From: Bacteroidota bacterium
GTDB taxonomy: Bacteria; Bacteroidota; JABWAT01
DNA length: 64,000 nt
Direction of reading: 5' to 3'
NCBI GenBank assembly: GCA_013360915.1
Contig: JABWAT010000007.1
Coordinates: 62,001-126,000 of the forward strand
In this document: in pieces, positions 1 through 64,000 of the stretch
Layout of the letters: each line of letters starts with the position of its first letter
Position numbering within the stretch: position 1 is the first letter of the stretch
Translations under genes and position numbers: made by a program
The notes under the pieces: model-generated
Seen by the model: the letters and a program-made list of their open reading frames with translations, nothing else
Told to the model about the DNA's origin: nothing
The model's database searches: none

Positions 1-3000
1 CCAGTTGAGGTGGAACTGCGTTTGTACAGTTTCAGGGATTGCGGGTAGAGGTCAACCACTTCATCCAGCACCCCTTCTCCAAAGTTCAGGGTCAGATCGA
101 CCGAGAACGTACCCGGATCGCCGAAGAGTTCAATCACGAAATATTTTCCGCCAACGGCCGCAGAGTAACCTTCCGGCCATGAATTAGGTGCAGCAGTCAC
201 TTCAGAAACCACCACATCAACCGGATTGTCGAATCCATCACTCATGTTAAGCGTGGCATTTCCAACTGTTTGTTCTCCGGTGGTTACGCCGGTGGTAATA
301 GTTGCTGACCCTTCACCGATGGGCACGCCGGAAGTTACCCAGGTAACATTTTCCAGATAGAAGAGCTGATTATTGATCAGTTGCGAGGCAGTGGTTCCCG
401 AGCCGTCATTAAACTGCCAGTATCCCAGAACATTTTCCGGGAATCCGCTTAAGGTGGTATGCATGCCAGATCGGATTTCCTGAGCGGTCAATACTTTGTC
501 ACGGATCTGTAGCTCATCTACCTGTCCAGCAAAATACACATCCCCATCATACCCAAGTACAAAACTGTAATCATAGTCGTTGTAGTACACGTTGCTGTAA
601 GTACCGACCGAATTTCCATTCACATAAAAGGTCCCGTTCGAATAATCATCAGCATCTCTGTGCATCGTCAGTGCCACATGATACCATTGATTGCTTCTGA
701 CAAGATCCGTTCCGGTGATGGTAACAGGGTCACCCGCATCATCATCATAAATACTGGCATATAAATATCCGCCATTTATGCCGAGATGAATGGGATAGTA
801 GTACTCTGACTCACCTGATGAGGTCATTTTTGATATGGAACGACGCTCATCGGTTTTCCCATCTGTTAATGGTTTACTATCTGGTCCTTTAACACGATCA
901 CCACCGGCAATACCCTGAGAGTCTCCCCTGACAAAGAAGGCAGCAACGGACGAGGAATCAGCCACTTTCACCCACATCTGAATGGTGATGTCCTTTGGCA
1001 GCTCAGTTTCATAAGAAAATTCCGCTGCAGAGGAGGATCCGTTAAAGGACAAGGCGGTTCCCGGTGTTGTTGCAAACGGGTAGCCATCTTTGGAATTGGT
1101 GGTGAAGGTACCAGTTGCGGCATTGGTTGTGTAAAACACGTCGTCGCCTTCATTTCCATTAAAGGTGAATACAGCCACATGGTATTGGGTATTCAATGAC
1201 AAGCCAGAGAGGTTTACTGTATTGCCTCCACCGGCATAGACAACAAAGTTGCCGCCACCGAGATCGCTGCCCGAACCAAAATTGGAATCAGCTATGTAAT
1301 TCCCGTTATCAGCAGGTGTGGTACTTACAGCGCCGCCTGCTTTAACGACGACCAGATGTCGGCTTCCGCCACCTTTTGTCCAATTCAGGGTGATTTTTGA
1401 CCCCAGATTCCCCGAGGAAGCCACACCAGTTGCTTCTGCCGTAGGCGCAACGGCCGTGGTGTTCTCGTAAACACCCAGCTTTAACAGAAAATCCGGGCCG
1501 ACATATCCACCGTAAATGGTAACAAAATCCAGATCACCATCCGAATCGGCATCTGCCAGATTCAGACTTCTGAAATAGTACTCCGGAATCGTAAAGGAAG
1601 CCGAGTTACTGAACGATCCGGTGCCGGAATTGTAGTAAGCCATGATGTATGTTTTGCTGTTGCTGTCGTGCTCATTGCTTGTAAACACCAGATCCAGGTC
1701 GCCATCGCCATTCAGATCGCCGATGTTAAACGATTTAATCGCCAATTCAACCGGGGTGGCAGGTTGTGCAGAAAACGTCCCGTTTCCGTTATTTTTCAGG
1801 ATGAAAAAGGAAAGACCATCGGTGGTTGTGGCAACAAAATCCACATCGCCATCGGAATCAAAATCGGCCGCCTTAATCAGTTTGGGAGCAAGGTCGGTTT
1901 CAATGAAATAGGGTTCACCAAATTGCTGGTACCCATCGGCTTTGGTCCGATCGTTCAGGGCAATCCCCAACCGGGAATATCCGTTCTGACTGTAAGACAT
2001 AACAAAATCCTGGTCTCCGTCATTATCGAGGTCAATGATCTCGAGGTCGGATGAACTCCAGTCTATTTGTTTGATATCACCATTGAAAGTCCAATTGCCA
2101 TTATTGATCGCGAAAATCGGTCCGCTGGATCCTCCATATCGCTGAATCAGATCAGCAAATCCATCGCTGCTGATATCCTTGGCAAGCAGGTTATCATAAT
2201 AAGTAGCAAATGAACCGTAAGAAACCGCTTCAGTGAAGGAAGCACTGCCGTTATTGGATAACACATCCAGACTTGAATTACCGGATCGGCCAATAACCAC
2301 ATCCAGATCGCCATCTGAATCCATATCAGCCAGCCGCAGATGGGCAATGTAAGCCTTTGAATAACCCAGGGAAACAGGAGCTGCAAAGGTTCCATCTCCG
2401 TTGTTCAGCAGCACATATCCGGTTCCGTAATAACCGGTCGTGGCCACAACATCCTGATGCCCGTCTCCATTCAGATCACCAACAACTAATTGATCGGGAT
2501 ACGTCCCGTTATCGAACGTGAGGGTACTCCCCAACACAAAATGGCCTTTGCCATCTCCGGCAGTGGCCACGGTGAATTCGGTCGATCGTCCGGTATACAG
2601 ATGGGTTCCGTTCAGACTGGAAACCGAATCGGATACGGATAGGATGTAAGTCTGTCCGGGTTTAAGGTCTGATGTTGGATCAAACGTAATGGTCCGGCTG
2701 GGTGAATCAAAGGAAACCGAACCGGCAACAAGCCCGGCACCGGACCCGATCAGCCTCACCGTGGTGCTGTTGATGGTTACCGGATCTGCATCATAATTCA
2801 GGGTAGCAGTCAGGGAGGTGGAAGCAGACACATCAATCGAGTTTGGTGCTGGTGAAAGCGAGGTCACCGTTACAAAATCGGACGATTGATAAATAGCCAC
2901 GTAGCTGTTCAGCCGGCTGGTCTGAACCAGATCCAGATCGCCATCCCCATTGATATCAGCGGTGGAAAGTACAGGATATCCGAGATACGAATATTCATAT

Positions 3001-5690
3001 CCCGTCAACAAAGCATAAAAGCCATATTCTTTGGTGAAACTTCCTGAACCGTTGTTGGTGAGGTAATGGATTTCATCATAAAAATCTCCATCCTGTGCGG
3101 CAACAATGATATCGGTATCACCATCGTAACCGAGGTCCATAAAAGTAACCGATGATGGATTTACGAAAGAAAAATCGGTTCCTGATGCAAAAGTTCCATT
3201 ACCGTTGCCGGCAGAGACCGTTACCTTGTTACTGAGCTGATGAACGGTGATCAGATCCAGGTTACCGTCTTCATTCAGATCGGCCAGATCAAAGTCAGAA
3301 ATATTGGTGAATCCCAGATTGACTTCAGTGGCAAACGTCCCATTCCCATTGTTTTTCATGAGAAACACGGTTTGACTCTCTCCCCCGATCAACAGATCAA
3401 GATCACCATCATTGTCGATATCGGCTGTCCGGATTCTGTTCATGGAAGAAGCAAACAGTGATTTATTGGCTGCAGACGCAAACGTTCCATCCCCGTTGTT
3501 CATAAACACCGAAAGACTGATTGCCATCCGGTTGTAAACGGCAATATCCAGATCTCCATCGCCATCATAGTCACCGATAACAGCGGTGGTGGTTCCACTT
3601 TGTGCGCCATAGAAGGTGCTGGTAAATGAGAAGGAGCCATTGTTCAGGTAAACGCTGATGCCGTTGCTCAAGTACTGGGTGATGACAAAATCCATGTCAC
3701 CATCCCGATCGAAGTCGGCAACGGATAGACTGTTTGGCAAGGTGGAAGCCCCGGTGAACAGGGTGGTTGCGGTGGTGAAGGTTCCCGAGCCATTATTGGA
3801 CAGAATGGTGATGCTGTCCTTTTCTGCATTCGGGAAAATCATATCCAGATCACCATCATCGTCAAAATCGGCGTGAGCCACGCCGTAGGGCTTGGTTCCC
3901 GGGAAGAACTTAGAGTTCTGGCTGGATATGAGATCTCCTTTAAGAACCGTATTGAATTGGAACACATAGGGCAAAGACATGGCCGCACGCTGGCTGTTCT
4001 GAACACGGGTGGTCACCACAACGGATACCTTTTCACCCGGAACAAAGTCAGAGGTTGGGTTAAAGGTGGCGGTATACGTTCCGCTGTTATAGGAAAGACT
4101 GCCACCATGATTTCCCGATTGAGAACCGTTAACGAGAATGGTCCGTGCATTGATCGAATCGGCAAACATGGCCTGGTCGAAGGTGATGGTAATGTTGCCG
4201 TCGGTGGTTGCATCGATGGCCTGAGCCGTTGGCGTTGTGGAAGACACGGTCGGCGGAACAATATTCAGCTTAACAGTAACCTGATTGGTGCCTGACTGTC
4301 CGGTGGCTAAATCAATCGTCCCGTTACCATCCAGATCGGCTGCAGCCACACTGAAGGTGCTGAAACCAGTGACCAGATCGACTTTGGCGGCAAAGGTGCC
4401 GTTACCGTTATTTTTTAACAGGGCCACACTGCTTCCAGGAGCAGAATTTGCACAGAGAATATCGATATCTCCATCGCCATCCACATCCTGTGCATTGGGG
4501 TAAAAGGCACCGAATGGCATGGAATAATCGACTCTGGCAGCGAAGGTTCCGTCTCCGTTGTTTTTCAATACGGCAATGTTTCCGCTTGATGCACCGGAAA
4601 TAATGGCGACAATCACGTCGGCATCGCCATCACCATCCAAATCAGCAGAGGTCAGATGCCGTCCTGCCTCACCGGTACTGTAATCGGTTTTGCTGCCAAA
4701 GGTTCCGTCTCCAAGATTGGGAAGAACCGAAATGGTTTTGGATGCATAATTGGAGGTAATCAAGTCCAGGTCTCCATCGCCATCGACATCGGCCGACGTC
4801 ACGCCAAAGGGTCCGTCACCGGTAAAGTATTCAACATCATCTGCAAACGTGCCATCTCCGTTGTTGATAAATACAGAGACCGAGTCATCGCGTTCGGTCG
4901 GTGCGATCAGATCCAGATATCCATCCCCGTTGGCATCGGTCGCAATCAGGCTGCGCGACTGAAAAGGAGTGGCATAATCAACTTTCGCCGCAAAGGTTCC
5001 GTTTCCGTTATTGATCAGAACCGACAGGGAAAGACCGAAGCTGTTTGCAGAAATGATATCCATGTAACTGTCATTGTTGAGGTCTGCAACCGTTATCTGT
5101 GTCGGATTATCACCCAAAGGGTAATCGGTTTTGGTGGCGAAGGTTCCATCCCCGTTGTTTTTCAGGACGGATGCATTATCCCAATCATAATTGACTGTCA
5201 CCAGATCGTTGTCACCGTCATTATCCACATCGGCCACTCTGACTTCCCTGGGTCCATATCCAACTGTGTAATTGGTGGATGTGTAGGACTCTCCACTGGG
5301 CGAGCTGGCAGTGGTAAAGTTCCAGCTGTATGCGTCAGACAGCGCCACTGCAGAGCCATTGGTTACTCCGGTTGTAACGGTAACAGTTACCACCTCACCC
5401 GATTCAAAATCGGTTGACGGATTAACCGTTGCTGTATTGGTACCGGCGTTATACGAAATTGAACCGGCATGATAACCAGTCATGCTGCCGTACACCTTGA
5501 TGGTTCCGGTTGTCAGGGAACCCTGATTCATTTCCTCACTGAATTGAATCTGGATATTGGTGGATGCCAGTTGGTTGATGGCATTTTTTGCGGGTGTTGT
5601 TGAGGTGACGGTAGGTTGAGCAATCACCATTGCGGATGTTAAAAACATCGCAATAATGGGTAGTAACCAGTGTCGTAGCAGAGTTTTCAT
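1..5690 (-). CDS. Giant secreted FG-GAP/VCBS beta-propeller protein with Ig-like, Fn3 and LamG domains (3' end outside window)
   Basis: The frame stays open from ATG at 5690 to the window edge, about 1896 codons, so the C-terminus is missing. Residues 1-25 form a signal peptide ending VIA-QP. Three modules follow, each a SbsA/Big_5 Ig-like domain and then seven Asp-rich FG-GAP/VCBS repeats (type DxDxDGxxD, one per 48-50 residues). Repeats lie near residues 150-460, 605-920 and 1065-1390. Next come an Fn3-like domain (about 1415-1535), a LamG/concanavalin-like domain (about 1540-1760) and a beta-rich tail. Families of this type are calcium-binding, secreted and usually adhesive or sugar-binding. 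A C-terminal type IX sorting domain probably lies beyond the window. GAGGAA precedes the start. The gene begins 21 bases after a receiver-domain gene on the same strand, so the two may be cotranscribed. The ligand is unknown. Confidence 0.9.
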   Translation of the reverse strand, partial: MKTLLRHWLLPIIAMFLTSAMVIAQPTVTSTTPAKNAINQLASTNIQIQFSEEMNQGSLTTGTIKVYGSMTGYHAGSISYNAGTNTATVNPSTDFESGEVVTVTVTTGVTNGSAVALSDAYSWNFTTASSPSGESYTSTNYTVGYGPREVRVADVDNDGDNDLVTVNYDWDNASVLKNNGDGTFATKTDYPLGDNPTQITVADLNNDSYMDIISANSFGLSLSVLINNGNGTFAAKVDYATPFQSRSLIATDANGDGYLDLIAPTERDDSVSVFINNGDGTFADDVEYFTGDGPFGVTSADVDGDGDLDLITSNYASKTISVLPNLGDGTFGSKTDYSTGEAGRHLTSADLDGDGDADVIVAIISGASSGNIAVLKNNGDGTFAARVDYSMPFGAFYPNAQDVDGDGDIDILCANSAPGSSVALLKNNGNGTFAAKVDLVTGFSTFSVAAADLDGNGTIDLATGQSGTNQVTVKLNIVPPTVSSTTPTAQAIDATTDGNITITFDQAMFADSINARTILVNGSQSGNHGGSLSYNSGTYTATFNPTSDFVPGEKVSVVVTTRVQNSQRAAMSLPYVFQFNTVLKGDLISSQNSKFFPGTKPYGVAHADFDDDGDLDMIFPNAEKDSITILSNNGSGTFTTATTLFTGASTLPNSLSVADFDRDGDMDFVITQYLSNGISVYLNNGSFSFTSTFYGAQSGTTTAVIGDYDGDGDLDIAVYNRMAISLSVFMNNGDGTFASAANKSLFASSMNRIRTADIDNDGDLDLLIGGESQTVFLMKNNGNGTFATEVNLGFTNISDFDLADLNEDGNLDLITVHQLSNKVTVSAGNGNGTFASGTDFSFVNPSSVTFMDLGYDGDTDIIVAAQDGDFYDEIHYLTNNGSGSFTKEYGFYALLTGYEYSYLGYPVLSTADINGDGDLDLVQTSRLNSYVAIYQSSDFVTVTSLSPAPNSIDVSASTSLTATLNYDADPVTINSTTVRLIGSGAGLVAGSVSFDSPSRTITFDPTSDLKPGQTYILSVSDSVSSLNGTHLYTGRSTEFTVATAGDGKGHFVLGSTLTFDNGTYPDQLVVGDLNGDGHQDVVATTGYYGTGYVLLNNGDGTFAAPVSLGYSKAYIAHLRLADMDSDGDLDVVIGRSGNSSLDVLSNNGSASFTEAVSYGSFATYYDNLLAKDISSDGFADLIQRYGGSSGPIFAINNGNWTFNGDIKQIDWSSSDLEIIDLDNDGDQDFVMSYSQNGYSRLGIALNDRTKADGYQQFGEPYFIETDLAPKLIKAADFDSDGDVDFVATTTDGLSFFILKNNGNGTFSAQPATPVELAIKSFNIGDLNGDGDLDLVFTSNEHDSNSKTYIMAYYNSGTGSFSNSASFTIPEYYFRSLNLADADSDGDLDFVTIYGGYVGPDFLLKLGVYENTTAVAPTAEATGVASSGNLGSKITLNWTKGGGSRHLVVVKAGGAVSTTPADNGNYIADSNFGSGSDLGGGNFVVYAGGGNTVNLSGLSLNTQYHVAVFTFNGNEGDDVFYTTNAATGTFTTNSKDGYPFATTPGTALSFNGSSSAAEFSYETELPKDITIQMWVKVADSSSVAAFFVRGDSQGIAGGDRVKGPDSKPLTDGKTDERRSISKMTSSGESEYYYPIHLGINGGYLYASIYDDDAGDPVTITGTDLVRSNQWYHVALTMHRDADDYSNGTFYVNGNSVGTYSNVYYNDYDYSFVLGYDGDVYFAGQVDELQIRDKVLTAQEIRSGMHTTLSGFPENVLGYWQFNDGSGTTASQLINNQLFYLENVTWVTSGVPIGEGSATITTGVTTGEQTVGNATLNMSDGFDNPVDVVVSEVTAAPNSWPEGYSAAVGGKYFVIELFGDPGTFSVDLTLNFGEGVLDEVVDLYPQSLKLYKRSSTST

Positions 5691-5711
5691 GGGTTCCTCG
5701 TTTTGGTTTGT

Positions 5712-6059
5712 TTAATGTAAAAGGGCAGTCAGTTCGGTCAGGTTGTCCTTCAGGACCATTCCGATGGCGTTCAGTTTCATGGCCCGGTTTCTGAAGGATG
5801 GAGATTGGTGGCTGGTAACGAAAATGATCCGTGCGTCCGGGTGGAGTTTTGAAATCTGCTCGGAAGCAGTAAATCCATCCATTCGTCCCAATTGAATATC
5901 CATCAGCACAAAATCGGGATGATGAATGTTGAACAGACGGATGGCTTCTTCGCCGTTATCGCACTCTATAAAGTCGACCGGACTGGTTTCTCCCGCCTGG
6001 ACAATCGTCCTGAGGGTTTTTCGCATGTCGGAATGGTCATCAACGATCAGCAGTTTCAT
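5712..6059 (-). CDS. Stand-alone CheY-like response regulator receiver
   Basis: This 115-residue protein is a single receiver domain with no output domain. The acidic pocket D7-D8, phospho-acceptor D54 (VLMD), T82 (VTS) and K104 are all present, so phosphorylation is expected. It lies between the giant surface-protein gene downstream (21-base gap) and the NarL-type regulator and sensor kinase upstream (about 128-base gap), all on the minus strand. Such proteins act by binding a partner or as phosphate sinks in a phosphorelay. The nearby histidine kinase is the obvious but unproven phosphodonor. Confidence 0.88.
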   Translation of the reverse strand: MKLLIVDDHSDMRKTLRTIVQAGETSPVDFIECDNGEEAIRLFNIHHPDFVLMDIQLGRMDGFTASEQISKLHPDARIIFVTSHQSPSFRNRAMKLNAIGMVLKDNLTELTALLH

Positions 6060-6138
6060 TCAGCCGGGCCTTCGGTAGTTACCCATGAAGATGGCAGGAT
6101 TTAGGAAACCGGAGTATAGGCAGAAGTACTCATTTTAC

Positions 6139-6154
6139 TAGGTACTACTACCTA
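6139..6154. promoter_or_regulatory. Inverted repeat TAGGTA-N4-TACCTA upstream of the receiver gene
   Basis: A perfect 6-bp inverted repeat with a 4-base spacer lies in the 128-bp gap before the receiver gene. The same half-sites, TACCTA and TAGGTA, flank the PadR promoter near 54.88-54.91 kb. It could be an operator, but six-base arms occur often by chance. Confidence 0.3.
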
Positions 6155-6187
6155 CAAATGGGGGATAAACGGTCGGAAAAGGGTTGG

Positions 6188-6841
6188 TCAGTACCGGTTG
6201 GCGTTTTCGATGGCGTATTTCAGCAGGGCGTGAGTCCCTCTCAATCCCAGCTTGACACAGATGTTGTTGCGGTGGTTGTGAATGGTTTTAATGCTGACCG
6301 ACAGATCCTCGGCGATTTCCTGGTTGGTCTTCATGGTGGCCAGCAGTTTAAGTACCCTGATCTCGGAATTGGTCAGTGACTCTGATGAAGGAACCCATGA
6401 ATCGGTGCCTGTCTGTCGGGTGGTCCGGTTAACCAGAAAACTGTTCAGTGCGGGACTCACATAATGTCCGCCTTCCAGCACCCGGTTGATGGAATCCAGT
6501 ATCTCGTTGACCGTGTTTTCCTTCAGAATGTAACCTCTCACACCCGAATCGAGGGCCCGGTTAAAAGCCGATTCATCTTTAAACATGGTGAGAAGGATGA
6601 TTTTTACAGGTTCCTTCTGACTGGAAACGGCTGCGGCAATTTCCAGCCCGGTCATGCCGGGCATCTGTACATCAAGAATGGCTATGGCCGGTTTCGACGT
6701 GCAGATCAGGTTATAAGCGGTCAGTCCGTCAGGGGCTTCGGTGATGTCGAACCGGGCCAGGGAGTCCAGAAAATGCCGGAGACCTTTCCGGACGAGTTCG
6801 TGGTCATCGGCAATCAGGATAGATAATTTCGGATCAGGCAT
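6188..6841 (-). CDS. NarL/LuxR-family response regulator
   Basis: This 217-residue protein has an N-terminal receiver domain (D12-D13, phospho-acceptor D57 in AILDVQMPG) and a C-terminal LuxR-type helix-turn-helix, with the signature NQEIAEDLSVSIKTIHNH near residues 175-195. The start overlaps the end of the upstream sensor kinase by 8 bases, so kinase and regulator are translationally coupled and almost certainly a cognate pair. It should bind DNA as a phosphorylated dimer. Likely targets include its own operon and perhaps the receiver and giant surface-protein genes just downstream, which is inference. Confidence 0.93.
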   Translation of the reverse strand: MPDPKLSILIADDHELVRKGLRHFLDSLARFDITEAPDGLTAYNLICTSKPAIAILDVQMPGMTGLEIAAAVSSQKEPVKIILLTMFKDESAFNRALDSGVRGYILKENTVNEILDSINRVLEGGHYVSPALNSFLVNRTTRQTGTDSWVPSSESLTNSEIRVLKLLATMKTNQEIAEDLSVSIKTIHNHRNNICVKLGLRGTHALLKYAIENANRY

Positions 6842-9818
6842 ACTGAAGTGGAATGGCGATTTTTATTACAGTTCCGTTACCCGGTGAGGATTGAATTTCC
6901 ATGGTTGCTCCGCGCAGGGTTTTCACGCGTTCTTGCATCCCCGAAAGGCCCAGCCCGCGACCTGTCCGCTGTTCAGGCCTGAAACCGGATCCATCGTCCC
7001 AGAGCTTTGCATGAAGCACTCCATCCAGAGAGCGAACCATGACAGAGGCTTCTCTGGCTTTTGAATGTTTCAGAATGTTGTTGGTCCCTTCCTGAATAAT
7101 CCGGTAAAAATTGATTTCTTTCTCTGGCGGAATCAATCCGTCAATGGAATCAATGTGGTAACTCCATTCAATTTCTGAAGTGGACTGAATCTGGTCGCAA
7201 AGCGAGTTCAACGCATCGGTCAATCCGAATTGTTCCAGATGAACCGGTCTGAGGTCGTGTGAAATCTGCCGGACATCCTGTATGGAAGAAATGGCATTTT
7301 TTCTGATTTCCTCGAGTTGCTCAGAAATTTCTGCATTCAGGTCCCGGTGCTTGAGAGCCAGGTCGGCCCGGTTCTTAATGACCAGAATCTGCTGTCCCAG
7401 GCCGTCGTGCAGATCGGCGGCAATGCGCCGGCGCTCGGCTTCCTGCGAGTCAATGAGTTGCTGGGCAAAGGCCTCCTGCTGATGGCGTTCCTTTTCAAGG
7501 GCCGACACCCGCCACCAGTAAACGGCAGGTCCGATGAATAAAAAGCCAGTGATCAGGATCAGCCTGAACCACCAGGTTTGCCAGAAAGGGGGAAGCACAC
7601 TGATGTTAACAACGGCACCTTCTTCATTCCAGATGCCCAGATGGTTCGAGGCAATAACCCGAAATTGATAGTCGCCGGGCGGCAACCCGGGAAAAACTGC
7701 ATTTCTCGAGTTTGTTGCTTCAATCCAGTTATCCTGCAGTCCTTCCAGACGGTACCGGAACCGCACTTTTGTTGGGTCGGTGAAGGTAACGGCGGTGTAT
7801 CGAATATCCAGATGGGCACTCTGATGGGATAATTCAATGAGTTGATTACCTGAGAAGGATTTGCCGTTGGATCCGACCCGCTCAATAAATACAGGAGGGG
7901 GGTCGGGGTGGGTGTTAATCTTTCTGATCCTTACCCGGGACACCCCGTGAACGGTGGGGAACAAAAGATCACCATCGGAAGCAATGACCACGGATGGCTG
8001 AAAACCACCGTTGGTTTCTGCGGATCGCATGCCATCACCGGTTCCGTAGGAAATTGAAAATACCTGCGACTTCCGCCCTTCCGAAAAATCAGTCAGACTG
8101 GCAATCGGTATCTGAAAAATACCCCGGTTGCTCCCCATCCAGAAATTCCCAGTTGAATCGGGAACGAGGTGTGACACAATATTATCGGCCAGACCTTCCC
8201 GGGTGGTAATCGTGGTTCGTTGTCCATTTTTAAGACGGATCAATCCGTTGCCATACGTTCCGATCCAAAGGGTTCCATCCGGTTGTTTATAAATTGCGCG
8301 GATATAGGGCTCAGTATGTCCATTGGTGGTCAGAGACTTTCTGCCGATCTGACCGTTCACAAAATAATTCAGACCAGCCGAGGTTCCGATCCAGAGTGTA
8401 TCCGATTGATCCTGATACAGACTGCGGATGTCGTTATAGTGCAAACCGGCTTCTGTGGTGAAATGCATGAATGATACACCATTCCAGCGATACAATCCGT
8501 TCAGACAGCCAATCCAAATGTTGCCATCCCTGGTTTCGGTGATGGCGAAAACCTCGTCGCCGCCATATCCCGCCTCCTTGTTAAACACTACACCCTTTTT
8601 ACCGGGATCCTGAGTTCGGTACAACACTCTGGAGCCAAACCAGATCTGACCTTTTGAGTCTTCAAATACCGACCAGACACAAAGATTCGGCAGGAATTGA
8701 TTAACAGGGGATTGTCTGATTATTCCATTTTTGAGTTCATAGACACCACCGCAATTGGTGGCCATCAGAATGGTTCCGTTTTTTAACCGGACCATGGACA
8801 GCATGTTGGTGGTTTTCAGACCGTCCGATTCATCGTATGTCAGGATCGGGGCCGGTTTCAGTTTGATCAGGCCGTTATCAGGCGTTCCGATCCAGTAATT
8901 GCCTTCAAGACCTTCAAACAGGGTGGTGAATTGAAAGGGCCGATCGCTGAGTTGACTGGTGAACCGGGTAAACTCCTTTCCGCTCCATTTCGAAATTCCG
9001 TTGTAAGTGACCACCCAGAATTGATCTTTCCGATCAATGGTTAACGATTTCACATAACGTGAATGAAGCCCGGCTGATTCAGAAAAAAGGGTAAACTGGC
9101 CGTTTTCAATCCGGCAGACTCCATCACCATCGGTCCCCACAAAAAGGACACCTGATCCATGCGGAAATTCACGAATGGTCTGAATTTTATACTTCAGCAG
9201 GTCTGAGAGGTCCCAGAGTTGAACAACCGAATCACCCAGGGTTTTAAAAATCTGCTGGTCGTGGGCCAGTAACACTCCATATGGATTGGCCAGTGCCCGT
9301 TCCCGTGCCAGTGAGTCGTTGTAAATGGGTTGGGGGACAAACAGGGAATCTGAAAAGCGGTAAATCACACCATTGGCAGTCAGCCACATAATTCCGCGGT
9401 TGTCCTCTTCCACCATGAGCGGGGAATAGACCTGCGACTGCTGCCTGATGAAGTAGGGGACCGCGACGGTATCCTCAAACCGAATAAAACCATTTTCGGT
9501 GCCCATCCAGATGGAACCGTCTCCGGATTCAAACAAACTGAGTACCCGGTCGGAACTCATTCCAGGTGTGTTGAACCGATCAAAGGTGGTGAAAGAATGC
9601 CCATCGAACCGGACCAGGCCACCATAGGTGGCCAGCCATAGATAACGGTCCCGGGACTGAATGATGTCATTGACTGAACTCTGAGGTAACCCTTCGTTCA
9701 TGCTATATCGGGTAATGACGAATTCGCGGGAATCCAGAATCTGACCGGATGCATCAGAGATGGAAATCAGCAGTAGCAGTAAGAGCGGTATGGTTAAAAA
9801 CCGGTTCCGGAAGTGCAT
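6834..9818 (-). CDS. Sensor histidine kinase with periplasmic Reg_prop beta-propeller and Y_Y_Y domain
   Basis: About 994 residues from the ATG at 9818, which begins a clear signal peptide. A GTG 69 bases upstream would only add an unlikely N-terminal tail. The periplasmic part holds many two-component-regulator propeller repeats (WIGT, LWLATYGGL types) to about residue 640, then a Y_Y_Y domain (about 675-740). One membrane helix near 748-770 leads to a coiled-coil stretch, a HisKA_3 dimerisation domain with phospho-acceptor H804 (ADLHDGLGQ) and a HATPase_c domain (DDGSGF, GLGLSGM). This matches the sensor half of the hybrid systems that detect extracellular glycans in Bacteroidota, but here the HTH regulator is a separate coupled gene. 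The signal is unknown. Confidence 0.93.
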   Translation of the reverse strand: MHFRNRFLTIPLLLLLLISISDASGQILDSREFVITRYSMNEGLPQSSVNDIIQSRDRYLWLATYGGLVRFDGHSFTTFDRFNTPGMSSDRVLSLFESGDGSIWMGTENGFIRFEDTVAVPYFIRQQSQVYSPLMVEEDNRGIMWLTANGVIYRFSDSLFVPQPIYNDSLARERALANPYGVLLAHDQQIFKTLGDSVVQLWDLSDLLKYKIQTIREFPHGSGVLFVGTDGDGVCRIENGQFTLFSESAGLHSRYVKSLTIDRKDQFWVVTYNGISKWSGKEFTRFTSQLSDRPFQFTTLFEGLEGNYWIGTPDNGLIKLKPAPILTYDESDGLKTTNMLSMVRLKNGTILMATNCGGVYELKNGIIRQSPVNQFLPNLCVWSVFEDSKGQIWFGSRVLYRTQDPGKKGVVFNKEAGYGGDEVFAITETRDGNIWIGCLNGLYRWNGVSFMHFTTEAGLHYNDIRSLYQDQSDTLWIGTSAGLNYFVNGQIGRKSLTTNGHTEPYIRAIYKQPDGTLWIGTYGNGLIRLKNGQRTTITTREGLADNIVSHLVPDSTGNFWMGSNRGIFQIPIASLTDFSEGRKSQVFSISYGTGDGMRSAETNGGFQPSVVIASDGDLLFPTVHGVSRVRIRKINTHPDPPPVFIERVGSNGKSFSGNQLIELSHQSAHLDIRYTAVTFTDPTKVRFRYRLEGLQDNWIEATNSRNAVFPGLPPGDYQFRVIASNHLGIWNEEGAVVNISVLPPFWQTWWFRLILITGFLFIGPAVYWWRVSALEKERHQQEAFAQQLIDSQEAERRRIAADLHDGLGQQILVIKNRADLALKHRDLNAEISEQLEEIRKNAISSIQDVRQISHDLRPVHLEQFGLTDALNSLCDQIQSTSEIEWSYHIDSIDGLIPPEKEINFYRIIQEGTNNILKHSKAREASVMVRSLDGVLHAKLWDDGSGFRPEQRTGRGLGLSGMQERVKTLRGATMEIQSSPGNGTVIKIAIPLQYA

Positions 9819-9878
9819 GGTATAAAAATACCGCACAATCCGGCCGGATAAAACCCGTATTGGTAAAGGGGAAGTGAT

Positions 9879-9915
9879 ACCGGGCACTTCCTGAGTGAAT
9901 CAGATGGTGCCCGGT
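9879..9915 (-). terminator. Hairpin just downstream of mutB
   Basis: Nine-base perfect arms (9879-9887 and 9907-9915, ACCGGGCAC/GTGCCCGGT) with a 19-base loop lie 10 bases past the mutB stop. No strong U-tract follows on the minus strand, so it may stabilise or attenuate the transcript rather than end it. Confidence 0.4.
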
Positions 9916-9924
9916 TACGGGATG

Positions 9925-12102
9925 TCAATGAAAGCGGTGGTTGACTTCTTCCATGATTTTGATGCCGGCGAACGGAATTTTGGTTCCGGGGCCGAAAATG
10001 GCTGTGGCACCATGTTCATACAGGAAGTCATAATCCTGTGCCGGAATCACACCGCCGATGACCACGATGATGTCTTCGCGACCTAACTTTTTCAATTCGG
10101 CAATGAGTTGCGGCAGAAGGGTTTTATGGCCGGCTGCCAGTGAGCTCATTCCCACCACGTGAACATCATTTTCCACGGCCTGGCGGGCCGTTTCTTCAGG
10201 TGTCTGGAAAAGCGGACCGACATCGACATCGAATCCCATATCGGCATAGGCAGTGGCAACCACTTTGGCACCACGGTCATGCCCATCCTGACCCATTTTG
10301 GCAATCATGATACGCGGACGGCGGCCTTCCCGTTTGGCAAACTCATCGGTCATCGTCCGGACCTTCGTGACAAAATCATCATCACCTTGTCCGTATTCTG
10401 AACTGTACACGCCCGAAATGGTTCTGATCACAGCCTGATACCTTCCCCAAACTTTTTCGAGTGCTTCTGAAATTTCGCCCAGTGTGGCGCGTGAGCGGGC
10501 CGCTTTTACAGACAGGTCGAGCAGATTGCCATCACCACCCGATGCGCAGGCAGTCAGGGCTTCCAGAGCGGCCTTTACCTCAGCTTCCTTGCGGCTTGCC
10601 TTGACCTCCTGAATCCGACGGATCTGCGACAACCGGACGGCCGTATTATCCACTTCCAGAATATCAATCGGGTCTTCTTTCTCGAGGCGGTATTTATTCA
10701 CCCCGACAATGGTCTCTTTCCCCGAGTCGATCCGGGCCTGCCGGCGGGCAGCTGCTTCCTCAATCCGCATTTTCGGAATGCCGGCTTCGATGGCCTTGGT
10801 CATTCCGCCAACCGATTCCACTTCATTGATGTGTTCCCAGCCTTTTTTAAGCAGGGCATCGGTGAGTGCTTCAACATAATAGGAACCACCCCACGGATCA
10901 ATCACTTTGCAGATATTGGTCTCATCCTGAAGGTATAATTGTGTATTGCGGGCAATCCGTGCCGAGAAGTCGGTGGGAAGGGCAATGGCTTCATCCAGCG
11001 AGTTGGTGTGAAGCGACTGGGTGTGTCCCAGGGCGGCAGCCATGGCTTCCACACAGGTGCGGGTGACGTTGTTGAACGGATCCTGCTCGGTGAGACTCCA
11101 TCCCGATGTCTGACTGTGGGTGCGGAGTGCCATCGATTTCGGATTCTTCGGGTTGAACTGTTTAATCACCTGTGCCCAGATAATCCGTGCGGCCCGCATC
11201 TTGGCGACTTCCATGAAATAATTCATTCCCTGTGCCCAGAAGAAGGAAAGGCGGGGTGCGAAGTCATCGATATCCAGACCCGATGCAATGCCGGTCCTGA
11301 TGTATTCCAGACCGTCGGCCAGTGTATAGGCCATTTCCAGATCGGCGGTGGCTCCGGCTTCCTGCATGTGGTAGCCCGAAATGGAAATGCTGTTGAATTT
11401 GGGCATGTGCTTCGAGGTGAACCTGAAAATGTCGGCGATGATTTTCATCGACGCAGCCGGCGGATAGATGTACGTGTTTCTGACCATGTACTCTTTCAGA
11501 ATGTCATTCTGAATGGTTCCGGTCAGCAGTTCATGAGCCACACCCTGTTCTTCGGCAGCCACGATGTAGAAAGCCAGAACCGGCAGAACGGCTCCGTTCA
11601 TGGTCATCGACACCGACATTTTATCCAGCGGAATCTGGTTGAACAGAATTTTCATATCCTCAACCGAGTCAATGGCCACGCCGGCTTTACCAACGTCTCC
11701 CACCACTCTTGGATGGTCAGAATCATATCCGCGGTGGGTGGCCAGGTCGAAGGCAACCGACAATCCCATCTGTCCCTGTGCCAGGTTACGGCGGTAGAAG
11801 GCGTTCGATTCTTCGGCTGTGGAAAATCCGGCATACTGACGCACGGTCCAGGGCTTCTGAACGTACATGGTGCTGTAAGGTCCGCGAAGAAACGGCGGAA
11901 GACCCGGCAGATACCCGGTGTGAATGGTTTTTTCACGATCAGCGGGTGAGAAAACCGGCTTTACCGGAATCTGTTCCATGGTTTCCCAGATCAGATCTTC
12001 GGGGGTCTTACCGGTTTCGGATCTGAAACGCGGTTCGAAACTTTCCGTCTTGCCGGTTACTGGCAGGTTAAGTTCAATGGTTGTGAAATCGGGGTTTTTC
12101 AT
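9925..12102 (-). CDS. mutB: Methylmalonyl-CoA mutase, large (catalytic) subunit
   Basis: A 725-residue subunit that interconverts (R)-methylmalonyl-CoA and succinyl-CoA using adenosylcobalamin. The N-terminal TIM-barrel substrate domain includes [20 protein letters not shown] and [12 protein letters not shown]. The C-terminal B12-binding domain carries the base-off motif DxHxxG at D606-H608-G611. The length is normal for the family. The small-subunit gene lies directly upstream with a 3-base gap, giving a heterodimeric enzyme. Epimerase and the MeaB chaperone are not in the window. The likely role is propionyl-CoA assimilation or propionate formation; direction cannot be read from sequence. 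Confidence 0.97.
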
Positions 12103-12105
12103 GAT

Positions 12106-14262
12106 TTAACCTTTCGATATCCGGCTGAGTAACCGGTTTGCTATCTGAATGACATCGGCGCCCAGGAAGATGAATTCATCCACCCCGGAAGCCTTGTGGG
12201 CTTCGACCTGGTCTTTCGGGAAACCGGCCAGAACCACCGGAACACCCGGCAGAACTTTTTTCATGCCTGCTGCCAGAGGAGGAACCAGTTCCGGATAGGT
12301 TTCATCGGTTGAACAAATCACCACCGCACCGGGCCGGCTCTCGGCGGCGGCCTTTACTGCCTCTTCTGGTGTGGCAAAACCGGCGGGCGGATAGACAACC
12401 CTGAATCCGCCGGTTTCAAAAAACCCGCGTGAAAAGTCGGCACGTGCCTTAAACTGAGATGCATCACCCAAGATGGCCAGAAAAACGGTGGGTGGTGTGC
12501 CGTGACGGTCGGCGTGAGCAAATGAATCGGCACGTAGTTTTTCGAACGCTTCGGCCAATCTTCGGCCGGCAAGAACCGGAACCTTTGGTCCCTCTCCGGT
12601 TCCCTGACGCAATGCTTTGCACAACTCCCCGAGCGTGGCTCCTTCAGACACAGCCCCGATACAGGCGGCTGTCAGATCAGAAGCCGTCCGGTTGGAAATT
12701 GAACCCAGCAGCTCCAGGACCCGGATATGTTTTTCCTGAGCACCGGAAACCCGGTATTTCTGCAGATATTCCGACCGCACCCGGTGGATGGTTTCGGCAT
12801 CGGATTGATAAATCACGGCCCGTTCTTCCTTCGGGTTGCAGTATTGGTTAACCCCAACCATGATGGTTTTTCTCTTTGCCAGATCAGAGGTCCGGCTGGC
12901 GTGAAGGTCGTTGACCAGTGTTTGCGGGAATCCGTCGGTAAGCGCCTGAAGCATTCCACCTTTCCGTTCGATGTCTCTGAACAGATTCCAGGCTGCCTGT
13001 GCCAGCTCAGCTGTGAGCGTTTCGACGTAAAACGACCCGCCTGCAGGATCAATCACCTGATCCAGATGAGCCTCTTCTTTCAGGATAATCTGTGTGTTGC
13101 GGGCAATCCGGCGAGAGAAGTCGGAAGGGGTGCCTGCAATTTCATCGTACGCCGAGGTGTGTATAGATTGAACCCCGCCGGCGATGGCGCTGAAGGCCAT
13201 GGTGGCAACCCGAAGCAGATTGGTGTGCGCATCCAGTGTGGACTGGTAATAGGTCGAGGTGCGTGCATGAACCGGTGGAACCGGGACGGTGGATCCGAAG
13301 GCTGTTGCCAGTTGGGTCCAAAGCAGCCGGAGTGCCCGGTATTTGGCCACTTCCGTAAAGAAATGAGGACCGGTGGCTGTCGAAATCCGGATCGATGACA
13401 GGACCGTGTCAACCGGCAGACCGCGCGAAGTGAGTTCGCGCAGATAGGCGGCGCCGGTGGCCAGAATGAAAGCCAGTTCCTGTACAGCCGAAGCGCCCGT
13501 TTCCTGGTAATGAACCGAACTGATGCCGATGGTTTTCAGATGAAGGGACTGTGATTGGGTGAACCGCAGGGTCTCGGCCATTTCATCAAAAACTCTGTCT
13601 GCAGGAATGGGAAGGGAACCTTTCCGGACCATCCATTCAAACGGATCGGCTTCGAGGCTTCCGCTCAGTTTGTGTACATCGGTGCCTCGGGTTTTCGCAG
13701 CGGCAATCCACAGGGACAACAGGGGAAGTGATGAAAAACCAGCCCGTACAAATACCGGCACTTCTGTGGTATCGACTCCTTCTAGCGCCCGGTTGACCGA
13801 CCGGATGCCCGATAACGAGAGTCCGTCTGTACCCACCTGTCCGGGGCGGGCATAATCTGCGTCAATTCCAAGACCAGTGGCTTCATCCAACCCGAGTGTA
13901 ATGGCCGACAGTCCCCGGGACAATTCGTTCTGAACCCGGTCGCGGATGTCCTCGGCGAGTGCGAAAGGAAACTCCTGAGCAACTGCCCAGGGGGCACCAT
14001 GATAACCCGATGCATGCCGGGAGCGGTAACAGGATCCGGTGCCGGGGTTTTCCTCTGCTGTGGCTGCCTGACGGCTGTTTTCGGCCGTATAAAGTGGCTG
14101 AAGGTCAATGCCCTCGGGCGTTTTCGTAATCAGCTTCTTATCGAAGGGTGCTCCCTTCAGGTCCTTTTCTGCGGTCAGTTTCCAGTCTGCATAGGGTCTG
14201 ACAGGGAAGTCAGCCTGCAAACGTTTCAGTGGCTCGGATGGGTCGTGATGAGTTGAAGACAT
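12106..14262 (-). CDS. mutA: Methylmalonyl-CoA mutase, small subunit
   Basis: About 718 residues starting at the ATG at 14262 (MSSTHHDPSEP), preceded by GGGA. An in-frame upstream start at 14349 would add 29 residues without family resemblance. It has the mutase TIM-barrel fold (SSVHYQETGASAVQEL, QVIDPAGGSFYVE) and a degenerate C-terminal cobalamin-like domain. The DxHxxG histidine is absent (ILGDASQFKAR replaces it), as expected for the non-catalytic subunit. It is first in a two-gene unit with mutB and diverges from the orphan gene at 14538 across about 275 bases that should hold both promoters. Confidence 0.95.
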   Translation of the reverse strand: MSSTHHDPSEPLKRLQADFPVRPYADWKLTAEKDLKGAPFDKKLITKTPEGIDLQPLYTAENSRQAATAEENPGTGSCYRSRHASGYHGAPWAVAQEFPFALAEDIRDRVQNELSRGLSAITLGLDEATGLGIDADYARPGQVGTDGLSLSGIRSVNRALEGVDTTEVPVFVRAGFSSLPLLSLWIAAAKTRGTDVHKLSGSLEADPFEWMVRKGSLPIPADRVFDEMAETLRFTQSQSLHLKTIGISSVHYQETGASAVQELAFILATGAAYLRELTSRGLPVDTVLSSIRISTATGPHFFTEVAKYRALRLLWTQLATAFGSTVPVPPVHARTSTYYQSTLDAHTNLLRVATMAFSAIAGGVQSIHTSAYDEIAGTPSDFSRRIARNTQIILKEEAHLDQVIDPAGGSFYVETLTAELAQAAWNLFRDIERKGGMLQALTDGFPQTLVNDLHASRTSDLAKRKTIMVGVNQYCNPKEERAVIYQSDAETIHRVRSEYLQKYRVSGAQEKHIRVLELLGSISNRTASDLTAACIGAVSEGATLGELCKALRQGTGEGPKVPVLAGRRLAEAFEKLRADSFAHADRHGTPPTVFLAILGDASQFKARADFSRGFFETGGFRVVYPPAGFATPEEAVKAAAESRPGAVVICSTDETYPELVPPLAAGMKKVLPGVPVVLAGFPKDQVEAHKASGVDEFIFLGADVIQIANRLLSRISKG

Positions 14263-14537
14263 ATTGTTTCCCGATTTGTCACCATTTTTAAACGGCCGGC
14301 AATCTACGATTTTCCTGCGGTTTTTTCCGGCCGGATTACAGTCAAACATGTCTTTTATTGTTCTTTTAAGCGATATCTAATATAAAACAGGTGCCTGGAA
14401 TGACCCGCACGGTCCCGGCCGGGTGTTCTAATCTTCGGGTAATGGGTCCGGGCCAGCTGATGCAGGGATGGAAAAACGGGCGCGATGTTCTATTTTAACA
14501 CTCTTTATCAGTGCCTGTTCTGCAATCTGGAGTTTGT

Positions 14538-14987
14538 ATGCCAATGACCATCCGGCTGGATGATGAGTTTCTGACCAGGGGATTGACCCGCCTGATCCGG
14601 AAAGACTGGCTTGACCTTACCGTGTCGGTCCGTGAATCGGTAATCATGGTCACCGTGGCCGTCAGAAAAATGGGATTGGTATTCCGGTTTACCGGCGCTG
14701 CCAGATTGGTTGATTTTCACTGGGATCACCAGGTGAAAACTTTCACAGTGGAAGTGGTACGAACCTCGGTTCTCGATGTGGCCACAGCCTTGGGACTGGT
14801 CAGACGGTATTTACCAGCCTGGATCCATATTCAGTCCCCGTTTCTGCAGATCCAGCTTCATGAAGCCGATCCCGACGGGTCTGTCTTTGGTCAGGCAGTG
14901 GTGAAGGATCTGGTGGTGACGGCCATCCGGCAGGAAACCGGATGGGTGGAAGTGACGCTGGACTGGGAAGAGGAAAGTGCGGGTTAA
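14538..14987 (+). CDS. Conserved-looking hypothetical protein, 149 aa
   Basis: A protein I do not recognise. CTGGAG sits 5 bases before the ATG at 14538, which I prefer over an in-frame start 27 bases upstream. The product alternates hydrophobic and charged residues (SVRESVIMVTVAVRKMGLVFRF, written here as a beta-rich pattern), ends in an acidic tail (DWEEES) and has no signal peptide, membrane helix or cysteine pattern. The stop overlaps the convergent toast-rack gene by 4 bases. Codon use looks like that of its neighbours, so it is probably real. No function can be assigned. Confidence 0.6.
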   Translation: MPMTIRLDDEFLTRGLTRLIRKDWLDLTVSVRESVIMVTVAVRKMGLVFRFTGAARLVDFHWDHQVKTFTVEVVRTSVLDVATALGLVRRYLPAWIHIQSPFLQIQLHEADPDGSVFGQAVVKDLVVTAIRQETGWVEVTLDWEEESAG

Positions 14988-15847
14988 CGTTCCCTGAGGG
15001 TTACAAACCGGATCTCGCCAATTCCGGTGCTTACATCGAATTCGATGGTGGCCTTTGCCGTTTCATAGTTGGGAGAGTAGTAGGTTTCTTCTTCCTGAGT
15101 ATAGTTTTTCGGAACACTCAGATTGCTGAAAAATCCGCTGTCATCTCTCACCATTACGCCCACACCTGCGGGAATCAGCACCTTGATTTCGCCAACACCG
15201 GTTTCGATCGTAACCGCTTTATGTCCTTCTGCTTTTCCGCTGAAATCCAGAGTAATCTGACCGATTCCGTTGTTGACCGTCAGCTTCCTGAAGTTGAGGT
15301 TACTCAGTCCTTTGGCTTCCACCTCACCAACACCCGATTGAATGGTGATGTGGCGGATGGTTTCCGGATTGGGTGTGGCAGATGTCAGTTTGCAGCTGCC
15401 AGCGCCATTCGATAAATCCAGCGAGGTAACGGTCAGTCCCGACAGGTCAATATCCGATTCGCCGGCACCGATGCTGATCTGTAAGTCATGCCCGACCGAC
15501 GGACTCAGCTGCATGGTCGACTGGAAATCACCATTCTCATCCGATTTCCGGTTACTCATGTTAATGCCCGAGGAGTTTGTCGAGAAGACCAGCTTGGCGG
15601 TTGCCTTTCCCCGTTTAAAAACCAGATCGGGATCCATGGCATCCGAGTCATACAGGGCATTCACACTGAACAGCTTGGAAGGATCACCGGCTTTAAGTTT
15701 CAGGGAACCATAATCCACATTGATGGTGGTGGTCAGGGCAGTCTCATCAGCCACATCGGCCGACTTGATCAGCCGGCTCTGACCCAGCAAGTTTGCTGTC
15801 AGGGCCGTACAGGCCAGGAAGGTCAGGGTTATCCGGTTTGTTTTCAT
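14984..15847 (-). CDS. Secreted toast-rack / DUF4097-like beta-helical protein
   Basis: A 287-residue protein with an N-terminal signal peptide (cleavage near LLGQ). The rest is a repetitive right-handed beta pattern rich in GxGE and GVGEI motifs (SGVGEVEAKGL, GIGQITLDF, GVGEIKVLI), the signature of the DUF4097/toast-rack envelope family. Members are periplasmic or surface proteins, often in envelope-stress regulons. It lies about 104 bases downstream of an ECF-type sigma gene on the same strand, which suggests it belongs to that regulon. The exact function is unknown. Confidence 0.75.
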   Translation of the reverse strand: MKTNRITLTFLACTALTANLLGQSRLIKSADVADETALTTTINVDYGSLKLKAGDPSKLFSVNALYDSDAMDPDLVFKRGKATAKLVFSTNSSGINMSNRKSDENGDFQSTMQLSPSVGHDLQISIGAGESDIDLSGLTVTSLDLSNGAGSCKLTSATPNPETIRHITIQSGVGEVEAKGLSNLNFRKLTVNNGIGQITLDFSGKAEGHKAVTIETGVGEIKVLIPAGVGVMVRDDSGFFSNLSVPKNYTQEEETYYSPNYETAKATIEFDVSTGIGEIRFVTLRER

Positions 15848-15951
15848 AGTGTCACCTGTTCGGTTCTTTCACAGCTGAGTCTTACGGATGTTCCCGTTTA
15901 AGGTTACACAGGGTGAAGACAGGTGGAAGGCCTGAGGTGATGGCGGGCATA

Positions 15952-16563
15952 TCAATAGTGCTGAATCCGGTCTTTCAGCGCTTTATAAAGCACCTCACGG
16001 GCCCTGAAAATATGCGCTTTGACTGTTCCCAGAGGCATATCGAGCGCTTCTGCAATCTCTTCGTAACTTTTTTCTTCCTGGTGCCGCATGATGATCACCC
16101 GACGGTACTTTTCGGGAAGATGACTGACGGCCTCTTCAATGATCTGCCGACGCTGAATGGTGACCACATCCTTATCGGGCTGGTAAGTGCTGTCCGGAAT
16201 CTCGAAATCAATTTCCCCATCCTTGGTCTCAATGGGCTTGTCGATGGAAAAAGTCCGGATCTTCTTCTTGCGCAGGTAATCGATGCAGTTATTGGTGGCG
16301 ATTTTATACAGCCAGGTCGAAAAAGCGAATTCGAAGTTGAAGGATTTGATTGAATTGAAGGCCTTGATGAAAGCCTCCTGGGTCAGGTCATCCACATCTG
16401 ATTTGTCGGGGACCATTTTGTAAACCAGATTGTGAATGGCATCATGATATTTCTTCATCAGAAATTTATATGCAGCCTGATCACCAGCCAATGCTTCCCG
16501 GACGACCCGGAAATCTTCCAGTTTGGATTCTGAGGAGACCTGTGGTTCTGAGGGGAGCGCCAT
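15952..16563 (-). CDS. RNA polymerase sigma factor, ECF (SigW/RpoE-like)
   Basis: A 203-residue sigma-70 factor with regions 2 and 4 only. Region 2 includes DVDDLTQEAFIKAFNSIKSF and FSTWLYKIATNNCIDYLRKKK. Region 4 is a helix-turn-helix (SYEEIAEALDMPLGTVKAHIFRARE). It should direct polymerase to an envelope-stress regulon. No anti-sigma gene is adjacent: downstream is the toast-rack protein, and upstream the divergent tmk. It may be controlled by a distant anti-sigma factor or by transcription. Confidence 0.93.
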   Translation of the reverse strand: MALPSEPQVSSESKLEDFRVVREALAGDQAAYKFLMKKYHDAIHNLVYKMVPDKSDVDDLTQEAFIKAFNSIKSFNFEFAFSTWLYKIATNNCIDYLRKKKIRTFSIDKPIETKDGEIDFEIPDSTYQPDKDVVTIQRRQIIEEAVSHLPEKYRRVIIMRHQEEKSYEEIAEALDMPLGTVKAHIFRAREVLYKALKDRIQHY

Positions 16564-16651
16564 ACCGTCCTGTTAAGGGTTCATTTTTTTAAGGTAACGT
16601 TTTTTGTAATTTTATTCAACGGAAACCGAAGGCCGGGAAAGGAAAGTCTGT

Positions 16652-17278
16652 TTGTTTATCAGTTTTGAAGGGTTGGACGGATCGGGGAAATCCACCCAGA
16701 TCCGTTTGCTGGCCGACTGGATTTCCTCGCAGGGATTACAGCCCCGGTTGCTGCGTGAACCTGGCGGGACCGATTGGTCCGAAGCCTGCAGAAAGGTGCT
16801 GCTCGAACACCGGTCTGTTTCGGTGAATCCGGTTGCGGAAGTATTGTTGTTTTTTTCTGCCCGTGCTCAATTGGTTTCTGAAGTGATCGGTCCCGGTCTC
16901 GAAGCCGGAGAGGTGGTGCTCCTGGACCGGTATGTCGACAGCTCACTGGCCTACCAGGGATATGGTCATGGATTGCCCCTCGGTTTCCTGAAAACCCTGG
17001 CATATCAGGCAACCGGCGGACTCCTGCCCGTGAAAACCATTTATCTCGATGTGGATTTTGACACCGCTGTTGCCCGCCAGACCGGCCGTGGGGAACGGGA
17101 CCGGATGGAATCGATGGACAGGGACCGGTTCAACCGGATCCGTCAGGGATATCATGCACTGATTGCTGATGATCCTGGTCGATTTCTGGTCATTCCCGCC
17201 ACCGGCGAACCGGCCGCCATTCACGCTTCTGTTGTTTCTGCTTTGTCGCCATTAATGAAAGGAATTTCCTCCCGGTGA
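16652..17278 (+). CDS. tmk: Thymidylate kinase
   Basis: This 208-residue enzyme phosphorylates dTMP to dTDP with ATP. The P-loop FEGLDGSGKST lies at the N-terminus, the DR(Y/S) motif is in LLDRYVDSSLAYQGYG, and the Arg-rich lid is GRGERDRMES. The reading frame opens with TTG, which allows the standard MFISFEGLDG start; GGAAAG lies just upstream. The stop overlaps the start of the S41 protease gene by 4 bases, so the two are translationally coupled. Confidence 0.96.
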   Translation: MFISFEGLDGSGKSTQIRLLADWISSQGLQPRLLREPGGTDWSEACRKVLLEHRSVSVNPVAEVLLFFSARAQLVSEVIGPGLEAGEVVLLDRYVDSSLAYQGYGHGLPLGFLKTLAYQATGGLLPVKTIYLDVDFDTAVARQTGRGERDRMESMDRDRFNRIRQGYHALIADDPGRFLVIPATGEPAAIHASVVSALSPLMKGISSR

Positions 17279-18867
17279 AACGATTCCGATTGTGGATGGT
17301 GATTCCGTTCCTCCTCCTGGGGACCGGAGGGTGGCTGGCAACCAATACCGATCTTTTCTTCCAGATCACCCGAAACCTGGAAATTTTCAGCAAAGTGTAC
17401 CGGTTGGTTCTCATTAACTACACCGACGAAATTGATCCCTCCCGTTTTATGTCCCGGGGTATTCAGGCCATGCTGATGGCTCTGGATCCTTACACCACCT
17501 TTATTGAGTCAACAGCCACCGACATGGAACTGATGATGAGCGGGAATACCGGCGGGCTCGGAATCAGTGTGAATAAATCGGGCGACGGGCTGGTCATTAC
17601 CGAAGTGATCGAGGGCTTTGCGGCCTACAGGGAGGGTTTACGGGTGGGCGATGTGATCACCCGTGTCGATTCGGTGCAGGTGTCCTCTCTTTCTGATCTC
17701 TCGCAGAAAGTCAGGGGAAAGCCGGGAACCACGGTGCTGCTCGACATCCGGCGGCCGGGAACCCGGCAGGAATTGCAGTTTATGGTCACCCGTGAACGGA
17801 ATCAGCTTTCCAACATTCCGGTATCGGTCATGCTGGCCGATTCGGTTGGTTACATCAAATTATACCGATTCAATAAAAACACCGGATCTGATCTGAGGAA
17901 ATCCATTCAGGCTTTACAGAAACAGGGTCTGGCCGGACTGATTCTCGATCTGCGGGGGAATCCCGGCGGTCGCCTGGATGAAGCTGTTCAGGTCTCCTCG
18001 CAGTTTCTTCCGCTGAATACCCTGGTGGTTACCATGAAAGGGCGGAGTGAGGAAAGCCGTCAGGACTTTTTCTCGGATGAACGGCCGGTTTATGGTACAG
18101 GTCCGCTGGTGGTGCTGATCGATTCCCTCTCTGCCAGTGCTTCCGAAATTGTAGCCGGGGCCTTGCAGGATCATGATCGTGCCACTCTGGTTGGTACCCG
18201 TTCCTTCGGAAAGGGATTGGTGCAGACCATCCATCCCGTGGCTTATGAAACCAGCCTGAAAATGACCACCGCCCGGTATTACACGCCATCCGGCCGTTGT
18301 ATTCAGGTCGAACCGATCAATGAGTTTGACGATTCCGATTCAACCAAAACCGACAGCACCGCATTCCGCACCGATTCGGGGCGTCCGCTGAAGGCTGCCA
18401 ATGGAATTTCTCCAGATATTCTGGTTTCTGCAAAGCCGTTGCCTGCGGCGATACGGCTGATCGAGCGGTACAGCATGGTTTCATGGTTTGCCGATTCGCT
18501 GGCACCCCGGCTCACACCCTCTCTCGGGTTCAAACCAACCAATGAGCAGATCAGTGGTCTGATCGGTTTCCTGAAAACCAACCGGCTTGCCAGTAAAACC
18601 TATACCAGTCAGGATCTGGCAGAATTAAAGGCCAGGGCCCTGACTTTCGGACCCTATGACCGGTTTGTGAAGTCGCTGGATGAATCGGCCATGGCCTTCG
18701 AAAACGATTTGTACGCCGAACTGGAATCGAATCGTGAGATTCTCGGGTCGATGATTCGCCGGGACTGCCTGCTCAGATGGTATCCGCTGGGTGAGGTGGT
18801 TCTGCAAACCTACCAATCGGACCGGCAGCTGATTCAGGCGGTTTCAACCCTCAGGACGCCCCGTTGA
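17275..18867 (+). CDS. ctpA: C-terminal processing protease, S41 family with PDZ domain
   Basis: A 530-residue periplasmic serine protease starting with GTG inside the tmk stop. It has an N-terminal membrane or signal segment (residues 6-24), a PDZ domain (about 95-170, GLGISV, VGDVITRVDSVQV) and the S41 catalytic domain. The Ser-Lys dyad fits S288 (in SASASE) and K313 (in GTRSFGKG). Their 25-residue spacing equals that of S430/K455 in E. coli Prc. A long C-terminal region past residue 370 is less conserved. It probably trims or degrades envelope proteins. Confidence 0.93.
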   Translation: MKRFRLWMVIPFLLLGTGGWLATNTDLFFQITRNLEIFSKVYRLVLINYTDEIDPSRFMSRGIQAMLMALDPYTTFIESTATDMELMMSGNTGGLGISVNKSGDGLVITEVIEGFAAYREGLRVGDVITRVDSVQVSSLSDLSQKVRGKPGTTVLLDIRRPGTRQELQFMVTRERNQLSNIPVSVMLADSVGYIKLYRFNKNTGSDLRKSIQALQKQGLAGLILDLRGNPGGRLDEAVQVSSQFLPLNTLVVTMKGRSEESRQDFFSDERPVYGTGPLVVLIDSLSASASEIVAGALQDHDRATLVGTRSFGKGLVQTIHPVAYETSLKMTTARYYTPSGRCIQVEPINEFDDSDSTKTDSTAFRTDSGRPLKAANGISPDILVSAKPLPAAIRLIERYSMVSWFADSLAPRLTPSLGFKPTNEQISGLIGFLKTNRLASKTYTSQDLAELKARALTFGPYDRFVKSLDESAMAFENDLYAELESNREILGSMIRRDCLLRWYPLGEVVLQTYQSDRQLIQAVSTLRTPR

Positions 18868-19664
18868 CCGAGCTGCTGTTTGCCATTGCCGGCATGGTGA
18901 TTGGCCTTTTCTCGGGATTTTTCGGCATTGGCGGCGGAACCATCACCGTTCCCATGCTGATTGCGGTTTTTCAGGGCGCTGGCATGCATACCGACATTGC
19001 CATCCGGGTCGCTCTGAGTACCTCGCTGGCGGTTGCATTTGCCGGCAGTCTGACGGCCTCGGTCAGAAATCTCCGCCACCTTGCTCCTTACCGCAACCGG
19101 ATTCTCTGGATGGTGGCGGGCTCTCTGAGTGGTACAGTGGCCGGGGTTCAGGCTGCCTTGCTGATACCAGGGAGCCTTCTTTCAAAAATGCTGGCAGTGG
19201 TGCTGGCTGCGGTGGCCATCCGCTACCTGACCGAGAAACCGGCCATCAGTGCCGGGACCTCAGATCCCGCTGGGTCTGACTGGGTGTTTGTTTTTCCTGG
19301 CATTCTGGTGGGTATTTTCTCCGGAATGACTGGCCTGGGCGGCGGGGTGCTCCTGATTCCGCTGCTTGTTCATTTCTGGAAAGTCGGGCAACGTGAGTCG
19401 GTGATGATCAGCAGTCTGGTGATTATTCCGACGGTGGTGGCCGGTCTGATTCAGTGGGCTTCGGTACCCTCTCCCGTTATGCCTCAGGGATGGGTTCAGG
19501 TCGGATTTTTTTCAGTGACTGCAGGGGTTCCCCTGATAGCGGGTGCGCTGGCTGGCGGGTGGCTGGGCGCTCATCTGATGCACCGGACCCCCTCACCCCT
19601 CTGGAAAAAATTTTTCGCGGTTTTTTTGCTGATCGTCAGTGTCGATTTGTTTCTGCTTCACTGA
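18864..19664 (+). CDS. TSUP-family membrane transporter (TauE/SafE-like)
   Basis: A 266-residue integral membrane protein with about eight hydrophobic helices in two repeated halves, each opening with the family pattern (GLFSGFFGIGGGTITVPML near 13-31; GIFSGMTGLGGGVLLIPLL near 150-168). TSUP proteins export sulfite, sulfoacetate or related organic anions; the substrate here is unknown. The TTG start overlaps the protease stop. The 3' end runs 29 bases into the convergent CCA/poly(A) polymerase gene. A second TSUP gene is near 63 kb. Confidence 0.88.
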   Translation: MTELLFAIAGMVIGLFSGFFGIGGGTITVPMLIAVFQGAGMHTDIAIRVALSTSLAVAFAGSLTASVRNLRHLAPYRNRILWMVAGSLSGTVAGVQAALLIPGSLLSKMLAVVLAAVAIRYLTEKPAISAGTSDPAGSDWVFVFPGILVGIFSGMTGLGGGVLLIPLLVHFWKVGQRESVMISSLVIIPTVVAGLIQWASVPSPVMPQGWVQVGFFSVTAGVPLIAGALAGGWLGAHLMHRTPSPLWKKFFAVFLLIVSVDLFLLH

Positions 19665-21087
19665 ACAGACGGCCGGCTTCCCACTCGGCCCTGAAGGTTT
19701 TTAACAGTTCCAGAGCGGCGTCCCGGTCATTTGGAATGCGGCCTTCGAGAATGGCTTCCTCAATTCCGGTTTTAAAACGCCCCACCAGAGGTGAAGGAGA
19801 CAATCCGCAGATTTCCATGATATCGGTTCCCGAAACAGGGGGTTCCCATTTGCGCAAGCGGTCCTTTTCCTCCACATCAGCCATCTTTTTCAGAACCCGG
19901 TCATAGTTTTTCCAATACCGGTCCTTCCGTGCATAGCTTTTGGTCGTCACATCTGCGTAACAGAGTTTCATAAGATCATCGATGTCTTCCCCGGCTTCGA
20001 ACAACACCCGACGCACGGCAGAGTCGGTGATGTGGTCCTTGACCAATGCGATGGGACGCAGATGAAGCCGGACGAGTTTTTCAACGTATTTCATCTGAGT
20101 CATGGGCAACCGGAATTTTTTAAACAGACCGGGAATCATGCGCGCACCCAAGTCATCGTGTCCGTGGAAAGTCCACCCACGACCTTTTACAAATCGCTTG
20201 GTGCGGGGCTTTCCCACGTCATGCCAGAGGGCCGACAGCCGCAAATACACGTTATCGGTGGCCATGCAAATATTATCCAGTACCTGAAGTGTGTGAAAAA
20301 ACGTGTCTTTATGACCGTAGCCATCCAGTTGTTCCACGCCCACCATGGGTGCCAGTTCGGGGTGCAGAACCGGTAAAACGCCGGTTTCATGCATCAGGGT
20401 GAACCCGATTGATGGTTTCGGGGAGGACAGTATTTTCAGAAATTCATCGGTGATCCGTTCCTGGGAAATGATCGACAACCGGTCTTTGACTTTGCCGATG
20501 GCGGTCAGGGCTTCAGGAGTGATCGCATAACTGAGCTGGGTGGCAAACCGGATGGCTCTGAGAATCCGCAGCGGATCGTCATCAAAGGTCGTTTCCGGAT
20601 CGAGCGGGGTACGGATGATTCCATTGGCGAGGTCGGTCCTTCCATCAAACGGATCGAGCAGTTCCCCCGCCGAACCGGCGTTCAGGGAAATGGCCATGGC
20701 ATTGATGGTAAAATCGCGACGGGAAAGGTCCTCTTCCAGGGTACCGGCAGCCACCTGAGGGCGACGGGTTCCCCGGTCGAAATATTTTTCCTTCCGGGCA
20801 CCCACAAATTCGAGCATGTGATCCCCGTGAGGAACCATGGCGGTCCCGAAATTCGGATAGGTGACGATGTGTCTGATGCCCAATTGGTCGGCGACCAGTC
20901 GGGCGAGATCCATGCCGCTGCCTAAGGTGACAAAATCAATGTCTTTCAGTGGTCGGCCGAGAATCACATCACGAACAAATCCGCCAACCACGTAGGTTTC
21001 CATTCCGGCTGCCTGGGCAACCTCAGCGACCACATGGAGAAGGGGGTTTTTGGCAACCAGGGATTGATAGGAAGAAATGGGTGTCAT
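19636..21087 (-). CDS. cca: CCA tRNA nucleotidyltransferase / poly(A) polymerase with HD domain
   Basis: A 483-residue class II nucleotidyltransferase. The N-terminal head has VVGGFVRD and the metal-binding DxD in LKDIDFVT, followed by RRDFTINAMA and the neck helices (DDDPLRILRAIRFA). An HD hydrolase domain follows (GHKDTFFHTLQVLDN, LSALWHDVGKP). It adds CCA to tRNA 3' ends or A tails to RNA; sequence alone cannot fully separate CCA-, A- or poly(A)-adding activity. No other member of the family is seen in the window. The start follows a hairpin with a T-run. Confidence 0.9.
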   Translation of the reverse strand: MTPISSYQSLVAKNPLLHVVAEVAQAAGMETYVVGGFVRDVILGRPLKDIDFVTLGSGMDLARLVADQLGIRHIVTYPNFGTAMVPHGDHMLEFVGARKEKYFDRGTRRPQVAAGTLEEDLSRRDFTINAMAISLNAGSAGELLDPFDGRTDLANGIIRTPLDPETTFDDDPLRILRAIRFATQLSYAITPEALTAIGKVKDRLSIISQERITDEFLKILSSPKPSIGFTLMHETGVLPVLHPELAPMVGVEQLDGYGHKDTFFHTLQVLDNICMATDNVYLRLSALWHDVGKPRTKRFVKGRGWTFHGHDDLGARMIPGLFKKFRLPMTQMKYVEKLVRLHLRPIALVKDHITDSAVRRVLFEAGEDIDDLMKLCYADVTTKSYARKDRYWKNYDRVLKKMADVEEKDRLRKWEPPVSGTDIMEICGLSPSPLVGRFKTGIEEAILEGRIPNDRDAALELLKTFRAEWEAGRLFSEAETNRH

Positions 21088-21092
21088 TCAGG

Positions 21093-21140
21093 TAAAAAAA
21101 TAAAAGGCTGCCCGACCGCATTCAGTCCGGCCGACAGCCT
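21093..21140 (-). terminator. Terminator after hemG
   Basis: On the minus strand AGGCTG (21135-21140) pairs with CAGCCT (21105-21110). Inner GC-rich pairs leave a small mismatch, and TTTTATTTTTTT follows. It lies between the hemG stop (21196) and the cca start (21087), and the T-run sits directly before the cca start. Confidence 0.65.
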
Positions 21141-21195
21141 GTCAACGAGTGCAAAGATAGACCAGTTGTCTGGATGTATTCAAATCAGCGTCTGG

Positions 21196-22560
21196 TCAGA
21201 GCGAACGCGCCCAGCGAGCTGCAGATGCCACACAATCATTAACACCGATTCCCCCCGACCAGTTTCCCAGAAGATGGATGCCTTTCAGGCTGATGGCTTC
21301 CTGTCGGATCCGGTCGATCAGCAGGTCGTGACCCACCCGGTATTGCGGAATGGCCGATTCCCATCGGCGGATTCCCAGTTCGGTCGGAGTTTCCTGTATG
21401 CCCAGATAACCCGACATGGCCTCGCGGGCCATGGAAATCAGATCAGCGTCCGATCGCTGACCAATGGTGGGGTGGTGAGCACCACCAAACATGACGGTGA
21501 AGCAGGCCCCTCCCGGGGGAGCGACTCCTTCAAATGTTCCTGAATTGTAAATGATCCCAAGGATGGTGGATTTCTCGGCAGAAGGGATGAGGAACCCGAA
21601 TCCGGAAGCAGGTTTTCTGATGGATGGATAACCCAGATTCACCACAGTGACCGGTGCATAGGTGACCGATCGGAGCAGTCCGGCCAGTGTGGGATTCAGA
21701 TGTTCCACGACGGAGGCTGTGGAAGTTGCCTTTCCTGTTAAAACCACCTGATCGGCCATAAGGACCGTTCCGTCGGCCAGTGTCACTTCGGACTGGGACC
21801 CTGCCGGTGTGATTTCAGAAATGGTGGAATTGGGGTGGAATTGCAGCCGGGCTGCGGTGATCAGGTGAGAGGCTATGGATTGAATCCCATCCCTTAAAGA
21901 GAAAAAACGGGCAGGACCGGGGTCCGGGTGAGGAAAATCGGATAGTTGTTTCAACTGATCGGCCTTCCGCTGGTCGCGGGTGGCTTTAAGTCCTTTCCGG
22001 ATGGATCCGGCTGCCTTTTCCGCTGCCCAGATGGTTGGGAAAGCGGAGCGGATGGAAAGCTGCCGGGAATCACCGGCCCAGACACCCGTGATAAAACCAT
22101 CCACCAGAAAATCAGTGGCAGCCTGTCCGATCCGGCGGGAGAAAAAATCGTAAATGCTCTCATCTTCCAGTTGCCCGGGAGGAACGGATGTTTCCCGCAA
22201 CAGGGCAGGGATCAGTTTCAGCAGCTCGATGTTGGTGAGCATGGCAAGCGGATTGCCACCAAGCTGATGCATGCGTCCCTTATACCACAGAAACCGGATG
22301 GAGGCTGTTTTACGGCCGGGTTTCAGTTTGTCCCAGGCACCTGACGAGTGAAGCAGATGGAAAAAGGCATGGGCGTTTTTCAGAACGCCGCGGGGACCAT
22401 ATTCGAACAGGAACTCTCCGCGCCATTCCGAGCGCAGGTTGCCTCCGGGCTGGGAATCCGGATCGGTCAGAATAATGCGGTGATCAGGAAATTTCTGCCG
22501 GTAAAACCAGGCAGCAGACAAGCCGGTGAGACCGGCACCACCAATAATCAGCGTTTTCAT
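21196..22560 (-). CDS. hemG: Protoporphyrinogen oxidase (HemY type)
   Basis: A 454-residue FAD enzyme that oxidises protoporphyrinogen IX (or coproporphyrinogen III in some lineages) in heme synthesis. The N-terminal dinucleotide-binding motif is IIGGAGLTGLSAAW with an acidic residue at the end of the second strand (ILTDPDSQPGGN). The C-terminal FAD-binding segment is GIHLLGNWSGGIGVNDCVASA, typical of HemY/PPOX. No other heme gene is in the window. It diverges from arfB, and the spacer holds a 13-bp inverted repeat. Confidence 0.92.
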   Translation of the reverse strand: MKTLIIGGAGLTGLSAAWFYRQKFPDHRIILTDPDSQPGGNLRSEWRGEFLFEYGPRGVLKNAHAFFHLLHSSGAWDKLKPGRKTASIRFLWYKGRMHQLGGNPLAMLTNIELLKLIPALLRETSVPPGQLEDESIYDFFSRRIGQAATDFLVDGFITGVWAGDSRQLSIRSAFPTIWAAEKAAGSIRKGLKATRDQRKADQLKQLSDFPHPDPGPARFFSLRDGIQSIASHLITAARLQFHPNSTISEITPAGSQSEVTLADGTVLMADQVVLTGKATSTASVVEHLNPTLAGLLRSVTYAPVTVVNLGYPSIRKPASGFGFLIPSAEKSTILGIIYNSGTFEGVAPPGGACFTVMFGGAHHPTIGQRSDADLISMAREAMSGYLGIQETPTELGIRRWESAIPQYRVGHDLLIDRIRQEAISLKGIHLLGNWSGGIGVNDCVASAARWARSL

Positions 22561-22611
22561 TTAAGGCTCCGGATTGCAAAGGTAATCGGCTGACCGGTTT
22601 TCTTTGTCACT

Positions 22612-22678
22612 ATCCGATCATTTTTCGTCACCGGTACACGACCCGATGAACCCGGACCCGATTGGAAAATGATCGGAT
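22612..22678. promoter_or_regulatory. 13-bp inverted repeat in the hemG/arfB divergent promoter region
   Basis: ATCCGATCATTTT (22612-22624) is matched by its exact reverse complement AAAATGATCGGAT (22666-22678) across a 41-base spacer. The pair fills the gap between divergent hemG and arfB. It may be a two-site operator or a long stem; no known regulator consensus is recognised. Confidence 0.5.
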
Positions 22679-22698
22679 CATCGCTAATTTCCGGTTTT

Positions 22699-23130
22699 AT
22701 GTTGCTAACAGATGAACAACGGGCTGGTATCCTGAAGGAGTGCCGGTTCCGCACCTCACGGTCAGGCGGACCCGGCGGGCAGAACGTGAACAAGGTCGAA
22801 ACCCGTGTACTTCTGTGGTGGAATCCGGCCACTTCCGGCTGGATTGGTGAGGATGTCAGGGACCGGATGAAGTCGAGATATGGGAACCGGCTGGATACAG
22901 AGGGCGAACTGGTCCTCCAGTCAGACCGGTACAGTTCTCAGTTGAAAAATCGTGAAGATGTGATCAACCGTCTGTATCACCTGATCGAAACGGTGCTGGT
23001 ACCGCCCATCCGGCGGAAAGCCACCCGTCCGACCCGGCAGTCAGTGGAAGACAGGATCAGCCGGAAGCAACGGCGGTCCGATGTGAAAAAACAAAGAAAA
23101 CCCGTTAAGGGAACAGAACAGGAGCCCTGA
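22699..23130 (+). CDS. arfB: Peptidyl-tRNA hydrolase / ribosome rescue factor ArfB
   Basis: About 143 residues from the ATG at 22699 (MLLTDEQRAG). An upstream in-frame start adds ten residues that fall in the regulatory repeat region. It has the RF-1 catalytic motif GGPGGQNVNK near residue 24-33 and a Lys/Arg-rich C-terminal tail (RKATRPTRQ, RKQRRSDVKKQRK) that in the family enters the empty mRNA channel of stalled ribosomes. It releases nascent chains on non-stop complexes. The stop shares one base (TGATG) with the hemerythrin gene. Confidence 0.93.
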   Translation: MLLTDEQRAGILKECRFRTSRSGGPGGQNVNKVETRVLLWWNPATSGWIGEDVRDRMKSRYGNRLDTEGELVLQSDRYSSQLKNREDVINRLYHLIETVLVPPIRRKATRPTRQSVEDRISRKQRRSDVKKQRKPVKGTEQEP

Positions 23131-23576
23131 TGCCCAACACGAAACTCCAGGTTTTGCGCGGCGACCATGAACATTGTCTGGTGCTGACCGATTTTCTTAA
23201 ACGCGCACTCAGTGAAACAGACCTGCATAAGCATTCCGAATTGGTTCAGGATTTCCTGATGAAATGGCAATCCGACCTGGACGAACATTTCAAAAAGGAA
23301 GAGTCGGTTCTGCTGCCCGCCTATGCCCGCTATGCGTCGATCGATGACCCCGATTTTATTCTTCTGTTCCTCCAGCATGCCGATATCAGACGATTGGTGT
23401 ATGAACTGGCCGAAAAGAATGACAGTGGAATCCGGGCTGATGATACCATTCAGGAACTGATTCAGGCCATGGTTCAACATGTCGATCATGAGGAATCGGT
23501 TTTGTTGCCCAAAATGGAAAGTACCATCCCCGAAGAACGGTTGCGTGCTGTAGTGGCCCAACTGACCAAGTGGTAA
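23130..23576 (+). CDS. Hemerythrin-like HHE protein
   Basis: A 148-residue, four-helix, cytoplasmic protein with the diiron-type ligands of the hemerythrin HHE family: DHEH near residue 12-15, DEHFKKEE near 51-58, a central His in QHADI, and HVDHEESVLLP near 114-124. The two HxxxEE-type helices are near repeats of each other. Such proteins bind O2 or NO, or sense or repair under oxidative stress. It overlaps arfB by one base and lies 15 bases before the flavin/Fe-S dehydrogenase, so it may protect or sense for that redox enzyme (inference). Confidence 0.85.
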   Translation: MPNTKLQVLRGDHEHCLVLTDFLKRALSETDLHKHSELVQDFLMKWQSDLDEHFKKEESVLLPAYARYASIDDPDFILLFLQHADIRRLVYELAEKNDSGIRADDTIQELIQAMVQHVDHEESVLLPKMESTIPEERLRAVVAQLTKW

Positions 23577-23591
23577 CGCAAGGGGTTCGGT

Positions 23592-26324
23592 TTGTCCGAT
23601 CCGGCCCGGCCTGACTGGCTGTCCCCCCTGACCCATCTGCTTTCACCTTCACGGGTATCCATCAGACTTTCCGACCGGATGGCCCGGTCGGGCGATGCAA
23701 GTATCTATAGACTGCTGCCATCAGCGGTCCTCTTTCCTTCCGATCCGGTTCAACTGGCCGGAATCCTTACGCTCGCAGCCCGTTACCGGATGCATTACAC
23801 CTTCCGTACTGCAGGAACCAGTCTTTCCGGTCAGTCGGTTACCGATGGATGGCTGATTGACCTGACCCGTGGCTGGGACCGGATATCCGTTGAAAAAAAT
23901 GGCCTTGAGGTCACTGTTCAGCCAGGAATCACCGGCGAGGCCGTGAACCGGCGACTCAAACCAGCCGGTCGGAAGATTGGCCCTGATCCGGCTTCGATTC
24001 AGTCCGCCATGATGGGTGGCATTCTTGCAAATAATGCATCGGGAATGTGTTGCGGCGTTCATCAGAATGCCTATCATACATTGATCTCGCTGTCTGCTGT
24101 GCTTCCCGATGGAAGGCTTTTTGACTCGGCCTCTGGCCGGATTCCGGCAGACATTGCTCATGGTTTGCTGGTTATTCAGCGGGATGTTCTGTCAAATCCG
24201 TCGCTCTGTGACCAGATCAGGAAATCCTACCGGATTAAAAACACGCTTGGCTATTCACTAAATGCTTTTTTGGATGCCAAAAATCCGGCCGATCTGCTGG
24301 CCCGGTTGTTCATTGGGTCCGAAGGAACGCTGGGTGCCATCACGTCTGCCACGCTGGCAACAGTCCCTGAACCGGTTCACCGTCTGACGGCCCTTTTTCT
24401 TACCGATTCCATCGGGGAGGCGGCTGGTCTTGTTCATCAGCTCGGGACACTGAATCCGCTGGCAGTTGAACTGATGGATGGGTCATGTCTGCCTGTTTTC
24501 GGGTCGGTTCCGTACCCATGGGCGGCGGCTTTTGAAACGGCCGGCCGCCAGCAAGCCCTGATTCTGGCAGAATGGGGAAGTGACAACCAGGAGGAGCTGG
24601 CCGCTTTATCCGGTGCCATTGGTGGCCTTTATCAGCCCCTTATCCTGACGGCCGATTCCGTGGAACGGCATCAGATCTGGAAATTGAGAAAGGGCCTGTT
24701 TCCTTCTGTTGGTGCTGCCAGAAAAGCCGGAACCAGTGTCATCATCGAGGATGTGGCTGTTCCACCCGATCAGTTCGCACCATTTAACACCCGGCTCCGC
24801 CAATTGCTGGATGAATGCGGCTTTGACGGGGCGGTTCTGTTCGGTCATGCACGTGATGGGAATCTTCATTTTGTGATTTCCGCCGATTTCGGATCCGCAG
24901 CCATTGTGGACAGGTACCGGCACCTGATGGAACGGTTGGTGGACCTGGTTCTTCTTCATAACGGTTCTCTGAAGGCCGAACATGGAACCGGCCGTAACAT
25001 GGCCCCTTTTCTTGAAACCGCCTGGGGACCCGATGCAACCAGAATCATGAAACGGGTGAAAGATCTGCTGGATCCGCAGGGACTCTGTAATCCCGGTGTG
25101 ATTTTTTCGGAAGATGCCGACATCCATCTGAAGCATCTGAAATCCATTCCCTCTGTTGATCCGATCATTGATTCATGTATGGAATGCGGGTTCTGTGAGC
25201 CGGTTTGTCCCAGCCGGACGCTGAGCCTTTCTCCTCGTCAGCGGATTGCCGTTCTCCGTCATTCGGTCCTTTACCCGGAATCGGAAAAGGAGCTGATGAG
25301 GGAATTTCAATGGTCCGGACTGGATACCTGTGCCACCGATGGATTGTGTGCACCCGCCTGTCCGGTTGGAATCGATACCGGCCTGATGATGAAAAAACTT
25401 CGGAATCGTCATCAGTCTTCCTGGAGCCGGCTGGCTGCCCGTCTGATTCAACCCCGTTTCCGGCTGGCGGAACAGATGGTGAGAAACGGCGTGGCCCTGC
25501 TTTCCAACCTTCAGCCAGCTGGTCCTTCGGGCCGGCCAACCAGACCCCTGACCGGATTCGACTGGCAACCCGGGAAACGGGCTGACCCGGTGACACCCAA
25601 TTCTCCGCAGGTCGTCTGGTTTCAGACCTGTATCAGTTCATCGGTTGGCGGCTATCCCGGCAGACGGCCGCTGGCCGGGGTGATCCCTGATTTGTTTTCA
25701 AAGGCTGGGATTGATTTACTGATCCCCGATTCGGCTGGTTTCTGTTGCGGAATGCCTTTTCTGTCGAAGGGTTTTGCCAGCGAGGGAAAACACACATGGG
25801 AATCAGCCATCCGGTTTCTGTTCACAGCCAGCCAGAATGGCCGGCTGCCGGTTTTTTGCGAAAACAGTCCCTGTGCCCATACCCTTCAAACCATTCCGGC
25901 AGGTGCCGATCCGGTGGTGATCTCCATGCACGAACAAATGAAAATCATGGGATCGGAAACCGCCATCCGCGATATCCTGCTTCCCCGGCTGAATGTTCAG
26001 CCCCTGACTTCGCCGGTATACATTCATCCCGTCTGCTCGGTTCAGAAATCGGGCACGGTTCCGGTTTTAAGTGAAGTGGCCAGCCGGCTGGCCCCCGTTG
26101 TCAATGATCTGACCGTTCCCGGATGCTGCGGAATGGCTGGTGACCGTGGAATCCTTGTTCCCGACCTGCCTGCCTCTGCACAGGCCTCCATGGCCCGTGA
26201 AGTAACCGCTGCAGGTAATCCGCCGGTTTTCAGTACAAGCCGTACGTGTGAACTGTCACTCAGTTCCACCCTGAATCAACCGGTTTTTTCGGTCTGGCAT
26301 CTTCTGGAAGAGGTGGTGAAATGA
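23592..26324 (+). CDS. FAD-linked oxidase fused to Fe-S/CCG domains (D-lactate or glycolate dehydrogenase type)
   Basis: A 910-residue single-chain fusion of GlcD-like and GlcF-like parts, starting at TTG with AGGGG upstream. Domains in order: FAD_binding_4 (about 35-200; AGTSLSGQSVTDGWLIDLTR), FAD-oxidase C-terminal (about 215-510; HARDGNLHF, KAEHGTGRN), two 4Fe-4S clusters (CMECGFCEPVCP from C529; CATDGLCAPACP from C580), then two CCG domains (CCGMPF, GCCGMAGDRG). It should oxidise a 2-hydroxyacid and pass electrons to quinone or cytochrome. D-lactate is most likely, but glycolate or 2-hydroxyglutarate are possible. It follows the hemerythrin gene and overlaps the glycosyltransferase gene by 4 bases. 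Confidence 0.92.
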   Translation: MSDPARPDWLSPLTHLLSPSRVSIRLSDRMARSGDASIYRLLPSAVLFPSDPVQLAGILTLAARYRMHYTFRTAGTSLSGQSVTDGWLIDLTRGWDRISVEKNGLEVTVQPGITGEAVNRRLKPAGRKIGPDPASIQSAMMGGILANNASGMCCGVHQNAYHTLISLSAVLPDGRLFDSASGRIPADIAHGLLVIQRDVLSNPSLCDQIRKSYRIKNTLGYSLNAFLDAKNPADLLARLFIGSEGTLGAITSATLATVPEPVHRLTALFLTDSIGEAAGLVHQLGTLNPLAVELMDGSCLPVFGSVPYPWAAAFETAGRQQALILAEWGSDNQEELAALSGAIGGLYQPLILTADSVERHQIWKLRKGLFPSVGAARKAGTSVIIEDVAVPPDQFAPFNTRLRQLLDECGFDGAVLFGHARDGNLHFVISADFGSAAIVDRYRHLMERLVDLVLLHNGSLKAEHGTGRNMAPFLETAWGPDATRIMKRVKDLLDPQGLCNPGVIFSEDADIHLKHLKSIPSVDPIIDSCMECGFCEPVCPSRTLSLSPRQRIAVLRHSVLYPESEKELMREFQWSGLDTCATDGLCAPACPVGIDTGLMMKKLRNRHQSSWSRLAARLIQPRFRLAEQMVRNGVALLSNLQPAGPSGRPTRPLTGFDWQPGKRADPVTPNSPQVVWFQTCISSSVGGYPGRRPLAGVIPDLFSKAGIDLLIPDSAGFCCGMPFLSKGFASEGKHTWESAIRFLFTASQNGRLPVFCENSPCAHTLQTIPAGADPVVISMHEQMKIMGSETAIRDILLPRLNVQPLTSPVYIHPVCSVQKSGTVPVLSEVASRLAPVVNDLTVPGCCGMAGDRGILVPDLPASAQASMAREVTAAGNPPVFSTSRTCELSLSSTLNQPVFSVWHLLEEVVK

Positions 26325-27313
26325 AAAAGGCAGGTCCCTTTGTCGTTTTAGGTCCGGCTGCTTCCACCTTTGTTCAGGATGATATCCGACTGTTGAAGCG
26401 GCTGTCTGCTGTTACTGTCATCAGCACCGAGACTTTTGGGAAATCGGTACCTGAATCGGTCCTTTGTGTCTGGCGAGCCTGTCTGTCGGCATTTACCCAC
26501 CGGACCCTGTGGATCTGGTTTGCCGATTTTTACAGTTTTCTTCCGGCTCTGATTTTCCGGCTGCTCGGGAGACGGGTCATTGTGATTGCCGGAGGTTTTG
26601 ATGTGGCCTGTTTTCCCGAACTCGGACATGGCGCCTGGATTCGGTGGGACCGGCGGTTTGCGGTGAAATGGACGTTCCGGATGGCCACCGATATCTGGCC
26701 GGTTTCCTCCTATGCCGATAGGTTGCTCCGACAGCAAATGCCTGATGTGAAAACTTCGGTTTTGTATTTGGGCGTGGATCCATCGGGGTGGCAGGGTGCA
26801 GACTCGGATGAATTCAGGCAGCCGCATACGGTGCTTGGTGTCGGATTCGCTTCCGGGAAACGTGGCATCGCGGTGAAAGGACTGGACCGGTTTATCGGTC
26901 TTGCACGTGAAAATCCGGACTACCAGTTCATCTGGATCGGAACCGATCCCGCTGCGTTCAAAGAACAGGATTTGCCATTGAATATTCAGCTGATCGGGTC
27001 GGTTCAAGGGGCCGGCCTGGCCGGATTTTACCAGATGGCCGCCTGGTATGTACAACCCTCACGCGTTGAAACATTCGGCAAGGCAGCAGTTGAGGCTCTT
27101 TTACATGGATGCACCGTTATATACTCTCCCGAAACGGCTCTGAATGAAGTGGTGGGTGATGCCGGATACCCGGTCGCTGAATCCGATTGGCACCGTTTTC
27201 ATTTCGCTGATCATGCTTTACTTCCGCTGGCCCTTTGCAGAAAACGGGCCGCCCTCTGGACCGTCGATCGCCGCGAGGAAAGCATTCATAAACGACTGGA
27301 AGGACAGGTATGA
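26321..27313 (+). CDS. Glycosyltransferase, GT4/GT1-like fold
   Basis: A 330-residue GT-B enzyme. The N-terminal half is Rossmann-like with SSYADRLLRQ and the linker VLYLGVDPSGW. The C-terminal nucleotide-sugar site contains ESFGKAAVEALLHGC-like sequence (VETFGKAAVEALLHGCTVIYS), the family E-x7-E motif. It transfers a sugar from an activated donor; donor and acceptor are unknown. It begins a block of three glycosyltransferases, a methyltransferase and a flippase with 1-4 base overlaps, consistent with a lipid-linked surface glycan. Confidence 0.88.
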   Translation: MKKAGPFVVLGPAASTFVQDDIRLLKRLSAVTVISTETFGKSVPESVLCVWRACLSAFTHRTLWIWFADFYSFLPALIFRLLGRRVIVIAGGFDVACFPELGHGAWIRWDRRFAVKWTFRMATDIWPVSSYADRLLRQQMPDVKTSVLYLGVDPSGWQGADSDEFRQPHTVLGVGFASGKRGIAVKGLDRFIGLARENPDYQFIWIGTDPAAFKEQDLPLNIQLIGSVQGAGLAGFYQMAAWYVQPSRVETFGKAAVEALLHGCTVIYSPETALNEVVGDAGYPVAESDWHRFHFADHALLPLALCRKRAALWTVDRREESIHKRLEGQV

Positions 27314-28347
27314 CAGACAGGTCACCGCTGGGCTCCTGGGCTCTCATTGTCCTGACCTGGAAAAATGTCGAGGATACGCTGGCCTGTATCCGCAGTATCT
27401 TTGCATCCGGTCCGGTTCCCGCAGCCATCTGGCTGGTTGATAACGGGTCTGGTTCCGAAATCACCCACCCATTAATTGACGGACTTGCCGGTCTGGACCC
27501 GGTTATTCACCGGCCAGTGATCAGAAATGGCCGCTATCAGGGTTTGGAACCGGGCCCGGTTACCGGGTTTCATCTGTTCCTTCACCAGGAGAACGAGGGA
27601 TTTGCCGGCGGAAACAATCCGGCCATCCGTTTGGGTCTTGATCATGGATTTGAGCAGATCCAGATTCTGAACAATGATACTGTGGTTCCGGCCGGATTTT
27701 TCGGGCAATTACAGGGTACGGTTATGAAACATCCCCAGATCCCGGTCTGGACTCCGGTCATCCTGTATCACGACCGGCCGGATCTGATCTGGAATGCAGG
27801 CGGATTTCTGACGTGGTGGGGAGACCGCCGTTATCTCGGAGCAAAGAAGCCCAGAACGGACTTTCCGGCTGAAGGCTACCAACCTGTTACTTTTATCACT
27901 GGTTGTTGCCTGCTTGCCACTGGCAAGGTCTGGGCACTGAATGACGGTCTGTCGGACCGGTTTTTTTTCGGCGAGGAGGACTATCATTTTTCCATGATGC
28001 TGAAGGCAAACCAGATCATTGCCGCGGTGGATTGGTCCTCTTCCCTGCAGCACAAAGTGAGTGTGTCGGTTAAAAGGGAAACAGGGAGGATCGGATTGGG
28101 GATGATGGCTATTCATCACCTGAACCGGTTGGTGAACATGGCTCAGTGGAAATCTGGATTTTCCTACCGGATATGGAAAGGATTTTATCTTGGCTATGCC
28201 GCCTTCCTGGTCTGGTGGAAACGATGGTTTCCTTTACCTGTGATGATTCGTTTTCTCCGGTTTTTACTGAAAGAGTCGGCCAACCGGCAATCGGTCACCC
28301 GCGACGATTTTTTGCGGATCCGGTCTCTGACATTTTTAAAAGATTGA
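27310..28347 (+). CDS. Glycosyltransferase family 2 (rhamnosyltransferase WbbL-like)
   Basis: A 345-residue GT-A enzyme. Landmarks are the N-terminal LTWKNVEDTLACIRSI, the metal-binding segment ILNNDTVVPAGFFG, the acceptor-site pattern WNAGGFLTWWGDRRYLG, and GEEDYHFSMML near residue 220. This order resembles the WbbL/RfbF group that adds deoxyhexoses to lipid-linked glycans. A hydrophobic C-terminal stretch (about 290-320) may touch the membrane. It overlaps the preceding glycosyltransferase by 4 bases (ATGA). Confidence 0.9.
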   Translation: MTDRSPLGSWALIVLTWKNVEDTLACIRSIFASGPVPAAIWLVDNGSGSEITHPLIDGLAGLDPVIHRPVIRNGRYQGLEPGPVTGFHLFLHQENEGFAGGNNPAIRLGLDHGFEQIQILNNDTVVPAGFFGQLQGTVMKHPQIPVWTPVILYHDRPDLIWNAGGFLTWWGDRRYLGAKKPRTDFPAEGYQPVTFITGCCLLATGKVWALNDGLSDRFFFGEEDYHFSMMLKANQIIAAVDWSSSLQHKVSVSVKRETGRIGLGMMAIHHLNRLVNMAQWKSGFSYRIWKGFYLGYAAFLVWWKRWFPLPVMIRFLRFLLKESANRQSVTRDDFLRIRSLTFLKD

Positions 28348-28358
28348 ACAAGGATTTT

Positions 28359-29057
28359 ATGTCTGCCAATACCATTGCCGGGATGCATCGCGAAAAGGCA
28401 CCCGACACCTATTTTTCGAATACCAATCAGAATCTGGTTGATCACTTCCCCGACAAACCAGGCCGAATACTCGATATTGGCTGTGCGGAAGGAAGGTTGG
28501 GTGAAGCCATTATTGCCCAGAAACACCCCGAACATTACACCGGAATCGAAGTGGTTCCCGATGTGGCCGAAAGCGCCAAAACCCGCTTGCATGAAGTGCT
28601 GACCGGGGAAGCAGAACATTGGCTTCCCACCCTGCCAGATCACTCCTATGACTGGATTATTCTGGCTGATTCACTGGAACATACCATCGATCCCTGGGGG
28701 GTGATGAAGCAGGTCAACCGGCTGCTCAAACCCGGCGGACAGTTACTCGTCAGCATCCCCAATGTGCGGAATCTGGGAGTGATTCAGGACCTGATGGTAG
28801 GAGGGAAGTGGACCTACCGCCCCTTTGGAATCATGGATCAGGGGCATCTTCGCTTTTTTACCCGCTCATCAATTCTGAAACTCCTCACCGATGAGGGATT
28901 CTCCATCCGGCAGTGTTACTCGAATCCGAGAAACCGCTGGAAAAAATTATTTGGTAAATTCATCTCACGGTTGTTGTCACTTCTTATTCTGCAACCAGGT
29001 GCCTATGAGGAATTCATCACGGTCCAATGGATCATCATCGCTGAAAAAACCCGCTGA
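28359..29057 (+). CDS. Class I SAM-dependent methyltransferase
   Basis: About 232 residues from the ATG at 28359, preceded by AGGA. The longer in-frame reading that begins inside the previous gene is not supported. Motif I is RILDIGCAEGRLGEA (residues about 36-50), followed by YDWIILADSLEHTIDPWGVM and LLKPGGQLLVSIPN, typical of Methyltransf_23. It probably methylates a glycan or lipid-linked intermediate, given flanking glycosyltransferases and the flippase overlapping by one base. The substrate is not determinable. Confidence 0.88.
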   Translation: MSANTIAGMHREKAPDTYFSNTNQNLVDHFPDKPGRILDIGCAEGRLGEAIIAQKHPEHYTGIEVVPDVAESAKTRLHEVLTGEAEHWLPTLPDHSYDWIILADSLEHTIDPWGVMKQVNRLLKPGGQLLVSIPNVRNLGVIQDLMVGGKWTYRPFGIMDQGHLRFFTRSSILKLLTDEGFSIRQCYSNPRNRWKKLFGKFISRLLSLLILQPGAYEEFITVQWIIIAEKTR

Positions 29058-30592
29058 TGACCCGTCTCCGCCGGTTAGGCCTTTCCATCATGACCAATTT
29101 TATGGCGCAGGGACTTTCCCTTGTCCTTGGCGTGGTGGCCTTGCCGGTGTACATCCGTATTCTGGGTGAGACAGGCTATGGGGTTTATTCCTTTCTGCTG
29201 ATTCTGATCAACTATCTGGGATTTCTCGATCTCGGACTGAATGGGGGAATCGTGAGGTTTGTAGCGGAAGCCGTTACCCGACGGGATTCTGACCGCATCA
29301 GACGTCTGACCGGAACCATCAGCCGGATTTATCTGGTCACCGGCGGAACCGGTGCTCTGTTTCTGCTGGCCGGCTCTGATTGGATGGTCCGGCATTTTCT
29401 GAATGATATACCAGCCGATCTTCTGCCCGGTGCGGTGTTGTATTTCCAGCTGGGGGCCGTTGCCTTCCTACTGAATTTATATAACATTTTTTTGTCGGGT
29501 TTGCTCACGGCTGCTCAGAAACAATATCTGTCCAACTCGGTCCGGTTTGGGGGCGATAGTCTCCGCTATCTGGCCGGAATCGGAATTCTGCTCGCCGGTG
29601 GTGGATTGGTTGGTCTGGCCATGACCAATCTGGTTGTCAATTCGTGTGTGCTGGCTGTTTTGTTTGGGTTGTCCCGCCGGGAATTGGGCACGTTTTCACT
29701 GTTTCGTCCGTTTGATCGTGGTCTCTTCCGCGAGGTATTCTCCTACTCCGCTTTTCTGATGGCTTCCACCATAGTCGGGGTGCTGGCGGTTCAGGTCAAC
29801 CAATTGGTGGTTGGTTATTTGCTTCCCGTGGCAGCCCTGGCGTGGTATGCCGGCAGTTTCGATACGGCGGGGAAACTCTGGCTGATTCCAAAGAATGTTC
29901 TGGCGCCTGTTTTTCCACTATGGACCGAAATGAAGGCAAAGGGAGAGAAGGAAAAAATCACACAAATTCTCGACCACTCGGTCCGGTTCATTTTACTGGT
30001 CGCCTGGCTTCCATCCCTTCTGCTCCTGATCGATGCCGATGTGGTTCTTTCTCTCTGGATCTCTCCTGGTTTTTCTGATGGAGCTGCGCCTGTTTTCCGG
30101 TTAATTCTGGCTGGCGTTCTGATCAATTCTGCGTTTTACGCTGCCACCCCTCTTGCCTATGCATTTGATTTGCCTGCAACGATCACCCGGTTTCAGATCG
30201 GTCAGGCCATCCTGAATCTGGCAGGATGTTTTCTGCTCATACCGCTATATGGCATTGCCGGGGCGGGTCTTGCCTTCCTGCTCAGTCAGGTGGTAATCGG
30301 ACCACTGGTCCTGGGATCGGTACTCAGAAAAACCGGATTGATCAGCCTGACCAGATACCTGAAAACCACGGTCCTTCCCCCGGTCCTGGCGGGACTGGCT
30401 GCCGGAGGAACCGGCTGGTTGCTGAAAGTTCTATCGGGAGATGACTGGTGGACAGCCGCATGGCGGATGGGAGTGGTTTCGGTGATCTTCCTGATGATAG
30501 CGGACCGGTGGGTGATCACCCGGGATGACCGGATGTACATCGGCCGGTACACACCGTTGGGTAAATGGTTTCCGAAAAAGTTTCCCCGATGA
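29057..30592 (+). CDS. Wzx-type oligosaccharide flippase (MOP superfamily)
   Basis: A 511-residue polytopic membrane protein with about 12-14 helices and no signal peptide. The first helices (IMTNFMAQGLSLVLGVVALPVYIRILGETGYGVYS, GFLDLGLNGGIVRFVAE) match polysaccharide-biosynthesis flippases that move undecaprenyl-linked glycans to the periplasm. It sits within the glycan operon, one base overlapping the methyltransferase and 4 bases overlapping the next glycosyltransferase. No Wzy polymerase or Wzz is in the window, so the complete pathway is elsewhere or the product is a single unit. Confidence 0.92.
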   Translation: MTRLRRLGLSIMTNFMAQGLSLVLGVVALPVYIRILGETGYGVYSFLLILINYLGFLDLGLNGGIVRFVAEAVTRRDSDRIRRLTGTISRIYLVTGGTGALFLLAGSDWMVRHFLNDIPADLLPGAVLYFQLGAVAFLLNLYNIFLSGLLTAAQKQYLSNSVRFGGDSLRYLAGIGILLAGGGLVGLAMTNLVVNSCVLAVLFGLSRRELGTFSLFRPFDRGLFREVFSYSAFLMASTIVGVLAVQVNQLVVGYLLPVAALAWYAGSFDTAGKLWLIPKNVLAPVFPLWTEMKAKGEKEKITQILDHSVRFILLVAWLPSLLLLIDADVVLSLWISPGFSDGAAPVFRLILAGVLINSAFYAATPLAYAFDLPATITRFQIGQAILNLAGCFLLIPLYGIAGAGLAFLLSQVVIGPLVLGSVLRKTGLISLTRYLKTTVLPPVLAGLAAGGTGWLLKVLSGDDWWTAAWRMGVVSVIFLMIADRWVITRDDRMYIGRYTPLGKWFPKKFPR

Positions 30593-31605
30593 AAGCCTCG
30601 GTTCTCTGTCCGACCTGGGGGCATGCTGCCTACATCGGTACCTGCATCGAATCCATACAAAACCAAAGCTGGCAGAACTGGGAATTGCTCATTCTCGATG
30701 ACGGCTCTCCGGATGATACACAGGCTGTGGTGGCCAGGTACCTGTCCGATTCCAGAATCCGTTATACCCGTCAGGACAATCAGGGCGGAGCGCGTCTGGC
30801 TGACCATTACAATGCACTGCTGAATCTTGCAACCGGTGATTTTGTCACCATTCTGGAAGGAGATGATTATGCTTTGCCCGGCTTGCTGGAGGCACATGCC
30901 ACCGGTTTCATGCAGGGAAATCATGGTGTTTCCTTTAACCAGGTGATTGTGGATGAGGGGAAAACCAATTGGATATCACCCCTGGCTCCTGCCACTGACG
31001 AGCAGAAGGAAGAATTCCGGAATGAACCTGTGGGCCGGGCGTTGAATCGTTTGCTGAAGGAATGCTTTATTCCCGCCCAGGGGGCTTCCATCCGGGTGGA
31101 CGTCTTAAAAAAGACGGGCGGATTCCAGTCGGTTCCCGGTCTGGCAACGGCCGATTACCCCACCTGGCTGAAACTGGCTCAGGTGACCCGATTTCACTTT
31201 ATTCCGGAACCGCTGGCCGTCTGGCGCCGGCATGAAAACCAGGCTACCAAACAGAAAGTCGTGCCTCTGACCGAAATCATGGTGCCGGTCCTTATCCAGA
31301 CATTGGAAACACTGCCTGAGCCGTTGAAGCCGGTTGTCACGCTTCAACTGTCCGATCTGAAAGCTTTCTGGGACAGACGGTATGTGGAAATTTATTACCG
31401 GGCAGGGAAGTATAAGCTCATGGTGGGCGAATGGAAAGCCGGCCGTCGCTACTTCACCGAATCGCTTTCCCGATGGCCGGCCCTGATGCCGGCCACCCGC
31501 CTGCTGTCTCTTGCAGGCTGGGTGCTTTCCTGGTTCCGGATCAATATGAATCTGGTTTCCGGTCTTGGGCACCGGCTGGGGAAAACCCGGCCAGCCGGTC
31601 GCTGA
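30589..31605 (+). CDS. Glycosyltransferase family 2
   Basis: About 338 residues from the ATG overlapping the flippase stop (ATGA at 30589). The GT-A domain has SVLCPTWGHAAYIGTCIESI, LILDDGSPDDTQAVV and the DxD-like EGDDYALPG near residue 93. The C-terminal 60 residues are hydrophobic or basic and may associate with the membrane. It is the last gene of the glycan block; its stop lies 2 bases from the convergent typA stop, leaving no room for a separate terminator. Confidence 0.9.
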   Translation: MKASVLCPTWGHAAYIGTCIESIQNQSWQNWELLILDDGSPDDTQAVVARYLSDSRIRYTRQDNQGGARLADHYNALLNLATGDFVTILEGDDYALPGLLEAHATGFMQGNHGVSFNQVIVDEGKTNWISPLAPATDEQKEEFRNEPVGRALNRLLKECFIPAQGASIRVDVLKKTGGFQSVPGLATADYPTWLKLAQVTRFHFIPEPLAVWRRHENQATKQKVVPLTEIMVPVLIQTLETLPEPLKPVVTLQLSDLKAFWDRRYVEIYYRAGKYKLMVGEWKAGRRYFTESLSRWPALMPATRLLSLAGWVLSWFRINMNLVSGLGHRLGKTRPAGR

Positions 31606-31607
31606 AA

Positions 31608-33443
31608 TCAGGTTTCTGAAGCCGACTTCCGCTTTTTCTCCCAGATTTTCCGTTCGTTTTCATCCAGTATCCGCTTGCGCAGACGGATGGTCTGAGGGGT
31701 TACCTCGATCAGTTCATCATCGTTGATCCATTCAAGGGCTTCTTCGAGGGTCAGCAGGCGGGGAGGAGTGATCTTCAGCGCTTCATCCGAGCCGGATGCC
31801 CGCATGTTCGTCAGTTTTTTGGCCTTGTTCAGGTTCACCACCAGGTCGAATTCCCGGTTGTTTTCCCCAACGACCATGCCGGTATAAACCGGTGTGCCTG
31901 CTTTAATGAAAAAGATTCCACGGTCATCGAGATTGTTAAGCGAGTACCCGTTGGCCTCGCCATTTTCCATGGCAATGATGGCCCCGTTTTTCCGTCCGCG
32001 GATTTCGCCCTTGTAGGGTTCGTAACCGTAAATCGTGTGGGTCATAATACCCTCACCGCGGGTATCGGTTTTAAATTCGTTCGAATAACCAAGCAGACCA
32101 CGGGTCGGAATGTGAAAGGTGAGACGGATCACCACATCGGAAATGTGGTGCATGTTCATCATGTCGGCCTTACGCTGACCGAGTTTTTCAATAACCACTC
32201 CCATCGACCCTTCGGGCACGTCGCAGATGAGTTCCTCGATGGGTTCACAAAGCTTGCCCTCTATCTCGCGCAGAATAACCTCGGGCGCAGATACCGCAAA
32301 TTCATAGCCTTCGCGGCGCATGGTTTCAATCAGGATGGAAAGATGCAGTTCCCCGCGTCCGGACACTTTAAAAATATCGGCCGATTCGGTGTCTTCCACC
32401 CGCAGCGCCAGGTTGGAAAGCAGTTCCTTGTACAACCGGTCACGCAGGTGCCGGCTGGTCACGAATTTGCCCTCTTTTCCTGCAAAAGGAGAGTTATTCA
32501 CCATGAAATTCATGGTCATGGTCGGCTGGTCAATGGAGATGGAAGGCAATGCCACCGGGTTTTCAGGATCGGCAATGGTTTCTCCAATGGTGATGTCATC
32601 CAGACCACTGAGTGCCACAATATCACCCGCTTCGGCGGATTCAATTTCAACCCGGGTCAGTTTTTCAAATCCGAACAGTTTGGCAATTCTGAATTTGTTG
32701 ATGGCTCCGCCCTCGCGGATCCGGACCACCTGGGTATTGGTCTGGATGTTGCCTTTATAAATTTTCCCAATGGCGATGCGACCGAGATAATCGTTGTAAT
32801 CGATGGAGGTGACCAGCATTTGCAGGGGCTCATCAAAGGCGACAACCGGTGCCGGGATCTCGGTCAGGATTTTATCGATAAGCGGGAAGATGTTTTCATC
32901 AGGGTCTTCCATTTTGTGTTTGGCAATTCCCTGCTTGGCAGAGGCGAACACATACGGAAACTCGAGCTGATCCTCGTGGGCGCCCAGTTCGATAAACAGA
33001 TCGAGCACCATGTCATGCACCTCAACCGGACGGCTTCTTGGCCGGTCGATTTTATTGATGACGACGAGTACTTTCAGTCCGGCTTCGAGCGATTTCCGAA
33101 GCACGTATTTGGTCTGAGGCATCGGACCTTCGAAGGCATCGACCAGCAGCAGAACTCCATCCACCATGGAAAGAATCCGCTCGACCTCGCCACCAAAGTC
33201 GGCGTGACCAGGTGTATCGACAATATTGACTTTATGGTCCTTGTAGAAAAAGGACGCATTTTTACTGAAAATGGTGATTCCGCGTTCGCGCTCGAGTTCA
33301 TTGCTGTCCATGACCCGGCGTTCGACCTTCTGATTTTCACGAAAGGTTCCGGTTTGTTGCAGGATGGCATCGACCAGGGTGGTTTTCCCGTGATCAACGT
33401 GGGCGATAATGGCGATATTCCGAAGGTTTTCCCTGCGCTTCAT
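31608..33443 (-). CDS. typA: Ribosome-associated GTPase TypA/BipA
   Basis: A 611-residue translational GTPase. G1 is AHVDHGKTTL near residue 16-25, G2 is in RERGITI, G3 is DTPGHADFGGEV, and G4 is NKID. These are followed by EF-G-like domains II, III and V and the TypA-specific C-terminus (TRGEGIMTHTIYGYEPYKGEI). It binds the ribosome under stress or low temperature and aids 50S assembly. The gene is preceded by a methyltransferase gene 98 bases upstream on the same strand. Confidence 0.97.
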   Translation of the reverse strand: MKRRENLRNIAIIAHVDHGKTTLVDAILQQTGTFRENQKVERRVMDSNELERERGITIFSKNASFFYKDHKVNIVDTPGHADFGGEVERILSMVDGVLLLVDAFEGPMPQTKYVLRKSLEAGLKVLVVINKIDRPRSRPVEVHDMVLDLFIELGAHEDQLEFPYVFASAKQGIAKHKMEDPDENIFPLIDKILTEIPAPVVAFDEPLQMLVTSIDYNDYLGRIAIGKIYKGNIQTNTQVVRIREGGAINKFRIAKLFGFEKLTRVEIESAEAGDIVALSGLDDITIGETIADPENPVALPSISIDQPTMTMNFMVNNSPFAGKEGKFVTSRHLRDRLYKELLSNLALRVEDTESADIFKVSGRGELHLSILIETMRREGYEFAVSAPEVILREIEGKLCEPIEELICDVPEGSMGVVIEKLGQRKADMMNMHHISDVVIRLTFHIPTRGLLGYSNEFKTDTRGEGIMTHTIYGYEPYKGEIRGRKNGAIIAMENGEANGYSLNNLDDRGIFFIKAGTPVYTGMVVGENNREFDLVVNLNKAKKLTNMRASGSDEALKITPPRLLTLEEALEWINDDELIEVTPQTIRLRKRILDENERKIWEKKRKSASET

Positions 33444-33541
33444 TCAACTCTCTTTTTAGGAAGGCGCAAAGTTACAACCGGGTATCGGGGTAACCAATTT
33501 CTGTGCAGATCAGAATCCGCGGCCCGGGTCGGAAAAGGTTT

Positions 33542-34387
33542 TTATCCGCCTGTCTTTCTGGCTACCAGCAGCCGGTACTTCCAGAGTCCGGACTTCAACG
33601 CCTTGTATTGGTAGTACCCGGACCGGTAATGGATTGCTGCGTACCGCCGGGCACCAATGAAAAAGTTGTAGAAAACCGATGGAAGTGCACTCAGCCAGAA
33701 AGCAAGGTACATCCGCCGGGCTGTTGGCAGAATCTGACGGGACAGGTCTTCATCCCGGAGGAGCGTGAATCCGGTTCTGGTCAGCGGCTGAACAAAATTG
33801 GTCTCACTGTTAAAGTCCGAAATGGCCCAGGTGGCGCCCCATTTTTCAATCCATCTGCAGGGATCGGGACGGCCGGTGAGAAAATAGTCCGCAATAATCA
33901 ACCGGCCGCCTGGTTTCAGAATGCGGTTCATCTCATTCAGAAAGGCCGTTTTCGGATGGGCATGACAACTGCTTTCACAAGCAAGGACGGTATCGAAGGT
34001 GGCATCGGCAAAAGTGGTCCGGGTGAAATCCATGACCTCGAAACGGGTCCGGTCATCGGTTCCTTCCTGAATTGAAAACCGTTTGGCCTGCTCGGCAAGT
34101 TCATCATAGAGGGTAATGCCGGTAACCCGGCAACCGGCCTTTCCGGCAATGGAGATGGAAATACCGCCCACACCGCATCCGGCATCGAGCACATCGCCCA
34201 CAGGCTCACCGGTAACCACGTCGGTCAGAAACCGGGTCATGTTTAAAAGAGAATCGTGAAGGGACCGTGTTTCAGAATCCCACAGACCATAGTGAAGCGA
34301 ACGGGCATCCAGCAGTCCCCAGGTCCGGTAATGACCCAGGGTTTCGCGGTAGTAGGCCGTTATATCCTCTGTCTGATGGTTGGACAT
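33542..34387 (-). CDS. SAM-dependent methyltransferase (UbiE/tocopherol-MT-like)
   Basis: A 281-residue class I methyltransferase. Motif I VLDAGCGVGGISISIA lies near residue 64-79, with FDTVLACESSCHAHPKTAFLNEM and LKPGGRLIIADYF. The pattern resembles small-molecule C- or O-methyltransferases such as the tocopherol and sterol groups, with a C-terminal cap that is hydrophobic (LAFWLSALPSVFYNFFIG). The substrate is unknown. It lies 17 bases downstream of the CPA2 antiporter gene and upstream of typA, on the same strand. Confidence 0.85.
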   Translation of the reverse strand: MSNHQTEDITAYYRETLGHYRTWGLLDARSLHYGLWDSETRSLHDSLLNMTRFLTDVVTGEPVGDVLDAGCGVGGISISIAGKAGCRVTGITLYDELAEQAKRFSIQEGTDDRTRFEVMDFTRTTFADATFDTVLACESSCHAHPKTAFLNEMNRILKPGGRLIIADYFLTGRPDPCRWIEKWGATWAISDFNSETNFVQPLTRTGFTLLRDEDLSRQILPTARRMYLAFWLSALPSVFYNFFIGARRYAAIHYRSGYYQYKALKSGLWKYRLLVARKTGG

Positions 34388-34404
34388 TTTCTGCTGCTGC
34401 CTGA

Positions 34405-36222
34405 TCAGCGGATCACTTCCTGACGGGTGGTCAGACTGTCAATTTCCTGCCGGATGGAAGATTCAATGGATTCGGTGGATCCGGAAAGCTTCAACTGAAT
34501 GATTCCCATGAGTTTATCTGCAGCCAGCAACCGGGGAAGCAAAACGTAATCGGCCCCCTCGGCATACATTTTCAGCGCACGCTCGGTGCTTTCAGCGGTT
34601 ACAATGATCATTGCATGCGGACAAAGGTCCTTCATCTGGCGGATGATTTTCAGATTGTCAGTTCCCACCAGCAATGTATCCGGAATGGTTGATATCACAA
34701 TTTTTACATCGTGAATGCCGGCATGGTGCAGAGAATCGGCATGACTGATGTCGCCATAGACGACTTTAATGCCCATGCTTTGCAGGGAAGCATGAATTTC
34801 CGGATTGAAATCGACCACCATCAGTTTTTCCTTCAGCTGGCTGGCGATTGAACTTTCCCGGTGAATGATTTCGTGCAGCAGGGAACTGGCTGTCCGGTGA
34901 AAACCCAGAAGGGCAATGTCCTTTCCGGGTGTGCTTTCATCTTCTGCGGAAGCCGATTCCACTTCTCTGAATCCGACCCGGCGCAGACCTGAGGCCATCC
35001 ATTTCTGAATGGGATCGCTGTAATTCACCAGATAAGTGGAAACCACCGATGTGATTACAAATACGAAAATGATGACCGCCAGCGTATCCTGACTGATATG
35101 ACCGGCTGCAAGTCCGAGAGCAGCAATGACAAGTGAAAACTCACTCAGCTGCGCCAGATTAATCGACGTAAGCAAACTGACCCGCAATCCGTTTTTCATT
35201 TTGTACAAAACGGGAAAAATGGCCAGGAACCGCGAGGCAATCAGAAAAAGGGAGATTCCAGCAGCGGCAACCAGCACCATCGGATTTCCGGACGGATCTG
35301 GAATCTGCATGCCGAGTGAGACGAAAAACAGGGTGATGAAGAAATCGCGGATATTGACAACCTTGGCAATAACATCCAGGTTGTAGGGAAAGGTCGAAAT
35401 GGCAATACCAGCAATCAGGGCTCCCATTTCCACAGACAGATCCAGTAAGGCAGCAGCCCCGCAGACCACAAAACACCAGGCAAGCGAGGAAACCAGAATC
35501 AGCTCGGGCACTTTGGCTACCGACTTGAACAGACTGACCAGAAGATACCGGCTGGTCAGCAGACTGAGGGTTACCAGCAATCCGCCTTTTGCAAAGGAAA
35601 GAAGAATCGAAATTACATCGGGATTGGCCAGGTTGGGTTGAATGCCAAGCATGATAATGGCCCAGATATCCTGGAAAACGAGGATTCCAAGCGTCAGGCG
35701 TCCGGCCAGGGTATCGAGCTCAAATTTGCTGTAAAGGAGTTTTACAACGATGGCGGTACTGCTCAGCCCCAGACAGCCAGCCAGATAGATCAGATCATAA
35801 CCGGGATCGGAAAAGGAATAGCCAAGAATGAGAAAAAAACCAAGCCCGAGGACCACGCTGATGGGGAATTGCGTGAATCCGCTGATGAGAAGGGAGGATC
35901 CCGAACTTTTCAGTTTCTTGATGTCAATTTCCAGTCCGATCAGAAACAGCAGCAGAATCAAACCGAAATGAGAGATCGCCTCGATATCCGCGATGGTCGC
36001 GATCAGTCCGAATCCGATATTGGGACCAATGATCAGACCCGCCGCCAGATAGGCGAGCAGAAGAGGCTGTTTAAACCGGTATCCGATGTAGGCCATGACC
36101 GTTGCGGCCAGAATGGCAATTCCCACGCTGCGGATGACATTTCCCCCGCCTTCACCGCCACCGGCCATGGCCGCAACCGGAAATGCAATCAGCAGAATGA
36201 GCAGCACAACGAACCGGTTCAT
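34405..36222 (-). CDS. CPA2-family cation:proton antiporter with TrkA-N domain (KefB/KefC-like)
   Basis: A 605-residue inner-membrane protein. A possible N-terminal signal-like helix and Gly-rich loop precede about 12 membrane helices of the Na+/H+ exchanger fold (YLAAGLIIGPNIGF, LFLIGLEIDIKKL, LGILVFQDIWAI). A cytosolic Rossmann TrkA-N/RCK domain begins near residue 430 (IALLGFHRTASSLLHEI, VVYGDISHADSLHHA). It should exchange K+ or Na+ for H+. The nucleotide-binding domain suggests ligand or redox gating. GGAG lies upstream of the start. Confidence 0.9.
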   Translation of the reverse strand: MNRFVVLLILLIAFPVAAMAGGGEGGGNVIRSVGIAILAATVMAYIGYRFKQPLLLAYLAAGLIIGPNIGFGLIATIADIEAISHFGLILLLFLIGLEIDIKKLKSSGSSLLISGFTQFPISVVLGLGFFLILGYSFSDPGYDLIYLAGCLGLSSTAIVVKLLYSKFELDTLAGRLTLGILVFQDIWAIIMLGIQPNLANPDVISILLSFAKGGLLVTLSLLTSRYLLVSLFKSVAKVPELILVSSLAWCFVVCGAAALLDLSVEMGALIAGIAISTFPYNLDVIAKVVNIRDFFITLFFVSLGMQIPDPSGNPMVLVAAAGISLFLIASRFLAIFPVLYKMKNGLRVSLLTSINLAQLSEFSLVIAALGLAAGHISQDTLAVIIFVFVITSVVSTYLVNYSDPIQKWMASGLRRVGFREVESASAEDESTPGKDIALLGFHRTASSLLHEIIHRESSIASQLKEKLMVVDFNPEIHASLQSMGIKVVYGDISHADSLHHAGIHDVKIVISTIPDTLLVGTDNLKIIRQMKDLCPHAMIIVTAESTERALKMYAEGADYVLLPRLLAADKLMGIIQLKLSGSTESIESSIRQEIDSLTTRQEVIR

Positions 36223-36317
36223 GGTTTTCTTTCTCCTTGCATCCGATAAAAATCGGGCAAGTATACTCCTGAAAGGGAGTGCAAACCAAATGGGAACCTG
36301 TCTGATTCCTGTTCTGA

Positions 36318-38066
36318 TCAGTCCAGAATCAATATCACGTCGGTTCCTGCTTTCATGGCCGGGAGGGAAAGCTGCAATCCTTCACTGCTCTGATGGAAAC
36401 CACGATAATCCGTTTCAGCTAGTGAATCGCACAGGACCAATTTTCCCCGGGCTGGCTTTCCGGTGTGTTCCTTCAGCTTCAGTTCCACCGGCTTGTCAGA
36501 TCCGGAAGACTTGTAGACATAAACAAACGTCGTTTTTCCGCACCGGACAGCCAGTGCCTGCACGTCGTCAGAAGGTGCCGTCACGGGAATGGACGTAAAG
36601 GCACCCTGGCCGGCCGCCATCATCTGATTATGAATCTGTCGCACGGACTGAAACGTGCCGAACATGCCCCGGTTCTCGAAATACTCCCACCACCAGCTCA
36701 TGGGAAGCACCGGCGTTGGTGAAAACAATCCCAACCACAATCCGCGCTTAAAATCGCTGTCCATGTTGCTGCCGAAGTCATCAAAGTTTTTGCTCCAGTC
36801 CCACTCATATCCGAATTCACCGATCACGTAGGGCTTTCCATACCGGTCGGAATAGTCCCTGATGATTTGAGGAATGCCGCTGGTGTATTTATAAACGTGT
36901 TTCTGGTTGATATCGATGTCAGGAATGCTGTTCAGCCCTTTCACATCCATGTGAGAAATGCTGGTGGTGACCAGATGCTGGTACGGATCGTTAACCTTCA
37001 GCCACCGGCTCATGTCGGTATGCCAGTCGACCACAGCAAGACGACGTGAATGATCGGTGGTATCCTTGTCGAAGGACAGATAATCGACCTCATTGAAAAA
37101 TTCCCACATGGCAATGGATGGACTGTATCCCCAGCGGGCAATGAGGTAGCGGAGACGGTTTTTATACTGCTGTCTGGCGGCCGGATTCAGAAAAAAGTCT
37201 TTTGCATCGGCAGCGGGTCCACCATTTTTACTGTTATAATTGTTAACCTCCCATTGACCACCCATATAGTTTCCGGCCTGATCCAGTGCGAGCATGATGA
37301 AAATGCCCAGTGAATCAGCCAGGGTGATCACTTCATCCATCCGCCTGATGGCATCCGGATTGAAATAATCGTCTGAATTCCGGTAACGGCTGGTGTTCGG
37401 ACTGACGATCCGGGCCTCTATCGGCAGATTCCAGGGACACATCCAGATGCGGGTGAATGACCCGCCATTCCGGTTCAGCAATCCGAATAAATGGCCATAG
37501 TTAAACCGGGGATTTTCGTGAAGCGCCTTAAAATATTTCGAATCATCATTGCTTCGGGATTCCCAGCACAGGTTGATTCCGATTCCACGGTAATACTCCC
37601 CATTATCGAACCGGAAGGTCCAGTCTGAATGTGGGTTGAGAAAACCACGTTTCATTGTGGGACTGACGTTGAATGCGACAGGATTTGTGGTGCTGGTTAA
37701 AATGCCTTTCAGCGTAAGCCTGAACCGGATCTGATACTCCCCGCTTTCGCGTGGAGTGAACCGTGCGTTCCAGGCAGCCTGACCCGGGGACGTTGCTTCA
37801 AAAAAGCACGGCAACACCACCATCTTTCCGGATGGACTCGTTGCGACCAGATCGAGGGCGATTTCTTCCTGAAGGAAGGGATTGGCAACGGGGACTGCCA
37901 CGTTGAGTACCCAATCGGACCGCTCATACAGTGCACCGGAAGACGGGGATTTCACCACGCTGATTGGTTCCGTTGCCTGAACGGGTGGCGGTATCAGTAA
38001 AAGCGCCACGCCTGCACAAAGAAGGAAATATTTTATCAGTCTGATAAAAGGCATTATCAAAGTCAT
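36318..38066 (-). CDS. Secreted GH5-like glycoside hydrolase with DUF5060-type N-domain
   Basis: About 582 residues from the ATG at 38066, which has AGGA 8 bases upstream. An in-frame start 75 bases earlier gives an unlikely leader. A signal peptide ends near PPVQA. A beta-sandwich N-domain (DUF5060 type) is followed by a TIM barrel. The acid/base is probably E326 in WEFFNEVDY and the nucleophile E417 in IGEFGYEW, as in GH5/clan A. The C-terminal ~85 residues form a beta-sandwich. The family acts on mannans, cellulose-like or apiose-containing glycans; the substrate is unclear. No C-terminal sorting domain is seen. Confidence 0.85.
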   Translation of the reverse strand: MTLIMPFIRLIKYFLLCAGVALLLIPPPVQATEPISVVKSPSSGALYERSDWVLNVAVPVANPFLQEEIALDLVATSPSGKMVVLPCFFEATSPGQAAWNARFTPRESGEYQIRFRLTLKGILTSTTNPVAFNVSPTMKRGFLNPHSDWTFRFDNGEYYRGIGINLCWESRSNDDSKYFKALHENPRFNYGHLFGLLNRNGGSFTRIWMCPWNLPIEARIVSPNTSRYRNSDDYFNPDAIRRMDEVITLADSLGIFIMLALDQAGNYMGGQWEVNNYNSKNGGPAADAKDFFLNPAARQQYKNRLRYLIARWGYSPSIAMWEFFNEVDYLSFDKDTTDHSRRLAVVDWHTDMSRWLKVNDPYQHLVTTSISHMDVKGLNSIPDIDINQKHVYKYTSGIPQIIRDYSDRYGKPYVIGEFGYEWDWSKNFDDFGSNMDSDFKRGLWLGLFSPTPVLPMSWWWEYFENRGMFGTFQSVRQIHNQMMAAGQGAFTSIPVTAPSDDVQALAVRCGKTTFVYVYKSSGSDKPVELKLKEHTGKPARGKLVLCDSLAETDYRGFHQSSEGLQLSLPAMKAGTDVILILD

Positions 38067-38241
38067 GATGAGAGTCCTTAAAATGGATTGACCGGCCGGA
38101 TAAAAACCAGCCTGGTAAAAACAATCAGGCCAGGGCTGCATCCGGAATCTTGAACAGGTTACAAATCCCGTACCGGGTTATAAAAACACTGTGAATGGAA
38201 GAGTCAGAAGGCCAAGTGCCGCCGGGAACCACTCCGGGTTG

Positions 38242-38778
38242 TTATCTGATTTCCCGGATGATCTTTCCCTGATTGGCGAAGGCGGTGGATTGGTTGGTGG
38301 TCATTTTCGCAGTGATGCTTTCGATAAGCGGTTCATTCACTGCATCGGTTGCCACCCATTCGATAAGGAAATTGGCACCGGCACCGCTTTTGTCTTCCAG
38401 AGGCACCGGAAAGTCCACGGTGGCCAGGGGCGGAACCACCCGCGGAGTTCCTTTCAGAAAATCGTGAACCGGTTTTCCGTCATTGTCGAAATACAGAACC
38501 TGGGTCAGGGTAATGGAGGAGCTCAGGTCGGTATTGTGAATGGCCGCAAAGGCCGTCATGTCGGCAACAAACTGATCCTGACTGACCACATACGGAATGT
38601 TGGAATAGACCGGCAGGTAAATCAGCTGACCTCTGACAGGTTTGTATGGGCCTGTTTTTATGACCAATTGCGTGGAATCGAAGGTAACCGGGGTTCCGTT
38701 GGTGAAGGGGGCAGGCTGTTTCTCTGCGCAGGACATCACCAGAAGAAAGAAAGGGATGGAAAGTAAACGGTGGAACAT
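38242..38778 (-). CDS. DUF3124 lipoprotein
   Basis: About 178 residues from the ATG at 38778, which follows AGGAGG by 7 bases. An upstream in-frame start is rejected. The N-terminus is a lipoprotein signal (FFLLVMSCAEK, Cys near residue 17), so the product is anchored in the outer or inner membrane. The body matches DUF3124: QLIYLPVYSNIPY, IHNTDLSSSITLTQVLYFD and DNDGKPVHDFL. The function of this family is unknown. It stands alone between a membrane-protein gene upstream and the glycosidase downstream. Confidence 0.82.
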   Translation of the reverse strand: MFHRLLSIPFFLLVMSCAEKQPAPFTNGTPVTFDSTQLVIKTGPYKPVRGQLIYLPVYSNIPYVVSQDQFVADMTAFAAIHNTDLSSSITLTQVLYFDNDGKPVHDFLKGTPRVVPPLATVDFPVPLEDKSGAGANFLIEWVATDAVNEPLIESITAKMTTNQSTAFANQGKIIREIR

Positions 38779-38871
38779 GACGGCCTCCTGACTATCCGGA
38801 CCGGAACATACAAAAAACAGATATGAAAAACAGCCGGTAAAGGGCAAACCGTTTACCGGTTTTCATTCCGG

Positions 38872-39267
38872 TTATCTGGCCAGCCGGGCTCCCAGCCAGG
38901 CCATGGGCAGATAAGCTCCGATCAGATCGAGCAGGGTAAACCAAAGCGGTGATGGCAACATCATGACATTGATGATTCCGCCGATGAGAAACAATCCTCC
39001 TATCAGGAAGGCCAGCGGCACCTGTTGGGAGGTAGCAATTTTGGCGGCCAGAAAGGCACCAAGCAGGGTGCCGAGTGCATGAGCAAGAAACGGAAACAGG
39101 AAATGGGCCGGTTCCATGAGGGCCATGGCCGCCTTCAGCCCTTCCATGGTGGTCAGATCGGCACCAGCAGGCGGGGGCACCACCATCGGACCCACTGTGA
39201 CAAGGGCCATGTTTAAAACGCTGCCACCAACAATGCCTGCAATCACAGCCAGAATATTCCGAATCAT
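38872..39267 (-). CDS. Small four-helix membrane protein
   Basis: A 131-residue hydrophobic protein with four predicted membrane helices (about 4-24, 50-72, 78-98 and 105-125) and Gly/Ala-rich packing, starting MIRNILAVIAGIVGGSVLNMAL. This pattern is common in uncharacterised small membrane proteins of Bacteroidota and relatives. No catalytic motif is visible. It lies about 94 bases upstream of the DUF3124 lipoprotein gene on the same strand and may be cotranscribed. The function is unknown. Confidence 0.72.
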   Translation of the reverse strand: MIRNILAVIAGIVGGSVLNMALVTVGPMVVPPPAGADLTTMEGLKAAMALMEPAHFLFPFLAHALGTLLGAFLAAKIATSQQVPLAFLIGGLFLIGGIINVMMLPSPLWFTLLDLIGAYLPMAWLGARLAR

Positions 39268-39369
39268 AAAAGCCTCCGGTAAAATGGGAATTGGTTAACT
39301 GAATGGGTCGCTGGCAATATATTCAAAATCTGGGAAACCGGCCAACATGTGGGTTTTCAGATTCACAAC

Positions 39370-41160
39370 CTACTTACTCAGCACCATCTTGCCGGTTTTC
39401 AACTGGTCACCGGCGATTAACCGGTAGAAATACGTGCCGCTGGCCAGACCCGTGGCATCAAAAGAAATATCATGAATACCCGCCGGTCTGGGTTCATTGA
39501 TGAGAACCGCAACCGGACGACCAAGCACATCATAAACAGTCAGTGTGACCAGAACAGAGGCAGGCAATTGAAACCGGATCATGGTTTCGGGATTAAACGG
39601 ATTCGGACTGTTGGGAAACAATTCAAATGCACCGGGGTTACCAGACCCTTCCACCGACACAAACGGACAAGAACCCCACTGTGGTTTATTTTCTGGAGAG
39701 AGGGGGCTGTTTAACGAAAACCCATCTGGTTCTGAAAGAATATTGCTCACACACCAACCAGAAAGGTTTTGGTTGAATGAAATAGCATCAGCAAACATGT
39801 TGCGCATATGCCACACAGTGGAAACCTTCCAGTTGCCAATTGGTTGATTGAAGGAATATGCCTTATAAAACATTGCTTGAAAGCTCTGCACGGAAGACAC
39901 ATCCCATTTTTCAATGGGGTGGTTGAATGCAATTGCGCCCTCAAACATATTATCCATAGCAATTACGGATGATACGTCCCAATTACCAATTGGTTGATTG
40001 AAATCTGCTGCAGAAGTAAACATTCTGGCTGTGATAATTACAGACGAGACATTCCAATTTCCAATTGGTTGGTTAAAACTGGTTGCATTTTCAAACAGTC
40101 CAGTCATGTTAGTAACTGAAGATACATTCCAGTTTCCGATTGGTTGATTAAATTTAGAGGCGTCTTTAAACATCTCGAACATTGATGTTACTGATGATAC
40201 ATTCCAGTTTCCAATTGGTTGATTAAAAACCTTGGCATTATTAAACATTTGGTAAGTATATTTTACTGAAGATAAATCCCAGGTTCCAATTGGTTGATTA
40301 AATTTTGCTGCATTATAAAACATGTTTCCCATCAGGGTTACAGCAGATACATTCCACATATCCAATGGTTGGTCAAATTCATTAGTAAAGCTAAACATGA
40401 AGCTCATAACCGTAACCGAACCTACATTCCAGTTTCCGATTGGTTGGTTAAATATCGATGCACCACCAAACATGCCGAACATATTTGTTACTTTTGAAAC
40501 ATTCCAATCACTTAGTGGATTGTTAAATTTCTTTGCACCACCAAACATTATGCTCATGTCAGTAACATTTCTGACATCCCAGTTACCAATAGGTTGGTTG
40601 AATTCTAAAGCATTTTCAAACATTCCAGCCATAGTTGTGACTGATGACACATTCCAATTACCAATTGGCTGATTAAAAGCAAATGCATGAGAAAACATCC
40701 AGCTCATATCGGTTACCAGAGAAACATTCCAGGTCTCGAGTGGTTGATTGAAGGAGTTAGCGTTATAAAATAATGACTCAAAATTAGTAGATGACGAAAC
40801 ATCCCAATTTTCGATCGATTGATTAAATGTTTTTGCTCCAAAAAACATCTTCCTCATGCTTGTCACGGAAGACACATCCCAGTTTCCGATGGGCTGATTA
40901 AATGTTGTTTTATTTAAAAACATACTGCTCATATCCGTTACCAGACTAACGCACACTTTGGTGAGGTCGGCTCCTTCATCCCGGCGTTGGATCAGGAGAG
41001 CCCGGTCAACGGCTTCGTAAGTGACTCCATCAATCTCTCCTTTGTCGCCGGGTTGGGCGTCTTTGCAGGTTACGCATCCACGTTCGTTGATGCTGAAGGT
41101 TTGGGCATGTGATGGGGTGGTGAACAGTACAATAAAAAGGAACAGGATCAGGTGTTTCAT
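39370..41160 (-). CDS. DUF285/BspA-like repeat surface protein with type IX sorting domain
   Basis: About 596 residues. The start at 41160 gives a clean signal peptide (MKHLILFLFIVLFTTPSHA); an ATG 27 bases upstream is also possible and neither has a clear ribosome site. After a short N-domain (CVTCKDAQPGDKG) come about 16 tandem 25-residue repeats of type FNQPIGNWDVSSVTxMxxMF, the DUF285 leucine-rich-like family of surface proteins. A linker and a FlgD-like C-terminal domain follow (PNSPNPFNPETMIRFQLP), with the terminal GTYFYRLIAG...GKMVLSK signal. It is exported and probably adhesive. The repeat region is much more AT-rich than both ends of the gene. Confidence 0.9.
   Translation of the reverse strand: MKHLILFLFIVLFTTPSHAQTFSINERGCVTCKDAQPGDKGEIDGVTYEAVDRALLIQRRDEGADLTKVCVSLVTDMSSMFLNKTTFNQPIGNWDVSSVTSMRKMFFGAKTFNQSIENWDVSSSTNFESLFYNANSFNQPLETWNVSLVTDMSWMFSHAFAFNQPIGNWNVSSVTTMAGMFENALEFNQPIGNWDVRNVTDMSIMFGGAKKFNNPLSDWNVSKVTNMFGMFGGASIFNQPIGNWNVGSVTVMSFMFSFTNEFDQPLDMWNVSAVTLMGNMFYNAAKFNQPIGTWDLSSVKYTYQMFNNAKVFNQPIGNWNVSSVTSMFEMFKDASKFNQPIGNWNVSSVTNMTGLFENATSFNQPIGNWNVSSVIITARMFTSAADFNQPIGNWDVSSVIAMDNMFEGAIAFNHPIEKWDVSSVQSFQAMFYKAYSFNQPIGNWKVSTVWHMRNMFADAISFNQNLSGWCVSNILSEPDGFSLNSPLSPENKPQWGSCPFVSVEGSGNPGAFELFPNSPNPFNPETMIRFQLPASVLVTLTVYDVLGRPVAVLINEPRPAGIHDISFDATGLASGTYFYRLIAGDQLKTGKMVLSK
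39735..40915 (-). repeat. 75-bp tandem coding repeats (DUF285), AT-rich
   Basis: About sixteen 75-bp units encode 25-residue DUF285 repeats. A recurring core reads CCAATTGGTTGATTAAA on the plus strand. G+C is 17 of 60 at 40201-40260, against 30 of 60 at 39541-39600 and 35 of 60 at 40981-41040 in the flanks of the same gene. Confidence 0.9.
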
Positions 41161-41245
41161 GGTCGATGTGTTTGTGAGTTGTTTCATGTCGTATTTCAGT
41201 CCGGAATTTCAGCGAAAAAAAATGGAAGAAGGCCGGGATCAGAAG

Positions 41246-41282
41246 GAAAGAAAACGCCATTCAGCGCAGTTGGTTTTCTTTC
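41246..41282 (-). terminator. Hairpin between the GIY-YIG gene and the DUF285 gene
   Basis: Perfect 10-base arms GAAAGAAAAC (41246-41255) and GTTTTCTTTC (41273-41282) enclose a 17-base loop. The arms are A-rich then T-rich, so it could terminate transcription in either direction. It lies 31 bases past the stop of the GIY-YIG-like gene. Confidence 0.55.
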
Positions 41283-41313
41283 TGGTCGGATAAAAATACA
41301 AAATATTCCGTTT

Positions 41314-41676
41314 TTACGCCTTTTTCTGCCCATGATAGCCCCGGTCACCGGTCGGATCGAGTTTTTCCATCCAGAGAGCGAGGAGGGATTTCATGTCTTC
41401 GGTGTAATTCCGGTCGGTTTCATCGGTCGGGTCGAGTCGGTCAACAACCGAAAGTTCAAATGCCTGCTTTCCCAACCGGGAAAAATCTGCTTGTAACTCA
41501 CGGTTCCGGTGACTTCCCATTTCCAGTTGAAACAGGTGACGGTTCAGAGAGCCGGGCAGATTTAAGCTCCAGTCCAGAAAAATCTTGCCACTATCCAGAT
41601 TTTTTATCTGAAAAATGCCCATGGGCTGAATGGTTTCCTTGTATTGCCTTCGGACTTCGCGCTGGTTCATGCTCAT
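41314..41676 (-). CDS. GIY-YIG-fold protein, degenerate catalytic motif
   Basis: A 120-residue protein resembling the small GIY-YIG nuclease-like family: MGIFQIKNLDSGKIFLDWS, then NRHLFQLEMGSHRNRELQADF near residue 45-65, and the family's C-terminal DRGYHG. The tyrosines of the GIY and YIG elements are Phe (GIF, and FLD in place of YIG), so nuclease activity is doubtful. Homologues are common but uncharacterised. The start overlaps the upstream methyltransferase stop by 4 bases, so they form a coupled pair. Confidence 0.7.
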   Translation of the reverse strand: MSMNQREVRRQYKETIQPMGIFQIKNLDSGKIFLDWSLNLPGSLNRHLFQLEMGSHRNRELQADFSRLGKQAFELSVVDRLDPTDETDRNYTEDMKSLLALWMEKLDPTGDRGYHGQKKA

Positions 41677-42293
41677 GGTTGTGGCTTTCGTAAAAGAATC
41701 CGCCGGAAAAGACCGCCGGCATCGGCATCTGTATCCGATAGAATCTCAAGTCCGGTGGGGGAAAGAAGTGACTCGGCCTGCCGGGTCAGGTGAGTGGCTA
41801 GAAAGGCAGATGGAAGGTTCAATAACCGTCGCAGAATCGTGGGTTTCTGATTCCTTCCGACAAACTTATCGAAAACGGCCACAGTACCGCCGGGTTTCAG
41901 CACCCGCACCGTTTCTCTCAGGCAGGCATCCGGGTCTGGAATAACCGCCAGAATCAGATGAAGAACCACATGATCGAAGGACGCATCGGGAAAGTCCAGA
42001 TGGTGTCCATCCATGACAAGCGCTTCAACCGGCCGGTTCAACCGTTCCGCCCGTTTTTTCACCCGCGCAATCATGGCGGGGGTCAGATCGGTCGCCACCA
42101 CCCGGCAATTTGCAGGAAAAAAGGGAAGATCCAATCCTGTACCGGCTCCGATAAGAAGTACGCTTGCTCCAGGCTGAATCTGCAGTGAGTCAACCGATAA
42201 GCGCCTGGACCGGTTAAACAGTGCAGCCACTCCATCATAAAATGGTGTGTAAATGGTGTAGCGGATCCGGTTCCAGGTGTTGGTGTTAAACAT
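41673..42293 (-). CDS. Class I SAM-dependent methyltransferase
   Basis: A 206-residue methyltransferase with motif I SVLLIGAGTGLDLPFF (about 44-59), an acidic second-strand residue (VVATDLTPAMIARV), FDHVVLHLILAVIPDP and VLKPGGTVAVFDKF. The layout resembles UbiE/phosphatidylethanolamine methyltransferase types. It is transcribed away from the membrane-protein/regulator operon that starts at 42415, and is coupled to the GIY-YIG gene downstream. The substrate is unknown. Confidence 0.86.
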   Translation of the reverse strand: MFNTNTWNRIRYTIYTPFYDGVAALFNRSRRLSVDSLQIQPGASVLLIGAGTGLDLPFFPANCRVVATDLTPAMIARVKKRAERLNRPVEALVMDGHHLDFPDASFDHVVLHLILAVIPDPDACLRETVRVLKPGGTVAVFDKFVGRNQKPTILRRLLNLPSAFLATHLTRQAESLLSPTGLEILSDTDADAGGLFRRILLRKPQP

Positions 42294-42355
42294 GGGGTGC
42301 CCTCCGTTCCAGAGCGGAAAATCCGCATCCTTCAGGTCAGAAAAAAGTCCCCTGC

Positions 42356-42386
42356 TTGACTTGATGGGGTCTTTGCTTCAACTTTG
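42356..42386 (+). promoter_or_regulatory. Candidate promoter of the membrane-protein/wHTH operon
   Basis: TTGACT (42356-42361) precedes CAACTTTG (42379-42386), which resembles the Bacteroidota -7 element TAnnTTTG, with TTG 20 bases ahead. The downstream part lies inside the palindrome at 42381-42397, as expected for a repressed promoter. Confidence 0.4.
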
Positions 42387-42397
42387 TACCACAAAGT
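42381..42397. promoter_or_regulatory. Palindromic operator ACTTTGT-ACC-ACAAAGT
   Basis: Perfect 7-base arms around a 3-base centre, 8 bases ahead of the AGGAG ribosome site of the gene at 42415. The second gene of that operon encodes a winged-helix regulator, so autoregulation through this site is likely. Confidence 0.6.
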
Positions 42398-42414
42398 ACT
42401 TTTTAGGAGAACAA

Positions 42415-43035
42415 ATGACGCCTTCCTCCCAACCCGATTTCCGGCAGGATCTGGCCGAGATCCGAACCATGATGGAACGTTCCTCCAAATTCAAACCGCT
42501 GGTCGGACTTTCAGGCGTTCTGTCAGGCTGTTATGCATTGGCAGGTTCAGCTGGGGTCTGGTGGGGACTCGGTTTCAGGCCGGTCTCGGTGGTGAATCCT
42601 CAGATTCCTGACCTGGTGGTAGCCGGTACAGTGATTGTGGCCATTCTGGTCCTGCTTGCGGCGCTGATCACCTCTGTCTGGATGTCCTGGCATCATGCCC
42701 GTCGGATAGGGACCTCATTGAATTCACCACCCGCCCGCCGCATGATTGGTCAGGGTCTGACCCCGTTGGTTACCGGCGGAGTCATTCTTCTTATCCTCCT
42801 GTCGGAAGGACTGACCGGCTGGATGGCACCGGTATCCATGATTTTCTATGGTCTGGCCATGGTCAGCGCAAGTCCGTTCACACTTGAAGAAAGTCGCTGG
42901 CTGGGTCTTGTGCAGATTGTTCTGGGGCTGGCTGGTCTGGTTTTCCCATTGTTCGGAATTCTGTTATGGGCTCTCGGATTTGGTGTGGTGCACATTGGGT
43001 TTGGCTGGATCATGTCGGTCAGGTATAACCAGTGA
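42415..43035 (+). CDS. Membrane protein paired with a wHTH regulator
   Basis: About 206 residues from the ATG at 42415, which has AGGAG 5 bases upstream. A longer in-frame reading from 42277 would translate through the palindromic operator and is rejected. A soluble N-terminal ~35 residues (DFRQDLAEIRTMMERSSKF) is followed by about six membrane helices. No catalytic motif is evident. It is coupled (4-base overlap) to a winged-helix regulator. Such pairs are common in Bacteroidota but their function is unknown; the membrane protein may signal to or be controlled by the regulator. Confidence 0.8.
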   Translation: MTPSSQPDFRQDLAEIRTMMERSSKFKPLVGLSGVLSGCYALAGSAGVWWGLGFRPVSVVNPQIPDLVVAGTVIVAILVLLAALITSVWMSWHHARRIGTSLNSPPARRMIGQGLTPLVTGGVILLILLSEGLTGWMAPVSMIFYGLAMVSASPFTLEESRWLGLVQIVLGLAGLVFPLFGILLWALGFGVVHIGFGWIMSVRYNQ

Positions 43036-43367
43036 ATCAGACGATGAACGGCTATCAGAAGGCCTTCGAAAACCGGATCCGGTTGGGGATCATGTCGGCC
43101 CTGTCGGTGAACGACCGGCTCAGTTTCAATGAGCTGAAAGAGCTGCTTACGCTGACCGACGGCAACCTGGCCAGCCACCTGAAAAGTCTCGAAAAGGAAG
43201 GCTTTGTGGTAGTCTCCAAATCCTTTATTGGCCGGATTCCCCATACGACTTACTCCATGACCGATTCCGGCCGGATAGCGTTTATGGACCATCTGAAAGC
43301 CCTTGAAGCTCTGATTGGTCTGGTTAATCGGTCGGCCGGACCTTCAACCGGGTCCGGATCGGACTGA
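43032..43367 (+). CDS. Winged-helix transcriptional regulator (PF13601-like)
   Basis: A 111-residue DNA-binding protein beginning with GTG inside the upstream stop. An ATG 12 bases later is an alternative start. The winged helix spans about residues 10-90: NRIRLGIMSALSVNDRLSF, the recognition region LTDGNLASHLKSLEKEGFV and the wing SKSFIGRIPHTTYSMT. It resembles ArsR/MarR-like 'transcriptional regulator' HTH_27 proteins without metal-binding cysteines. It probably binds the ACTTTGT/ACAAAGT palindrome upstream of its operon. Confidence 0.88.
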   Translation: MNQTMNGYQKAFENRIRLGIMSALSVNDRLSFNELKELLTLTDGNLASHLKSLEKEGFVVVSKSFIGRIPHTTYSMTDSGRIAFMDHLKALEALIGLVNRSAGPSTGSGSD

Positions 43368-43403
43368 AGAAATCCCTGATTGTGATAAAAAAGGAATACC
43401 GGC

Positions 43404-43844
43404 ATGATTCTGTTTAATCTGAAAGCACTCGAATCCAGGCTAAAAAACCGGGAAATGACCCAACCGGAGTATTTCCGTTATCTGATGGCCAACTGGCTGG
43501 TCTTAGGAACGCTTTCCTTTCTGGTTGTGGATGACCAGTGGGACAACCCCGGGGTGGCTGGCATGCTGCTGATTATTCCGGCTGTTGGCGTGTTGCTGGG
43601 ATACCGGTCGAACCGGAAGGGAGACAATGCCGATTTTCTGAACCGGTTTATTAAGCTTCATTTTGTAATCGGTATGCGGTTCTTTCTTCTGAGCATCGCT
43701 GTGGTGCTGTTGGTTGCCCTGATCGGTCAGTTTATCCCCGATCATCCGGTGAAAGGATTTATTCTGGGCGGTTCGGTTATGGCCGTCATGATTGGCTTTT
43801 ATGGGTCGCTGGCCCGGTCAGTCGGTTGTGTGGCCGGCAGATAA
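43404..43844 (+). CDS. Small membrane protein, 146 aa
   Basis: A 146-residue protein with a soluble N-terminal region (KALESRLKNREMTQPEYFRYLMANW) and about four hydrophobic helices (about 29-42, 48-64, 86-108 and 115-140). It is not a family I can name. It lies 36 bases after the winged-helix regulator and 27 bases before the sugar transferase, all on the plus strand, so it is probably in the same transcript. Role unknown. Confidence 0.7.
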   Translation: MILFNLKALESRLKNREMTQPEYFRYLMANWLVLGTLSFLVVDDQWDNPGVAGMLLIIPAVGVLLGYRSNRKGDNADFLNRFIKLHFVIGMRFFLLSIAVVLLVALIGQFIPDHPVKGFILGGSVMAVMIGFYGSLARSVGCVAGR

Positions 43845-43871
43845 TGATCTTAAATCAGAGACCGGATTGAA

Positions 43872-44420
43872 ATGAAACGCCTGTTTGATCTCACCTTTTT
43901 CCTGCTGGCCGTCCTGATTTTTTCCTTGCCGGTCCTTCTGATTTCACTCACTCTGTGGTTCGTGGAACGGCATCCGGTGTTTTTTAGGCAGGAACGCATC
44001 GGAAAAGACAAGCAACCATTTCAGATCCTTAAATTCCAGACGATGGTGAATGGCATTCCGACACCCGTGGGTGCTCTGCTGCGCAAAACAGGTCTGGATG
44101 AGATCCCCCAGTTTTTTAATGTACTGAAAGGTGACATGAGCATTGTGGGACCCCGGGCGCTTACAAGGCAGGATATCGACCGGCTGGGATGGAATGATGA
44201 GTATCATTCAGCCCGCTGGAGTGTGCTGCCTGGTATTACCGGCCTGGCCCAGTTGTATGGTGGCCAGCATCGGAAAACCTCCTGGTTCTGGGACCGGCAT
44301 TACCTGAAAAACCACCCCCTTCTTCTGGATGCAGGCATTGTGGCGGTTTCCTTTATGATGAACCTTTTCGGTAAAACGAGGGTCAGGCAATACGTGTTCG
44401 GACGGAAGGATCTGAAGTAA
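43872..44420 (+). CDS. Undecaprenyl-phosphate sugar phosphotransferase (PglC/WcaJ catalytic-domain type)
   Basis: A 182-residue monotopic membrane transferase of the bacterial sugar transferase family. One N-terminal membrane helix (residues 5-30) is followed by the catalytic core: RQERIGKDKQPFQILKFQTM, the Asp-Glu dyad in GLDEIPQFFNVLKGDMSIVGPRA, and PGITGLAQ. It attaches a sugar-1-phosphate to a lipid phosphate, the first step of a lipid-linked glycan. It lies 2 bases before the radical-SAM gene. The glycosyltransferases of the 26-31 kb block could extend its product (inference). Confidence 0.92.
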   Translation: MKRLFDLTFFLLAVLIFSLPVLLISLTLWFVERHPVFFRQERIGKDKQPFQILKFQTMVNGIPTPVGALLRKTGLDEIPQFFNVLKGDMSIVGPRALTRQDIDRLGWNDEYHSARWSVLPGITGLAQLYGGQHRKTSWFWDRHYLKNHPLLLDAGIVAVSFMMNLFGKTRVRQYVFGRKDLK

Positions 44421-44422
44421 CC

Positions 44423-45871
44423 ATGAAAGTGAAACTGATTCTCCCGGCGCTCGCCGAGGCCGAAAGTCCCTTTTGGCGTCCCATCAAATATTCGCTGTTT
44501 CCACCTCTCGGACTGGCGACGCTGGCTGCCTATCTGAATGAGGATGATGAGATCGAGCTTCAGGATCAGCACGTGGAAACGCTCACTCTCGATGACTATC
44601 CCGACCTGGCGATTATTCAGGTGTACATCACCAATGCTTACCGTGCATATGCCATTGCTGACCACTACCGGAAAAGGGGCGTGTATGTGTGTCTGGGAGG
44701 CCTGCATGTGACCTCTTTGCCCGATGAAGCGGCTGCTCATGCCGATTCCATCTTTCTGGGGCCGGGTGAGGAAACATTTCCGGACTTTCTTCACGATTTC
44801 CGGCTGAAACAGCCAAAGAAACGGTATCAGTCCGGTAACCGGACGCTGGACCGGCTGCCTCCGATCCGCCGGGATCTGATCAAACGAAACCGGTACCTGG
44901 TTCCCAATTCCATTGTGGTGTCACGCGGCTGCCCGCATCATTGCGATTTCTGTTACAAGGATGCCTTCTTCGAAGGTGGAAAATCCTTTTACACCCAACG
45001 GGTGGATGATGCACTTGCCGATATCGACCGGCTGCCGGGACGTCATCTGTACTTCCTGGATGATCATTTACTGGGTGATGCCCGGTTTGCTTGGGCCCTG
45101 TTCGATGGGATGAAGGGCATGAACCGGGTGTTTCAGGCCGCGGCTACCATTGATTCCATTCTGCGGGGTGACCTGATTGAAAAAGCTGCTGCGGCGGGTC
45201 TGAGAAGTGTCTTTGTCGGATTCGAAACCTTGTCACTGGCCAACCTGAAACAAAGCAATAAGAAACAGAATCTTGGAAGGGATTACACCCGGGCTGTCAG
45301 CCGGTTGCACTCCCTTGGCATCATGATCAACGGCAGCTTTGTATTCGGATTGGATGACGATGACCCCGATGTTTTCAAACGCACCGTGGAATGGGGCGTT
45401 TCACAGGCTATCACCACAGCCACCTACCACATTCTGACACCCTACCCGGGTACCCGGTTGTTTCAATCGATGGAATCGCAGGGCCGGCTTCTTACCCGAA
45501 ATTGGGATTTATACGATACCCGTCATGTCGTGTACCAGACCCGGAATCTGACGGCAGAAGAACTGAAGGTAGGGTATGACTGGGCCTACCGCGAATTTTA
45601 CCGGTGGTCATCTATCCTGTCTGCAAGCCTGAAACATGACTCTCATCAGCATAAGCTGAAACATCTTTTGTATGCGGGTGGGTGGAAAAAGTTTGAGCCT
45701 CTGTGGAATCTGATAATTAAAACCCGTCATCTGAATTCCATGCTCCCGTTTCTGGAATCCATTCTCTCAGAGGTGAAACGCAGTCCTTCCCTTCAACCGG
45801 AAGCGGACCTGCCTTCACCGGCTGGTCAACCCGTTCCGGAAACACTTTTTACCGGAAAAATCCTAGACTGA
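44423..45871 (+). CDS. B12-binding-domain radical SAM protein
   Basis: A 482-residue protein. The N-terminal 130 residues have the cobalamin-binding Rossmann-like fold of this class (PPLGLATLAAYLNE, VCLGGLHVTSLPDEAA). The radical-SAM core has the 4Fe-4S motif CxxxCxxC at C170-C174-C177 (RGCPHHCDFCYKD), then GLRSVFVGFETLS and TPYPGTRLFQ. Members methylate unactivated carbons or rearrange lipids, sugars or antibiotics. The substrate here is unknown. The 2-base gap after the sugar phosphotransferase suggests a lipid or glycan substrate. The C-terminal ~40 residues are Pro-rich. Confidence 0.9.
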   Translation: MKVKLILPALAEAESPFWRPIKYSLFPPLGLATLAAYLNEDDEIELQDQHVETLTLDDYPDLAIIQVYITNAYRAYAIADHYRKRGVYVCLGGLHVTSLPDEAAAHADSIFLGPGEETFPDFLHDFRLKQPKKRYQSGNRTLDRLPPIRRDLIKRNRYLVPNSIVVSRGCPHHCDFCYKDAFFEGGKSFYTQRVDDALADIDRLPGRHLYFLDDHLLGDARFAWALFDGMKGMNRVFQAAATIDSILRGDLIEKAAAAGLRSVFVGFETLSLANLKQSNKKQNLGRDYTRAVSRLHSLGIMINGSFVFGLDDDDPDVFKRTVEWGVSQAITTATYHILTPYPGTRLFQSMESQGRLLTRNWDLYDTRHVVYQTRNLTAEELKVGYDWAYREFYRWSSILSASLKHDSHQHKLKHLLYAGGWKKFEPLWNLIIKTRHLNSMLPFLESILSEVKRSPSLQPEADLPSPAGQPVPETLFTGKILD

Positions 45872-45942
45872 CCACCGGGATTGGCAATGCTGCAGACCAT
45901 GGGTTGAATTTAATCCGCACAACAACCACCTTTGTCAGGACC

Positions 45943-46953
45943 ATGAAGACCCTGACTGTGACCGATTACCAGGCACTCCCGAAAGTGGAGTTGCATCTGC
46001 ATCTTGATACCTCCATGCGGGTGGATACCATCCGCCGGTTCCTCATCCGTGAAGGCTATGAGGTTCCCGAACCGCTCGATCAGTACACGGTGGCTCCGGC
46101 CAAATGTGAGAATCTGCTCGAATACCTCCGTAAAATCGATCCGGCCCTCGATGCGCTTCAGAGTGCCGAAGCCATCGAGGAAACGGCCTTCCAGATGTCT
46201 GAAGACCTGGCAGCCAACGGACACATCTACGCCGAAATCCGGTTCGCTCCCAACCTGAATATCCGTAAAGGAGAAACGGTGGATTCCATCTTATCTGCGG
46301 CCATACGCGGATTTGAACGCGGGAGAAAAACATTCGGAGTCGAGGTGGGCATTATTCTCTGCATCCTGAGACATTTCACGCCTGAACAGAATGAATCGGT
46401 GACCGATTTAGCCCTCAGACGTCCGCAGGATATTGTCGGGTTCGATCTGGCAGGGGATGAAAATTTCAGCGGAATGAGTCAGAAACATCATTTTGACCGG
46501 GTAAGGGAAATGGGTATTCCTGTGACCATTCACGCAGCCGAAGCCTGGGGTCCGGACCGCCTTGAAGAAGCCATCCGGCATCTTGGAGCCAGGCGCATCG
46601 GTCATGGCGTGAGGCTGGAAGAAAACCCGGAATTGTTACGTGAACTGATTGACCGCCAGATACCGCTGGAAATGTGTCCGACCAGCAATGTGCAGACCAA
46701 TGCAACGACCGATTTTTCCAGTCATCCCATCGATCGGTATCTGCAGATGGGTGTGGCGGTAACTGTGAATACCGATGCTCTGACGGTGACTCCTTCGACC
46801 CTGTCGCAGGAATATGCGGTTCTGAGTAAAACCTTCGGCTGGGGGCTCGAACAGTTTATCCGCACGCAAAAGACCGCCATCTCGACGCTTTTTCTGCCAG
46901 ACCGGGACAAGCAGCGGTTACAGACTCAGTTCGATCTCAGAATCAAACGCTGA
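45943..46953 (+). CDS. add: Adenosine deaminase
   Basis: About 336 residues from the ATG at 45943. An in-frame TTG at 45904 adds 13 residues with no family resemblance. It hydrolyses adenosine (or a related purine) to inosine and ammonia in purine salvage. Zinc ligands are H18 and H20 (ELHLHLD), the His of TIHAAEAWG and the Asp of VTVNTDALT. The catalytic Glu is in HAAE and RRIGHGVRL follows. The TSM after HLHLD and NTDALT instead of NTDDP place it in the branch common in Firmicutes and Bacteroidota. Its 3' end overlaps the convergent kinase gene by 11 bases. Confidence 0.92.
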   Translation: MKTLTVTDYQALPKVELHLHLDTSMRVDTIRRFLIREGYEVPEPLDQYTVAPAKCENLLEYLRKIDPALDALQSAEAIEETAFQMSEDLAANGHIYAEIRFAPNLNIRKGETVDSILSAAIRGFERGRKTFGVEVGIILCILRHFTPEQNESVTDLALRRPQDIVGFDLAGDENFSGMSQKHHFDRVREMGIPVTIHAAEAWGPDRLEEAIRHLGARRIGHGVRLEENPELLRELIDRQIPLEMCPTSNVQTNATTDFSSHPIDRYLQMGVAVTVNTDALTVTPSTLSQEYAVLSKTFGWGLEQFIRTQKTAISTLFLPDRDKQRLQTQFDLRIKR

Positions 46954-48457
46954 CTTCGGGACCATCGGCTTCATCGGTGACCGGAGCCTCCTGCCGCAGG
47001 ATGAAGCTGAAAGTGGTTCCTTTGCCCACCACCGATTCCACCCGGATGTGACTGTGGTGTGCTTCCAGAATGTGCTTCACAATGGCCAGTCCCAATCCGG
47101 TTCCTCCCAGATCCTTGGACCTGTGTTTATCCACCCGGTAAAACCGCTCGAAAATCCGTGACAGATGCTCAGGTGAGATCCCCGGCCCGGTGTCGCTGAT
47201 GGAAACGCGTATTTCCCCGCTCTGATACGGATCCGTCCGGATGGTGACCGATCCGGTGTCGGTGTATTTAATGGCATTATCAACCAGATTGGTGAACACC
47301 TGAAACAACCGGCTTCGGTCGGCCCAGATCTCGGTCGGGCCGGGAGTGAATTCGGTTTTCAGAATCAGTTCCTTGTCATCGGCCCGCGGTTTCAGGTCCT
47401 CGACCACCTCCTCTATAAGGCCGCGAAGATCCATCAGAGCCAGGTTCATTTTCAGTTCACCGGTTTCGATGCGGGAAATTTCAATCAGGTCACTTACCAG
47501 GTTATTCAGGTGCAGACTGTTTTTGTGAATTTTCAGCAGGAAAGTCCGGTTCACTTCCTCGTCTTCCATCGCTCCGTCGAGCAGGGTTTCCACAAATCCC
47601 TGAATGGTGAAAATGGGCGTTTTCAGCTCATGGGATACATTGGCCAGAAATTCGGACCGGACTCGTTCCAGTTTCTTCAGTTGCCTGATGTCATCGACCA
47701 GTTTTTCGGCCATCATGTTGATGGATTTTCCAAGAAAGCCCAGTTCATCCGAGCTGGTCACCGCAATCCGTTCCTGCAGATCGCCGCGGGTGATTTTTCT
47801 GGCCACGTTCACCATTTCAAGCACAGGTTCTGCAAACCGGTCGGCCAGATATTTGTAAATGATGATGCCGCCGATCAGGAGAAGCACCGACACAATCACA
47901 ATGCCGGTGATGTAGGTGAGGTAGTAATCGTTCAGCGTGTTCAGCGCATAACTGACCCTGATGAATTTCACCCTACCGATTCCATTGAGCGGAATGGATT
48001 CACCGAGCATCCGGGCCACATAGAACTGTGAAATATCCACCGAGGTCGATTTCCGGATGTCCTCTCCGTAGGGTTCAGACATGGATTGAATGATTTCGGG
48101 CCGATGCAGGTGGTTTTCGAGGTGCAGAAGTCCGGGGGTGGGGAAACTGGAATCATAAATCACGGTTCCCACCGAATCAATCAGCGACAGTCTGATTCCA
48201 AATTCGGCTGAAAATCGTGTCAGAACGGTGTTTTCGGTTTCAGCGGGTGTTTGTGCGTCCTGTTCACGAAGCAGAAAGGCCCGCCAGAAGTTGGCATTGT
48301 AAACCAGTGATTCGCGCACAGACCGGTACGTGTTTTCCCGCACGGCCCAGATGGAAACGATGGCAAAAACGATGACCGTCAGGGCAAAGGTGATGTAGAA
48401 TAGAATGGCCAGTTTGGCAGGTAACCGCTGGAACCACTTGATGGAAAAAACCGGCAT
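46943..48457 (-). CDS. PhoR-like sensor histidine kinase
   Basis: A 504-residue membrane kinase. A helix near residues 14-36, an extracytoplasmic sensor domain (about 37-175) and a second helix (about 178-200) lead to a HAMP domain. The HisKA domain carries H276 in SHELKTPIFT. The HATPase_c domain has the N box (NLVDNAIKYT), DTGPGI and GGTGLGLAIVKH. It phosphorylates the OmpR-type regulator encoded 9 bases upstream. The PhoR-like layout suggests phosphate or envelope sensing, but the signal is not shown. It lies in one run with recJ-ruvC-ruvA. Confidence 0.93.
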   Translation of the reverse strand: MPVFSIKWFQRLPAKLAILFYITFALTVIVFAIVSIWAVRENTYRSVRESLVYNANFWRAFLLREQDAQTPAETENTVLTRFSAEFGIRLSLIDSVGTVIYDSSFPTPGLLHLENHLHRPEIIQSMSEPYGEDIRKSTSVDISQFYVARMLGESIPLNGIGRVKFIRVSYALNTLNDYYLTYITGIVIVSVLLLIGGIIIYKYLADRFAEPVLEMVNVARKITRGDLQERIAVTSSDELGFLGKSINMMAEKLVDDIRQLKKLERVRSEFLANVSHELKTPIFTIQGFVETLLDGAMEDEEVNRTFLLKIHKNSLHLNNLVSDLIEISRIETGELKMNLALMDLRGLIEEVVEDLKPRADDKELILKTEFTPGPTEIWADRSRLFQVFTNLVDNAIKYTDTGSVTIRTDPYQSGEIRVSISDTGPGISPEHLSRIFERFYRVDKHRSKDLGGTGLGLAIVKHILEAHHSHIRVESVVGKGTTFSFILRQEAPVTDEADGPEVSV

Positions 48458-48466
48458 GGAAACAGA

Positions 48467-49156
48467 TCAGGCGTTGATTTTATATCCGACACCGCGTGCC
48501 GTGACAATAACATCCTGGTACAGTTTGTCGCGCAGTTTGCGAACGTGAACATCCACCGTCCGGTCCCCGACCACCACATCCTGTCCCCAGACCGAGTTTA
48601 AAATCTGTTCGCGCGAAAAAATGCGGTTCTTGTTACGGGCCAGAAAGTACAGTAGTTCAAATTCCTTGCGGGGAAGCTGATCGGTTTTTCCCTTGTACGT
48701 CACCGTGTAGGTGGCCGGGTCAATTTCGATTTTGCCCAGCCGGATGATATCCTGTGGGGTGCTGTTCACTGCCGGAATGCTGCGGCGTAGCAGGGCTTTG
48801 ATGTGGCTGATGAGCACACGCGGTGAAATGGGTTTTTTCAGATAACTGTCGCTGCCGAGTTCCAGCGCCAGAACTTCATCAATTTCGGAATCCTTGGCCG
48901 TCAGGAACAGGATCGGAACATCGTTCCATTTCTCATTGGCCCGAATAATTTTACAGGTCTCGAGACCATCCATCACCGGCATCATCAGATCAAGCACCAC
49001 TGCATCGACCTTTTCAGATTCCAGCATGACCAGTCCTTCTTTCCCGTTTCGGGCGGAAATGGTATGAAACCCCTCTTTTTTAAGATTATAGACAAGCAGA
49101 TCGCGGATATCCTGCTCGTCATCCACGACCAAAATGGTTTTTTCTGCTGATTTCAT
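48467..49156 (-). CDS. OmpR/PhoB-family response regulator
   Basis: A 229-residue regulator with a receiver domain (D12-D13, phospho-acceptor D56, T86, K108) and a C-terminal winged helix (PRKEFELLYFLARNKNRIFSREQILNSVWGQD, DRTVDVHVRKLRDKL). It overlaps ruvA by 4 bases upstream and lies 9 bases before the sensor kinase. PhoB-like assignment is by domain order and kinase partner. The position behind ruvA raises the possibility that phosphate or stress signalling is cotranscribed with recombination repair. Confidence 0.95.
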   Translation of the reverse strand: MKSAEKTILVVDDEQDIRDLLVYNLKKEGFHTISARNGKEGLVMLESEKVDAVVLDLMMPVMDGLETCKIIRANEKWNDVPILFLTAKDSEIDEVLALELGSDSYLKKPISPRVLISHIKALLRRSIPAVNSTPQDIIRLGKIEIDPATYTVTYKGKTDQLPRKEFELLYFLARNKNRIFSREQILNSVWGQDVVVGDRTVDVHVRKLRDKLYQDVIVTARGVGYKINA

Positions 49157-49752
49157 CGGACAGTCTGCCTCAGTGCTAATCGGACCAGTTCATCGGTTTT
49201 CAGGTCGGAGTTTCCGGCTTTGACCACGTCTGCAACGGTTTTCCCGGCAACTGACCGTGAAAATCCCAATGCAACAAGTGCAGCAACCGCATCTTCCTGA
49301 TGCTGATTGCCTCCGGCAGCGATCCAATCGGACTGACTGACGGGGGAAAGTTTAGAAACTTTATCCTTTAATTCAACTATCAGGCGTTCGGCCATTTTCT
49401 GACCAACGCCCGGAATGGTCTTCAGCAGGCGGATATTGGCATGGGCAATGTGCTGAATAAAGTCATCGACTTTAATGGCACTGAGGATGGATAAGGCAAT
49501 TTTGGGACCGACCCCGTTTACCGAGATCAGGTGAAGAAACAAATCGAGTTCCTGCTGGTCGGCAAATCCGTACAGGAAATGACCATCCTCGCGGATGGCA
49601 TAATGGGTGTTAAGCCGGACCGGTTCACCGGCAGCCGGCAGCCGGTCAAAGGTCTGAAGCGAAATGGAAATCCGGTAACCCAGACCGCCGGTATCGATCA
49701 GTACATCGGTGGGCGATTTGGCAACCAGTGTGCCTTTGATAAATGCAATCAT
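49153..49752 (-). CDS. ruvA: Holliday junction DNA helicase subunit RuvA
   Basis: A 199-residue subunit that recognises four-way junctions and loads RuvB. Domain I is an OB fold (MIAFIKGTLVAKSPTDVLID, GYRISIS). Domain II contains two helix-hairpin-helix motifs (ISVNGVGPKIALSILS; KTIPGVGQKMAERLIVELKDK). Domain III (from about 150, EDAVAALVALGFSRSVA) contacts RuvB. It overlaps ruvC by 4 bases and the PhoB-like gene by 4 bases. ruvB is not in the window. Confidence 0.97.
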   Translation of the reverse strand: MIAFIKGTLVAKSPTDVLIDTGGLGYRISISLQTFDRLPAAGEPVRLNTHYAIREDGHFLYGFADQQELDLFLHLISVNGVGPKIALSILSAIKVDDFIQHIAHANIRLLKTIPGVGQKMAERLIVELKDKVSKLSPVSQSDWIAAGGNQHQEDAVAALVALGFSRSVAGKTVADVVKAGNSDLKTDELVRLALRQTVR

Positions 49753-50327
49753 GAGACAACCCGTCCGGGATTCTGTTCAAGGAATTTTCCCCAGGCCGAC
49801 CGTTTTCCTCTCGATTGTGATTGGGTCAGCGCCTTTACCGGGGAGGAACCGGGGCCGGTCCGGAATCCGGTGGATAGCGCAATGGCCAGGGCATCGGTCA
49901 CGTCGTAGGGCTCGGGCGCTTCGGGCAGATTCAGCAGACGGGTGACCATGGCAGACACCTGCGGTTTTCCGGCATTTCCATTGCCGGTGATCTGCCGTTT
50001 AATCTCGCGCGGGGAGAGTTCAACAATCTGCAAACCAGCCTGGGCTGCCGACAGAAGAATCACGCCCCTGGCATGTCCCAGTTTCATGGTGGAGGCCACG
50101 TTTTTATTGATAAAGGCGGTTTCAATTCCAAGATGGCTGGGTTGGTAGGCCTCGATCAGGGTGTTCAGCTTCGAGAAAAGTGTGACCAGCCGGTCATGAA
50201 TGGGAAGCCGTGCATCCAGACGGATAAGTCCGGCCGCCAGTTGGGTCTGCACCTGACGTTCGAACCGGATGATTCCATATCCGGTTTGCCGGGTTCCCGG
50301 ATCGATGCCAATGATTATCAGACTCAT
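49749..50327 (-). CDS. ruvC: Crossover junction endodeoxyribonuclease RuvC
   Basis: A 192-residue resolvase of the RNase H fold that cuts Holliday junctions. Acidic metal ligands are D9 (IGIDPGTRQTGYG), the Glu of LGIETAFI near 69, and the Asp pair of PYDVTDALAIALS. It works with RuvAB. The C-terminal ~35 residues are Ser/Arg-rich and longer than the core needs. It lies 21 bases after recJ and overlaps ruvA, so recJ-ruvC-ruvA form a repair operon. Confidence 0.96.
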   Translation of the reverse strand: MSLIIIGIDPGTRQTGYGIIRFERQVQTQLAAGLIRLDARLPIHDRLVTLFSKLNTLIEAYQPSHLGIETAFINKNVASTMKLGHARGVILLSAAQAGLQIVELSPREIKRQITGNGNAGKPQVSAMVTRLLNLPEAPEPYDVTDALAIALSTGFRTGPGSSPVKALTQSQSRGKRSAWGKFLEQNPGRVVS

Positions 50328-50347
50328 ACGATCCGGATTTCCATGAA

Positions 50348-52084
50348 TTATCGGATGTCTTTCAATTGAAGCTGGAGTTGGGAATTGCCATTCCAGACAT
50401 TTTCGTTGATGGAATACACCATTTCCAGCGACCGGGCGTTTGGCAACACCAGCGGGTAATAGCTTTCCATGTTATAACCGATCACTTCAAAGGTCGGTGA
50501 GTTTTTTTGCCGCACTTTAAACTTCAGATGACCTTTTCCCACAATGCTCGGGTAACCCACGACTTCCAGTTCCTGACTGTGGAAAACCGGACGCATGTTG
50601 TCGGGACCATGCGGCTGAAACTGTTTCAGTACCCGCCAGTAACGGTCATTGATCTCGGTCAGATTTAAGGGGGTATCAATCTGGATTTCCTGCACCAGTA
50701 GGGTCGGATCCATGGACCGGCTCACCACTTCATCAAACCGTTTCTGGAAGGCAGGGATGTTTTCGAGCGCAACCGATAGTCCGGCTGCATATTTATGTCC
50801 GCCAAACTGAACAATCAGGTCTTCGCAGGCTTTCAGTGCTTCGTACACATCAAACCCGTTGATGCTTCTGGCCGATCCCTTGGCCACACCCTCTATGGTG
50901 GTCATCAGAACGGTCGGCCGGTAATATTTTTCCACCAGCCGGCTGGCCACAATGCCAATCACACCGGGGTGCCACGCCTCATTGTGAAGCGCGATTGAGA
51001 GGCCCGAATTTCCCTTCAGATACCGTTCGGCCACCAGAGAGGCATCAATAAAAGTGCCTTCATCGATCTGTTTCCGGTTGGTGTTTTCAGTTTCGAGGAT
51101 CGACGCAAAATCAAGTGCTTCCGGGACCGATCGGGAAATCATCATCTGAACAGCCCGCTTGGCATCTCCCAACCGTCCGACTGCATTGATCCGCGGACCA
51201 ATGGAAAAGACGATCTGAGAGGAATTAACGCTGTCGAGATGCAGGCCGGTTCGTTTTTCGATGGCAATCCAGCATGGACGGGGATTTTCCTGAATAATGG
51301 TCAGCCCCATCCGGGTCAGAATCCGGTTCTCGCCGATCAGGGGGACGATGTCAGCGGCGACCGCCACTCCGACGAAATCGAGAAACGATTCAGAAATGGA
51401 CGGATCAATACCCATCTGACGGGTCAGTCCCTGAGTCAGCTTGAAGCCGACCCCGCAGCCGCAGAGTTCTTTGAACGGATAGGAACAATCCGGCCGTTTC
51501 GGATTCAGGATGGCCAATGCCTCGGGAAGGTGTTCGCCGACCGTGTGATGATCACAAATGATCAGATCAATGCCCCGTTCGCGGCAGTACAGCGCCTGTT
51601 TAACCGCTGTGATTCCGCAATCGACCGAAATGATGACTTTAACGCCTTCAGAATGGGCATGGTCGATTCCGGAAAGTGCAATGCCATAACCTTCCCGGAT
51701 CCGGTCATTGATGTAGTAGGAAACATCGGCTCCGATCTCGCGCAGAAACGAAAAAAGCAGAGCCGTTCCGGTGGTTCCATCGACATCGTAATCGCCATAC
51801 ACCATGATTTTCTCATGCTGACGGATGGCTGATTCCAGGCGGTTCACCGCCCGGTCCATGTCTTTCATCAGGAAGGGATCGTGGAGCTTTTCTCTCGACG
51901 GTCTGAAAAAATCACGTGCGGCATCATAAGAACTGATTCCCCTGTTCATCAGAATCCTTGCAAGGGATTCCGGAAAAGGGCCACTCTCGGTCCGTAATTC
52001 CTCCGAGAGTCTTTTCAGTTGTTGGTCGTCGATGTGATTAAGAAAGGTCCATTTATATTTTGTCTGCGTCTTGGGTTCACTCAT
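50348..52084 (-). CDS. recJ: Single-stranded-DNA exonuclease RecJ
   Basis: About 578 residues from the ATG at 52084 (MSEPKTQTKY). An in-frame start 57 bases upstream would add an implausible leader overlapping an inverted repeat. It is a 5'-3' ssDNA exonuclease with the DHH phosphoesterase motifs (VYGDYDVDGTTGTALL, ISVDCGITA, LIICDHHTVGEHLP), the DHHA1 motif (VQFGGHKYAAGLSV) and a C-terminal OB region. It resects DNA in recombination and mismatch repair. It leads the run into ruvC. Confidence 0.95.
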   Translation of the reverse strand: MSEPKTQTKYKWTFLNHIDDQQLKRLSEELRTESGPFPESLARILMNRGISSYDAARDFFRPSREKLHDPFLMKDMDRAVNRLESAIRQHEKIMVYGDYDVDGTTGTALLFSFLREIGADVSYYINDRIREGYGIALSGIDHAHSEGVKVIISVDCGITAVKQALYCRERGIDLIICDHHTVGEHLPEALAILNPKRPDCSYPFKELCGCGVGFKLTQGLTRQMGIDPSISESFLDFVGVAVAADIVPLIGENRILTRMGLTIIQENPRPCWIAIEKRTGLHLDSVNSSQIVFSIGPRINAVGRLGDAKRAVQMMISRSVPEALDFASILETENTNRKQIDEGTFIDASLVAERYLKGNSGLSIALHNEAWHPGVIGIVASRLVEKYYRPTVLMTTIEGVAKGSARSINGFDVYEALKACEDLIVQFGGHKYAAGLSVALENIPAFQKRFDEVVSRSMDPTLLVQEIQIDTPLNLTEINDRYWRVLKQFQPHGPDNMRPVFHSQELEVVGYPSIVGKGHLKFKVRQKNSPTFEVIGYNMESYYPLVLPNARSLEMVYSINENVWNGNSQLQLQLKDIR

Positions 52085-52092
52085 AATTGCTT

Positions 52093-52111
52093 GGAAAATA
52101 CGCAATTTTCC
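52093..52111. promoter_or_regulatory. Inverted repeat just upstream of recJ
   Basis: Seven-base perfect arms GGAAAAT (52093-52099) and ATTTTCC (52105-52111) with a 5-base spacer, 9 bases before the recJ start. It could be an operator for the repair operon or a leader hairpin; it does not match the LexA consensus I know. Confidence 0.35.
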
Positions 52112-52251
52112 CAACTGCATCAAAGGAATTCCGGATGTCATCAGGTCAGCCGGGGTCCTGACTGGCCTGAAGGGGCCTCAGGGGTGCACCCGGAATTATT
52201 TTCGGTATTTTTTCTGTTATATTTAAAATCTTAAAAGACAAGAGGATACGC

Positions 52252-54771
52252 ATGAAAAAACTTTTAGTCGCTATGGTGCTGGTCATTCCGGTTACGGTAT
52301 GGGCACAGCCGGCCGGCCGGATGGTTGTGGAACACACCTGGGTCCATGACGGAAACGGCAATCTGATCTGCCAGGAAAACCACCGTCATGAGTCGTTTAT
52401 GAAAATTCAGGCCGATGAAGCGGTAACCAGCCAGTTGCGGTTTGTCGAGGAATCCTTTGGTTCTAAAAGTGGCGGATTGGATATCATCCTGAGAGCTACG
52501 GCACAACTTGATCAGTTCCCTGATGCTAAAACGGCGTTTGTCAATGCAGCCGAAGCACTCGAAGCCATCATCCTGACTCCGGCAGTGGTGGTCATTGACG
52601 TGGATTACGGACCCACCCGGTTTGGTTCGGCCTGGTCCAGTTCTTTGGTAATTGGTTCTACTTCTTCAGCCATTTCATTGGCTACGTCTGGAATCAATGG
52701 CGGTGGATCCGCAGTATCATCCATTCAGTTCGCCGACAGTCTCTATTCCCGGAATCCGGGATTTGCAGACTTGTATTTTTCGATTCCCAATCCCATCGAA
52801 GCGGAAACCGGTACTGTTGAGGAAATTTATGGTACCCGTCCCAATCTGCAGGCGTTGGGTTTTTACAGTCTTCAGACCTCACCGAACATCACTTACGGTC
52901 AGACCCCCAACATCGGCTTTAACAGTGCCTTTACCTTCGACCTGAATCCGAGTGATGGAATCACAGCCGGGAAAACCGACTTTCAGGGCGTGGCCATTCA
53001 CGAAATCGGGCATGCGCTTGGTTTCGTCTCTTCGGTCGGATGGGGCTCCGCTGCATGGATTGCGATTTGGGATATCTTCCGTTTCCGTCCGGGTGCAGTA
53101 AAAAACTATGAAGATTTCAATGCACAACCCCGCGTAACCACCGCTGGTCCCTCCACCGTTGGTGGTGACCATGTGTTCTGGGAAGGTCTGGCCGAATATG
53201 CACTTTCCACCTCGAACGGAAACGGCACCGGTGGCGATGGCCGTCAGGCTTCTCACTGGATGGATGATGACCTGCGCGGAGCCGTACCTGCTTCAGAACG
53301 GAAAATCGGAATCATGGACCCGACTGTTGGTGCTGGCGAGAAGCTGTTTATCTCGGTTGCAGATAAAAGGATGCTCGCTGTGATTGGCTGGGATGTGGAA
53401 TTTGGTTTTGTTGCCAATCCGGTAACCGAAGCAAGTGTCTATTCTGACTATACCACTCCTACCTCTGCGGTCGTCAGCTTTATCACTCCCTCTTCGTTGT
53501 ACAATGGAAAGGAGCTGAGCGACTGGAGCATGATCGTCGAGCGGAATGGTACAAAAATTTATGAAAATGCCTCTGCAGGACCTGCACAATTAACCACCCT
53601 CACCGATGAAGGTCTGATAACCGGTACATCCTATACCTATCGCTTTTACTCACTTCATGAATCGGGTGATACTGGTATCGTCATTTCCAAAGTCCGTGTG
53701 GCAGGGGGCTCTTTGGTCCCGTCAGGAGTTGAAACGCTCAGCAATCTGAACAATTCATCGGCAGTTGCCCTTGAGTTTGCCATTCCGACGAAACATGATG
53801 ATGGAACCCCGCTTCATAACCTGCGGGGATATCAGGTCGTGCGATCACCAGGCGGCATAACGGTTGAAGGAACCCTTTCATCCACCGATACCGGTAAAAC
53901 CATTCAGGTGATCGATATTCCTCCCGGAAAAACGGCACGGAATTACCGGTATGACATCCGGATACTGGGAGAGGGATCCGAAGCCTATGCCAGTGGTGCC
54001 TCACTGGTGGTCCGGCTGGGAAGCACCCTTGCCACTTACAGTGAAAACATGGATGGATCTTCGAAGAAGGTCATTCCGGCTGGAGGATGGGGATATTCGT
54101 CCACAGCTCTGTCCGGAGAATCCAGTCTCGGCATTACCAATCTGAACGGAACGGTGAACAGCTCGGCGTATCTGCCTTACCTTCGCCTCAGCAGCGGAAA
54201 CTCGGTTTCCTTCCAGACAATTTGCCGCATCACCGGCTCGCGTGGCAGCGGAGTGGTAGAATTGTCCGATGATTGGGGGAAAACCTGGAAAACCCAGTTA
54301 ACCCTGACTTCGGATTCCTACACAGAATGGGCATCTGGACAAAACGTGTGGAAAAAACAGACCCTCGATCTCCGTTCCTGGGCCAATGACACCGTTCTGG
54401 TCCGGTTCCGTGCCGATTACAATTCTGCAGATACCGATTTCGGCTGGTTGATTGATGATGTGGAGCTGGGAGTGTTCACCTCGGTGGAAGGTGAGGGACA
54501 ACAACCATCCCGACTCACATTGGATCAGAATTACCCGAATCCGTTTAATCCCGAAACACTCATTCGGTTTACCCTTCCGGTTACAGGACAGGTTCAATTA
54601 ACCGTATCCGACATTCTGGGTCGAACACTGGCCACACTGATCAGCGAAACGATGCCGGCAGGCACTCACAATGCCGGATTCAATGCGGCCTCGCTTCCTT
54701 CGGGTGTGTATTTCTATCAGCTTCGGTTTAACGGTCAGACCCTGACCCGAAAAATGACCGTTGTGAAATAA
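52252..54771 (+). CDS. Secreted metalloprotease-like protein (NF038122 type) with type IX sorting domain
   Basis: An 839-residue exported protein with AGAGGA upstream of ATG. Signal peptide 1-18 (VTVWA-QPAG). The metalloprotease domain (about 80-385) has the zinc motif HEIGH at H250-E251-H254, then ALGF. The usual third ligand of metzincins is not at the classic position, where S260 stands. Two Fn3-like domains (about 390-590) and a jelly-roll 'immune inhibitor A/choice-of-anchor' domain (about 595-745) follow. The FlgD-like C-terminus (NYPNPFNPETLIRFTLP, FYQLRFNGQTLTRKMTVVK) marks it for type IX export. A strong terminator follows. Confidence 0.9.
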   Translation: MKKLLVAMVLVIPVTVWAQPAGRMVVEHTWVHDGNGNLICQENHRHESFMKIQADEAVTSQLRFVEESFGSKSGGLDIILRATAQLDQFPDAKTAFVNAAEALEAIILTPAVVVIDVDYGPTRFGSAWSSSLVIGSTSSAISLATSGINGGGSAVSSIQFADSLYSRNPGFADLYFSIPNPIEAETGTVEEIYGTRPNLQALGFYSLQTSPNITYGQTPNIGFNSAFTFDLNPSDGITAGKTDFQGVAIHEIGHALGFVSSVGWGSAAWIAIWDIFRFRPGAVKNYEDFNAQPRVTTAGPSTVGGDHVFWEGLAEYALSTSNGNGTGGDGRQASHWMDDDLRGAVPASERKIGIMDPTVGAGEKLFISVADKRMLAVIGWDVEFGFVANPVTEASVYSDYTTPTSAVVSFITPSSLYNGKELSDWSMIVERNGTKIYENASAGPAQLTTLTDEGLITGTSYTYRFYSLHESGDTGIVISKVRVAGGSLVPSGVETLSNLNNSSAVALEFAIPTKHDDGTPLHNLRGYQVVRSPGGITVEGTLSSTDTGKTIQVIDIPPGKTARNYRYDIRILGEGSEAYASGASLVVRLGSTLATYSENMDGSSKKVIPAGGWGYSSTALSGESSLGITNLNGTVNSSAYLPYLRLSSGNSVSFQTICRITGSRGSGVVELSDDWGKTWKTQLTLTSDSYTEWASGQNVWKKQTLDLRSWANDTVLVRFRADYNSADTDFGWLIDDVELGVFTSVEGEGQQPSRLTLDQNYPNPFNPETLIRFTLPVTGQVQLTVSDILGRTLATLISETMPAGTHNAGFNAASLPSGVYFYQLRFNGQTLTRKMTVVK

Positions 54772-54791
54772 CGGCTTTAACTTTCTTTGTT

Positions 54792-54827
54792 AAGGGGTTG
54801 TCTGGTAACGGACAGCCCCTTTTTTTT
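54792..54827 (+). terminator. Rho-independent terminator after the metalloprotease gene
   Basis: AAGGGGTTGTC (54792-54802) pairs with GACAGCCCCTT (54811-54821) with one G-T pair and an 8-base loop, followed by a run of T to 54827. It lies about 20 bases past the stop and closes the transcript. Confidence 0.9.
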
Positions 54828-54868
54828 GCGTAGAACTCCACTTGTCAGGTAACCAGATGGCGCTCTTC

Positions 54869-54897
54869 TTGACATTAATACCTAATACTTCTATACT
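54869..54897 (+). promoter_or_regulatory. Near-consensus sigma-70 promoter of padR
   Basis: TTGACA (54869-54874), a 17-base spacer and TATACT (54892-54897) form a strong housekeeping-type promoter 20 bases before the padR ATG. TACCTA (54879-54884) lies in the spacer and TAGGTA (54907-54912) over the ribosome site, so a repressor could block it. Confidence 0.75.
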
Positions 54898-54917
54898 TAC
54901 CACTGCTAGGTAATAAA

Positions 54918-55256
54918 ATGAACCCATCAAAAGATTTAGTTGCTGCTTCTTCAATTCCGCTGGTTCTCTCCATTCTCACAAGGGGAGATTCATACGGTTA
55001 TGAAATCATCCGCACGGTGGAAGAACTATCCGGAGGTCGATGGATGTGGTCAGAGGGAATGTTGTATCCCATTCTGCATAAACTTGAGGAAGCTGGCTGG
55101 ATCAGTTCGTGGTGGCAACCGGTGGCAGGAAAGCGGAAAAGAAAATACTACCGCATCGAACCAGCCGGCCGGCAGGCACTGCTCGATCAGCGGTACCAGT
55201 GGTTGCAGGTTCATGGAATTTTGGAACAGACATGGCCAAAGGAGTCAGGGATATGA
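54918..55256 (+). CDS. PadR-family transcriptional regulator
   Basis: A 112-residue winged-helix regulator. The HTH includes IPLVLSILTRGDSYGYEIIRTVEELSG, the wing contains SEGMLYPILHKLEEAGWISS and RKYYRIEPAGRQAL, the PadR signature. PadR proteins usually repress their own operon and a membrane protein that follows. Here the stop overlaps the next gene by 4 bases (ATGA). Inverted half-sites TACCTA/TAGGTA surround the promoter. The inducer is unknown. Confidence 0.95.
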   Translation: MNPSKDLVAASSIPLVLSILTRGDSYGYEIIRTVEELSGGRWMWSEGMLYPILHKLEEAGWISSWWQPVAGKRKRKYYRIEPAGRQALLDQRYQWLQVHGILEQTWPKESGI

Positions 55257-56605
55257 AACTCAATGATGAAATCCAATTGTGGCTTAGCCGGATTGCCGAC
55301 AGAAGCAACCTCTCCCCGGAGGATATGGAAGAACTGGAAAGTCACCTGATGGATTCGATCGACCATTTGAAAGCATCAGGGTTGAGAGAAGATGAAGCCT
55401 TTTTGATTGCGGTCAGGCGTTTAGGAAGCGAAAACGAACTGATTTCGGAGTGGTCCGATTCGTTCGCAACAAAAATCTGGAAAAATCTGGGTAAACCAGA
55501 TACCCCACCTGATCAGGATATCATCAAACGGGAAAATTACCTGACTGCGGCCATGTACCTCCTGATTGCATTGGCCTCCTTGTTGCCATCCTTCATTGGC
55601 GAGGGGATGAACGATCCCCGGTTGCTGTATCCTCTGAATGTGTCGATGATGGTGGTGCCTTTCATTGCATTGTTCTATTTAGGTCGGAATCAAATCAGAA
55701 AGCAATCATCGGTTCCCGGTTGGTGGATGGTGCTTCTGTTCATGTTGCTTCCCCTGATCGTCAATACCTATCCATTCAAACAGAATGGCCAAACCCTGAT
55801 TCTGACCCTGATTCACATTCCGGTTGCTGTCTGGATGTTACTGGCGTTTTTCCGATCCGATTCGCTGCGCATGAGTGTGGAAAGCCGGCTTGATTTTATC
55901 CGGTTCAGCGGGGAAACACTGGTATATTCGGTTTTAGTGGGACTTTGCACGGTGGTACTGACTGCCTTTACCATTGGTCTGTTCAACCTGTTTTTCGATC
56001 ACCTCGAAAAGTGGTTCGAATCCTGGGTGTTTCCCCTGATTCTGACGGGGACTTTGTTCACAGGTGTCCTGCTGGTCGAACGCAAGCGCTCTCTGGTGGA
56101 AAACTTTGCTCCTGTCCTGGCTCGTATTGTTGCGCCGGTTTTACTGGTGGTCCTGACCGTCTTTGCGCTGCTGGTGATTCCGAACATGTCTGACCTGCTC
56201 ATCGACCGGGAGGTTCTGATTACCATGGATGCCATGCTGCTGGGCGTCATTTTGGTGACGGTTTATTCGGTGAGTACCCAATCTGATCTGACTCCCAACC
56301 GGTTTGACAATTGGGTCAATCTGTCCCTGGTTGCTGTTGCGATGGTCATCAACACCATTGCCATGGGTGCCATGGTCAGCCGGATTTCTGAATTTGGTTT
56401 GTCGCCAAATAAACTTACCGCTCTGGGTGCCAATATCCTTCTGGTCGGGAACCTGGTCATTCTTCTGGTTTACTTCACCAGACAAATCAGAGGCAAAGGG
56501 TCCGCTACTGCTTCGCTTTCGATGCAAAGCTGGTATCTGGTGGTCTATTTTCTCTGGATGCTCATCGTTGGGCTGGGTTTTCCGGTTTTTTTCGGATTTG
56601 AATAA
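55253..56605 (+). CDS. Membrane protein with permease-prefix/HAAS domain, partner of PadR
   Basis: About 450 residues starting at the ATG at 55253 inside the PadR stop. A longer in-frame reading from 55109 overlaps padR and is rejected. A cytosolic N-domain (about 1-90; LSPEDMEELESHLMDSIDHLKASGLREDEAFLIAVRRLG) resembles the HAAS or permease-prefix domain often paired with PadR. It is followed by about ten membrane helices from residue 100. No transporter motif is clear. PadR probably controls it, and it may help signal or respond to envelope stress. Confidence 0.82.
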   Translation: MKLNDEIQLWLSRIADRSNLSPEDMEELESHLMDSIDHLKASGLREDEAFLIAVRRLGSENELISEWSDSFATKIWKNLGKPDTPPDQDIIKRENYLTAAMYLLIALASLLPSFIGEGMNDPRLLYPLNVSMMVVPFIALFYLGRNQIRKQSSVPGWWMVLLFMLLPLIVNTYPFKQNGQTLILTLIHIPVAVWMLLAFFRSDSLRMSVESRLDFIRFSGETLVYSVLVGLCTVVLTAFTIGLFNLFFDHLEKWFESWVFPLILTGTLFTGVLLVERKRSLVENFAPVLARIVAPVLLVVLTVFALLVIPNMSDLLIDREVLITMDAMLLGVILVTVYSVSTQSDLTPNRFDNWVNLSLVAVAMVINTIAMGAMVSRISEFGLSPNKLTALGANILLVGNLVILLVYFTRQIRGKGSATASLSMQSWYLVVYFLWMLIVGLGFPVFFGFE

Positions 56606-56657
56606 TACCCGCCGATCGCCTGTTCAGGAAGCCAACCAGACTTAAATCATTCTCAGA

Positions 56658-56671
56658 GAAACCCGGGTTTC
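56658..56671. promoter_or_regulatory. 14-bp perfect palindrome GAAACCCGGGTTTC
   Basis: A perfect 14-base palindrome in the 236-bp gap between the PadR-linked gene and ahcY (convergent ends). It could be a terminator stem without a loop or a protein site. No partner is evident. Confidence 0.3.
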
Positions 56672-56769
56672 AGAATTGCATGTATGGCGATTGCCGGATT
56701 CCCATTTACCAGATCGGTTGGTGGTTGGTATGAGACAGGCAGACATCCGGGAAGGGTTGGCCTGAAAAC

Positions 56770-56798
56770 ACAAACGCCCCTCGGTGAGGGGCGTTTGT
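56770..56798 (-). terminator. Terminator after ahcY
   Basis: Thirteen-base perfect arms ACAAACGCCCCTC and GAGGGGCGTTTGT with a 3-base loop lie 44 bases past the ahcY stop. On the minus strand the stem is followed by TGTTTTC, a short T-rich tract. It may also end the convergent PadR transcript. Confidence 0.8.
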
Positions 56799-56841
56799 AA
56801 CCAAATGGCCGGAAAACCATCCGGCAGATGAGGAGAGATCC

Positions 56842-58158
56842 TTAATACCGGTAATAATCCGGTTTGAAGGGACCTTCAACCGGCACACCGATGTAATCGG
56901 CCTGATCTTTCGAGAGGGTTTCGAGTTCCACGCCGAGTTTTTCGAGGTGAAGACGGGCCACCATTTCATCGAGATGCTTGGGAAGGGTGTACACCTTGTT
57001 CTCGTACCGGTCTGAATGATTCCAGAGTTCGAGCTGAGCCAGGGTCTGGTTGGTGAAGGAGTTGCTCATCACGAAGGATGGGTGGCCGGTTGCACAGCCG
57101 AGATTCACCAGTCGACCTTCGGCCAGGACAATGATTTCGCGTCCGTCCTTAAACCGGTACAGATCCACCTGCGGTTTTACGGTAATTTTTTCCGCTCCGG
57201 ATTTTTCATTCAACCAGGCCATGTCTATTTCAATATCAAAATGTCCGATGTTGCAAACAACAGCCTTATCCTTCATTTTCCTGAAGTGTTCAGGTTTTAC
57301 AATGTCCTTGTTTCCGGTTGCAGTTACGATGATGTCTGCTTCGACCACGGCCTTATCCATGGTCTTCACTTCATAGCCTTCCATGGCGGCCTGAAGCGCA
57401 CAGATCGGATCGATTTCGGTGACAATCACACGTACACCGGCACTGCTGAGCGAATCGGCAGAACCCTTACCCACGTCACCGAATCCGGCAACCACGGCTA
57501 CTTTTCCTGCCAGCATCAGATCGGTGGCCCGGCGGATGGCATCGACGAGTGATTCACGGCAACCGTACTTGTTGTCAAACTTCGATTTGGTCACCGAGTC
57601 GTTCACGTTGATGGCCGGCATGGGGAGGGTACCATTTTTCATGCGCTCATACAAACGATGAACACCGGTGGTGGTTTCTTCTGAAAGACCTTTGATACCG
57701 GCGATCAGTTCGGGATACTTATCGAAGACCATGTTGGTAAGATCTCCGCCATCATCCAGAATCATGTTCAGAGGCTGTCCGTCAGGGAAGAACAGCGTTT
57801 GTTCGATGCACCAGTCGAATTCTTCTGCATTCATCCCTTTCCAGGCATAAACGGGAATACCGGCAGCAGCGATGGCAGCGGCAGCGTGGTCCTGTGTGGA
57901 AAAAATATTGCAGGAAGACCAGGTCACATCGGCACCCAATTCCTTCAGCGTTTCAATCAGAACGGCGGTCTGAATGGTCATGTGCAGACAGCCTGCAATG
58001 CGGGCACCTTTTAATGGCTTTTGCTGCCCGTATTTTTTCCGAAGTGCCATCAGTCCGGGCATTTCGGCTTCTGCCAGCCGGATTTCCTTCCGGCCCCAGT
58101 CGGCGAGACTCATGTCGGCGACTTTATAAGGCAGTTTTTTAACTTCAGTCGTAATCAT
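56842..58158 (-). CDS. ahcY: Adenosylhomocysteinase
   Basis: A 438-residue NAD-dependent enzyme that cleaves S-adenosylhomocysteine to homocysteine and adenosine. Substrate residues include [33 protein letters not shown], and [16 protein letters not shown]. The NAD fold is [16 protein letters not shown], and the C-terminus is the dimer tail (KPDYYRY). Adenosine deaminase near 46 kb could remove the adenosine product, and metK next door makes S-adenosylmethionine, so the window holds much of the cycle. The upstream gap of about 286 bases has a REP-like stem-loop and the metK terminator; no SAM or SAH riboswitch is recognised. Confidence 0.97.
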
Positions 58159-58214
58159 TCTTGTTTCCTATGTGTTTTTTGTAAATCGAAAAGGTAGCAG
58201 GAGTCAGGCCCTTC

Positions 58215-58256
58215 GGTCCCAGTCATTGAGCGACCCCTCGACTCCGCTCAGGGACC
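58215..58256. repeat. REP-like intergenic stem-loop
   Basis: GGTCCC (58215-58220) and TGAGCG (58227-58232) pair with CGCTCA (58245-58250) and GGGACC (58251-58256), leaving a 6-base bulge and a 12-base loop. The right half contains CCCTCGACTCCGCTCAGGGA, close to a dispersed intergenic repeat (CTGAGCGGAGTCGA) that I recall from several bacterial phyla. Confidence 0.55.
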
Positions 58257-58352
58257 AAGTCGAAATGCAGGGTCCGGGTGTCGGGAGATGGGTTTTTTCG
58301 ATCACTGTTCTCTTGTTTTTCTTTTAACTTTTAACCCTTAACTCTTAACTGG

Positions 58353-58393
58353 AAAAACCCGGGCATTTCAAGAGCCTCAATGTCCGGGTTTTT
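58353..58393 (-). terminator. Terminator after metK
   Basis: AAAAACCCGGGCATT (58353-58367) and AATGTCCGGGTTTTT (58379-58393) pair along 15 bases with one mismatch around an 11-base loop. The outer A and T tracts make it work in both directions. It lies about 50 bases past the metK stop. Confidence 0.85.
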
Positions 58394-58444
58394 CTAAATA
58401 CCACTCGTCACTCGTCCTAACGGATTGTTGCCCGCAGAAAATTC

Positions 58445-59587
58445 CTACTTGATGGCCTTTTTAAGGTCGTCGGCCAGATTGGTCTTTTCCCAGGTGAACG
58501 AGTCATCCGTCCGGCCGAAGTGACCATAGGAGGCCGTTTTCAGATACCGTGGCTTGAGAAGATCGAGGCGGGTGATGATTCCCCGGGGAGTCATGTCGAA
58601 CACCTCGTTGACTGCTGCCGCGATTTTTGAATCAGGAATCACCCCGGTTCCGAAAGTTTCCACAAGGATGGATACCGGCTGAGCCACACCGATGGCGTAG
58701 GCCACCTGAACCTGGCATTCCGCAGCCAGACCAGCTGCCACAACGGTTTTAGCAATCTGACGGGCTGCATACGCTGCACTGCGATCCACCTTGGAAGGAT
58801 CCTTACCAGAGAAAGCACCGCCGCCATGGGCTGCACGTCCGCCGTAGGTATCCACAATGATCTTACGGCCGGTCAGACCAGAATCACCATGCGGACCCCC
58901 GATTTCGAAACGGCCGGTCGGATTGACGTGATAAATGGTTTTTTCATCGAGCAGGTCGGCCGGGAATACCTTTTTCACCACGTTTTCGATCACATCTTCA
59001 CGGATCTGCTTCTGAGAAACATCCCCATCATGCTGGGTCGAAACCACCACGGTGTGAATCCGCTTGATCTTGCCGCGTTCGGCATATTCCACCGTCACCT
59101 GTGATTTTGAATCGGGACGCAGGTAATTCATCACCGCTTCATTTTTGCGGATGTGGGCCAGACGTTCAACCAGTTTATGGGCATAGAAAATCGGGGCTGG
59201 CATGAGCACATCGGTTTCATTGCTGGCATAACCGAACATCATTCCCTGATCACCGGCACCGCCGGTATCGACACCCATGGCAATGTCGGGTGACTGCTGA
59301 TGGATGGCATTCAGAATCCCGCAGGAATCGGCTTCGAATTTGTATTCGGCCTGGGTATAACCAATGCGTTTAATGGTTTTCCGGACGACATCCTGAAAAT
59401 CCACATAAGTTTTGGTGGTGACTTCACCGGCGATGACCACCAGACCGGTGGTTACGAGGGTTTCGACTGCAACCCGTGAAGTCGGGTCGCCTTTGAGCAT
59501 TTCATCCAGGATTGCGTCAGAAATCTGGTCCGCAACTTTATCGGGATGGCCTTCCGAAACAGATTCGGATGTAAACAGGAAAGACAT
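58445..59587 (-). CDS. metK: S-adenosylmethionine synthetase
   Basis: A 380-residue enzyme, normal length, that makes S-adenosylmethionine from methionine and ATP. Signatures are [21 protein letters not shown] (methionine and ATP site), [12 protein letters not shown] and [22 protein letters not shown] (P-loop-like). It follows the sugar nucleotidyltransferase gene by 32 bases and ends at a strong hairpin terminator. Linked to ahcY downstream on the same strand but separated by the terminator and a repeat. Confidence 0.98.
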
Positions 59588-59619
59588 GAATCAATGATCT
59601 CCGTGATTTAGATGTTTGT

Positions 59620-60597
59620 TTATTTGAAATCGAGTTCGGTCATATCGCCCACATTGACCCGGCGGAATCGGCCTGCGATGTGTGCACCATTACCAACGAT
59701 GGATTCCTCGAGCATCGAGGCATCTACCTTCGCTTCGGAACCGATAATGGAATTGCGAACAATGGAATTTTTAATGATGGCATTTTCCCCAATGGAGGCG
59801 TTGGGGCCCACCACCGAATTGGAAATTTTTGCGGATGGATGAATAAAGACCGGCGAATTGATCACCACCCCGGGCATCGAGACCTGCTGTGCTTTCATAG
59901 CCAGCAAAACCTGATTGGTGTGCAGCAGGGTTTCTGGCTTTCCGCAATCGTACCAGCCTTCCACGTTGAAGGTCGTGAATTTCTCGCCTTTTTCGATCAT
60001 CCGCTGAAGGGCATCGGTGAGCTGATATTCATTTTTCGTGCGGATGTTGTTGTCAATGAGGTAATTCAGACTTTCCTTCAGGTGGGAGGGATTGGTGATA
60101 TAGTACAATCCGACCATGGCCAGATGAGAAGTGGGATGTTCCGGTTTCTCGATCAGTTTTCTGATGAGCCCGTTTTCAACCTCGGCCACACCAAACCGGC
60201 GGGGATCCTCGACGTATTTCACGCCGAGCGATGACATTTTCTCACTGAATACCTTCTTAAGATCGACATCAAAAATGGTGTCTCCCAGAATGATAAAAAT
60301 CGGTTCTGTGTCGGAAAACGTACGCTGAGCCACCCAGATGGAATGACCAAGACCAAGAAGCTCGGGCTGTTCGACGAAATCGATGGGGATTTTGTAGTTC
60401 TTACGCAGATAATTTTCGATCACATCACCCATGTAACCGATGATCACCGTTGCTTCGGTAATGCCATCATCGATCAGTTTGTCGAAAATATGGCCGATGA
60501 TGGGTTTCCCGGCCACGCTGAGCATGACTTTGGGAAGGGTGTAGGTGTGTGGTCTCAGGCGGCTGCCCATGCCGGCAACCGGTATAATGGCTTTCAT
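59620..60597 (-). CDS. Sugar-phosphate nucleotidyltransferase with left-handed beta-helix
   Basis: A 325-residue enzyme. The N-terminal nucleotidyltransferase domain has the activator/phosphate loop IIPVAGMGSRLRPHT, KVMLSVAGKPII, and an Asp in ILGDTIFDVDL. EGWYDCGKPETLLHTN is the pattern of glucose-1-phosphate thymidylyl- or uridylyl-transferases. From about residue 245 hexapeptide-type repeats (IHPSAKISNSVVGPNASIGENAII) form a beta-helix. It makes an NDP-sugar, probably for the surface glycan made by the glycosyltransferase block. The sugar and nucleotide are not certain. It lies 44 bases after the aldehyde dehydrogenase gene. Confidence 0.88.
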   Translation of the reverse strand: MKAIIPVAGMGSRLRPHTYTLPKVMLSVAGKPIIGHIFDKLIDDGITEATVIIGYMGDVIENYLRKNYKIPIDFVEQPELLGLGHSIWVAQRTFSDTEPIFIILGDTIFDVDLKKVFSEKMSSLGVKYVEDPRRFGVAEVENGLIRKLIEKPEHPTSHLAMVGLYYITNPSHLKESLNYLIDNNIRTKNEYQLTDALQRMIEKGEKFTTFNVEGWYDCGKPETLLHTNQVLLAMKAQQVSMPGVVINSPVFIHPSAKISNSVVGPNASIGENAIIKNSIVRNSIIGSEAKVDASMLEESIVGNGAHIAGRFRRVNVGDMTELDFK

Positions 60598-60641
60598 AGA
60601 TCCCCGATGGTTTGATGGTGGTTAATGGTCATTCGGTCTGG

Positions 60642-62306
60642 TCAGGATTTCGAATATTTTTTGATCAGCTGATCGATGGCATCCGGGGTCAGAGAAGATC
60701 CCGTCTGAGTTGGCTCTTTTACAAGCCTGGTGGCAGGTTCGGCAGGGACTGGTCTGACTGCCGGAGCAGGGTCAGGTGTTGGTCTGACCGACGGATTGCC
60801 CGCCTTCTGGCGCAACCGTTCCTCGATGGTATCGATCCAGGAAGTGCCCGCAGGTTTCTCTGAATACGTTTTTGGAATATAGGGTTTTACCACCGGTTCC
60901 TTTTTGCCGGTTTTCGCTGGTTGTTCAGCCGGTGCTTTTCCAAGCCAGTCGGCATGAAAAGGACGGGTTTCAAAAGCCACCCGTTTGATGTTCAGTAAAT
61001 GAATCGGAGTGATGTTATCGGCGGTGATGCTTCCGCCCCAGGTTCCGCAACCCAGCGTCAGGGCAGGAGCAAGGTTGGTGGTATATCCCACGGCACCCAG
61101 GGAAGAAACGGAATTCACCACAATCCGCATGGCGGGTTTCTTCAGGGCAAATTCGGTGATGACTTTCTCATCGCTTGCATGAAGCGACATGGTGTGACCA
61201 ATTCCGCCAAACTGAAGAATCTCGATGCAACGTTTGCATCCTTCCTGCCATCCATTTACCGTGAACAGACTCAGGATGGGTGACAATGTTTCCATGGAAA
61301 GCGGATCCTGTTTCCCCACCGATTGAATTTCGGCTACCAGCACGCGGGTGTCGGCCGGAACGGTAATTCCGGCCAGTTGTGCAATCCGGGTGGCCGGCTG
61401 ACCCACGATATCGGCATTGAGTTTGCCACCGGGAACGGCAAGGCGCTCCAGTTTTTTGGTATCCTCTGCAGATAAAAAGGCGGCTTTGTAGCGGGTAAGG
61501 GATTCGAGCACTTTGGCTTTCACCGGTTCATCCACAATAATAGAACGTTCGGTGCTGCACAGCGTTCCGTTATCGAAACAGCAGGAGGACACAATATCGC
61601 GCACAGCTTTATCCACATCGGCGGTACGGTCCACATAAGCAGGCACGTTACCTGACCCAACCCCATAAGCCGGTTTTCCGGTGGATTGGGCAGCCCGGAC
61701 CATGGCACTCGAGCCGGTTGCCAGAATGACACTGGTGAGCTTGTGTTTCATGAGTTCGTCGGTTCCATCAATGGATACCTCGGTCATGCAATGGATCAGG
61801 CCTTTGGGGGCGCCGGCTTTCTCGGCGGCCTCCCGGACGACCCGGGCAGCCTCTGCGGTGCACTGAATGGCTCTTGGATGAGGCGACATCACAATACTGT
61901 TGCGCGATTTAACGGCAATAATGGCTTTATACATGGCTGTGGATGTCGGATTGGTGGTGGGAATCAGGGCTGCGATCACGCCCATGGGTTCGGCAATTTC
62001 CCACAGTGATCCATCGGGAGATTTGTGAATGACCCCGACGGTTTTCATGTCACGGATGTAGTCATAAATCACCCGTGAGCCGAACTTGTTTTTAAGGATT
62101 TTATCCTCGTACCGGCCCATGCCGGTATTGTCCACGGCTAAACGGGCGAGCCGTTCCGATTCACGCTCACCAGCTTCGGCCATGGCTTTGACAATCCGGT
62201 CGATCTGCTCCTGAGAAAATTCCTTTAATTCTGCCTGTGCCGTTGCAGCCGCCTGAAGAAAATCGCGAGCTTGCTGGATGGATCTGAGATCCGGACTGAG
62301 TTCCAT
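60642..62306 (-). CDS. CoA-acylating aldehyde dehydrogenase (EutE/PduP/AdhE-N type) with long C-terminal tail
   Basis: A 554-residue protein. Residues 1-440 are an acylating aldehyde dehydrogenase that makes acyl-CoA from an aldehyde with NAD and CoA, or the reverse. IPTTNPTSTAMYKAI and GSGNVPAYVDRTAD mark the nucleotide site, and the catalytic Cys lies in FDNGTLCSTERSI. The remaining ~110 residues are not needed for catalysis: a helix (SWIDTIEERLRQKAG), a Pro/Ala-rich linker and a final amphipathic helix (SLTPDAIDQLIKKYSK). That is the layout of bacterial microcompartment encapsulation peptides. No shell-protein gene is in the window. Confidence 0.88.
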   Translation of the reverse strand: MELSPDLRSIQQARDFLQAAATAQAELKEFSQEQIDRIVKAMAEAGERESERLARLAVDNTGMGRYEDKILKNKFGSRVIYDYIRDMKTVGVIHKSPDGSLWEIAEPMGVIAALIPTTNPTSTAMYKAIIAVKSRNSIVMSPHPRAIQCTAEAARVVREAAEKAGAPKGLIHCMTEVSIDGTDELMKHKLTSVILATGSSAMVRAAQSTGKPAYGVGSGNVPAYVDRTADVDKAVRDIVSSCCFDNGTLCSTERSIIVDEPVKAKVLESLTRYKAAFLSAEDTKKLERLAVPGGKLNADIVGQPATRIAQLAGITVPADTRVLVAEIQSVGKQDPLSMETLSPILSLFTVNGWQEGCKRCIEILQFGGIGHTMSLHASDEKVITEFALKKPAMRIVVNSVSSLGAVGYTTNLAPALTLGCGTWGGSITADNITPIHLLNIKRVAFETRPFHADWLGKAPAEQPAKTGKKEPVVKPYIPKTYSEKPAGTSWIDTIEERLRQKAGNPSVRPTPDPAPAVRPVPAEPATRLVKEPTQTGSSLTPDAIDQLIKKYSKS

Positions 62307-62320
62307 GAGAGGGTTCCCGG

Positions 62321-62743
62321 TTATTCGGCCCAGGTGCTGAGGCCGGTTTGTGATTCAAACACCCGTTTCAGACTGCCATTTTCAAACACATCTATAAACA
62401 CTTCCACCGAAAAGGCCTTGTTGCCCTTTACCAGACCGCCACCCATGACCTTGTGCTCCGGGTCGGCGATGGTGATTTTTCCGGTGACTTCGGTCAGTCC
62501 GCTTTTTTCTGAAATGTCGCCTGTCAGGTTAATCAGTTCCACTGGTTTATTCACCCGGAGCGTTGTCAGTTCCTTTTCGACCTGATGGAAGAAACCCATG
62601 GTGGCCGATTTGAGCATGCCCGACCCTTTGAACCGGGCGGCGGTAACCTGGTTTTCGTTGGCCCAGGCCAGTAGACTTTCCAGAATATCCTTGTCTGACC
62701 GGATGACCAGCCGGTAAACGCCGGCGATCTGCAATTGACTCAA
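62321..62743 (-). CDS. PPC/DUF296-domain protein
   Basis: About 140 residues if it starts at the TTG at 62743, which has GCAGG about 8 bases upstream. Another in-frame TTG at 62809 overlaps the transporter stop and adds a non-family leader. The PPC (DUF296) fold is seen in YRLVIRSDKDILESLLAWANEN, VTAARFKGSGML, KPVELINLTGDIS and HKVMGGGLVKGN. In bacteria these small trimeric proteins are of unknown function; in plants the domain accompanies AT-hook DNA-binding proteins. It lies 14 bases before the aldehyde dehydrogenase and 62 bases or less after the transporter. Confidence 0.82.
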   Translation of the reverse strand: MSQLQIAGVYRLVIRSDKDILESLLAWANENQVTAARFKGSGMLKSATMGFFHQVEKELTTLRVNKPVELINLTGDISEKSGLTEVTGKITIADPEHKVMGGGLVKGNKAFSVEVFIDVFENGSLKRVFESQTGLSTWAE

Positions 62744-62805
62744 GAGAGACCTGCTTTCTGTTTGGAAAAATGGTTGGTAAAGATAAGGCAGGTGGCGGCC
62801 CGCAA

Positions 62806-63567
62806 TCAATTCTGCATCAGAAGGCGGATGACGAGGGCCAGCGAGACAATGACCACGAGGGGCCGGATGAGCTTTCCGCCGGTGCGGATGGCGGTTCCGG
62901 TTCCCATTTTTGAACCCAGAAACATGAAAAGCCCCATGCAGAGTCCAAGCAGAACCAGCACTTTACCGGCCAGAAAAAATCCCGAGAGGGCGCCCAGGTT
63001 CGATCCCCAGTTGACAAACTTTCCGTTGGCTGCTGCGTGCAGGTAGTCCATTTTAAAAAAATGCAGCATGACGAAAATGAGAAAGGACCCGGTTCCAGGA
63101 CCCAGAAATCCGTCATAAAATCCGATGATCAGGGCGGAAAGCACCATGGCTGACCGGCTGAATACCAGCGTGCCGGTGTATTCTTCCTTATCCTTGTGAA
63201 ACAGAAAGTAGCCGCCAATCACCACCAGCACGAGGGCAATCAGGGTGGTCATATCGACCGGGTCGATGTGAAGCACCACGAAACAGCCCGTGAAGGAGGC
63301 CACAAAGGCAACGGGGAACATCCAGCCTTTTATCTGAGGGTAAACCAGACCATGGCGCGAATAAACGATGGAAGCCGTCATGCTGCCGAAACTGGACTGA
63401 AGCTTGTTGGTGCCAAGAGCGTAGGGTGCCGGCAAACCGGCCAGCAGGAGGGCGGGAAGCGTCAACAAGCCCGATCCGCCTGCCATGGCATCAACGTAGC
63501 CTGCCACAAACGAGACCACACAGAGGAGAATCAGTATCTCGTTGGCGGGCAGGAAAAGGATATCCAT
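62806..63567 (-). CDS. TSUP-family transporter (TauE/SafE-like)
   Basis: A 253-residue membrane protein with about eight helices. The repeat signatures are VSFVAGYVDAMAGGSGLLTLPALL near the N-terminus and IIGFYDGFLGPGTGSFLIFVML near residue 145-165. This is a different TSUP subgroup from the copy at 18.9 kb. It probably exports a sulfonate, sulfite or small organic anion; the substrate is unknown. It follows the beta-propeller gene by 7 bases and continues into the DUF296 gene. Confidence 0.9.
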   Translation of the reverse strand: MDILFLPANEILILLCVVSFVAGYVDAMAGGSGLLTLPALLLAGLPAPYALGTNKLQSSFGSMTASIVYSRHGLVYPQIKGWMFPVAFVASFTGCFVVLHIDPVDMTTLIALVLVVIGGYFLFHKDKEEYTGTLVFSRSAMVLSALIIGFYDGFLGPGTGSFLIFVMLHFFKMDYLHAAANGKFVNWGSNLGALSGFFLAGKVLVLLGLCMGLFMFLGSKMGTGTAIRTGGKLIRPLVVIVSLALVIRLLMQN

Positions 63568-63574
63568 TCAGGAC

Positions 63575-64000
63575 TCAGGGGGTGACCCTGATGAGATTGC
63601 TGGTATCCACCCGGAAAAACTGTCCTTCTTCGTTCGAGATAGTCAGTGTCTGTGCATCGGTGAAACACAATCCTTCACACTGACCTGCAAATATGCCCAA
63701 CCGGTAGGCTTGTCCGCTGAGCCATGAAGTGGATCCGGTTGTTCGTTCGAATACCCACACGGCCGAATAGGTGAGAACTGCAAGCCGTTTTCCGTCTTTG
63801 CTGATGTCGGCCGCTGTTACACGGTCGCCGATCGGGTATTCATCGAGAAATTCAAGAGCAACCGGCTCGTCTGTCTTTCCGGCTCCGACTTTATACAGAC
63901 GGGTGTTGGTATCAGCCCGGTGTTTGGTGAGCAGATACAGCTGCCCATCCGTTTGAATCAGGGCTTCCGAATCAAAATTGTTTTTCGCTGGCGGAAAGTC
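63575..64000 (-). CDS. Beta-propeller protein, C-terminal part only
   Basis: The frame is open from the window edge to the stop at 63575, about 141 residues of a longer protein. It contains FPPAKNNFDSEALIQTDGQLYLLTKHRADTNTRLY and repeated blades (DISKDGKRLAVLTYSAVWVFE; GQCEGLCFTDAQTLTISNEEGQFF). The 'D(S/C)EAL(I/F)...L(Y/F)L(L/F)TK' blade is common in secreted or periplasmic propellers of Bacteroidota and relatives. The N-terminus, and so any signal peptide, is outside the window. It stands 7 bases before the TSUP gene on the same strand. Confidence 0.8.
   Translation of the reverse strand, partial: DFPPAKNNFDSEALIQTDGQLYLLTKHRADTNTRLYKVGAGKTDEPVALEFLDEYPIGDRVTAADISKDGKRLAVLTYSAVWVFERTTGSTSWLSGQAYRLGIFAGQCEGLCFTDAQTLTISNEEGQFFRVDTSNLIRVTP

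Follow-up and report, generated by a model that had tools for sequence, protein, structure and literature searches.

A tailed acylating aldehyde dehydrogenase as the probable lumen enzyme of a dispersed FRAG-type bacterial microcompartment in Bacteroidota

The FRAG bacterial microcompartments (BMCs) described by Sutter et al. in 2021 (PMC8217296) have shell genes at up to six places in the genome, a BMC-P triplet and aldehyde dehydrogenases (AldDhs) without a signature enzyme, and according to the passages dealing with them they occur in Ignavibacteriae and related phyla and their function is not known. The same passages catalogue type I AldDhs, whose peptide is C-terminal. The system considered here resembles FRAG1-7 as they are portrayed there: its shell genes are scattered, three BMC-P genes are present and an AldDh is encoded, for which a search for EutB gave no signature enzyme. 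The sequence-only reading had taken this AldDh gene as the strongest lead to an undescribed system within the window (the whole stretch of 64,000 nucleotides that was analysed); as FRAG BMCs and type I AldDhs already appear in that 2021 catalogue, the system is not undescribed. We estimate a probability of about 0.85 that the aldehyde dehydrogenase (ALDH) of the window is a lumen enzyme of a FRAG-type BMC, with no subtype assigned, whose genes lie at no fewer than five genomic places.

The aldehyde dehydrogenase and its C-terminal tail

The ALDH gene, which starts with ATG, and the parts of its product are located as follows.

60642..62306, minus strand: acylating aldehyde dehydrogenase (type I AldDh), 554 aa; TIGR02518, PDB 5j78, C250/E253
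60969..62306, minus strand: catalytic ALDH domain, residues 1-446; family alignments stop at residues 445-451
60798..60842, minus strand: helix 1 of the tail, SWIDTIEERLRQKAG, residues 489-503; conserved, ALDH-specific, non-amphipathic
60690..60797, minus strand: Pro/Ala-rich hypervariable linker, residues 504-539; unalignable among relatives
60645..60689, minus strand: terminal amphipathic helix, TPDAIDQLIKKYSK, putative encapsulation peptide; helix at residues 540-553 (60648-60689), feature taken as 540-554

The best curated model for the protein was TIGR02518, acetaldehyde dehydrogenase (acetylating), which matched residues 6-448 with 615.5 bits, 4.6 bits short of its equivalog cut-off of 620.1. 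We take this model to be equivalent to the IPR013357-type acylating ALDH that characterises type I BMC AldDhs. Lower scores were obtained with the models for AdhE (549 bits), SauS (336 bits) and the EutE/PduP type (NF011927, 259 bits; cut-off 403), and the best match among solved structures was PDB 5j78 (3.7e-153). Both Cys250 and Glu253 were invariant in an alignment with seven relatives, and Cys250 is the catalytic Cys. With TIGR02518 as the top model and a C-terminal amphipathic, putative encapsulation peptide on a flexible linker, the enzyme is, as far as its sequence tells, a type I BMC AldDh.

It belongs to the same acylating subfamily as the type I AldDhs of EUT2 loci, sharing a C-terminal helix and 44-49% identity with the ALDHs of two EUT-like loci (L045 and L046). 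Unlike them, it carries the additional conserved helix 1 and a long linker, and it is encoded outside a BMC locus in a genome without EutB and PduL. The type II enzymes EutE and PduP likewise perform acylating ALDH chemistry in a BMC, but their peptide is N-terminal and their model NF011927 scored far lower on the window ALDH. The catalytic domain is also homologous to those of AdhE and SauS; however, these models fit less well, and untailed acylating ALDHs of such kind (E 1e-143 to 1e-157) were found mostly in BMC-free genomes of the phylum.

Helix 1, the Pro/Ala linker and the terminal helix make up a tail of about 105 aa. Both helices exceed chance, being present in 22 of 24 compared sequences; these 22 came from 15 families, and the linkers between the helices could not be aligned; helix 1 was missing from one sequence inside the phylum (G014) and from a more distant one (L044). 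For a sixteenth family (G029) both helices were found by profile searches. The aligned tails of the 24 sequences gave the consensus SWMxEIEERIRxKAGN for helix 1 and the pattern [ILVM][STP]xxx[IV]xx[ILV][IVM]xx[FY]xK for the terminal helix. An AlphaFold2 model assigned residues 490-501 and 541-553 to helices, the tail being predicted at low confidence; resting on a shallow alignment (mean pLDDT 60.6), it is uninformative about the tail beyond these helix calls.

The hydrophobic moment of the terminal helix was 0.48 versus 0.23 for shuffled sequences (p=0.019), the mean profile peaked at 95 degrees, and the helix occupies the same position as the C-terminal helices in the ALDHs of the clustered EUT-like loci L045/L046. 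Being amphipathic and conserved, the terminal helix has the features of an encapsulation peptide and probably is one. Helix 1 was not significantly amphipathic in the window protein (p=0.29), and no sequence of the 21 analysed reached p<0.05. In a profile search of 12 genomes the ALDH was the sole strong match to helix 1 in every genome (3e-7 to 2e-11; runner-up 0.01). Since helix 1 is strongly conserved and specific to the ALDH, as well as non-amphipathic, it is probably not an encapsulation peptide, and we rejected it as a second one; we tentatively infer that a partner specific to the system probably docks there. A corresponding search with the terminal helix in 12 genomes revealed no second cargo, the ALDH alone rising above noise, in a search that divergent peptides would escape. 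Thus, the earlier description of an acylating ALDH followed by a helix, a Pro/Ala linker and a terminal helix holds, and close homologues do retain the tail. Its interpretation as a layout for targeting to microcompartments stands for the terminal helix and fails for helix 1.

Shell genes and the distribution of the tailed enzyme

The sequence-only reading had suggested a microcompartment core enzyme encoded apart from its shell genes, and it offered a genome search for PF00936 and PF03319 as its own test. This search, conducted on an assembly of 3.65 Mb in 51 contigs (99.35% complete), returned two BMC-H genes (C4:14259-14774), one tandem BMC-T gene (C11:36953-37462) and three BMC-P genes (two at C4:81155-81673 and one at C1:587902), which supports the proposal. 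The shell genes thus lie at four places, two of them on contig 4 and one each on contigs 11 and 1, and none was detected on contig 7, which harbours the ALDH gene. The spread over contigs 4, 11 and 1 is as in FRAG BMCs, and the three PF03319 genes match the BMC-P triplet by count. Read by eye, the neighbours of the shell genes are aroC and glycoside-hydrolase-like, rpoD-like sigma factor and phosphomannomutase-like genes.

Adjacent to the BMC-T gene is a PduS-like gene with Complex1_51K, SLBB, 4Fe-4S and RnfC_N domains. The PduT-like BMC-T retains the Cys of TICSGK, where the cluster ligand of PduT lies. A BMC-H of this genome contains AMVKAA and AATDAGAAAA, residues that in PduA make up the groove for peptide binding (PMC11157265). 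The second BMC-H (L008:9535-10023; L124-L143) continues into a variable linker and then a C-terminal domain that is conserved (LRxLAR...GREISRANK..L). Six of 13 members gave a Rho_N match for this domain, the best at 2.5e-4, so that the tail of this shell protein is nucleic-acid-binding-like. The BMC-P pair is closely preceded by a 63-aa ORF with a CxxC motif (L010:9448-9639) and no significant match in Pfam.

All four genomes of the class carried the ALDH, its tail and four BMC domains, the ALDH identity being 74-75% in the three relatives. Across 394 genomes of the phylum, with the tailed ALDH called at E below 1e-190 and shell genes by PF00936, the former was found in 71 and the latter in 79 genomes: 70 had both, one the ALDH only, nine BMC only and 314 neither (Fisher p=2e-66, uncorrected for shared ancestry). 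The single genome with the ALDH only is an 81% complete MAG, and both features occur in the other members of its genus. Inspection of the tables placed the tailed ALDH in 16 families, and BMC domains in all 16; one extra family showed a single, sub-threshold BMC hit. Three genomes of one genus (g70; G124, G271, G389) had one or two weaker BMC hits and lacked the tailed ALDH, a pattern possibly reflecting decay of the system. What emerges is one specific ALDH tied to scattered shell genes across 16 families.

This distribution bears on whether the enzyme could instead be a cytosolic, AdhE- or SauS-like acylating ALDH whose tail binds a non-shell target such as a partner enzyme or the PPC protein encoded next to it, the shells serving another pathway. 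The gene does share its operon with PPC, TSUP and housekeeping genes and is far from the shell genes, helix 1 is non-amphipathic, and the AdhE and SauS models also match. However, TIGR02518 fits best, the tailed ALDH and the shell genes share 16 families and almost the same genomes, and between families it is the co-occurrence that is conserved and not the neighbourhood. We therefore regard a cytosolic role as unlikely. Still less credible is that the ALDH and shell genes are leftovers of a metabolosome since lost and incapable of assembly. The genes are dispersed, PduL is missing and no signature enzyme was found, as such a relict would have it, but the catalytic site, tail helices and shell set are conserved over many families, which counts against decay.

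Absence of PduL and EutB and a possible mechanism

A phosphotransacylase was among the genes that the earlier reading wanted sought, and PduL, part of the canonical metabolosome core, proved absent from this genome. It occurred in only five of the 394 phylum genomes, four of which had BMC domains and three the tailed ALDH; in the four BMC-positive genomes extra BMC domains lay no more than a few kb from PduL, which points to a second, ordinary BMC locus there. EutB, the marker of EUT metabolosomes, was absent from this genome as well. It was detected in 12 of the 394 genomes and overlapped with the tailed ALDH in 1 of 71 (G061), a genome with nine BMC domains and hence probably a second BMC. 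No aldehyde-producing signature enzyme was found in a search that covered EutB. These absences imply that the compartment includes neither the canonical enzyme for CoA recycling nor the ethanolamine route, and ethanolamine was ruled out as the substrate by the lack of EutB. As these compartments are almost always without PduL, the textbook CoA-recycling step is missing. In a relative outside the phylum set (L044) the ALDH is followed directly by a PduL-like gene, so the absence of PduL may be specific to this lineage.

The same data weigh on the idea that an EUT2 ethanolamine metabolosome was split by genome rearrangement and still acts on ethanolamine. The nearest clustered relatives of the window enzyme (L045, L046) are ALDHs in EUT-like loci with a PduS/BMC-T pair, and the top NCBIfam models of the shell proteins are EutM, EutN-like and eut_PduT-like. 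Nevertheless, EutB is missing here and in 70 of the 71 genomes with the tailed ALDH, which already largely refutes this idea, the lone exception being accounted for by its probable second BMC, and PduL is missing too; among the alternatives this is the one to which we give the least credence.

The main-text passages on FRAG1-7 that we searched in PMC8217296 mention neither an absence of PduL nor helix 1 nor a PPC partner. Relative to the FRAG description in those passages, the near-constant lack of PduL and EutB in compartments with the tailed ALDH is new, and it removes two standard parts from the compartment model.

In a FRAG-type compartment of this kind, the terminal amphipathic helix on its flexible linker would bind the groove between BMC-H hexamers and thereby bring the ALDH into the shell. 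By the chemistry of the family, Cys250 would there carry out the oxidation of a short aldehyde, using NAD+ and CoA and yielding acyl-CoA and NADH, and the PduS-like flavo/iron-sulfur protein might take the electrons of NADH and export them through the shell via the PduT-like BMC-T. Without PduL, the usual enzyme would make no acyl-phosphate, and either acyl-CoA or CoA would cross the shell or another enzyme would recycle CoA. A widespread PduL-free metabolosome, in which acyl-CoA is exported or used inside, PduS and BMC-T, where present, re-oxidise NADH and a two-part tail holds the ALDH, with helix 1 docking a system-specific partner, is a tentative picture that we put forward as a minority possibility. 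Two BMC-H, BMC-T, three BMC-P, PduS, the ALDH and perhaps the PPC protein form a concrete set for assembly and substrate tests.

Gene neighbourhood of the aldehyde dehydrogenase

The neighbours named in the sequence-only reading, a PPC/DUF296 protein, a TSUP transporter and a sugar nucleotidyltransferase, were borne out by matches to PF03479, PF01925 and PF00483.

62321..62809, minus strand: PPC/DUF296 protein; PF03479 1.8e-19, 14 nt upstream of the ALDH
62806..63567, minus strand: TSUP (TauE/SafE) membrane transporter; PF01925 1.7e-40, same operon in 4/4 class genomes
59620..60597, minus strand: sugar nucleotidyltransferase, downstream neighbour; PF00483, synteny only within the class

The order TSUP-PPC-ALDH-nucleotidyltransferase-metK-ahcY was observed in all four class genomes, one of them with an insertion. 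In that genome (G001, L028:10741-12070) the gap between the ALDH and the nucleotidyltransferase holds, as read by eye, a small multidrug-resistance-like transporter and a class D beta-lactamase-like gene. Outside the class the ALDH is flanked by ruvB, a DNA-glycosylase-like gene, a response regulator and similar genes, and for this reason the neighbourhood was dropped as a pointer to the pathway. The TauE-like neighbour might suggest sulfoacetaldehyde metabolism; this idea was set aside, TSUP being syntenic only within the class and the SauS score far lower.

The PPC/DUF296 gene lies directly upstream of the ALDH in six genomes from three families (besides the window, L117:10921-11355 and L122:11135-11575), and its product is a probable operon partner of the enzyme. 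In two of the three families it is located between ruvB and the ALDH. In another genome (G078, L112:7048-8892), 14 nt separate the ALDH from the end of an upstream acetyl-CoA-synthetase-like gene (PF16177/PF00501), which may offer a clue to the acyl-CoA part of the pathway.
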